Below are positions 1-33,641 of a DNA stretch of 33,641 nucleotides, in pieces. The stretch is from Betaproteobacteria bacterium (GTDB taxonomy: Bacteria; Pseudomonadota; Gammaproteobacteria; Burkholderiales; CAIKXV01). Position 1 is the first letter of the stretch, and each line of letters begins with the position of its first letter. Below the pieces are notes generated by a model. It searched no databases. It was not told where the DNA came from and saw nothing but the letters and a program-made list of their open reading frames with translations. The position numbers and the translations under genes were made by a program. The stretch is from the NCBI GenBank assembly GCA_947458835.1, contig CANHBC010000019.1, forward strand, positions 1 to 33,641. Direction: 5' to 3'.

Positions 1-1
1 C

Positions 2-1099
2 GAGCACCGGCAGCCGCTCGACCGGCCGCACGGCAACATCGCACTCGAAGCCCTGGCGGCCGCCGACCTCGAATGGCTCACCGGACCGCGACCGGCGCAG
101 CCCGGTCCGGTGGACCGGATCTTCATCGACACCGAGACCACCGGGCTCGCTGGGGGCACTGGGACCCTCGCCTTCCTGGTCGGCATCGCGCGCGTGCGCG
201 GGCCGGCACTGGTGGTCACACAATGGCTGATCACCCGGTTCTCCGCCGAGCAGGCGCTGCTGCACGCGCTGCTCGATGCGCTCGGGCTCGGCGCCCCAGC
301 CGCGGCGGCGCCCGGCACGCACCCCGGCACGACGGTGGAGCTGGTCAGCTACAACGGCAAGTCGTTCGACCTGCCGCTGCTGGCCACGCGCCTGCGGCTC
401 GCACGCATGGGCGCCCCCCTGGCTGGCCTGGTCCACCATGACCTGCTGCATCCGCTGCGCACCGCCTTCGGCCGACGATGGCCCGACTGCCGGCTGCAGA
501 CGGCCGAGCGCGTGCTGCTCGGGATGGAACGCCACGATGATCTGCCCGGGCACCGGATACCGGCGGTATGGGCGAACTTCGTCCAGTTCGGCGAATCGGT
601 CGAACTGGAGGCCCTGCTCACGCACAACCGGATCGACCTGCTCTCGCTGGCAGCCCTCCTGCCGGCCCTGGGGCGCGTGTACGCAGAACCCGGCCGGAGC
701 CCGCCGTCCTCACCCGAGCCGGCACCCGAGGCGCGGCCGGATCCGGCCTCGATCGCACGCATGCAGCGACGCCGGCGCCGTCCGGAATGCGCGCGCGCGC
801 ACCTGCTCGCGGCACGCCATGGACTGGACGCCCGCGCATTGCTGGAACTGGCAGACCTCCACCGAGCGAACGGCGACTGGTCGCTGGCCGTGCCGCTCTG
901 GGTCGAACTGGCGGACGGCGGCTGGCTGGCTGCCGCGGAGTCGCTCGCCAAGTACCACGAGCATGTAAGCCGGGATATCGCGGAAGCCCTGCGCTGGTGC
1001 GAAAGGCTGTGCCACGCGGCACCGGCCGACCCACGCCACGGGCGCCGACGAACTCGGCTCGAAGCGCGTCTGCAGCAGCGGGGCGAACTGTTCGCCTGA
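2..1099 (+). CDS. YprB-like RNase H-fold exonuclease domain protein (5' partial)
   Basis: The frame is open from the left edge to the TGA at 1097-1099, so the true start lies outside the window. A GTG at 110 is an internal possibility, but the residues before it read as normal protein. The fold is a predicted 3'-5' exonuclease of the RNase H-like superfamily (YprB type). Near the left end is the acidic motif IFIDTETTGLAGGTGT, whose Asp and Glu would bind metal. Further on come SYNGKSFDLPLL and HNRIDLLSLA, the second and third exonuclease motifs. The last ~110 residues (ALLELADLH..., AVPLWVELA...) look like short TPR/Sel1-type helical repeats. In relatives this gene often follows a DEAD/DEAH helicase, which cannot be checked here. 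The nucleic-acid substrate is unknown. The family call is firm and the activity is inferred. Confidence 0.85.
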   Translation, partial: EHRQPLDRPHGNIALEALAAADLEWLTGPRPAQPGPVDRIFIDTETTGLAGGTGTLAFLVGIARVRGPALVVTQWLITRFSAEQALLHALLDALGLGAPAAAAPGTHPGTTVELVSYNGKSFDLPLLATRLRLARMGAPLAGLVHHDLLHPLRTAFGRRWPDCRLQTAERVLLGMERHDDLPGHRIPAVWANFVQFGESVELEALLTHNRIDLLSLAALLPALGRVYAEPGRSPPSSPEPAPEARPDPASIARMQRRRRRPECARAHLLAARHGLDARALLELADLHRANGDWSLAVPLWVELADGGWLAAAESLAKYHEHVSRDIAEALRWCERLCHAAPADPRHGRRRTRLEARLQQRGELFA

Positions 1100-1110
1100 A
1101 TCGTAGCCGC

Positions 1111-1137
1111 AAAAAAAACCGGACGTGAAGTCCGGTT
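1111..1137. terminator. A-tract plus 8-bp hairpin after the exonuclease gene
   Basis: A run of eight A (1111-1118) leads into a perfect 8-bp stem, AACCGGAC (1117-1124) with GTCCGGTT (1130-1137) and loop GTGAA. It lies 12 bases after the stop codon. Read on the minus strand the stem is followed by eight T, the classical intrinsic terminator form, but no minus-strand gene runs into it. On the plus strand the 3' side lacks a T-tract, so it would be a weak terminator for the exonuclease gene. It may be a decayed bidirectional terminator. Confidence 0.4.
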
Positions 1138-1438
1138 GAAACCTCGTCGGAGAGATTCACACGCATCCGCCGGGGGAGGAGTCCGACGGACCTGTCTATT
1201 AACGCACATTGCTCCGGTTAATTGACAATTTTTTTTGTCCATTTTGCGTTACACATACCGACTGCCGCTTGCGCGTGCCCCGCGCCGGGGCAGCGGCCCG
1301 GTCCAGCCGTCCGCGCGCCACTTTCCTTCAAGGTGACATTCGATTACGTTTCGTCCGGAAAGGTCTGCAGTCCACTGCGGCCCGGCCACGTGCACCCCAG
1401 CGTGCGCTGGCAAATCCATCCTAGCGAGGAGATCAACG
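1138..1438 (+). promoter_or_regulatory. Intergenic leader with AT-rich promoter-like patch
   Basis: No coding sequence is convincing here. In an otherwise GC-rich window, 1196-1256 is strikingly AT-rich. It holds a perfect -35-like TTGACA (1222-1227) and a short inverted repeat GACAA/TTGTC around a T-run (1224-1239). No good -10 lies at the right spacing: 17 bases downstream is TGCGTT. The promoter call is therefore weak, but this is the only plausible control region for the SBP starting at 1439. A ribosome binding site, GAGGAG (1426-1431), precedes that gene. Confidence 0.35.
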
Positions 1439-2425
1439 ATGCAGATCGAGCGACGTCGCCTGCTCGCCGCCGCCGCGGCAGCCCCCCTGGTTCACGTACC
1501 GGCAGCCCGTGCCCAGGCATTTCCTGCGAAGACGGTGCGCATCGTGGTGCCGTTCCCGGCCGGCGGCACCACCGACGTGATCGCCCGCCTGGTCGCCCAG
1601 CGCATGACCGAATCGATGGGGCAGCCGGTCATCGTCGAGAACCGCAGCGGTGCCGGTGGCACGATCGGCGCCGAGGTGATGGCCAGGGCAGCACCGGACG
1701 GCTACACGATGATGATGCACAACCTCACCTTCCCGCTTGCCTCGACCGTGCAGGCACTGCAGGGCAAGCCCCTGTACAACCTCGAAAACGACTTCGCCGG
1801 GGTCTCGCTGTCGGCGAACGTGCCGTTCATGCTGCTCGCCCATCCCTCGGTGCCGGCGAAGAACCTCGCGCAGTTCGTGAGGCTGCTGCAGGGCAATCGC
1901 AAGCTGTCCTACAACTACGGTTCGACAGGCCCCGGCTCAGTGATGAACGTGCTCGGCGAGATCCTGAAGCAGGAAACGCGCGTGGACATGACCCACATCC
2001 CGTTCAAGGGCGCCAACCCGATGCGCCTGGAACTGCTTGCCGGCCGGCTGGACTTCGGTGGCGACCAGCTGTCGACCTGCCTCGAGAACATTCGCAAGGG
2101 CGAACTGCGCGCACTCGCCACCACCGCGCCGGTCCGGGTGAAGGCGCTGCCTGACGTGCCGACGGTGCGCGAGCTCGGCTTCCCGCTGCTCGAGATCGAA
2201 GGCTGGAACGGATTGTTCGCCCCGGCGAAGACCCCGCGCGAGGTGCTCGACCGGTTGTCGAAGGAGGCCGCCGCCGCGGCGCGCCATCCGGAGGTGGTCA
2301 AGCGCCTGCTCGAGATCGCGGCCGACCCGGTCGGCTCGAACGGCCCCGAGATGACCGCCATGCTGCGGCGGCAGGTCGAACAGTTCACGCCGATCCTGCG
2401 CAAGTTGAAGCTGGTGGTCGAGTAG
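1439..2425 (+). CDS. TctC/Bug-family tripartite tricarboxylate transporter substrate-binding protein
   Basis: This is a periplasmic solute receptor of the Bug (TctC) family, 328 aa, the usual length. It captures small organic acids and hands them to a TctA/TctB membrane pair. An arginine-rich N-terminus and alanine-rich hydrophobic stretch give a signal peptide with probable cleavage near ARA-QA (residue 25-26). Family marks are VVPFPAGGTTD (37-46), the first ligand loop, and PDGYT (86-90). Later there is HIPFKGANP, where most relatives have YKGGGP. This altered loop may change ligand preference. The ATG at 1439 is chosen for GAGGAG at 1426-1431. It is the first gene of the catabolic array, and an MmgE/PrpD gene follows after about 90 bp. 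The ligand is unknown. Confidence 0.9.
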   Translation: MQIERRRLLAAAAAAPLVHVPAARAQAFPAKTVRIVVPFPAGGTTDVIARLVAQRMTESMGQPVIVENRSGAGGTIGAEVMARAAPDGYTMMMHNLTFPLASTVQALQGKPLYNLENDFAGVSLSANVPFMLLAHPSVPAKNLAQFVRLLQGNRKLSYNYGSTGPGSVMNVLGEILKQETRVDMTHIPFKGANPMRLELLAGRLDFGGDQLSTCLENIRKGELRALATTAPVRVKALPDVPTVRELGFPLLEIEGWNGLFAPAKTPREVLDRLSKEAAAAARHPEVVKRLLEIAADPVGSNGPEMTAMLRRQVEQFTPILRKLKLVVE

Positions 2426-2441
2426 CGCGGCGCGCCCTGCG

Positions 2442-2469
2442 GCGGCCGGAAAGGCGGGGCGGCCGCTTT
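2442..2469 (+). terminator. Possible weak terminator hairpin
   Basis: A 7-bp GC-only stem, GCGGCCG (2442-2448) with CGGCCGC (2460-2466), has an 11-base loop and is followed by TTT. It starts 16 bases after the SBP stop. The T-tract is short, so termination would be partial at best. Confidence 0.35.
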
Positions 2470-2477
2470 GGTACACT
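2469..2477 (+). promoter_or_regulatory. Possible extended -10 promoter for the MmgE/PrpD gene
   Basis: TGGTACACT (2469-2477) fits the extended -10 form TG-N-TATAAT with four of six hexamer matches. It lies just after the hairpin and about 42 bases before the ATG at 2519. No -35 is evident, as expected for an extended -10 promoter. Confidence 0.35.
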
Positions 2478-2518
2478 CGGCGGTTTTCATTCCTAACGCC
2501 GCATCCGAGGAGAGTTCG

Positions 2519-3928
2519 ATGGCCACCACCCCCGCATCCGCCGAGTCGCTGACCGGCTACGTCGCCGATTTCATCGTCGGCGCCCGCTACGAGGACATCC
2601 CGGCGGACGTGCTTGCGGTGGGCAAGAAATCCATCCTCGACGGGCTGGGGCTGGCGCTGTCCGGGTCGGTCGCGCACTCAGGCGAGATCGTGCGCGACTA
2701 CCTCGCAGCCCAGGGATTCGCGGGCGGCCAGTGCTCGGCGATCGGCATGTCCCTCAAGCTGCCGGCTCGCTTCGCGGCGTTCGCCAACGGCGTGGGCATC
2801 CATGCGGACGACTACGACGACACCCAGCTCGCGGTGGCCAAGGATCGGGTTTACGGCCTCCTCACCCACCCCACCGCACCCTGCCTGCCGTCGGCGCTGG
2901 CGATCAGCGAGCGCGACGGGCGTTCCGGGCGCGACCTGATGCTCGCCTACCATCTTGGCGTCGAGGTCGAATGCAAGATCGCCGAGGCGATCAACCCGCG
3001 CCACTACCAGGAAGGCTTCCACGCCACCGCGACCTGCGGCACCTTCGCCTCGGCGACTGCGGCCTCCAAGCTGTACGGCCTGCCGAAGGAAGCAGTGCTG
3101 CGCGCGCTGTCGATCGCCGGCAGCCAGTCGGCCGGCCTGCGCGAGAACTTCGGCACCATGACCAAGCCGTTCCATGCCGGCAAGGCCGCCGAGTCGGGCG
3201 TGTTCGCCACCGACATGGCGAAGATGGGCTGGACAGCCGCACCGAACATCCTCGAGGCAGGGCGCGGTTTCTTCAAGGCCGCCGGCGGCGGCTGGGACGA
3301 CGGCTCGATCCGCGGCATCCTCGGCAAGCCCTGGACGTTCGTGAACCCGGGCGTGTCGATCAAGCCGCATCCGTCGGGCTCGCTCACCCATCCGGGCATG
3401 ACAAAGATGCTCGAGCTGATCAAGGCCAACGGCATCCGCGCCGACCAGGTCGAACGGGTCAAGGTGGGCACCAACCACAACATGCCCAATGCGCTGATCC
3501 ACCACCGGCCGCGCAACGAGCTGCAGGCCAAGTTCAGCATGGAATTCTGCATGGCCATCCTGCTGCTCGACGGCCGCGCGAACCTGCCGGAGTTCACCGA
3601 CGACGTGGTGCTGCGCCCCGACGTGCAGGCGATGATCGAGAAGGTCGACTTCGGCGTGCATCCGGAGGCCGAGGCGGCTGGCTACGACAAGATGACCACC
3701 ATCATCGAGATCCAGATGAAGGACGGGCGGGTGATCAAGGGCTCGGCCGACTTCGGCAAGGGCAGCCCGGCCAATCCGATGAGCTACGAGGAGGTCGCCG
3801 AGAAGTTCCACGGCTGCTGCGCATTCGCCAAGTGGCCGAAGGACAAGGCAGACCGCATCGTCGAGATGGTGCGCAACCTGGAGCAGCTCGCGGACGTGCG
3901 CGAACTCACTGCCCTGCTGGTCAGGTAG
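2519..3928 (+). CDS. MmgE/PrpD family protein
   Basis: This is a cytosolic enzyme of the MmgE/PrpD fold (2-methylcitrate dehydratase, cis-aconitate decarboxylase, iminodisuccinate epimerase), 469 aa and full length. ATG 2519 is preferred over an in-frame ATG at 2468 because GAGGAGAG sits just upstream (2507-2514). Residues matching the active site of the cis-aconitate decarboxylase branch are visible: the acidic stretch HADDYDDTQ (95-103), His117 in LLTHPTAP, His168 in GFHATATCG and Lys216 in TMTKPFHAG. It should act on a di- or tricarboxylate, by dehydration, decarboxylation or epimerisation. The exact reaction cannot be told from sequence. It sits between an SBP and an amidase and is closely related in layout to the protein at 7914. 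Confidence 0.88.
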   Translation: MATTPASAESLTGYVADFIVGARYEDIPADVLAVGKKSILDGLGLALSGSVAHSGEIVRDYLAAQGFAGGQCSAIGMSLKLPARFAAFANGVGIHADDYDDTQLAVAKDRVYGLLTHPTAPCLPSALAISERDGRSGRDLMLAYHLGVEVECKIAEAINPRHYQEGFHATATCGTFASATAASKLYGLPKEAVLRALSIAGSQSAGLRENFGTMTKPFHAGKAAESGVFATDMAKMGWTAAPNILEAGRGFFKAAGGGWDDGSIRGILGKPWTFVNPGVSIKPHPSGSLTHPGMTKMLELIKANGIRADQVERVKVGTNHNMPNALIHHRPRNELQAKFSMEFCMAILLLDGRANLPEFTDDVVLRPDVQAMIEKVDFGVHPEAEAAGYDKMTTIIEIQMKDGRVIKGSADFGKGSPANPMSYEEVAEKFHGCCAFAKWPKDKADRIVEMVRNLEQLADVRELTALLVR

Positions 3929-3937
3929 GGCGCGGCG

Positions 3938-5287
3938 ATGCGGCGCTGGTCCAACCCGCAGGCGGTCTCCTTCACTGCGGCGCGCCCGCGCTTCATCGAC
4001 GGCAGCGATACGCCGCGCGACTTCCTCGAGCGCTGCATCGCGACGATCGAGGCGCGCGAAGCTTCGCTCAAGGCCTGGGTGGTTCTCGACTGCGACGGCG
4101 CACGGCGCGCCGCCGACCAATCCACCGCGCGCTACCGTGCCGGCCAGCCGCTGTCTCCGGTCGACGGTTGCCCGGTGGGGGTCAAGGACATCATCGCCAC
4201 GCGTGACCTGCCCACCCAGATGAACAGCCCGGCGTTCTCGGGCTGGCAGTCGCCCTGCGACGCGGCTGCGGTGCATGCGATGCGCAAGGGCGGCGCGGTG
4301 ATCGTCGGCAAGACGGTGACCACCGAGTTCGCGGTCGGCTATTCTGGCCCGACCACCAACGCGTTCGACCCGGCGCGCACGCCCGGCGGCTCGTCAAGCG
4401 GATCCGCAGCCGCGGTGGGTGCCGGCATGGTGCCGCTCGCCTTCGGTACCCAGACGCAGGGATCGACGATCCGGCCCGCCTCGTACAACGGCGCAGTCGG
4501 CTACAAGCCCACGCTCGGCATGCTGCCGCTGGGCGGGGTACATCCCCTGTCGCAGACGCTGGACCACCTCGGAGTGATCGGCGCAACGCTCGACGACGTC
4601 TGGTGTGCAGCCTCGCAGGTGTCCCTTGCGGTCGGCAGCCCCGGCCACCGGTCGCTGCCAGCCGCCGGCGCGGCGGCTCCTGCTCCCGTACGGCCGCGGC
4701 GCATGATCCACCTGCACACCAAGGGCTGGGCCGAGATCGATGCGAAGACTGCCGCGGCCTTCGCCGGATTCGCCCGCGCGCTGGCAGACCAGGGCGTCGA
4801 ACTGGCCAGCCGTGAGACCGATCCCGCGCTCGCACGGCTGGAACGTGACCTGGATGCCTGGGTGGACGAGGGCCTCGATCTGCTCGCCTGCGAGATGCGC
4901 TGGCCGTTCGAAGCCTACGTGGAACGGCACGGCACCGTGATCGGCGAACGCATCCGCGGCTTCATGAAACGGGCCCGGGAGATCACGCCAGCCCGCTACG
5001 ATGAACTGCTCGCGAACCGCGCCCGCATGCAGGCGGCCGTGCGCGAAGCTGCGGCCGGCAGTGACGGCTTCGTCACGCTGCCCTGCTCGAGCATCGCGCC
5101 GCGCGGCTTCGAATTCACCGGCAGCCGCACCTTCCTCGCCTACTGGTCCTGCCTCGGATTCCCGACGTTCAGCCTGCCGCTGATGTCCGTGGACGACATG
5201 CCGCTGGGCGTGCAGTGGATGGGCATCGATGGGCAGGACGGCGCGCTCGCGGCCAGCGCGAACTGGTGCATGCAGGCGCTCGCCTGA
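3938..5287 (+). CDS. Amidase signature family hydrolase
   Basis: This 449-aa serine hydrolase belongs to the amidase signature family and should cleave a carboxamide to acid plus ammonia or amine. The Ser-cisSer-Lys triad is complete: Lys83 in PVGVKDII, cis-Ser152 in TPGGSSSGSAAA and nucleophile Ser176 in TQTQGSTIRPA. The 24-residue spacing between the serines is that of the family. It starts 9 bases after the MmgE/PrpD stop, so the two are almost surely co-transcribed. The pairing suggests the acid used by the MmgE/PrpD enzyme is released from an amide. It lacks the C-terminal features and gatB/gatC neighbours expected for GatA, so a role in tRNA amidation is unlikely. Confidence 0.9.
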   Translation: MRRWSNPQAVSFTAARPRFIDGSDTPRDFLERCIATIEAREASLKAWVVLDCDGARRAADQSTARYRAGQPLSPVDGCPVGVKDIIATRDLPTQMNSPAFSGWQSPCDAAAVHAMRKGGAVIVGKTVTTEFAVGYSGPTTNAFDPARTPGGSSSGSAAAVGAGMVPLAFGTQTQGSTIRPASYNGAVGYKPTLGMLPLGGVHPLSQTLDHLGVIGATLDDVWCAASQVSLAVGSPGHRSLPAAGAAAPAPVRPRRMIHLHTKGWAEIDAKTAAAFAGFARALADQGVELASRETDPALARLERDLDAWVDEGLDLLACEMRWPFEAYVERHGTVIGERIRGFMKRAREITPARYDELLANRARMQAAVREAAAGSDGFVTLPCSSIAPRGFEFTGSRTFLAYWSCLGFPTFSLPLMSVDDMPLGVQWMGIDGQDGALAASANWCMQALA

Positions 5288-5326
5288 ACCCCGCAATCCC
5301 CGCAGCCTCGTACCCAGGAGCCTCCC

Positions 5327-6316
5327 ATGTCCCGATCCGAAGCAGCCGCTGCGCTCACGGCGGTCGCGCTGTCCTGCCTTCCTTCACTCGCCGCCGCGCA
5401 GCCCCGGGCTTCCGCCCCGGCCTGGCCCGACCGGCCGCTGCGGCTGATCGTTCCGTTCGCGCCGGGCGGCAGTACCGATGCCGCCGCGCGCATCATCGGC
5501 CTGAAGCTGACCGAACTCTGGGGTCAGCAGGTACTGATCGACAACCGGCCCGGCGCAACCGGCATCATCGGCTCCGAGATGGTGGCCAAGGCGACCCCCG
5601 ACGGCTACACGCTCCTGTTCGGCACGATCGGTTCGCATTCGGTCAACGTCAGCCTGTTCAAGCTGAGCTACGACCCGCTGAAGGACTTCGAACCGGTCAC
5701 GATGACCGCCGCTGTCGGCAACGTCCTGGTGGTCAACGCGAAGTCGCCAGTCCGTTCGGTGAAGGACCTCATCACGCTTGCCCGGCAGAAGCCGGGCGAG
5801 CCCACGTTCGCCTCATCGGGCATCGGCGGCGCACCGCACCTGACCGGTGAGTTCTTCGCGCTGCAGACCGGGACGAAGCTCACCCATGTCCCGTACAAGG
5901 GCGGTGGCCCGGCGATGGCCGACCTCGTTTCCGGCAACGTCACGATGAGCTTCGCCTCGATGACCTCGGCGCTGCCGTTCATCAAGGACGGTCGCCTGCG
6001 GCCGCTGGCCGTGTCCTCGCGCAACCGCTCGCCGCAGCTGCCCGACGTCCCCACCATGATCGAGGCCGGGCTGCCCAACTTCGAGGTACGCGACTGGCAG
6101 GGGCTGTTCCTGCCGCGCGGCACGCCGCGCCCGATCGTCGACAAGCTGGCCCAGGGCGTCATCTCCGTGCTGAAGCAGCCGGACACGGTCGAGCGCTTCA
6201 GCGCGCAGGGCCTGGAGATCATCGCCAGCACCCCGGACGAATTCCGCAAGACGATTGCCTCGGAGATCGCGCGCTGGGCGAAGGTCGTGAAAGAAGCGAA
6301 CATCAAGGCGGAATAG
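5327..6316 (+). CDS. TctC/Bug-family substrate-binding protein
   Basis: Second Bug-family periplasmic receptor, 329 aa. The signal peptide covers about residues 1-24 (SLAAAQ), followed by the mature start WPDRPLRLIVPFAPGGSTD, PDGYT, and HVPYKGGGPAM in the second lobe. All these are standard for the family. AGGAG at 5316-5320 lies 6 bases before ATG 5327, fixing the start. It follows the amidase by 39 bp and precedes an MmgE/PrpD pair. The ligand is unknown. It is clearly diverged from the 1439 and 9344 paralogues, so it is not a recent tandem copy. Confidence 0.9.
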   Translation: MSRSEAAAALTAVALSCLPSLAAAQPRASAPAWPDRPLRLIVPFAPGGSTDAAARIIGLKLTELWGQQVLIDNRPGATGIIGSEMVAKATPDGYTLLFGTIGSHSVNVSLFKLSYDPLKDFEPVTMTAAVGNVLVVNAKSPVRSVKDLITLARQKPGEPTFASSGIGGAPHLTGEFFALQTGTKLTHVPYKGGGPAMADLVSGNVTMSFASMTSALPFIKDGRLRPLAVSSRNRSPQLPDVPTMIEAGLPNFEVRDWQGLFLPRGTPRPIVDKLAQGVISVLKQPDTVERFSAQGLEIIASTPDEFRKTIASEIARWAKVVKEANIKAE

Positions 6317-6365
6317 CGCTCGCATCCACTGCAATGCAGGGGTGACTGCCCGCGCCGGGCACCAC

Positions 6366-6386
6366 CGACACCCGATACCCGACACC
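6366..6386 (+). repeat. Three tandem 7-bp units between SBP and MmgE/PrpD genes
   Basis: CGACACC, CGATACC and CGACACC follow one another without a gap in the 142-bp interval before the 6459 gene. One substitution separates the middle unit. This could be a short tandem repeat that slips in length, or a chance run in GC-rich spacer. Confidence 0.4.
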
Positions 6387-6458
6387 GGAGACCTGGCGGC
6401 CGCAGCCCCGCGCGCGGTACGCCCAGGATCCGACACGCTGACCCGAGTCCGCCAGGCC

Positions 6459-7886
6459 ATGCCCTCCAAGATAAAGACCACGCCGCAGCCCACGTCCAGG
6501 CCCACCCGCGCCGCCCGCAGCGGCGCAGCCGCGGTTTCGCCGCTCACCACCCGACTGTCCGGCTACATCGCGGCGGCCCCTCGTACTGCCCTGCCGCCGG
6601 CCGTCGCGGAAAAGACGAAGCACCACCTGCTGGACACGCTCGCAGCGATGATCAGTGGCTCCCGCCTCGAGCCAGGCCGCATCGCGACGTCCTATGTACG
6701 CACGCTCGGGGGCACCCGGGAAGCCTGCGTGCCGGGCACGTCGCTGGTGACCACCGCGTTCAACGCTGCGCTGGCCGGGGGCATGCTGGCCCATGCCGAC
6801 GAGACCGACGACTCGCACCAGCCGTCGTTCCACCACCCTGGCTGCGCGGTGGTACCCGCCGCGCTTGCGATGGCCGAGCGCGAGGGACGTAGCGGCCGCC
6901 AGCTGCTGCGTGCGATCGCCCTCGGTTACGACATCGGCGCGCGCGCAAGCTTCGCGCTGGGCGCCATCCGCTTCCATCTCGCGGGACATTCCACCCACAG
7001 CGTCGGCGCGCACTTCGGTGCGACTGCCGCAGCCTGCGCCATGGCGGGGCTCGATGCCACCCGCGTGCGCTATGCCTTGTCATACGCTGCGCAGCAGGCC
7101 TCGGGCATCTCGACCTGGATGCGCGACCCCGACCACGTCGAGAAGGCATTCGACTTCGGCGGCATGCCGGCCAGCCGGGGCCTGGCCGCGGCATCGATGG
7201 TCGCACACGGCTTCACCGGTGTGCCGGACGTGTTCGCCGGCGAGCGCAACTTCTTCGTTGCGTTCTCGTCGCCGCACGTCGACCCGGACCGGCTGGTGCA
7301 CGAACTGGGCTCGACGTACGAGGTGATGAACTCCAACATCAAGAAGTGGTCGGTCGGCTCGCCGATCCAGGCGGCGCTCGATTCGACCCGGGCGCTGGTC
7401 GATGCCCATGGCGTCAAGGCCGCCGACGTGCAGCGCGTCGTGGTCGAGATCCAGGACCACGAAGCGGCGGTGGTCGACGGGCGCGACATGCCGGACATCT
7501 GCCTGCAGCACCTGGTCGCGCTGGTGCTGCTCGACGGCACCGTGACCTTCGCCTCCTCGCACGACACCGCGCGCATGAAGGATCGCAAGGTGCTCGCCAT
7601 GCGCAGGCGCATCGAGCTCAAGCCCTCGCCCGAACTCACCGCCGCCGGTGGCCGGCAGGCGATCGTCACCCTGCACCTCACCGGCGGACAGACCCTTCGC
7701 CACCATACCGAGGTGGTCAAGGGCACGTGGCAGAACCCCATGTCGCGCGCGGAGGTCGAGGCCAAGTGCGTCGACCTGCTGGAGCCGATCCTCGGCCGCC
7801 GGCGCACGCGTGGGCTCATCGACCAGGTGTGGAACATCGAAAAGGTCGCCGACGTGCGGGCCCTGCGCCCGCTGCTGCGCGCCTGA
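6459..7886 (+). CDS. MmgE/PrpD family protein (divergent subgroup)
   Basis: MmgE/PrpD-fold enzyme, 475 aa from ATG 6459. An in-frame ATG at 6342 would add 39 low-complexity residues unlike the family, so it is rejected, although no strong ribosome binding site is seen at 6459. The first ~25 residues after the start are a basic, disordered-looking tail. Active-site equivalents are present but in different contexts from the 2519 and 7914 proteins: HADETDDSH (112-120), His126 in SFHHPGC, His180 in GHSTHSVGA and Lys229 in DHVEKAFDFGGM. This places it in another MmgE/PrpD subgroup, probably with a different substrate. It lies 27 bp before the 7914 paralogue, in one operon. Confidence 0.87.
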   Translation: MPSKIKTTPQPTSRPTRAARSGAAAVSPLTTRLSGYIAAAPRTALPPAVAEKTKHHLLDTLAAMISGSRLEPGRIATSYVRTLGGTREACVPGTSLVTTAFNAALAGGMLAHADETDDSHQPSFHHPGCAVVPAALAMAEREGRSGRQLLRAIALGYDIGARASFALGAIRFHLAGHSTHSVGAHFGATAAACAMAGLDATRVRYALSYAAQQASGISTWMRDPDHVEKAFDFGGMPASRGLAAASMVAHGFTGVPDVFAGERNFFVAFSSPHVDPDRLVHELGSTYEVMNSNIKKWSVGSPIQAALDSTRALVDAHGVKAADVQRVVVEIQDHEAAVVDGRDMPDICLQHLVALVLLDGTVTFASSHDTARMKDRKVLAMRRRIELKPSPELTAAGGRQAIVTLHLTGGQTLRHHTEVVKGTWQNPMSRAEVEAKCVDLLEPILGRRRTRGLIDQVWNIEKVADVRALRPLLRA

Positions 7887-7913
7887 ACCGCGAAACCGAA
7901 CAGGAGCTAGCAC

Positions 7914-9347
7914 ATGAGCAGCCAGTACCCCACCACGGCCACCGCGCAGGCGGCCACGTTCATCGAGACCCTCACTCCGGCCATGATCCCGCGCGAGGCC
8001 GCGCGCATCGGCCGGCGCTGCGTGCTCGACGGCCTGTCGGTGATGGTCGCCGGCCTGGCCGAAGAGACCTACGTGCTGCTGGCCGACGACGCCCAGGAAC
8101 AGGGGGGCCGCAAGGATGCGCTGCTGTTCGGCCGTGGCCGGACGAAGGTACCCGCCCCGCTCGCCGCGCGCGTGCTCGGCGGCGCCGGCCACGCACACGA
8201 CTGGGACGACACCCAGGTGTCCAACGATCCGCGCCACCAGTACGGGCTGCTCACGCATCCGACGGTGCCGCCGCTGGCCGCGGCGCTGGCCGTGTCGCAG
8301 CTGCGCATCAGCCAGGGCCACAAGGTCACCGGCGCCGACTTCTTCACCGCGTTCATGGCGGGCTTCGAGGTCGAATGCAAGCTGTCCGAGTGGCTGCTTC
8401 CGTTCCTCTACAAGGAGCGCTCGTTCCACTCCAGCGGCGTGGTCGGCCTGTTCGGCGCAGCAGCCACCAGCGCGAAGCTGCTCGGCCTGACCGGCGACAC
8501 GCTGCGCATGGCGCTGTCCATCTGCGCGAGCATGGCGGCTGGCTGCCGGGTGAACTTCGGCACGATGAGCAAGCCGTTGCAGGTGGCGCGCGCCGCCGAG
8601 AACGGCGTCACGGCCGCGCTGCTCGCGCAGCGCGGCTTTACGGCGGACCTCAACGGGCTGGATGGTGAATGGGGCTTCTTCCGCGTCTATGGCAATGGCT
8701 GCTTCCCCGAGAAGCCTGCACAGGGTTTCGGTGGCGAGAAGAAGCAGCAATGGTCGATCGTCAGCCCGGGGGTGTCGGTCAAGCCCTACCCGTCCGGCAT
8801 CCTGACGCACCAGACCATGGACGGCATGCTGGAACTGCTGCGCGGCGAGTCGATTCGTCCGGAGATGATCGAGCGGATCGACATCCACGCCGGAAGCAAC
8901 GTGCTGAACCCGATCCGGTTCGCCGTCGCGAAGACACACCTTCAGGCGAAGTTCTCGATGGCCGGGCTGCTTACCATGATCATCCTGCGCCATCGCGCCG
9001 GCCGGCAGGAGTTCACGAACGAGTTCATCGGGTCGCCCGAGGCACAGGACATGCAGGCCCGCATCCATACCCATGTCGACCCGCAGATCGAATCGCAGGG
9101 CATGGAGATCATCCGCTCCCGGATCGAACTGGTGACGAAGGACGGACGGCGCTTCGTGCACTGGGCACCGGAAGCCTACCGTGGCGGGCCGCTCAACCCG
9201 CTGTCCGATGACGATCTCGCCGGCAAGCTTGCAGCCTGCGCCGACGGCCTGCTCGACCGCGAGCGGCAGGACCGGCTGCTGCGCGCGGTCAAGCGGGTGG
9301 ACAAGCTCGCCAACGCCGCGATGATCGCGCGGCTGATCCAGCCATGA
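7914..9347 (+). CDS. MmgE/PrpD family protein
   Basis: MmgE/PrpD-fold enzyme, 477 aa, full length. AGGAG (7902-7906) precedes ATG 7914. Visible family residues are HAHDWDDTQ (93-101), His115 in LLTHPTVPP, His172 in SFHSSGV and Lys220 in TMSKPLQVAR. Where relatives read KPxHAG, this protein reads KPLQVAR, so the histidine after the lysine loop is replaced by Gln. It is much closer to the 2519 protein than to its operon neighbour at 6459. Its stop codon overlaps the start of the next SBP (ATGA, 9344-9347), coupling their translation. The substrate is a predicted organic acid; the exact reaction is unknown. Confidence 0.88.
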   Translation: MSSQYPTTATAQAATFIETLTPAMIPREAARIGRRCVLDGLSVMVAGLAEETYVLLADDAQEQGGRKDALLFGRGRTKVPAPLAARVLGGAGHAHDWDDTQVSNDPRHQYGLLTHPTVPPLAAALAVSQLRISQGHKVTGADFFTAFMAGFEVECKLSEWLLPFLYKERSFHSSGVVGLFGAAATSAKLLGLTGDTLRMALSICASMAAGCRVNFGTMSKPLQVARAAENGVTAALLAQRGFTADLNGLDGEWGFFRVYGNGCFPEKPAQGFGGEKKQQWSIVSPGVSVKPYPSGILTHQTMDGMLELLRGESIRPEMIERIDIHAGSNVLNPIRFAVAKTHLQAKFSMAGLLTMIILRHRAGRQEFTNEFIGSPEAQDMQARIHTHVDPQIESQGMEIIRSRIELVTKDGRRFVHWAPEAYRGGPLNPLSDDDLAGKLAACADGLLDRERQDRLLRAVKRVDKLANAAMIARLIQP

Positions 9348-10330
9348 GCGCATCGGCACTGGACACGGGTCGCCTGCTTGCCGTGGCCAGCGCCGGCCTG
9401 GCGCTGGTCGCCACGGCGCCGTCCGTGCCGGCGCAGGCCTGGCCGGCCAAGCCGATCCGCATGATCATCCCGTTCCCGCCCGGCGGGGCCACCGACCTGA
9501 TCGGACGGCTTTCGGCGCAACGCCTGACCGAGGCCCTCGGGCAACCGGTACTGGTCGAGAACCGCAGCGGTGCAGGCGGCACCATCGGCGCCGAGCTGGG
9601 CATCCGTGCAGCGCCGGACGGCTACACGCTGACCTTCAGCGTCGCGAGCTACGCGGTGAACCCGAGCCTCTACAAGCTCGGCTTCGACCCGGTGAAGGAC
9701 ATCCAGCCGATCATCCAGCTGTCGCAGGGCCCGATCCTGCTTGCCGCCCACCCGACGCTGCCGGTGAAGTCCACGCGCGACCTGATCGCGCTGGCTCGGA
9801 AGAACCCGGGCGGGGTGAACTTCTCGACCACCGGACAGGGCACGATCAGCCACCTCGCCGCCGAGCACTTCATGTCGCTTGCCGGCGTGCGGATGACGCA
9901 TATCCCGTACAAGGGCACCGGGCCGGCGCTCGCGGACACCGTCGCGGGCCATGTCACCCTCACCTTCGGCAACGTGTTCGCGACGCTGCCCCTCGCCCGC
10001 AGCGGCAAGCTGCGCGCGATCGCGCTGACCAGCGCCCAGCGCATCGCCGGTGACCCGAGCATCCCGACGCTGGCCGAATCGGGAGTCCCCGGCTACGAGA
10101 TCGTCCTCTGGCACGGCCTGTTCGGCCCGCGCGGGCTGCCCAGGCCGATCGTGGACAGGCTCAACGGCGAGCTGAACCGCGTGCTCAAGAGCCGCGACAT
10201 GGCGGAACGTCTCGAAGGCGATGGGCTGACCGCGGCCGGCGGCACGCCCGAGGCCTTCGGCGAGCGCATCGCCAAGGATATCGAACTGTTCCGGCGCATC
10301 GTCGCCAAGGCCGGCATCAAGGCAGACTGA
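9344..10330 (+). CDS. TctC/Bug-family substrate-binding protein, coupled to MmgE/PrpD
   Basis: Third Bug-family receptor, 328 aa. Hydrophobic residues ~11-30 end at VPAQA-W, the probable signal cleavage. The mature part opens with WPAKPIRMIIPFPPGGATD, with PDGYT and MTHIPYKGTGPAL later. Its ATG overlaps the stop of the 7914 MmgE/PrpD gene by four bases and there is no separate ribosome binding site. The receptor is therefore probably made by re-initiation after the enzyme, which argues that the enzyme acts on what this protein binds. A strong hairpin with a T-run lies 53 bases after the stop and probably ends this transcription unit. Confidence 0.9.
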   Translation: MSASALDTGRLLAVASAGLALVATAPSVPAQAWPAKPIRMIIPFPPGGATDLIGRLSAQRLTEALGQPVLVENRSGAGGTIGAELGIRAAPDGYTLTFSVASYAVNPSLYKLGFDPVKDIQPIIQLSQGPILLAAHPTLPVKSTRDLIALARKNPGGVNFSTTGQGTISHLAAEHFMSLAGVRMTHIPYKGTGPALADTVAGHVTLTFGNVFATLPLARSGKLRAIALTSAQRIAGDPSIPTLAESGVPGYEIVLWHGLFGPRGLPRPIVDRLNGELNRVLKSRDMAERLEGDGLTAAGGTPEAFGERIAKDIELFRRIVAKAGIKAD

Positions 10331-10382
10331 CCCGCCCCCGTTGGCGACGGCGGCCGTACTCGGCCGAGACTGAATACGCAAC

Positions 10383-10406
10383 AAGGCCTTCGTCGAAAGC
10401 CTTTTT
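10383..10406 (+). terminator. Intrinsic terminator
   Basis: The stem is AAGGC (10383-10387), a C/A mismatch, TTC (10389-10391), loop GTC, GAA (10395-10397) and GCCTT (10399-10403). The stem's last two T continue into TTT, giving a run of five. It follows the third SBP gene and precedes a promoter-like element, so it marks the end of the 1439-10330 array. Confidence 0.55.
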
Positions 10407-10568
10407 CGAACGGCCAAGTACCGGCCGGAGGTCCCTTCCAAGGGGTTCGCAGACCTCGAGGCCGCCAGAGCGTGGGCGAGCTACCTCTTGCGCACACGAA
10501 GGAATGAGCCCGCCGGTCCGGATCCGATGCCTGCGCAGGCCGCCGATCTCACACGCCCGTCGCGCGCG

Positions 10569-10597
10569 TTGACGCACGCCGCAGGCCTGCGTAGGCT
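10569..10597 (+). promoter_or_regulatory. Sigma-70-like promoter for the SBP-E1-amidase unit
   Basis: TTGACG (10569-10574), a 17-base spacer and TAGGCT (10592-10597) fit a housekeeping promoter, with five and three hexamer matches. Transcription would begin near 10604, giving a leader of about 44 bases that contains GGAGGAGG before the start codon. It sits between the terminator at 10383 and the gene at 10648, as expected for a unit boundary. The remainder of the gap (10407-10568) shows nothing I can name. Confidence 0.45.
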
Positions 10598-10647
10598 CGA
10601 GCGCACCGTGCGGCCCAGAGAGCCACGCAACCCGGAGGAGGATGCAG

Positions 10648-11664
10648 ATGAAGGATGCCCACGACGCCACACGGCCGAACCGGCCTTCCCTGCCGGCGCT
10701 GCTGGCCGTGCTGGCCCCCGCGGCCATGCTGGCAGGCACGACGACTTCAGCATGCGCGCAGGACGCCTGGCCACTGAAGCCACTGCGCATGGTCGCGCCC
10801 TTCCCGCCGGGAGGCACGACCGACGTGCTCGGGCGCATCGTTGCGCAACGCCTGTCCGATGCACTCGGCCGGCAGGTCGTGGTCGAGAACCGGCCGGGCG
10901 TCGGCGGCAACCTCGGCAACGAGTACGCGGCCAGGCTGCCGCCTGATGGCTACAACCTGCTGCTCAGCAGCAGCGCGCAGCTGGTCACGAACACGCACCT
11001 CTACAAGCGGCTCGGCTTTGATCCGCTCAACGACTTCTCGCCGGTCTCACTGCTTGCCGCCTCCGGCCAGGTGCTCGTGGTGCACCCCTCGGTGCCGGTG
11101 AAGACGGTGCAGCAGCTCGTCGCGATCGCCCGCGCGAAGCCGGGCATCCTGAACTTCGGTTCCGGCGGCCGGGGCACCCCGGCGCACGTCGCGGGCGAGG
11201 TGTTCCAGGTCGCCACCGGCACCCGCCTGGTACACGTGCCGTACAAGGGCGGGGGCCTCGCGGTCAACGACCTGGTCGCCGGGCAGATCGACATGGTGCT
11301 TTCGGACATGGCTCCGGCCGTGCCGCAGGTGAAGGCAGGCCGGCTGCGCGCGCTGGCGGTGACCAGTGTCGCGCGCTCGCCGGCGCTGCCTGACGTGCCG
11401 ACGCTTGCTGAAGCCGGCATCAAGGGCTCCATCCCCGAGGTCTGGTGGGTCATGATGACCCCGCGTGGAACGCCGCCGTCGGTCATCGCGCGGCTGAACG
11501 CGGAGATCGTCGCGATGATGAAGAGCAGCGACGTGCAGGAACGCTTCGCACAGCTGGGCCTCACACCGCTGCACTCCACGCCGGAACGGGTGACCGAGCT
11601 GATCCGGCTGGAGACGCCAGCGATCGGCAAGGCGCTGAAGGCTGCCGGGATCGAACCCGAATGA
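10648..11664 (+). CDS. TctC/Bug-family substrate-binding protein, coupled to E1 alpha
   Basis: Fourth Bug-family receptor, 338 aa from ATG 10648. An ATG at 10642 is only one base after the GGAGGAG at 10634-10640, too close for good initiation, so the second ATG is chosen. The signal peptide is long and ends near ACAQD-AW (residue ~38-39). The mature part shows MVAPFPPGGTTD, PDGYN in place of the usual PDGYT, and HVPYKGGGLAV. The stop overlaps the start of the E1 alpha gene (ATGA, 11661-11664). It leads a four-gene unit with both E1 subunits and an amidase, so its ligand is plausibly a 2-oxo acid, acetoin-like compound or precursor amide. Confidence 0.9.
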   Translation: MKDAHDATRPNRPSLPALLAVLAPAAMLAGTTTSACAQDAWPLKPLRMVAPFPPGGTTDVLGRIVAQRLSDALGRQVVVENRPGVGGNLGNEYAARLPPDGYNLLLSSSAQLVTNTHLYKRLGFDPLNDFSPVSLLAASGQVLVVHPSVPVKTVQQLVAIARAKPGILNFGSGGRGTPAHVAGEVFQVATGTRLVHVPYKGGGLAVNDLVAGQIDMVLSDMAPAVPQVKAGRLRALAVTSVARSPALPDVPTLAEAGIKGSIPEVWWVMMTPRGTPPSVIARLNAEIVAMMKSSDVQERFAQLGLTPLHSTPERVTELIRLETPAIGKALKAAGIEPE

Positions 11665-12650
11665 GCCTGCCGGCCGGATTCCCGGTCGAACGCATCCATG
11701 CGATGTACCGCCGGATGTTGCTGATGCGGGCGTTCGATGAACACGCAGGCTGGGCGCGGCGCGAGGACCGCCTGCGCGGGTCGGTCCACGAGTACACCGG
11801 ACAGGAAGCCATTGCCGCCGGGGTCTGCGCTGCGCTGGGCGAGCGCGACTACATCAGCAGCTACCACCGGGGCCACGGCCACTGCATCGCCAAGGGGGCC
11901 GACCCGGTGGCGATGATGCTGGAGATCTACGGCAAGGCCGGTGGCGTGTGCGGCGGCAAGGGCGGTTCCATGCACGTGGCGGACTTCTCGCTCGGCATCC
12001 TGGGCGCCAACGGCGTGGTCGCCGACGGCGTGACGATCGCCGTCGGCGCAGCCCAGGCAGTGCGCCTGCTGGACGAGGACCGGATCGTGGTCGCCTTCTT
12101 CGGAGACGGCGCGCTCAACCGCGGTCCGATGCTCGAGGCACTGAACTGGGCCAAGGTCTACGACCTTCCGGTGCTGTTCGTGTGCGAGGACAACGGATGG
12201 TCGGACCGCACGCCCACGCGCTCGGTCACCGGCGGCCCCGGCATCGTTGCCCGCGCCGAGGCGTTCGGGATACCCGCCGACAGCATCGACGGCAACGACC
12301 TGCTGGCGGTCGCCTGCTCTGCCGGGCTGCTCGCCGCGGAGGTACGGGCCGGCCAGGGACCGCGCTTCCTGCACGCGACGACCTGCCGCTGGCGCGGCCA
12401 CCTTGCGCTCGACCGTGGCCTCTACCGCGATCCGGCCGAACTCGCCACCCATGCTGAGCAGGATCCGATCGGGCGTACCCGTGCCTGGCTGCTCGCGCAG
12501 GGCATCGCCCCGGCGGTGCTCGACGGGGATGCGGCCGAGGCCGCCGAACGCATCGCCGCCGCGGCAGCCCTGGCGGAAGCCGCCCCCTGCCCGGATGCGT
12601 CGGAGCTGTGCACCGACGTGCAGGACACGGGAGCACCCTCATGGCAGTGA
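11661..12650 (+). CDS. ThDP-dependent dehydrogenase E1 component, alpha subunit (AcoA/PdhA-like)
   Basis: This is the alpha subunit of a heterotetrameric E1, 329 aa, typical of the acetoin or 2-oxoacid dehydrogenase type. Seen in order are YTGQEA (45-50), HRGHGHCIAKG (69-79), GGKGGSMH (98-105) and the ThDP/Mg motif from GDG (148-150) to EDN (176-178). HRGHGHCIAKG and GKGGSMH are most like acetoin dehydrogenase AcoA. The ATG overlaps the SBP stop by four bases, and the 3' end overlaps the beta gene by ten. E1 passes the decarboxylated fragment to lipoyl-E2, but no E2 or E3 gene is in the window. The loop after EDN (GWSDRTPTRS) is unlike that of standard PdhA, so the natural substrate is open. 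Confidence 0.88.
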   Translation: MSLPAGFPVERIHAMYRRMLLMRAFDEHAGWARREDRLRGSVHEYTGQEAIAAGVCAALGERDYISSYHRGHGHCIAKGADPVAMMLEIYGKAGGVCGGKGGSMHVADFSLGILGANGVVADGVTIAVGAAQAVRLLDEDRIVVAFFGDGALNRGPMLEALNWAKVYDLPVLFVCEDNGWSDRTPTRSVTGGPGIVARAEAFGIPADSIDGNDLLAVACSAGLLAAEVRAGQGPRFLHATTCRWRGHLALDRGLYRDPAELATHAEQDPIGRTRAWLLAQGIAPAVLDGDAAEAAERIAAAAALAEAAPCPDASELCTDVQDTGAPSWQ

Positions 12651-13621
12651 TGACCTATGCCGAGGCAGCAAGGCTCGCCCTGCGCCAGGAAATGCAGCGC
12701 GACCGTCGCGTCTGGGCGCTGGGCGAGGACCTCGGCCCCGAGGGCGGCGTCGCGGGCCAGTACCTGGGCCTGCAGTCCGAGTTCGGACGCAGCCGGATCG
12801 TCGACACACCGATCTCCGAGTCCACGATCATGGGCTCGGCGATCGGCGCGGCGATCTGCGGGACCCGTCCCGTGGTGGAACTGCGCTATGCCGACTTCGG
12901 TCTGTGTGCCGCCGACGAGATCGTGAACCAGGCCGCCAAGGCGCGCTACATGCTCGGCGGGCAGGTGCGCGTGCCGGTGGTGGTCCGACAGCCGATCGGG
13001 TTTCGCGACGGCATGGCCGCGCAGCATTCACAATCGACCGAAGCCTGGTGGGTGCACGTGCCGGGCCTGGTGGTCGTCGCGCCGGCCACGCCGGCCGACA
13101 ACCACGCGCTGCTGAAGGCAGCGATCCGCTCCGACGACCCGGTCATCTACATGGAGCACAAGGAACTGTGGACCCGCACCGGTGAGGTCGATCCAGGAGC
13201 GGAGCCGGCAGTGCTCGGCCGCGCAGCCGTGCGGCGTCCGGGCTCCGACCTCACGCTGGTCACCTGGTCCGGAATGCTCGGCGACTGCCTCACCGCTGCC
13301 GAGGTCGCACAGACGCAGGGCATCTCGATCGAGGTGCTGGACCTGCGCACGCTCTGGCCGTGGGATCGCGACGCGGTGTTCGCGTCGGTCACGCGCACCG
13401 GTCGGCTGCTGGTCGCGCACCAGGCGGTGAAGGCCGGTGGCTTCGGCGCGGAGATCGCCGCCGAGGTGGCCGAGCACCTGTTCCACGCCCTGCGCTGCCC
13501 GCCCCGTCGCCTCGGCGCGCCGCGCACGCCGGTGCCCCACTCCAGGCCTCTCGAGGCGCTTTGCCGCGTGACGCCCGCACAGGTCGTCGCCGCCGCGCGC
13601 GCGATGATGACCGACCACTGA
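12641..13621 (+). CDS. ThDP-dependent dehydrogenase E1 component, beta subunit (AcoB/PdhB-like)
   Basis: Beta subunit of the same E1, 326 aa, full length. ATG 12641 is chosen over an in-frame upstream ATG (12608) because MAVMTYAEAARLALRQEM is the usual family N-terminus. It overlaps the alpha gene by 10 bases, consistent with 1:1 synthesis. GEDLGPEGGV (28-37) and DTPISE (55-60) are the beta-subunit hallmarks; Glu60 would activate the ThDP aminopyrimidine. The C-terminal transketolase domain shows EVLDLRTLWPWD and HQAVKAGGFGAE. Together with the alpha subunit it should decarboxylate a 2-oxo acid or cleave acetoin. Confidence 0.9.
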   Translation: MAVMTYAEAARLALRQEMQRDRRVWALGEDLGPEGGVAGQYLGLQSEFGRSRIVDTPISESTIMGSAIGAAICGTRPVVELRYADFGLCAADEIVNQAAKARYMLGGQVRVPVVVRQPIGFRDGMAAQHSQSTEAWWVHVPGLVVVAPATPADNHALLKAAIRSDDPVIYMEHKELWTRTGEVDPGAEPAVLGRAAVRRPGSDLTLVTWSGMLGDCLTAAEVAQTQGISIEVLDLRTLWPWDRDAVFASVTRTGRLLVAHQAVKAGGFGAEIAAEVAEHLFHALRCPPRRLGAPRTPVPHSRPLEALCRVTPAQVVAAARAMMTDH

Positions 13622-13632
13622 AGGAACCATCC

Positions 13633-14925
13633 ATGCAGGAACCGAACACGCTGGGCGCGCTCGATGCCGCCGCCCGGATGGCCGCCGGCACGCTCACCTC
13701 CGAGGCACTCGTGCTGGCCTGTCTCGAACGCATCCAGGCGCGCGATCCGGACGTGCTCGCCTGGGCACACCTCGATCCGGCGCTGGCGCTGTCCGAGGCG
13801 CGCGAACGCGACCGCGAGCGCCGAGAAGGCCGTGTGCGCGGGCCGCTGCACGGCCTGCCGATCGGCGTCAAGGACATCATCGATACCGCGACCCTGCCCA
13901 CCGAGTACGGCACCCCGATCTACCGCGGGCACCGTCCGGCCGCCGATGCGTCCTGCGTGGTCGCTGCGCGCGAGCAGGGTGCGGTCGTGCTCGGCAAGAC
14001 AGTGAGCACCGAACTGGCGAACCGACACTTCGCGGTGACCCGCAATCCCCACGACCTCGCGCACACCCCCGGCGGATCCTCCAGCGGCTCGGCCGCGGCA
14101 GTGGCCGACCGGATGGTACCGCTGGCCTTTGCCACCCAGACCGGGGGGTCGCTGGTGCGGCCAGCGGCCTACTGCGGCGTGACCGGTTACAAGCCGACCT
14201 ACAACTCGATCAACGGCGCGGGCATCAAGCTGCTCGCGCCCTCGCTCGATACCTTGGGCGTCTATGGCCGGACCGTCGCCGATGCCGCGCTGTTCGGCTC
14301 GGCACTGATCGGCTTCGACATGCCGTCTTTCCCGTCGGCCGCCGGCGCGCCGCGGATCGCGCTGTACCGCACGCCGCAGTGGTCCCTGGCCGAACCCTCG
14401 ATGGCCGCGGCCTTTGACGCGATGCCGGCACGGCTGCAGGCGGCGGGCGCGGCAGTGGCCGAGCTCGCGCTGCCGCCGGCGATGGATGCGATCATCGATG
14501 CCTCGAACATCGTCAACGACTACGAGACCCGACGCTCGCTCGCCTACGAACGGGTGTACCACCTCGATCGGCTGAGCCCGACGCTCGGCGGCAAGCTGGT
14601 CCAGGCCGGCCGCTGGAGCCGCGTCCAGTACCTCGACGCTCTGCGCACCGTGGATGCCTGCCGCCATATGCTGGAGGACGGTCTGCGCGGCTTCGACGTG
14701 CTGGTCACACCGAGCGCCGAGGGCGAGGCGCCGCGCGGGCTCGAGAACGTCGGCAAGACCGCGTTCCACCAGATGTGGACGATGCTACACGTGCCGTCGG
14801 TCGCCGTGCCCGTATTCACCGGTCCGTCGGGCCTGCCGATGGGCGTACAGGTGATCGGCGTGCGCGGCGCGGACGAGCGCACGCTGCAGGCGGCGCACTG
14901 GGTGGAGCAGGCACTGCGCGGCTGA
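13633..14925 (+). CDS. Amidase signature family hydrolase
   Basis: Second amidase-signature enzyme, 430 aa. AAGGA at 13621-13625 before ATG 13633 fixes the start; the frame is open far upstream, but those residues are antisense-like and are rejected. The triad is complete: Lys80 in LPIGVKDII, cis-Ser149 in TPGGSSSGSAAA and Ser173 in TQTGGSLVRPAA. It is diverged from the amidase at 3938. Being last in the SBP-E1alpha-E1beta unit, it may release the carboxylic acid that feeds the E1 enzyme, or remove an amide protecting group on the imported ligand. The natural substrate is unknown. Confidence 0.9.
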   Translation: MQEPNTLGALDAAARMAAGTLTSEALVLACLERIQARDPDVLAWAHLDPALALSEARERDRERREGRVRGPLHGLPIGVKDIIDTATLPTEYGTPIYRGHRPAADASCVVAAREQGAVVLGKTVSTELANRHFAVTRNPHDLAHTPGGSSSGSAAAVADRMVPLAFATQTGGSLVRPAAYCGVTGYKPTYNSINGAGIKLLAPSLDTLGVYGRTVADAALFGSALIGFDMPSFPSAAGAPRIALYRTPQWSLAEPSMAAAFDAMPARLQAAGAAVAELALPPAMDAIIDASNIVNDYETRRSLAYERVYHLDRLSPTLGGKLVQAGRWSRVQYLDALRTVDACRHMLEDGLRGFDVLVTPSAEGEAPRGLENVGKTAFHQMWTMLHVPSVAVPVFTGPSGLPMGVQVIGVRGADERTLQAAHWVEQALRG

Positions 14926-14959
14926 GACGGGCTTACTGCACAGAGCGATCGACGCCACG

Positions 14960-15176
14960 ATGCTCCCCTGCTTCGCCCGCCCGACCGCCGGCAAAGTCAC
15001 CCGGTGGTGCTACCTGCTCTGGTACCTGCTGACGGTCGCGAACCCCTTCGACCCTTCGCCTTCCATCTGGCTCAACTTGCTCGGCTGAACTGGCCGCGTC
15101 CGCCGGCGCCTGCGCGGCGTTCCTGATGTTCGTCGCGGCGATGCGTGCGATCGACCGGACGCGCGCCGGGGGCTGA
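14960..15176 (+). pseudogene. Frameshifted small membrane-protein gene (relic)
   Basis: From ATG 14960 a 42-residue frame reads to TGA 15086-15088. It contains the hydrophobic stretch WCYLLWYLLTVANPF and then DPSPSIWLNLLG. Skipping one base at 15083 restores an open frame to TGA 15174-15176. That frame reads AELAASAGACAAFLMFVAAM, a second membrane helix, then a basic end. The two halves together look like a ~71-residue two-helix membrane protein broken by one frameshift. No ribosome binding site is clear. I do not recognise the family with certainty. A sequencing error could also explain the break. Confidence 0.4.
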
Positions 15177-15190
15177 TCACCGCGGTCGCA

Positions 15191-16204
15191 TCAGTTCTCC
15201 GGCTTGATGCCCGCCCGCTTCACCACCTGTCCGAACACCTCGAGGTCGGCGCGGATCTGGCGTGCGTAGTCCTCGGGCGCGTTCGGGGCGACGGCCTCGA
15301 AGCCCTGGGACGCGAATCGCTGCCGGAAGTCGGGAGCCTTCAGGGCGGCGTTGACCGCGGCATTGAGCCGTAGCACTACTTCGCGCGGCAGAGCCGCCGG
15401 CCCCACCAGCCCGTAGCTGCCCTCGACCGGATGCAGCCTGAGCCCGGCCTCGACCAGCGTGGGAATCCCCTTCGCCGCATCCGGCCGTCGGGAACCGGTA
15501 GCCGCCAGCATGCGCAGGCGGCCCATGCTGGCCGGACCTTCGGCCTGAGGCAAGGTGATGAAGGCGAGGTCGATCTCGCCGCCCAGCAGTGCCGACAGCG
15601 CCGGGCCGAGCCCCTTGTAGGCTACGTGCACCATCTCGACGCCGGGCACGGCACTCTGCAGGGCCTCGGCGATCAGGTGCGAGATCGAACCAACCCCGGA
15701 CGAACCGTAGTTGAGCTGGCCACGACGCTCGCGCGCGATGCGCAGCAGGTCCTGCACGCCCTTCGCGGGCACCGACGGGTGCACGACCAGGACGTAATGC
15801 GTGACTGCCACCGAGGCGATCGGCGTGACGTCTCGGATCGGGTCGTAGCGCAGCCTGGGGTCGATCGCCGGCGCCAGTGCAAGGCCGCCCAGGCTGCCGA
15901 TGCCCAGCGTGTAACCATCGGGGACAGCGCGCGCGATCGCCTCCATGCCGATGGCACCGCCCGCGCCGCCGCGGTTGTCGATCAGCACCGCTTGCCCGAA
16001 CCCTTCAGACAGTCGCTGGCCAAGCGTGCGCCCGACCGCGTCCACCGGGCCGCCCGCCGCAAACGGCACGATGATGCGGACCGGCTTCGCCGGCCAGGCC
16101 GCCGGCTGCGCCAGGAGCGCGCCCGATCCGGCGTACGCACCGACCGCCAGGGCCACCAGGACGGTGGCCCGGCGGCACGTACCCGCCGCGCGCGCGCCGG
16201 TCAT
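15191..16204 (-). CDS. TctC/Bug-family substrate-binding protein, coupled to ThDP enzyme
   Basis: Fifth Bug-family receptor, on the minus strand, 337 aa from ATG 16204. That ATG overlaps the stop of the upstream ThDP enzyme (ATGA, 16204-16201); an upstream in-frame ATG at 16246 would overlap it by 46 bases and is less likely. The signal peptide runs to about LLAQPAAW. The mature part has IIVPFAAGGPVD, PDGYT and HVAYKGLGPAL. The first loop, AAGGPVD, departs from the PPGGxTD of its paralogues and may alter ligand choice. Coupling to a decarboxylase-type ThDP enzyme suggests a 2-oxo or 2-hydroxy acid ligand. Confidence 0.9.
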   Translation of the reverse strand: MTGARAAGTCRRATVLVALAVGAYAGSGALLAQPAAWPAKPVRIIVPFAAGGPVDAVGRTLGQRLSEGFGQAVLIDNRGGAGGAIGMEAIARAVPDGYTLGIGSLGGLALAPAIDPRLRYDPIRDVTPIASVAVTHYVLVVHPSVPAKGVQDLLRIARERRGQLNYGSSGVGSISHLIAEALQSAVPGVEMVHVAYKGLGPALSALLGGEIDLAFITLPQAEGPASMGRLRMLAATGSRRPDAAKGIPTLVEAGLRLHPVEGSYGLVGPAALPREVVLRLNAAVNAALKAPDFRQRFASQGFEAVAPNAPEDYARQIRADLEVFGQVVKRAGIKPEN

Positions 16205-17955
16205 TCGGCGTCGTAGCCCGGCTGCACCCGCATGTCGATCACGCACACCCCGCCCGCCTTGACGTGGGCAAGGCCGCGCTCGATCGCCGGGCGCATCTCG
16301 GCGAAGTCCTTGACCGGACCGATCCCGAGCGCGCCCTGGGCCGTGCCCATCGCGGCCAGGTCGATGTCCGGATCGTCGATGCGCTGGCCGATCCAGCGGT
16401 TCTCCGGCGGCCGCCCGCGCTTGACCGCGATCGCCTCCTGGTGCCGCTCGTCGTTGAAGTACGACCGGTTGTTGCAGACGACGAACAGCGCGGGGATCTT
16501 GTAGTGGGTCGCCGTCCAGAGGGCGGTGTTACCCATCAGGAAGTCGCCGTCGCCCATGATGCCCAGCGCGATGCGGCCGCTGCCCTTGATCGCCAGTGCG
16601 GCGCCCACGGTGATCCCCGGGCCGGCCCCGACGCCGGCACCGCCATCCACGCCGATGTAGTCGAGCGGATGCCGGAACGGCAGGTAGGACCCATGCCAGC
16701 CGAGCGGAAGCCGGGCCACACAGTAGTCGACCCCTTCGAGTGCCGCACGCAGCGCATCGCCCACGCCCTGCAGCGTGACGCTGGTCGTGGAAGCCGTCTT
16801 GCCCTTTGCCGCCTTCGGCACCGGCACCGTCGCCGTGCGCGGCTGCACCGCATCGAGCAGCAACGGCACCGCAGCGTCAGGCTCGCACATCAGCAGCAGG
16901 TCGACCGGCGGCAGCACGTGGTAGTCCATGCTCCACCCGCGGTGGTTGTGCTGGTCGCAGGAGACCTGGATCACCTTCGCATCCACCGGCTTGTCGCCGA
17001 AGGCCTGCTTGAACGTGCCGCCCAGGTCGAGCCAGTCGAGGGACAGGATCACGTCGGCGTTGCGCAGCGCCTCGGCAGCCTCCTCCCCAAGGCGGTTACC
17101 CGGTGGCCCGACGTGCAGCGGATGATCGGTCGGGAACGACGCGGCCAGCTTGATGTGGCTGACCGATTCCATCTGCAGCTTCTCGGCCAGCGCGACCCTG
17201 GCCTTCCAGCCCTCGACGCTGCGCGACACCCGCCCGGCCAGCATCACGGGCCGCTTCGCGTTCGACAGCAGCGCGGCAGCCTGCTGCACCAGCTCTGGTG
17301 CAGGATGCACGTCCTGGGGAGCCGCGTAGCGCCCGAAGTCCGGCATCGGCGGCATCGCCGGGATGCGGTCCTCCTGCAGCGCGACGTCGAGGTTCACGTA
17401 GACCGGGCCGCGTGGCGCGGTGAGTGCGATCTGGCGCGCGCGCAGCAGTGCCTCGACCGCGGCGGGCACCGAGGCCGGCTGGTTGTCCCACTTGGTGAAG
17501 TCGCGCACCAGCGAGGCCTGGTCTGCGCAGGTATGGATCCACTCGATCCAGGGCCTGCGCCGGGCTGCATCCATCGGACCGTTGGCCCCCAGGATGAGCA
17601 CCGGCGAGCGGTCGCACCATGCGTTGAAGATCGGCATCGAGGCATGCATCAGGCCGACGTTCGAGTGCAGTGCCGAGGCCATCAGACGGCCTGACGCCTT
17701 CCAGTACCCCTGGGCAATGTGCACGGCGTGCTCGTCGTGCAGGCAGAGGATCATCTGCGGTGCCCGGTTGCCCAGGTAATTCACGATGCTGTCGTGCAGC
17801 CCGCGATAGCTCGCACCGGGATTGAGCGCGATGAACGGGATGTCCAGCCGGCGCAGCGTCTCCGCGATCGCGTCGCTGCCGAAGAGGGTCTCGCTGGGGG
17901 CGCGCGGCACCGGCGTGTCGTGCACGATCAGGTCGTGGGGTACGGGTTCGTTCAT
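16201..17955 (-). CDS. ThDP-dependent enzyme, acetolactate synthase/benzoylformate decarboxylase-like
   Basis: Single-chain three-domain ThDP enzyme, 584 aa. The start is taken as ATG 17955 (MNEPVPHD); the frame extends upstream, but that part is unlike any protein. Glu76 in LHDEHAVHIAQGYWKASGR is the cofactor-activating glutamate. The C-terminal ThDP motif runs from GDGDFLMG (468) to NN (495-496). The central domain (PVMLAGRVSRSVEG) is of the acetolactate-synthase fold. It could decarboxylate a 2-oxo acid, form a carboligation product, or cleave a hydroxyacyl-CoA; the residues seen do not decide. It is the first gene of a two-gene unit with the SBP at 15191, divergent from the SDR at 18149. 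Confidence 0.85.
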   Translation of the reverse strand: MNEPVPHDLIVHDTPVPRAPSETLFGSDAIAETLRRLDIPFIALNPGASYRGLHDSIVNYLGNRAPQMILCLHDEHAVHIAQGYWKASGRLMASALHSNVGLMHASMPIFNAWCDRSPVLILGANGPMDAARRRPWIEWIHTCADQASLVRDFTKWDNQPASVPAAVEALLRARQIALTAPRGPVYVNLDVALQEDRIPAMPPMPDFGRYAAPQDVHPAPELVQQAAALLSNAKRPVMLAGRVSRSVEGWKARVALAEKLQMESVSHIKLAASFPTDHPLHVGPPGNRLGEEAAEALRNADVILSLDWLDLGGTFKQAFGDKPVDAKVIQVSCDQHNHRGWSMDYHVLPPVDLLLMCEPDAAVPLLLDAVQPRTATVPVPKAAKGKTASTTSVTLQGVGDALRAALEGVDYCVARLPLGWHGSYLPFRHPLDYIGVDGGAGVGAGPGITVGAALAIKGSGRIALGIMGDGDFLMGNTALWTATHYKIPALFVVCNNRSYFNDERHQEAIAVKRGRPPENRWIGQRIDDPDIDLAAMGTAQGALGIGPVKDFAEMRPAIERGLAHVKAGGVCVIDMRVQPGYDAE

Positions 17956-18021
17956 CTGGGGCGGGCCTCGTGGGTTGGCGGTCTGCTGTCCTGCGCCGGC
18001 CTCCCGGGAAGGACGCCCAGC

Positions 18022-18035
18022 ATGATACCGATCAT
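18022..18035. promoter_or_regulatory. Interrupted palindrome in divergent promoter region
   Basis: ATGAT-ACCG-ATCAT is a 14-bp perfect interrupted palindrome. It lies in the 193-bp gap between the divergent ThDP enzyme (start 17955) and SDR (start 18149) genes. Position and symmetry suit a regulator operator, but no regulator gene is present and the arms are short. No convincing -35/-10 pair was found on either strand of the gap. Confidence 0.3.
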
Positions 18036-18148
18036 TCGAGCCGCTGCGCCGGCGGCTTCCGGTCCGATCGACGGGCCGCAGGAGACACGCCCGGACTGAA
18101 GCCCGGCATACTCCGTGTCGATCCACGACAACCTGCAGGAGAAGACAC

Positions 18149-18952
18149 ATGGACCTGGGCATCGCTGGCGAACACGCACTCGTGGTCGGCGGATCGGAGG
18201 GCATCGGCTTCGCGTCGGCCCGCGCGCTGCTGGAGAACGGCGCAAACGTGACGATCGTGTCGCGCAGCCCGGAGAAGCTCGCCCGCGCGGCCGACCAGCT
18301 GGAGACTACGGTCGGCCGTCCGGTGCGTCATTTCGCGGCCGACATCACGCAGACCTATGACGTGGCCAAGCTCACCGACTGGCTGCGCACCGACGACAGC
18401 AAAGGCGGCCCGCGGCTGGATATCCTGGTATCGGCCGTGGGTGGCAGCCAGCGCGCACTGTTCGAGGAACTCACCGATGCGGCCTGGATGGCCAACTACG
18501 AGTTCAACGTGCTTTCGGCGGTACGCTCGATCCGGCTCGCGCTGCCGATGCTGAAGGAAGCAGGCACCGGCAGCATCGTGCTACTCGGTGCTGCCGGGGC
18601 ACGCATGCCCTACGAGCACCAGGTGGTGTCCAACGTGCACAAGGCCGGCCTCATTGCGCTCACCAAGACGCTGGCGGCGGAACTCGCGCGGTTCGGCATC
18701 CGCGTCAACTCGGTGTCCCCCGGCCGCACGCGCACCGCGCTCTGGGCGAAGCGGGCCGCGCAGCTGGCCGCAGAACGCGGCGTGGACGACGAGGCCGTGA
18801 TCAGCGAGTTCGCGCGCGACATTCCGCTGCGCCGCTTCGGCCGGCCCGAGGAGATCGCGTCGATGGTGGCCTTCCTGGCCTCGCATCAGGCGAGCTACAT
18901 CACCGGGCAGTCGGTGCTGGTCGACGGCGGCATCGCACGCGGCCTGCTCTGA
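18149..18952 (+). CDS. Atypical SDR-family protein lacking canonical catalytic Ser/Tyr
   Basis: Rossmann-fold protein of the short-chain dehydrogenase/reductase superfamily, 267 aa. AGGAG lies 8-12 bases before ATG 18149. The nucleotide-binding loop is GGSEGIG (14-20) and the C-terminus (ASYITGQSVLVDGG) is typical of the fold. Key motifs are altered. NNAG is replaced by SAVGG (95-99). The catalytic Ser segment reads IVLLGAAGAR (143-152). Lys165 is kept, but the residue four before it, normally Tyr, is Ser161 (SNVHK). This pattern recalls the 'BKR-like' SDR subgroup known to lack the catalytic tetrad. The protein may use another mechanism or bind without ordinary dehydrogenase activity. Confidence 0.85.
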   Translation: MDLGIAGEHALVVGGSEGIGFASARALLENGANVTIVSRSPEKLARAADQLETTVGRPVRHFAADITQTYDVAKLTDWLRTDDSKGGPRLDILVSAVGGSQRALFEELTDAAWMANYEFNVLSAVRSIRLALPMLKEAGTGSIVLLGAAGARMPYEHQVVSNVHKAGLIALTKTLAAELARFGIRVNSVSPGRTRTALWAKRAAQLAAERGVDDEAVISEFARDIPLRRFGRPEEIASMVAFLASHQASYITGQSVLVDGGIARGLL

Positions 18953-18969
18953 CCCGGCGTTCGCGCGGC

Positions 18970-20583
18970 ATGGGCCTGCTGTCCGGCCGGGCGGTCGCGG
19001 TACTGGCGACGCTGTTCGCGCTCGCAGCACTGCTGCTGGCGGGCCGCTCGCTGCAGTCGCTGGAAGCTGCGCGCAGCGGCCTCGTGCTCGAACGCACTCA
19101 GGCCGGCACGATGCCCGTGACGGTCTTCCGTCCGGCCGACCCGGCGCCTGCGCGTCCGGCAGTGGTGATCGCCCATGGCTTCGCCGGATCGCAACAGCTG
19201 ATGCAGGCGTTCGCGGTCAGTGCCGCGCGCAACGGGATGGTCGCGGTGACCTTCGATTTTCCCGGCCATGGAAGGCACCCGCAGCCGCTGCCGGGCAGCC
19301 TGCAGGAACACGATGCGCTGCTGGCCTCGCTGCTCGGCGCGCTCGGCGATGCGGTGGCCTTTGCCCGCACGCTGCCCGGCACCGACGGACGCATCGCCCT
19401 GCTCGGGCATTCGATGGCCTCCGACCTCGTGGTGAGGCAGGCGCAGGCCGACCCTTCGATCGTCGCGACCGTCGGCGTATCGCTGGTCTACGGGGGGGCG
19501 AGGATGGAGGCGCCGCGCAACCTGCTGTCGATCTACGGTTCGCTCGAGCCGGAGGCGGTGCAGTCGTTCGGGCGGCGGATGGTCGGAACGGCGGGGAACG
19601 AGTCGGCGGGCGCCGGGGTAGAACCCGGACGCACCCTCGGCCGGTTCGAGGAAGGCACGGCCCGCCGGTTCGTGCTGGCACCGGGTGCCGAGCACATCGG
19701 CGTGCTCTACCACGGCACCAGCCAGCAGGAGGCAATCGCCTGGCTGCGGCAGGCCTTCGAGGCAACCGGGTCCGTGCTGCCCGTCGCGATGCCGGTCGAT
19801 ACCCGCGGTCTGGCCATCGCCGGCCTGCTTGCGGGCACGGTCGCCCTCGCCTGGCCGCTGTCGCTGCTGCTCGGAGCCATCCGCGCCCGCTACCGATCGG
19901 CTGGAGCGGTTGCGCGCGGCCCCACGGCGCCGGGACGGCTTGCGCGGCGCGAGTGGCTCTGGCTCACGCTCGGCCCGGCGCTGGCCACCCCGCTGCTGCT
20001 GCGCCTGGTGCCCTCCCATTTCCTGCCGATCCTGCTCGGCGACTACCTGCTGCTGCATTTCGGCCTGTGCGGCCTGCTCACGGCCACAGCGGCCGCATGG
20101 CTCGCGCGACAGGGACGACTGGAACCGCTGACCGTCCAGTGGCCGGCACCCACCACCGCGCTCGCTGCCCTGCTGATGATTGCCTGGGCCACGCTGGCGA
20201 TCGGCATGCCGATCGACCGGCATATCTTCAACCTGTGGCCCGCTGATGGCCGCGGCCCGCTGATACTGGCGCTGCTCGCAGGTACCGTCTGCTGGGCGAT
20301 GGCCGACGAGGCACTCACGCGCCATCCGCAGGCGCCACGCTTCGCCTATGCGACCACCAAGGCGCTGTTCATCGGGTCGCTGGTGCTGGCGGTGGCGATG
20401 GACCTGTCAAGGCTGTTCTTCCTGGTCATCATCATCCCTGCGATCCTCGTCATGTTCATCGCCTACGGGCTGCTCAGCCGCTGCTGCCTGCGCGCGACCG
20501 GCAGTCCCTGGACGGGCGCCATCGCCTCGGCGCTGGCGTTCGCCTGGGGCATCGCGGTCACCTTCCCCGCCATCAGCCGCTGA
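18970..20583 (+). CDS. Alpha/beta hydrolase fused to polytopic membrane domain
   Basis: A 537-aa fusion. Residues ~7-25 form an N-terminal membrane anchor. Residues ~45-260 are an alpha/beta hydrolase: VIAHGFAGS (67-74) provides the oxyanion region, LLGHSMAS (144-151) carries nucleophile Ser148, and GAEHIG (239-244) offers catalytic His242. From ~270 to the end come about eight strongly hydrophobic helices (AIAGLLAGTVALAWPL, LFFLVIIIPAILVMFIAY and others). The hydrolase part is probably exposed on the outer face of the inner membrane, though topology is not certain. The start, 17 bp after the SDR stop, lacks a clear ribosome binding site. The substrate is unknown; a lipid or ester at the membrane is a guess. 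Confidence 0.75.
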   Translation: MGLLSGRAVAVLATLFALAALLLAGRSLQSLEAARSGLVLERTQAGTMPVTVFRPADPAPARPAVVIAHGFAGSQQLMQAFAVSAARNGMVAVTFDFPGHGRHPQPLPGSLQEHDALLASLLGALGDAVAFARTLPGTDGRIALLGHSMASDLVVRQAQADPSIVATVGVSLVYGGARMEAPRNLLSIYGSLEPEAVQSFGRRMVGTAGNESAGAGVEPGRTLGRFEEGTARRFVLAPGAEHIGVLYHGTSQQEAIAWLRQAFEATGSVLPVAMPVDTRGLAIAGLLAGTVALAWPLSLLLGAIRARYRSAGAVARGPTAPGRLARREWLWLTLGPALATPLLLRLVPSHFLPILLGDYLLLHFGLCGLLTATAAAWLARQGRLEPLTVQWPAPTTALAALLMIAWATLAIGMPIDRHIFNLWPADGRGPLILALLAGTVCWAMADEALTRHPQAPRFAYATTKALFIGSLVLAVAMDLSRLFFLVIIIPAILVMFIAYGLLSRCCLRATGSPWTGAIASALAFAWGIAVTFPAISR

Positions 20584-20621
20584 CCCGACGCCGGAACTCG
20601 ACCGCTGCCGCCGCCTCCGGG

Positions 20622-22121
20622 TCAGCGCATCACGAACGGATTGGGGACCTCGGTAGCGGTGGAGATCCAGACGCTCTTGGTCTGCAGGTATTCGTGGATC
20701 ATGTCCTGCCCGTTCTCGCGCCCCAGCCCGCTGCGCTTGTATCCGCCGAACGGCGACAGGTAGGACACTGCACGATAGGTGTTGACCCAGACCGTACCGG
20801 CGCGCAGCTGTTCGCTCATCTTCAGCGCCCGCCGCATGTCCTGCGTCCAGACGCCCGCAGCCAGTCCGAACTGCACGTCGTTGGCGATTCGGATCGCATC
20901 GGCCTCGTCCTCGAACGGAATCACCGACAGCACCGGCCCGAACACCTCCTCCTGGGCAATGCGCATCGAATTGTGCACGCCGACGAAGATGGTCGGCTCG
21001 ACGAACCAGCCTGCACCGCACTCCGGACGCACGGCCTTGCCGCCGCCCAGCACCGGGATCGCCCCCTCCCCGCGCGCGATGTCGATGTACTCGAGGATCT
21101 TCCGGTACTGCGGCTCGTTGGTGACCGGGCCGACCTGGGTGTCCAGGCTCATCGGGTCGCCCATGCGCGCGGTGCTGGCGAATTCGACCAGTGACTGCAC
21201 GAAGGCATCGTGGATCGACCGCTGCACCAGCAGGCGCGATCCGGCGATGCAGGTCTGTCCGGTCGCAGCGAAGATGCCGGAGATCACGCCCTTGACTGCA
21301 TTGTCGAGATGCGCATCGTCGAACACGATGTTCGGCGACTTGCCGCCGAGTTCCATGCTGACCCGCTTCAGACCCCTGGCCGCCGCCTGGTAGATCAGCT
21401 GTCCGGTGCGGTCGGAGCCGGTGAACGCGACCTTCGCCACCTTCGGGTGTTCCGACAGCGGAGCGCCAACGTCCGGCCCGAAGCCGGTGACTACATTGAC
21501 CACCCCGGGCGGGAAGCCGGCCTGCTCGATGAGCGACATGAACTCCAGCACCGACGCCGACGTGTACTCCGACGGCTTGATCACCACCGTGTTGCCCGCG
21601 GCCAATGCCGGCGCGAGCTTCCAGGCCGTCAGCAGCAGCGGGGAGTTCCACGGGACGATGGCCGCGATCACGCCCAGCGGCTCGTGGCGGGTGAAGTTCA
21701 GCACGTCGGCCTTGTCGGTGGGGATCACCGCGCCTTCGATCTTGTCGGCGAGTCCGCCGTAGTAGCGGTACCAGTTCGCCATGTAGGCGGTCTGCGCGGC
21801 CATCTCCGACAGCAGCTTGCCGTTGTCGCGCACCTCGATGGCCGCCAGCCGCGGCGCCTCGGGCCCGATCAGGTCGGCCAGGCGCAGCAGCAGCGCGCCA
21901 CGCTGCGAGGCGGTGAGCCTCGGCCATGGCCCGCTGGTGAACGCGCGGTGTGCAGCCTCGACCGCACAGTCGACGTCGCGCGCGTCTCCCTGCGCGACCC
22001 TCGCCCACGGGCGCGCCGTGAACGGGTTGACCGTCTCGAAGTAGCGATCGCCCGCAGGCTCGACCTCGCGGCCGTCGATATAGTGCCGGTAGACCTTCAG
22101 TGCCTCGCCGCTGCTTTCCAT
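20622..22121 (-). CDS. NAD(P)-dependent aldehyde dehydrogenase
   Basis: Aldehyde dehydrogenase superfamily, 499 aa, full length; it oxidises an aldehyde to the carboxylate. Catalytic residues are all visible: Asn159 in VPWNSPLL, Glu257 in SMELGGKSPN and nucleophile Cys291 in GQTCIAGSR. The NAD-binding FTGSDRTGQ (233-241) and the C-terminal NTYRAVSYLSPFGGYKRSG motif are intact. GGAGG lies 8-12 bases before ATG 22121. It is the third gene of a unit with the two subunits of a ThDP decarboxylase. The natural reading is that it oxidises the aldehyde made by that decarboxylase. The betaine-aldehyde/hydroxymuconic semialdehyde branch is another possible source, but context does not support it. Confidence 0.92.
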   Translation of the reverse strand: MESSGEALKVYRHYIDGREVEPAGDRYFETVNPFTARPWARVAQGDARDVDCAVEAAHRAFTSGPWPRLTASQRGALLLRLADLIGPEAPRLAAIEVRDNGKLLSEMAAQTAYMANWYRYYGGLADKIEGAVIPTDKADVLNFTRHEPLGVIAAIVPWNSPLLLTAWKLAPALAAGNTVVIKPSEYTSASVLEFMSLIEQAGFPPGVVNVVTGFGPDVGAPLSEHPKVAKVAFTGSDRTGQLIYQAAARGLKRVSMELGGKSPNIVFDDAHLDNAVKGVISGIFAATGQTCIAGSRLLVQRSIHDAFVQSLVEFASTARMGDPMSLDTQVGPVTNEPQYRKILEYIDIARGEGAIPVLGGGKAVRPECGAGWFVEPTIFVGVHNSMRIAQEEVFGPVLSVIPFEDEADAIRIANDVQFGLAAGVWTQDMRRALKMSEQLRAGTVWVNTYRAVSYLSPFGGYKRSGLGRENGQDMIHEYLQTKSVWISTATEVPNPFVMR

Positions 22122-22173
22122 CTCTGTTGCCTCCGTTGCGCGGCAGCCGCCGCAGCCGGCGCCGGGCGCGCGG

Positions 22174-22812
22174 TCAGGACTGCTTCGCGGCAGGCATCAT
22201 CACCGGATGCGCTACCGCGGGGCCGAGCAGCGCGTCGCGGAACCGGCTGCGGATGTACGGGCCGTCGCGCATCGGGAGGGTCATCGGCGGCTGCGCCGGG
22301 TCGACCTTGATCGCAACGAATGCAAGGCCTGGCGCCTCGATCGCTGCGAGGGCCGCCGGGAACTCCTCGGTTACCGAGACCCGGCAAGCCTGCGGGAAGC
22401 CGCACGCGCGCGCGATGCCGACCAGGTCTACGCCGCGGCCGGTGTGGGTGCCCTGCATGCCGGTCTCGACGTAGTGCTCGTTGTCCATCACGACGATCTT
22501 CAGATTGGGCGGCTGCTCGCAGCCGATCGTGGCCAGACTGCCCAGGCCCATCAGCATCTCGCCATCGCCGGTGATGCACAGCACGCGGCGCCCGGGCTGT
22601 GCCAGCGCAAGACCGCAGGCGACCATTGCCGCACCGCCCATGCCGGCCCAGTTGTAGAAGTTGAGCGGGTTGTCGCCGGCCGAGAACACGTCGTAGCACG
22701 TGGTGCCGAGGCCGGTAACAACCAGCGCATCGCCGCGGCGTGCGAGGATGGCGTCGATCAGCGGACGGCGAAGCAGGGCCGGCGCGTCGGCCGGGGAAGT
22801 GGCACTGGTCAT
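22174..22812 (-). CDS. ThDP-binding subunit of split 2-oxoacid decarboxylase (ComE/sulfopyruvate decarboxylase beta-like)
   Basis: A 212-aa C-terminal-type ThDP domain as a stand-alone subunit. It carries GLGTTCYDVFSAGD (34-47) and the cofactor motif from GDGEMLMG (82-89) to MDNEHY (109-114). Gene pairs of this kind include sulfopyruvate decarboxylase (ComDE) and, as one chain, phosphonopyruvate decarboxylase. The enzyme would turn a substituted pyruvate into the corresponding aldehyde plus CO2. GGAGG lies about 10 bases before ATG 22812. It lies 30 bp after the partner subunit and 52 bp before the aldehyde dehydrogenase. Sulfopyruvate is only one candidate; no sulfolactate dehydrogenase, Xsc or sulfonate transporter is in the window. 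Confidence 0.82.
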   Translation of the reverse strand: MTSATSPADAPALLRRPLIDAILARRGDALVVTGLGTTCYDVFSAGDNPLNFYNWAGMGGAAMVACGLALAQPGRRVLCITGDGEMLMGLGSLATIGCEQPPNLKIVVMDNEHYVETGMQGTHTGRGVDLVGIARACGFPQACRVSVTEEFPAALAAIEAPGLAFVAIKVDPAQPPMTLPMRDGPYIRSRFRDALLGPAVAHPVMMPAAKQS

Positions 22813-22842
22813 GGGCGTTCGTTCCTCCGGGCCGCGGGAGCC

Positions 22843-23367
22843 CTACTTGTTCCAGTTCTTGGCGCCGATCGCACGCTGGCCGATCAGCACCGCGACCGCA
22901 CGGCCGGTGTTGAACGCCATCTGCGCCGCCGCGCCGACGGTAGGCGCGATGTCGGCCGGCTGGTGGACCGGGTAGACCAGAGTGCCGACACTCTCCAGTG
23001 CCGCACGCGTACCCTGTCCCATCGGCAGTTGCCACGGGTTGAACTCGGCCCACTCGCCGCGCATGGTCACCAGCATCAGCAGTGGCACGCGCATCTCGAT
23101 CGGCGCAGCGAGCATGTTGATCGTGTTGCCCACGCCCGAGGACTGCATCAGCAGCACATGCCGGTCTCCGCCGAGCCAGGCACCCAGGCCGAGCGCGACG
23201 CCCTCCTCCTCGGTGGTCAGCGACACCGTGCGCATCGACGGATCGGCCTGGCATCGCTGGATCAGCCGGCTGTGTCCGGCATCGGGCACGTAGGACACCT
23301 GGCGGATGCCTGCCGCCACCAGCTCGGCATAGACATCGTCCGGCCAGCCGGAAGTAACTTCTGCCAC
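22843..23367 (-). CDS. Pyrimidine-binding subunit of split 2-oxoacid decarboxylase (ComD/sulfopyruvate decarboxylase alpha-like)
   Basis: N-terminal-type ThDP domain, 174 aa from GTG 23367, about the length of ComD. SYVPDAGHSRLIQ (25-37) and TTEEEGVALGLGAWLGG (51-67) are the family marks; one of Glu53-55 activates ThDP. An ATG at 23472 would add 35 arginine-rich residues unlike the family. That ATG also lies inside a probable -10 box (TATGAT, 23473-23468), so a transcript from this promoter would not contain it. The GTG start is therefore preferred. The gene pairs with the subunit at 22174 to complete two ThDP sites at the subunit interface. Confidence 0.78.
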   Translation of the reverse strand: MAEVTSGWPDDVYAELVAAGIRQVSYVPDAGHSRLIQRCQADPSMRTVSLTTEEEGVALGLGAWLGGDRHVLLMQSSGVGNTINMLAAPIEMRVPLLMLVTMRGEWAEFNPWQLPMGQGTRAALESVGTLVYPVHQPADIAPTVGAAAQMAFNTGRAVAVLIGQRAIGAKNWNK

Positions 23368-23467
23368 GTTGGGGTTCCAGTATCTGAGCGCGCCCGGGGG
23401 CGTACCGCGCGACCTGCGGCGCGGAATCCGCCGGGACGGAGGGTGACGGGATCGTCGGGCGTTTTGC

Positions 23468-23497
23468 ATCATAGGATTCGCTGTCCCCGGTGGTCAA
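23468..23497 (-). promoter_or_regulatory. Sigma-70-like promoter for the decarboxylase-aldehyde dehydrogenase unit
   Basis: On the minus strand TTGACC (23497-23492), an 18-base spacer and TATGAT (23473-23468) match five of six consensus positions in each box. Transcription would start near 23461, giving a leader of about 94 bases before GTG 23367. Confidence 0.55.
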
Positions 23498-23504
23498 GCG
23501 CGCC

Positions 23505-23526
23505 TATAATCAAGAGCGGCCTTGAT
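23505..23526 (+). promoter_or_regulatory. TATAAT -10 box with overlapping inverted repeat (operator candidate)
   Basis: TATAAT (23505-23510) is a perfect -10; the -35 position (TGTCCC, 23482-23487) is poor, suggesting dependence on an activator. A perfect 6-bp inverted repeat, ATCAAG (23509-23514) and CTTGAT (23521-23526) with a 6-base spacer, covers the expected start site. A third TCAAG half-site at 23494-23498 overlaps the -35 of the divergent promoter, 16 bp from the second. One regulator could control both units here. The leader to ATG 23589 would be about 72 bases. Confidence 0.45.
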
Positions 23527-23588
23527 GCCGCCCGCCGACGACGCGCAGACGATCCTCGGCGACCCTGCCCGGACCGGAGCGACCGTCG

Positions 23589-24755
23589 ATGAATGCCCCA
23601 CACCCCAGCGATACCCACCAGCCCCTGCGCCAGGCCGTGCGCGACCTTTGCAGCGCGTTCGACGGCGAATACTGGCGCCGCATCGATGAAGAGCGCGGCT
23701 ATCCCGAGGCGTTCATCAAGGCGCTCGAGGAGGCCGGCTGGCTCGGCGCGCTGATCCCCGAGGAATACGGCGGCTCGGGCGTGACGCTGACCGAGGCCTC
23801 GATCATCCTTGAGGAGATCAACCACGCCGGGGGCAACTCTGGCTACGTCCATGCGCAGATGTACACCATGGGCACGGTGCTGCGGCACGGATCCGAGGAG
23901 CAGAAGCGCAGGTACCTGCCCGGCATCGCCTCGGGGCAACTGCGCCTGCAATCCTTCGGCGTCACCGAGCCCTCGACCGGCACCGACACCACGAACCTGA
24001 AGACCACCGCCGTGCGCAAGGGCGACCGCTACGTGGTCAACGGCCAGAAGGTGTGGATCTCCCGCGTGCTCTACTCCGACCTGATGCTGCTGCTCGCGCG
24101 CACCACGCCGAAGGACCAGTGCAAGCGCAAGTCCGACGGCCTGTCGGTGTTCATCGTCGACCTCAAGCAGTCGATCGGCAAGGGCCTCACGGTCAAGCCC
24201 ATCCGCAACATGATGAACCACCAGACCAACGAGCTGTTCTTCGACAACCTCGAGGTACCAGCCGAGAACCTGATCGGCGAGGAAGGACGCGGCTTCCGCT
24301 ACATCCTCGACGGCATGAACGCCGAGCGCCTGCTGATCGCCGCCGAGTGCATCGGCGACGGCCACTGGTTCATCGAGAAGGCCACGCAGTACGCGAAGGA
24401 CCGCGTCGTGTTCGACCGGCCGATCGGCCAGAACCAGGGCATCCAGTTCCCGATCGCACGGGCACACATCAACGTGGAGGCAGCCGACCTGATGCGCTTC
24501 AAGGGCTGCCGGATGTTCGACGACGGGCTGCCGTGCGGCGCCGAGGCGAACATGGCCAAGCTGCTGGCCGCGGACGCTTCCTGGGAAGCAGCCAACGTAT
24601 GCGTGCAGACTCATGGCGGCTTCGGCTTTGCCGCCGAGTATGACGTCGAGCGCAAGTTCCGCGAGACCAAGCTCTACCAGGTGGCGCCGATCTCGACCAA
24701 CCTGATCCTCTCCTACGTCGGCGAGCATGTCCTCGGCATGCCGCGCTCGTTCTGA
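23589..24755 (+). CDS. Acyl-CoA dehydrogenase family protein
   Basis: FAD-dependent acyl-CoA dehydrogenase, 388 aa, full length; it introduces an alpha,beta double bond in an acyl-CoA and passes electrons to ETF. SFGVTEPSTGTDTTNLKTTA (122-141) is the flavin/substrate loop, and FDRPIGQNQGIQFPIA the C-terminal signature. The base position of medium-chain enzymes near the C-terminus is non-acidic (LYQVAPIS). Glu246 in GMNAERLL instead matches the helix-G glutamate used by isovaleryl-CoA dehydrogenase. A short or branched acyl-CoA is therefore likelier than a straight medium chain. It is the first gene of the plus-strand unit and lies 16 bp before a CoA-transferase. Confidence 0.9.
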   Translation: MNAPHPSDTHQPLRQAVRDLCSAFDGEYWRRIDEERGYPEAFIKALEEAGWLGALIPEEYGGSGVTLTEASIILEEINHAGGNSGYVHAQMYTMGTVLRHGSEEQKRRYLPGIASGQLRLQSFGVTEPSTGTDTTNLKTTAVRKGDRYVVNGQKVWISRVLYSDLMLLLARTTPKDQCKRKSDGLSVFIVDLKQSIGKGLTVKPIRNMMNHQTNELFFDNLEVPAENLIGEEGRGFRYILDGMNAERLLIAAECIGDGHWFIEKATQYAKDRVVFDRPIGQNQGIQFPIARAHINVEAADLMRFKGCRMFDDGLPCGAEANMAKLLAADASWEAANVCVQTHGGFGFAAEYDVERKFRETKLYQVAPISTNLILSYVGEHVLGMPRSF

Positions 24756-24771
24756 ACCGCGGGCCGCACCG

Positions 24772-25968
24772 ATGAACCCTTCCCCTCAGCGCAGGCCGCT
24801 CGAAGGCATCACTGTCGTTTCCATCGAGCAGGCGGTGGCGGCACCGTTCGCCGCCCGCCAGCTCGGCGACCTCGGCGCGCGCGTGATCAAGCTCGAGCGC
24901 CCCGACGGCGGCGACTTCGCGCGCGCGTACGACAAGGCGGTGGACGGCCAGTCGGCCTACTTCGTCTGGCTCAACCGCAACAAGGAGTCGCTGTCGCTCG
25001 ACCTGAAGCAGCCGGCCGCACGCGAAGCGCTGCATCGGCTGGTCGAGCGCGCGGATGTGTTCATCCAGAACCTCGCGCCCGGAGCCGTCGACCGGCTGGG
25101 CTTCGGCGCGGCGACATTGCGTGCGAAGCACCCGCGCCTGATCACCTGCGACATCTCCGGCTATGGCACCGAGGGCCCGTACGCCGACAAGAAGGCCTAC
25201 GACCTGCTGATCCAGAGCGAGTCTGGCGTGCTGTCGGTCACCGGCACCGCGGACACCCCGTGCAAGGTCGGTGTGTCGATCGCCGACATCGCGACCGGCA
25301 TGCATGCGTACTCGGCGATCCTGGCGGCGCTGTACCGTCGCGAACGCGACGGCACCGGGGCGCAGATCGAGGTCCCGATGTTCGACTGCCTGGTCGAATG
25401 GAACAGCCATCCGGTCTACTACACGCACTACTCGGGTAACGCACCCAAGCGCAGCGGCCCCGACCACGCCACCATCGTGCCCTACGGCAAGTTCGACTGC
25501 GCGGATGGCCGCAGCGTGATGCTCGGGGTGCAGAACGAGCGGGAGTGGGCGGCGTTCTGTGACAAGGTGCTAGGCCGGCCGGAACTCGCACGCGACGAGC
25601 GCTACGACAGCAACACCAAGCGTACCGGGCGGCGCGCCGAGATGATGGAGGTCTTTCAGTCGGTCTTCTCGACGATCACCGCAGCCGAACTGGTGCAAAG
25701 GCTTGACGCCGCCGGCATCGCCAACGGCCGCCTGAACACGCCAGCCGACGTCTGGGAGCATCCCCAGCTTGAGGCGCGCGACCGCTGGCGCACGGTCGAC
25801 CACCCCGGCGGGACGATGCGCGCGGTGCTGCCGCCGGCGGTGTTCGACGATTTCGAGGCGGCGATGGCACCGGTGCCCGCACTCGCCGAACATACCGACC
25901 GGATCCTGGCCGAACTCGGCTACGGGGCCGAATCGATCCGTTCACTGCACGAATCCGGCGCTGCCTGA
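24772..25968 (+). CDS. CaiB/BaiF family (class III) CoA-transferase
   Basis: Family III CoA-transferase, 398 aa, moving CoA between carboxylic acids. The start is ATG 24772 (MNPSPQRRPLEG); the upstream in-frame ATG at 24727 lies in the previous gene. VVSIEQAVAAPFAARQLGDL (15-34) is the N-terminal family segment. Asp144 in KAYDLLIQSESG is the catalytic aspartate that forms the anhydride and CoA-thioester intermediates. It directly follows the acyl-CoA dehydrogenase, so the pair probably activates an organic acid and then oxidises its CoA ester. An 8-bp hairpin begins at its stop codon. Confidence 0.92.
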   Translation: MNPSPQRRPLEGITVVSIEQAVAAPFAARQLGDLGARVIKLERPDGGDFARAYDKAVDGQSAYFVWLNRNKESLSLDLKQPAAREALHRLVERADVFIQNLAPGAVDRLGFGAATLRAKHPRLITCDISGYGTEGPYADKKAYDLLIQSESGVLSVTGTADTPCKVGVSIADIATGMHAYSAILAALYRRERDGTGAQIEVPMFDCLVEWNSHPVYYTHYSGNAPKRSGPDHATIVPYGKFDCADGRSVMLGVQNEREWAAFCDKVLGRPELARDERYDSNTKRTGRRAEMMEVFQSVFSTITAAELVQRLDAAGIANGRLNTPADVWEHPQLEARDRWRTVDHPGGTMRAVLPPAVFDDFEAAMAPVPALAEHTDRILAELGYGAESIRSLHESGAA

Positions 25969-25992
25969 GCGGCGCCACCGGATCGGCGCCGC
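25969..25992 (+). terminator. Strong hairpin at the end of the CoA-transferase gene
   Basis: A perfect 8-bp stem, GCGGCGCC (25969-25976) with GGCGCCGC (25985-25992), has loop ACCGGATC and follows the stop directly. The 3' side reads GAGGGTTT, so the T-tract is minimal. It may partly terminate, or protect the 3' end of an upstream segment, since the MmgE/PrpD gene begins only 47 bases on. Confidence 0.45.
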
Positions 25993-26038
25993 GAGGGTTT
26001 CCGGCTGCCGGCCCCGAACCTGGAGGAGAGATCCGCAA

Positions 26039-27430
26039 ATGAGCGTACCGTCCAACCCGCCCGTGGCCGGCGAGACCGCCGCGCTGTCCGCCTTCCTCGC
26101 GCAGCTGCGCCCTGAGCAGATCCCCACCGAGGTCGTCGCTCGCTGCGAAGACCTGTTCCTCGACTGGTTCGCCTGCACCCTGGCCGGACGGTCGGCACGT
26201 CCGGTGAAGATCTTCGAGGGGTTCGCGGCGGCGATGGGTCCCTCGGGCAACCTCGGCCCGGCCGGTGCTCAGGTCCTGACCAACCGCACCGCCTCCTCGC
26301 CGCTATTTGCCGCGATGGTCAACGCGGCCGCGTCGCATGTCGTCGAACAGGACGACCTGCACAACAGTTCGGTGCTGCACCCGGCCACGGTCGTGTTCCC
26401 GGCAGCGCTCGCCACCGCGCAGTCGATCGGCGCCTCCGGCCGTGACTTCATCGCCGCATGCGTCGCCGGCTACGAATGCGGCATCCGCGTCGGCGAGTTC
26501 CTCGGTCGCTCCCACTACCGAGTGTTCCATACGACCGGCACCGCCGGCACGCTGGCCGCGGCCGCCGCGGTTGGCCACCTGCTGCGCCTGGACGCCGACC
26601 GCATGCAGCATGCGCTCGGCTCGGCCGGCACCCAGGCCGCCGGGCTGTGGGAGTTCCTGCGCGACGCCGCCGACTCCAAGCAGTTGCACACGGCCAAGGC
26701 CGCCGGCAATGGCCTGACTGCAGCCTGGCTGGCGCGCGACGGGTTCACCGGCGCCCGCCGCATCCTCGAAGGGCCTACCGGGATGGCGGCTGGTATGTCC
26801 ACCGATGCCGACCCGGCTTGTCTGGTCGACCGCCTCGGCACCCGCTGGGCCCTGGCCGAGACCTCGTTCAAGTTCCACGCGTCCTGCCGCCATACCCATC
26901 CGGCTGCCGATGCGCTGCTCGAACTGATGCAGTCGCACGGCATCGCCGCCGATGCGATCGCTGGCGTGCGTTGCCACGTCCACCAGGGCGCGATCGACGT
27001 GCTGGGCCCGGTGACCGATCCGCGCACCATCCACCAGTCCAAGTTCTCGATGGGCTTCGTGCTCGCGCAGATCGCGCTGCACGGCCGTGCCGGCCTCGGC
27101 GAGTTCACCGACCCGGCGCTGCGTGATGCAGAGGTACGCGCTTTCCTGGAGCGGGTGACGATGGTGCTCGACCCCGAGGTCGACGGCGCCTATCCGAAGC
27201 GCTGGCTCGGACGGGTCGAGGTGTTTACCACCGATGGTCGCCGCATCGAACAGCGGATCGACACGCCCAAGGGCGATCCGGGCAACACGCTGACCCGCCC
27301 CGAACTCGAGGACAAGGCCCTGCGCCTCGCCGCCTATGCCGACGGTGCATCGCCCGCCGAGATGCGCGCGGTGATCGCCCGCTGCTGGCGGCTGCACGAC
27401 GAAGCCGGCGTGCGCGACTGGCTCGCCTGA
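26039..27430 (+). CDS. MmgE/PrpD family protein
   Basis: Fourth MmgE/PrpD-fold enzyme, 463 aa. GGAGGAGAG (26022-26030) fixes ATG 26039; an open frame further upstream is a shadow. Active-site equivalents are EQDDLHNSSVLHPA (103-116, with Asp105/Asp106 and His114), His164 in VFHTTGTAG and Lys214 in DSKQLHTAKAAGNG. It differs clearly from the other three copies in the window. Flanked by CoA-transferase and SBP plus tartrate dehydratase, it could handle a dicarboxylate from the same pathway, but its reaction cannot be assigned. Confidence 0.88.
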   Translation: MSVPSNPPVAGETAALSAFLAQLRPEQIPTEVVARCEDLFLDWFACTLAGRSARPVKIFEGFAAAMGPSGNLGPAGAQVLTNRTASSPLFAAMVNAAASHVVEQDDLHNSSVLHPATVVFPAALATAQSIGASGRDFIAACVAGYECGIRVGEFLGRSHYRVFHTTGTAGTLAAAAAVGHLLRLDADRMQHALGSAGTQAAGLWEFLRDAADSKQLHTAKAAGNGLTAAWLARDGFTGARRILEGPTGMAAGMSTDADPACLVDRLGTRWALAETSFKFHASCRHTHPAADALLELMQSHGIAADAIAGVRCHVHQGAIDVLGPVTDPRTIHQSKFSMGFVLAQIALHGRAGLGEFTDPALRDAEVRAFLERVTMVLDPEVDGAYPKRWLGRVEVFTTDGRRIEQRIDTPKGDPGNTLTRPELEDKALRLAAYADGASPAEMRAVIARCWRLHDEAGVRDWLA

Positions 27431-27436
27431 CCCCGC

Positions 27437-27475
27437 CAGGGCCCTCGCGACGCACCGTGCCGTCGCACGGCCCTG
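27437..27475 (+). other. Competing stem-loops in spacer before SBP
   Basis: Two alternative stems share bases. CCGTGC (27455-27460) pairs with GCACGG (27465-27470), loop CGTC. CAGGGCC (27437-27443) pairs with GGCCCTG (27469-27475). No T-tract follows. It may be a weak terminator or processing site between enzyme and receptor genes. Confidence 0.3.
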
Positions 27476-27501
27476 CCTGCAAGATCAACGAGGAGCCTGC
27501 C

Positions 27502-28566
27502 ATGCACCCCACCCGCCGGGCGAACACGCCCGCCACTCCACCCGCCCCGGCCTGCCACGTAGCCCGCTCGGCGTCCAGGCGTGGCCTGCCTGCCATTGCC
27601 AGTCGGGCCGGCCTGCTGGCTTTCGGCCTGCTGCTGGCCACCGGCGTGCCTGCTGCGCTCGCCCAGCAGGCCTGGCCGGTCAAGCCGGTGCGCATGCTGA
27701 TCCCCTGGCCGCCCGGCGGCTCGAACGATGTCGCGGGGCGCATCGTCGCACCGCGGCTGGCCGAAGCACTCGGGCAGCCGATCACCATCGAGAACCGGGG
27801 CGGCGCGGCGGGCACGGTCGGCGCCGACGTGGTCGCCCGCTCGGAGCCGGACGGCTACACGCTGATGCTGCATTCGGTGACCCACCTCTCGAACGCCGCG
27901 CTGTACCCGAAGCTGACGTACGACACGGTGAAGGACTTCACCCCGATCGGCATGGTGTCCACGCAGCCCACGCTGCTGGTGGTTCATCCGTCCTTCCCGG
28001 TGCGCTCGGTGAAGGACCTGATCGCGCTGGCACGGGCCAAGCCGAGGCAGGTGCTCTATGGTTCGGCAGGCAACGGCAGCGCGCCGCACCTGTCGATGAC
28101 GTTGTTCGCCTCGATGGCGAAGGTCGAACTCGAGCACGTCCCGTACAAGGGCGGTGGTCCCGCACTGGCCGGGCTGCTCGGCGGCGAGGTACCGCTGATG
28201 CTCGCCACCGTGCCTTCGGTGATGGGACAGGTCAAGTCGGGCAAGCTGCGCGCGGTGGCCACTGCGTCGGCCCGCCGCCTGCCGATGCTGCCCGAGGTAC
28301 CCACCGTCTCCGAGTCCGGGCTGCCGGGCTACGAGATGAGTCCGTGGATGGGCATGTGGGGCCCTGCACGGCTGCCGCGCCCGATCGTCGACCAGGTCAA
28401 CCGGGCATTGGCGAAGGTGCTGTCCATCCCGGACGTGCGCGACCAGTTCATGCAGCAGGGGCTGGAGCCGATGGCGATGTCCGTCGAGGAGTTCGCCGCG
28501 CTGATCCCGCGCGAAGTCGAACGCTACGCGCGCCTGATCAGGCTGTCGGGCGCACGCGTCGAATAG
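27502..28566 (+). CDS. TctC/Bug-family substrate-binding protein next to tartrate dehydratase
   Basis: Sixth Bug-family receptor, 354 aa, the longest of the set because of an extended basic N-terminus. GAGGAG precedes ATG 27502 by 6 bases. A later start inside the leader is possible. The hydrophobic core AGLLAFGLLLATGVPAALAQ gives a signal peptide ending near ALAQQ-AW. The mature part has MLIPWPPGGSND, PDGYT and HVPYKGGGPAL. The first loop is WPPGGSND rather than FPPGGTTD. It ends 17 bp before tarD, so a hydroxy-dicarboxylate such as tartrate is a reasonable ligand guess. Confidence 0.9.
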   Translation: MHPTRRANTPATPPAPACHVARSASRRGLPAIASRAGLLAFGLLLATGVPAALAQQAWPVKPVRMLIPWPPGGSNDVAGRIVAPRLAEALGQPITIENRGGAAGTVGADVVARSEPDGYTLMLHSVTHLSNAALYPKLTYDTVKDFTPIGMVSTQPTLLVVHPSFPVRSVKDLIALARAKPRQVLYGSAGNGSAPHLSMTLFASMAKVELEHVPYKGGGPALAGLLGGEVPLMLATVPSVMGQVKSGKLRAVATASARRLPMLPEVPTVSESGLPGYEMSPWMGMWGPARLPRPIVDQVNRALAKVLSIPDVRDQFMQQGLEPMAMSVEEFAALIPREVERYARLIRLSGARVE

Positions 28567-28583
28567 ATCACCCGGAGGCTGCC

Positions 28584-29759
28584 GTGCCCAGGATCGTCGC
28601 CATCCACCAGGCCACTGCCCCGATCGCCTCGGCGATCCGCAATGCCTACATCGACTTCACGAAGATGGACGCGAGCATCGTCGCGGTGGTCACCGACGTG
28701 ATGCGCGACGGTCGTCCGGTGGTCGGCTACGGCTTCAATTCGAACGGCCGCTATTCCCAGCAGGGGCTGCTGCGCGAGCGCTTCATCCCGCGCCTGCTCG
28801 CAGCAGACCCGGCCTCGCTCCTCGACGACACCGGCGACAACCTCGACCCGCACCGCGCGTGGGCATGCATGTTCGCCAACGAGAAGCCGGGCGGACACGG
28901 CGAGCGCTCGGTCGCGATCGGCGTGCTCGACATGGCCCTGTGGGACGCAGTGGCCAAGATCGAACGCAAGCCCCTGTGGCGGCTGCTGGCCGATCGTTAC
29001 CGGGATGGCGAGGCCGACGAGCGGGTGTTCGTGTATGCCGCGGGCGGCTACTACCATCCGGGCAAGGACCTCGCGGCCCTGCAGGACGAGATGCGTGGAT
29101 ATCTCGACCTCGGCTACTCAGTGGTCAAGATGAAGATCGGCGACGACCTCGACGAGGACCTGCGCCGCATCGACGCCGTGCTGAAGGTGGTGGGCAGTGG
29201 CGACCGGCTTGCGGTGGACGCGAACGGGCGCTTCGACCTCGACACCGCGGTCGCCTATGCGAAGGCGCTCGCTCCCTACGGGCTGTTCTGGTACGAGGAG
29301 GCCGGCGATCCGCTCGACTTCTCGCTGCAGGCGGCGCTGGCCAGGCACTATCCCCATCCGATGGCCACCGGCGAAAACCTGTTCTCCATGCAGGACGCAC
29401 GCAACCTCGTGCGCCATGCAGGCCTTCGGCCCGACCGGGACTGGCTGCAGTTCGACTGCGCACTGTCCTACGGCCTGGTCGAGTACCTGCGCATCCTCGA
29501 CATGCTGCGCGAGCACGGCTGGTCGGCGCGGCGCTGCATTCCCCATGGCGGCCACCAGATGTCGCTCAACATCGCCGCCGGGCTCGGCCTCGGGGGCAAC
29601 GAGTCCTACCCCGGCGTGTTCCAGCCGTTCGGTGGCTTCGCCGACGGCATCCCGGTGGAGGACGGCCACGTGCGGCTACCCGATATCCCGGGCGTGGGCT
29701 TCGAGGCCAAGTCCGCGCTGTTCGCACGGCTGTCCACCCTGCTGCCGGGGCATGGATGA
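28584..29759 (+). CDS. tarD: D(-)-tartrate dehydratase (enolase superfamily)
   Basis: Mandelate racemase/muconate lactonizing enzyme-type protein, 391 aa from GTG 28584, with CGGAGG 6-11 bases upstream. It closely follows the Bradyrhizobium TarD sequence as I remember it, including FNSNGRYSQQGLLRERF and CIPHGGHQMSLNIAAGLGLG. Functional residues fall at the expected places, one lower than in TarD: Lys101, Lys182 and Lys184 in VVKMKIG, metal ligands Asp212, Glu238 and Glu264, and His321. It should dehydrate D-tartrate to enol-oxaloacetate, feeding the TCA cycle. It overlaps the next gene by four bases and follows an SBP closely. Another C4 hydroxy acid substrate cannot be fully excluded. Confidence 0.9.
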   Translation: MPRIVAIHQATAPIASAIRNAYIDFTKMDASIVAVVTDVMRDGRPVVGYGFNSNGRYSQQGLLRERFIPRLLAADPASLLDDTGDNLDPHRAWACMFANEKPGGHGERSVAIGVLDMALWDAVAKIERKPLWRLLADRYRDGEADERVFVYAAGGYYHPGKDLAALQDEMRGYLDLGYSVVKMKIGDDLDEDLRRIDAVLKVVGSGDRLAVDANGRFDLDTAVAYAKALAPYGLFWYEEAGDPLDFSLQAALARHYPHPMATGENLFSMQDARNLVRHAGLRPDRDWLQFDCALSYGLVEYLRILDMLREHGWSARRCIPHGGHQMSLNIAAGLGLGGNESYPGVFQPFGGFADGIPVEDGHVRLPDIPGVGFEAKSALFARLSTLLPGHG

Positions 29760-30133
29760 AGTTCCACCTCGCCGATACCGCCGGGCTGAACGCGATCACC
29801 GGCCATGGGCCGGGGCACGTGCTGGTGAATGGCGTGCGTCACGACCGGCCGCTGCTGGTCGGCCCGTCCCTGGGCCCGCTCGACTGGGAGGCGCCCGGCT
29901 TTGCGGGCCTGCAGGCCGTCCACTTCGAAGCGCTGCTCGGCCACGATCCCGAACTGGTGCTGCTGGGCACCGGCGCCCGCCTGCGCTTCCCGCACCCCGC
30001 GGTCACCCGCAGCCTGGCCGTCGCCCGCATCGGCATCGAGGTAATGGATACACCGGCCGCGTGCAGAACATACAACATCCTCACCGGCGAGGGCCGGAAG
30101 GTGGTCGCGGCCCTGCTCTTCGACCCGACCTGA
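29756..30133 (+). CDS. Mth938-like (DUF498) domain protein
   Basis: Small single-domain protein, 125 aa, of the Mth938/NDUFAF3-like fold (DUF498). Marks are GLNAITGHGPGHVLVNG near the N-terminus, LLVGPSLGPLDW (34-45), PELVLLGTG (65-73) and the C-terminal YNILTGEGRKVVAALLF. Bacterial members are of unknown function. It starts on an ATGA overlap with tarD, so it is translated with the dehydratase, although the family is not otherwise tied to tartrate. It ends the plus-strand unit. Confidence 0.85.
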   Translation: MKFHLADTAGLNAITGHGPGHVLVNGVRHDRPLLVGPSLGPLDWEAPGFAGLQAVHFEALLGHDPELVLLGTGARLRFPHPAVTRSLAVARIGIEVMDTPAACRTYNILTGEGRKVVAALLFDPT

Positions 30134-30189
30134 CGCGCGCGCCTCGGCGGCCGCAGTCCGCCCCGGGGGGAGAGCCTAGCGGTGCGCGC

Positions 30190-30360
30190 AGCAGTGCCAC
30201 GCGGTGCAGTACTGCTGCGGCGCAGTCCCAGGCAGCCGCGTCGTGCAGCATCCGGTCGCGCGCCATTGCCTGCGCAAGATCGGCCGGGCACTTCGGCTGG
30301 CCGGATCCGCAGCCCTGCACGCCGTCGCAGTCGTGCTCGCGCAGGAACTGCAGCCCGTTC
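30190..30360 (-). pseudogene. Degenerate C-terminal fragment of an EAL domain
   Basis: On the minus strand, directly after the HDAC stop codon and in the same frame, the sequence reads LQFLREHDCDGVQG, then SGQPKCPADLAQAMARD. This matches the last helix and strand of EAL cyclic-di-GMP phosphodiesterase domains (typically FLRE.GCDE.QGYLFS.P.PA.). The FLRE, CD, VQG, S, P and PAD positions are kept. The EAL signature itself and the rest of the domain are absent, and no start codon precedes it. I read it as a relic left by deletion, joined to the 3' end of the HDAC gene. Chance similarity is possible because the segment is short. Confidence 0.4.
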
Positions 30361-30362
30361 CG

Positions 30363-31301
30363 TCAGGCGTCCTGCGCCACTCCGGCGAGCCTGCGCACGT
30401 GCGCCAGCACGCTGCGCGACAGCGCAGGCAGGCTGTACCCCCCCTCGAGCACGGAGACGATGCGTCCGGCGCAGAGCCGGTCGGCCGCGCCCATCAGGCG
30501 CCCGGTGACCCAGTCGTAGTCGTCCTCCACCAGCGCGAGCGAGGCGAGCTGGTCGTCGCGATGGGCATCGAATCCGGCGGAGATGAACAGCATCTGCGGC
30601 CCGAACGCCTCCAGCGCCGGCAGCCATTCCTGCTCGACCGCGGCCCGGAAGGCCCGGCCATCGGCCCCGGAAGGCAGCGGGACGTTGACCATCCGCTCAC
30701 CGCGACCGTCGATGCCGCTGTACGGATACAGGGGATGCTGGAAGGTCGAGACCATCATCACGCGCGGATCGTCCCGGAAGATGTCCTCGGTACCATTGCC
30801 ATGGTGCACGTCGAAGTCCACCACCGCGACCCGCTCGAAGCCATGCGCCTCGAGCGCATGCAGTGCCGCGATCGCGACATTGTTGAACAGGCAGAAGCCC
30901 ATCGCCCGGGCGTGCTCCGCATGGTGGCCCGGTGGGCGGACCGCACAGAACGCGTTGTCGACCTCGCCGCGGGCGACCAGGTCGGTCGCCCGCACCGCCG
31001 CCCCGGCGGCATGCCGGATCGCCTCCAGTGTATGCGGGTTCATCGCGGTATCCGGGTCGATCTGGCGCAGTCCGCTCGACGGGGACGCACGCTCGAGTGC
31101 ATCGATCAACCTCCGATCGTGTGCCCGCTCGATCTGCTCGCGGGTGACCGCGGGCGCCGTCTCGCGGCGCAGGCAGCCAGCCAGCGCCGCATCGCGCTCG
31201 ATGCGCGCCTCGATCGCGACCAGCCGGTCGGGGCATTCGGGATGCCCGGCGCCCATGTCGTGCAGCAGGCAGCTGGGGTGGGAGAGCCAGGCGGTGGTCA
31301 T
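30363..31301 (-). CDS. Histone deacetylase-family zinc amidohydrolase
   Basis: Full-length (312 aa) bacterial HDAC/acetylpolyamine-amidohydrolase/AcuC superfamily protein, a zinc deacetylase of the cytoplasm. Seen are HPECPDRL (20-27), PPGHHAE with the His126-His127 dyad, and VDFDVHHGNG with zinc ligands Asp164 and His166. The third ligand is Asp245 in SAGFDAHRDD, and the catalytic-type Tyr289 lies in LEGGYS. It resembles the class II-like HDAH group; natural substrates may be acetyl-lysine, acetylpolyamine or small amides. It is alone on its strand, divergent from the MoxR gene across a 239-bp gap. An in-frame EAL-like relic follows its stop. Confidence 0.92.
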   Translation of the reverse strand: MTTAWLSHPSCLLHDMGAGHPECPDRLVAIEARIERDAALAGCLRRETAPAVTREQIERAHDRRLIDALERASPSSGLRQIDPDTAMNPHTLEAIRHAAGAAVRATDLVARGEVDNAFCAVRPPGHHAEHARAMGFCLFNNVAIAALHALEAHGFERVAVVDFDVHHGNGTEDIFRDDPRVMMVSTFQHPLYPYSGIDGRGERMVNVPLPSGADGRAFRAAVEQEWLPALEAFGPQMLFISAGFDAHRDDQLASLALVEDDYDWVTGRLMGAADRLCAGRIVSVLEGGYSLPALSRSVLAHVRRLAGVAQDA

Positions 31302-31540
31302 CGGTTCGTGGCCGTGCGGACAGGAAACCCGAGTCTACGGTGACCGACGGGCCGACGCAGCAGTCGAGCACCTCGACCACGAGGCTCGCCTCGTGCGCAA
31401 CCGCGCACGGCGCGTACGACCCTTCGTGGTCGGGCACGGATGGCAATCACGAAACGGTCCCACTGGACGGACGCCGCCACCTGCACGGGACCCCGAGGGT
31501 CGATCAAGATGGCGCCCGCCCTGCCGTAAACTCGACAGCC

Positions 31541-32476
31541 ATGGACGATTCCGCCGCCCTGCTTCCCGCCATCCACCGGGTCATCGACCAGGTCGGTACC
31601 GTCATCCTCGGCAAGCGACCGCAGGTCCGGCTGGCGATGGCCTGCCTGCTCGCGCGAGGCCACCTGCTGATCGAGGATCTGCCCGGCGTGGGCAAGACCA
31701 CCCTTGCGCATGCGATCGCGAAGTCGCTCGGACTGGCGTTCCAACGCATCCAGTTCACCAGCGACCTGCTGCCGAACGACATCCTCGGCGTCTCGGTATT
31801 CGACATGAACGCGAGGACCTTCGCCTTCCACCCGGGACCGGTATTCGCCCAACTGATCCTGGCCGACGAGATCAACCGCGCCACGCCGAAGACGCAGAGC
31901 GCTCTGCTCGAGGCGATGGAGGAGCATCAGGTCACGATCGAGGGCACCACGCGGCGGCTGCCCGAGCCGTTCTTCGTGATCGCGACGCAGAATCCGTCGC
32001 ACCAGATCGGCACCTTCGACCTGCCCGAATCGCAGCTAGACCGTTTCCTGATGCGCATCCACCTCGGTTACCCGGATGCCGCGGCCGAACGCGCGCTGCT
32101 CTCGGGCGTCGAGCGGCGCACGATGATCGAGGACCTGCCTCCCTGCATGGACTTCACCGCCCTGGTCGCCGCACAGTCGAAGGTGCGCACCGTGCACGTG
32201 GCACCGGCGCTGGTCGACTACGTACAGGCGCTGCTCGCCCATACGCGCGTGGCCAGCCATCTCGCCGCCGGCCTGTCGCCCCGGGCCGGCCTGGCGCTGC
32301 TCAACGGCGCCCGTGCCTGGGCATTGATCGACGGCCGCGACCATGTCGAACCGGAGGACGTCCAGGCGGTCCTGCCATCGGTCGTCGGCCACCGGCTTCT
32401 CGGCAAGGGCCTCGGGTCCGCGATCACGGGACGAGCACTGGCGGAACGGCTGCTCGCCGACGTCGCCATTCCCTGA
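31541..32476 (+). CDS. MoxR-family AAA+ ATPase
   Basis: AAA+ ATPase of the MoxR type, 311 aa. ATG 31541 (MDDSAALLPA) is chosen; 67 upstream in-frame residues are unlike the family. Walker A is LPGVGKTT (47-54), Walker B LILADE (105-110) and sensor 1 ATQNP (148-152). LPESQLDRF (161-169) carries a family-typical arginine. MoxR proteins act as chaperone-like partners of DUF58/VWA proteins, which follow here. No clear ribosome binding site is present. A weak -10 (TAAACT, 31527-31532) would place the mRNA start almost at the ATG, so the gene may be nearly leaderless. The rest of the 31302-31540 gap shows nothing I recognise. Confidence 0.92.
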   Translation: MDDSAALLPAIHRVIDQVGTVILGKRPQVRLAMACLLARGHLLIEDLPGVGKTTLAHAIAKSLGLAFQRIQFTSDLLPNDILGVSVFDMNARTFAFHPGPVFAQLILADEINRATPKTQSALLEAMEEHQVTIEGTTRRLPEPFFVIATQNPSHQIGTFDLPESQLDRFLMRIHLGYPDAAAERALLSGVERRTMIEDLPPCMDFTALVAAQSKVRTVHVAPALVDYVQALLAHTRVASHLAAGLSPRAGLALLNGARAWALIDGRDHVEPEDVQAVLPSVVGHRLLGKGLGSAITGRALAERLLADVAIP

Positions 32477-32484
32477 CCGGGTCC

Positions 32485-33495
32485 GTGCCAGATCCACGAT
32501 CGGCTCCGAGGGACGCAACCGCTGCGGCCCGCGCGCGGACGCATGCACGGCGGTGGCAGTTCGCCGACTGGATGTTCCAGCGGCGCGGCCGCGAACGGGC
32601 ACCGGTGCGGCTCGGGCAGCGCCGGATCTTCCTGCTGCCCACCCGCCACGGCCTGCTGTTCGCGATCGTGCTGCTGGTGATGCTCGGCGGTTCGATCAAC
32701 TACATGCTCAGCCTGGGCTTCGTGCTCACCTTCCTGCTCGGTTCGATGGCGATCGTGTCCATCGTGCACACGTTCCGCAACCTGGCCGGGCTGGAAGTGA
32801 CGGTCACGTCGGCGGGTCGCAGCTTCGCCGGGGAAGCGGCGTGCTTCGCGGTGACCCTGGCCAATCCGGCGCGCCTCGCGCGCCACGCCGTCGGCGTCGT
32901 ACATCCTTCGGATGCGGCACGCGCCACGGACTGCCCGGCTTTCGGCAGCGGCCAGTGCACGCTGCGCGTCCCGGCGCCTGCGCGCGGCCGCCTGTATCCG
33001 GGCCGCATCACGATCTTCACCCGCTATCCGCTCGGCCTCTTCTACGCGTGGTCATGCGTAGAGCCGGACTGCGCGGCGATCGTGTACCCGAGGCCCGAGC
33101 CGGTGGCGGCGGCGCACGCCGGCATGGCTGCCTCGGCTGGCCAGCGGATCGGCTCGCAGGACGGACCGGACGATTTCGCCGGCCTGCGGCGATGGGCGCC
33201 GGGTGATGCACCCCAGCGCATTGCCTGGAAAGCCGCGGCCCGCGGCCAGGGGCTCCTGACCAAGCAGTTCGTCTCCGAGGCTGGCGCCATCGCCTGGTTC
33301 GACTGGAACGACACCCCGGCATCGCTCGGCGAGGAAGGCCGACTGTCGCGGCTCGCTCGCTGGGTGCTCGATGCGCACGCCGCAGGCATTGCGTTCGGAC
33401 TGCGGCTGCCAGGCCGGTTGCTGCCGCCGGCCGGCGGCGAGGCGCAGCTCGAAGCCGCACTGGAGGCGCTCGCCCTGCACGGACTGCCGTCTTGA
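32485..33495 (+). CDS. DUF58 domain-containing membrane protein
   Basis: About 336 aa from GTG 32485, eight bases after the MoxR stop. ATG 32572 is an alternative that would remove 29 residues. RLGQRRIFLLPTRHGLLFAI leads into two close membrane helices (LLFAIVLLVMLGGSINYML and LGFVLTFLLGSMAIVSIV). A beta-rich region follows, then the DUF58 signature RRWAPGDAPQRIAWKAAAR at about residues 235-253. DUF58 proteins work with MoxR ATPases; the precise role is unknown. The very long open frame upstream of the start is a GC-driven shadow over the HDAC and MoxR genes. Confidence 0.88.
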   Translation: MPDPRSAPRDATAAARARTHARRWQFADWMFQRRGRERAPVRLGQRRIFLLPTRHGLLFAIVLLVMLGGSINYMLSLGFVLTFLLGSMAIVSIVHTFRNLAGLEVTVTSAGRSFAGEAACFAVTLANPARLARHAVGVVHPSDAARATDCPAFGSGQCTLRVPAPARGRLYPGRITIFTRYPLGLFYAWSCVEPDCAAIVYPRPEPVAAAHAGMAASAGQRIGSQDGPDDFAGLRRWAPGDAPQRIAWKAAARGQGLLTKQFVSEAGAIAWFDWNDTPASLGEEGRLSRLARWVLDAHAAGIAFGLRLPGRLLPPAGGEAQLEAALEALALHGLPS

Positions 33496-33641
33496 ATGCC
33501 CGGCCGGGCGCGGCCGGGCGCCTCTGGCTGAGGGAAGCGCTGTGGTGCGCGGTGATCTTCCCGCTGGTCGCCGCGCCACTATTGGCAGACGCGCCGCGCC
33601 TGCTGCTCGTGCTCGGCAGCGGGCTCGCGTTCTGGCGTGCC
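33492..33641 (+). CDS. Membrane protein N-terminus, probably TgpA-like transglutaminase (3' partial)
   Basis: The right edge cuts this gene after 50 codons. TTG 33492 overlaps the DUF58 stop by four bases (TTGA), and the frame then stays open. An ATG at 33496 in another frame stops after 11 codons. Visible residues are MNARPGAAGRLWLREALW, then hydrophobic segments (CAVIFPLVAAPLLADAP, LLLVLGSGLAF). Gene order MoxR-DUF58-TgpA is common in proteobacteria, and TgpA begins with several membrane helices, so that is the likely identity. The transglutaminase domain itself is outside the window. Confidence 0.5.
   Translation, partial: MNARPGAAGRLWLREALWCAVIFPLVAAPLLADAPRLLLVLGSGLAFWRA

Follow-up and report, generated by a model that had tools for sequence, protein, structure and literature searches.

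A tarD gene beside a putative methylsuccinate-isomerase module adjoins a resident DUF498 gene in a bacterium of the Burkholderiales

What would a protein of the DUF498/Mth938 family have to do with tartrate, and why should its start codon overlap the stop codon of a D-tartrate dehydratase gene? The question is raised by a stretch of 33,641 nucleotides from a bacterium of the Burkholderiales (hereafter, the window), in which an earlier sequence-only reading had described a substrate-binding protein (SBP) gene, tarD and a DUF498 gene as one unit for tartrate uptake and dehydration. The three genes are present on the plus strand as that reading had placed them, in both Pfam and open-reading-frame calls (Table 1), with 17 bp between the first two and a four-base overlap, ATGA, between the last two. 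The unit as drawn omitted the upstream genes for an acyl-CoA dehydrogenase (ACAD), a CoA transferase (CaiB) and an MmgE/PrpD protein, although these are conserved with it. Scans for promoters and terminators gave matches at chance level only; the plus-strand genes may be co-transcribed.

Table 1. Features of the locus and the evidence for their names
Feature	Positions	Strand	Evidence
Aldehyde dehydrogenase, divergent	20622..22121	-	PF00171; present across genus loci
TPP enzyme C-terminal half, sulfopyruvate decarboxylase beta-like, divergent	22174..22812	-	below NCBIfam cut-offs; conserved
TPP enzyme N-terminal half, sulfopyruvate/phosphonopyruvate decarboxylase alpha-like, divergent	22843..23472	-	genus conservation
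Acyl-CoA dehydrogenase, methylsuccinyl-C4-CoA dehydrogenase (Mcd) orthologue	23589..24755	+	Pfam; 76% to P. xenovorans
Class III CoA transferase, itaconate CoA transferase (Ict) homologue	24727..25968	+	CoA_transf_3; 59% to P. xenovorans
MmgE/PrpD, (S)-(R)-methylsuccinate isomerase (Msi) orthologue	26039..27430	+	60-61% to P. xenovorans; residues; clade
TctC/Bug periplasmic SBP	27502..28566	+	PF03401
TarD, D-tartrate dehydratase, enolase superfamily	28584..29759	+	PDB 2dw7/1tzz/4kem; catalytic residues KKDEEH
DUF498/Mth938 protein, resident gene, 4-base overlap with tarD stop	29756..30133	+	PF04430
Histone-deacetylase-family protein (HDAC), conserved DUF498 flank, outside tartrate group	30363..31301	-	Pfam

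The tarD gene starts with GTG after ACCCGGAGGC and encodes 391 amino acids with an MR_MLE_C domain (Pfam). Its nearest solved chains in the PDB comparison were 4kem, 2dw7, 1tzz and 2dw6, all matched over the full length, and the match to the Bradyrhizobium TarD in 2dw7 (Bll6730) spanned 384 residues (residues 3-386; E 3.4e-185, 619 bits). All six catalytic residues (K182, K184, D212, E238, E264 and H321) are present and align with 2dw7, and the same six are common to all 102 loci L002-L103, a set that includes the window's own locus (L082) and paralogues at 49-56% identity. The roles reportedly assigned to such residues by Yew et al. in 2006 are those of a KxK motif, D-E-E metal ligands and a catalytic histidine. 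The second lysine of KMKIG is not shared between 2dw7 and 2dw6, the latter presumably being a mutant of the catalytic lysine. On sequence and residues, the window protein is thus securely recognisable as a predicted D-tartrate dehydratase, in agreement with the sequence-only reading; the characterised enzyme is, in PMC10079672, the D-tartrate dehydratase of B. japonicum. Most members of the genus also encode another TarD-like protein (L091-L103; about 49-56% identical) in which the six catalytic residues are kept, the copy in the window's own genome being L093 (G000:C5:35828-36976).

The neighbourhoods of tarD were surveyed in 80 loci plus the window, the 80 being the best of 590 matches rather than a random sample, with neighbour family names taken from one representative each. 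LysR regulators of two families flank most of these loci (near 45 and 15). DctA is found near 21 of them, malic enzyme near 10, tartrate dehydrogenase near 5, and 17 have a Bug-type SBP gene no more than four genes away from tarD. The recurrence of LysR, DctA, tartrate dehydrogenase and the like beside tarD fits a role in tartrate use.

The genes upstream of the SBP resemble part of a cluster for methylsuccinate/itaconate degradation. ACAD, CaiB and MmgE lie in the same order in P. xenovorans LB400 (genome G026), between homologues of the hydratase Ich and the lyase Ccl. We took the MmgE protein of that genome to be Bxe_B2582, because it is the sole match there to the window MmgE at E <= 1e-60; according to Gonner et al. 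2025 (PMC12290011), Bxe_B2582 was assayed as a methylsuccinate isomerase (Msi). The seven Msi residues named in that paper (His88, Glu91, His102, Tyr148, His152, Lys202 and Lys266) are all present in the window MmgE when it is aligned to the P. xenovorans protein, with the P. aeruginosa numbers matched by motif, and both proteins fall inside one 40-sequence clade (97/98). The genetics of the P. aeruginosa genes was provided by De Witt et al. 2023 (PMC9875883). Identification of the window MmgE as a 2-methylcitrate dehydratase or cis-aconitate decarboxylase was rejected (NCBIfam PrpD, 36.5 bits against a cut-off of 950), and its PDB matches, to 'IRG1' of B. subtilis and IDS epimerase, were only moderate, the P. 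xenovorans protein being far closer.

The module appears to be incomplete. No gene in the interval from 20.6 to 30.1 kb encodes Ich or Ccl; homologues of Ich (53 and 47% identical) occur unlinked elsewhere in the same genome, as do homologues of Ccl (full-length identities of 38 and 32%, plus a partial match at 44%), and among the 11 genomes of the genus there was no clear Ccl orthologue, the best full-length match reaching 39%. Because there is no clear Ccl orthologue and the Ich homologues are unlinked, a complete methylsuccinate route is unproven. An Ich-like hydratase (L223:7342-8307, G000:C54) lies beside ring-hydroxylating-dioxygenase-like and enolase-superfamily-like genes, names that we take from our reading of the translations. 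An MmgE orthologue occurs in 34 of 250 genomes of the order, and of 26 contexts outside the genus 15 have ACAD within 8 kb, 9 have CaiB, 9 Ich, 6 Ccl and 2 tarD. Since 11 of these 26 lack ACAD within 8 kb, the clade may vary in function. Complete clusters hold only 36.4% of isomerase genes in Gonner et al. (PMC12290011), which also states that the isomerase gene always adjoins the dehydrogenase gene; the clade members L153-L156, L158, L159, L169, L178 and L179, which lack both ACAD and Ich within 8 kb, depart from that adjacency. On the minus strand of the window, the divergent aldehyde dehydrogenase and two-gene TPP enzyme (20622-23472) are retained in the genus, the N-terminal half of the latter scoring 102 bits against an NCBIfam cut-off of 148.

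We consider it probable that the locus is an incomplete methylsuccinate module followed by an SBP gene and tarD, lying against a resident DUF498 gene. In such a C4/C5 dicarboxylate catabolic island, MmgE/PrpD would epimerise methylsuccinate from its (S)- to its (R)-form, which the CoA transferase would activate with succinyl-CoA, and the acyl-CoA dehydrogenase would yield mesaconyl-C4-CoA, the final hydratase and lyase being supplied from elsewhere in the genome. The Bug-type SBP may bind tartrate, the C5 acid or some other dicarboxylate, with a membrane partner encoded elsewhere, and TarD, at the 3′ end, would dehydrate D-tartrate and so feed oxaloacetate into central metabolism by a separate path. 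DUF498 would be a housekeeping-type gene beside which the island came to rest. The sequences themselves show the genes, their residues, their synteny and the spread of DUF498; the reactions, the transport, any co-transcription and the sequence of events are inferred from these.

It is possible, if rather unlikely, that the MmgE module is a methylsuccinate pathway with an unlinked hydratase and lyase and that tarD is there as a passenger by chance, connected with it neither in regulation nor in metabolism. The two Ich homologues elsewhere in the genome favour this proposal, as does genome G044 of the same genus, in which comDE-ACAD-CaiB-MmgE lies on one contig and the SBP orthologue (75%) on another, directly before DUF498, with 70 bases between them and no tarD; a tarD homologue (74%) is on a different contig. 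The contig with MmgE ends just past that gene, and a tie between the G044 SBP and the MmgE side is therefore something that we only infer. The absence of a strong Ccl orthologue speaks against the passenger proposal, and so does the recurrence of MmgE-tarD linkage in other lineages, at five loci outside the genus (L002, L009, L010, L153 and L155, the first three of which came from the tarD survey). This linkage could reflect a joint function rather than two routes.

The SBP is a clear TctC protein (PF03401; E 2.5e-72, 244 bits, cut-off 27), its nearest relatives outside the genus do not exceed 53% identity, and our comparisons returned no close relative with a known ligand. The window's own genome of 3.76 Mb encodes at least 150 TctC SBPs (276 candidates, 150 scored, the weakest shown at E 5e-65), so adjacency is a weak clue to the ligand. 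This expansion of the TctC/Bug family is very large, and members within the window include 5486-6301, 10834-11622 and 27739-28542. The candidacy of the SBP as a proven tartrate receptor is not supported, given G044, the distant relatives and the size of the family.

The DUF498 protein is an unambiguous member of its family (PF04430; E 1.3e-32, 112.5 bits, cut-off 33) and the only one encoded in its genome. The family is present in 239 of 250 genomes of the order, irrespective of tarD, which at E <= 1e-150 was found in 28; DUF498 is thus a near-universal and normally single-copy gene of the order. Among the 39 genomes behind tarD loci L002-L041 (L025 left out), 37 carry the family, 36 of them in single copy. 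We examined the DUF498 context in 30 of these 37 (L115-L132 and L141-L152, all outside the genus), and AlaA or homoserine dehydrogenase (Hom) lay within 1.5 kb in 28. The two exceptions were L118, in which a contig end is close to DUF498, and L120, which comes from the same genome as the Azospirillum locus L039. None of the 30 had TarD, MmgE or the SBP within 3.5 kb of DUF498; MoxR and TgpA were nearby in 4 and HDAC in 2. Conversely, a profile built from the 30 DUF498 proteins recovered the window copy and found none in the 80 tarD loci. Among the matches listed, which covered 12 of the 21 genomes of the order outside the genus that have tarD, DUF498 lay near tarD in none. The position of DUF498 beside AlaA and homoserine dehydrogenase, in many cases together with threonine synthase (ThrC), is strongly conserved (28/30) and may say more about its function than tarD does. 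No paper among the DUF498/Mth938 matches listed concerned tartrate by its title.

These distributions bear directly on the proposal that SBP, TarD and DUF498 form a dedicated unit for tartrate uptake and dehydration, with DUF498 as an accessory or assembly factor. Its tight spacing, the constant order in all eight genomes of the genus that carry this tarD, the source of the window among them, and the 17 surveyed loci with nearby Bug SBPs lend it some appeal, but we regard it as improbable in view of the spread of DUF498 regardless of tarD, its absence near tarD in 30 contexts and 80 loci, the SBP that adjoins DUF498 without tarD in G044, and the abundance of TctC proteins. A role for DUF498 as a TarD accessory was rejected on grounds of distribution and synteny. 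Of the earlier description, then, the genes and the naming of TarD stand; the single unit does not, and the neighbourhood survey that it had recommended contradicts the idea of DUF498 as a tartrate partner, since in the contexts surveyed outside the genus the linkage was not found.

How, then, did tarD and DUF498 come to overlap? This tarD occurs in 8 of 11 genomes of the genus (85-93% identity), DUF498 follows it in all eight, and the pair was seen in this genus only; the ATGA overlap is found in six of the eight, with gaps in the other two. As the pair is kept in 8/8 and the overlap in 6/8, selection for coupling is possible, and ATGA may couple the translation of DUF498 to that of tarD; the overlap implies no role of DUF498 in tartrate use. 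Downstream, the genus keeps HDAC, MoxR, DUF58-like and TgpA-like genes in that order (DUF58 and TgpA presumably, from our reading of the sequences), as does L129 outside the genus, and DUF498-HDAC-MoxR is also found in both L125 and L129. In one genome of the genus (G046) the contig starts at DUF498, and in another (G041) no DUF498 was found. The two long contigs of the genus that carry DUF498 (G042 contig C22, 138,750 bases; G049 contig C8, 172,932 bases) contain no AlaA, Hom or ThrC. As the trio is absent from both contigs, the insertion of a small piece between it and DUF498 is not supported, and a larger rearrangement is likelier. Because the right flank of DUF498 is kept outside the genus while AlaA-Hom-ThrC is missing, the right flank would be old and the left flank exchanged. 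Whether tarD was gained after the split of G044 or lost in G044 turns on a tree in which G044 branches first, with a support of only 67.

We also regard as improbable a reading in which MmgE/PrpD is a tartrate epimerase, converting meso- or L-tartrate to D-tartrate for TarD, with the CoA transferase acting on a product. Enzymes of the MmgE family use 1,4-dicarboxylates through deprotonation at C2, according to PMC12290011, and CaiB-MmgE-tarD without ACAD occurs at two of the five linked loci outside the genus (L002 and L009); if this proposal were true, meso- and L-tartrate would be consumed too. However, the window MmgE shares its residues and clade with the assayed methylsuccinate isomerase, which the same source reports as inactive on citramalate and (R)-malate, the nearest hydroxy-acids tried, and MmgE and tarD lie within 8 kb of each other in only 2 of the 12 genomes outside the genus in the order sample that have both. 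An elaboration in which an Msi-type MmgE is re-used as the epimerase and the TPP enzyme and aldehyde dehydrogenase pass the TarD product, oxaloacetate, which resembles sulfo- and phosphonopyruvate, to malonate semialdehyde and malonate for activation by the CoA transferase is very unlikely.

The locus is an ordinary catabolic neighbourhood, and what it newly points to is the proximity of tarD to a methylsuccinate-isomerase module. The neighbourhood survey removes a false lead, that of a tartrate function for DUF498, and the testable link in its place is that between tarD and this module, in the genus and at the five loci outside it. Methylsuccinate together with tartrate was not found among the matches listed in a single literature search. 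A more general caution is that a start/stop overlap constant within one genus can arise from the joining of unrelated genes.

In comparison with known systems, the window DUF498 protein belongs to the same family as 3cpk, 2k2e and 2gm2 (PF04430) and is a single-copy gene product in the order, whereas its usual AlaA-Hom-ThrC neighbours are gone in this genus and catabolic genes adjoin it instead. The SBP is similar over its full length to the Bug/TctC proteins 2dvz, 2qpq (Bug27) and 2f5x (BugD). TarD resembles the B. japonicum enzyme (Bll6730; PDB 1tzz, 2dw6, 2dw7) in its full length, its six catalytic positions and its membership of the enolase superfamily, but the neighbours of its gene differ, and its stereospecificity is predicted only. 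The itaconate/methylsuccinate clusters of Cupriavidus necator, Pa. xenovorans and P. aeruginosa (PA0878-PA0886) comprise Ich, Mcd, Ict, Msi and Ccl. The window matches the Pa. xenovorans cluster in its ACAD-CaiB-MmgE order, with high identity and all of the Msi residues, and a TTT SBP gene lies near the C. necator cluster too. Unlike these clusters, the window has no local Ich or Ccl; the SBP gene and tarD come after the module instead, and the divergent TPP-enzyme and aldehyde-dehydrogenase genes set it further apart.
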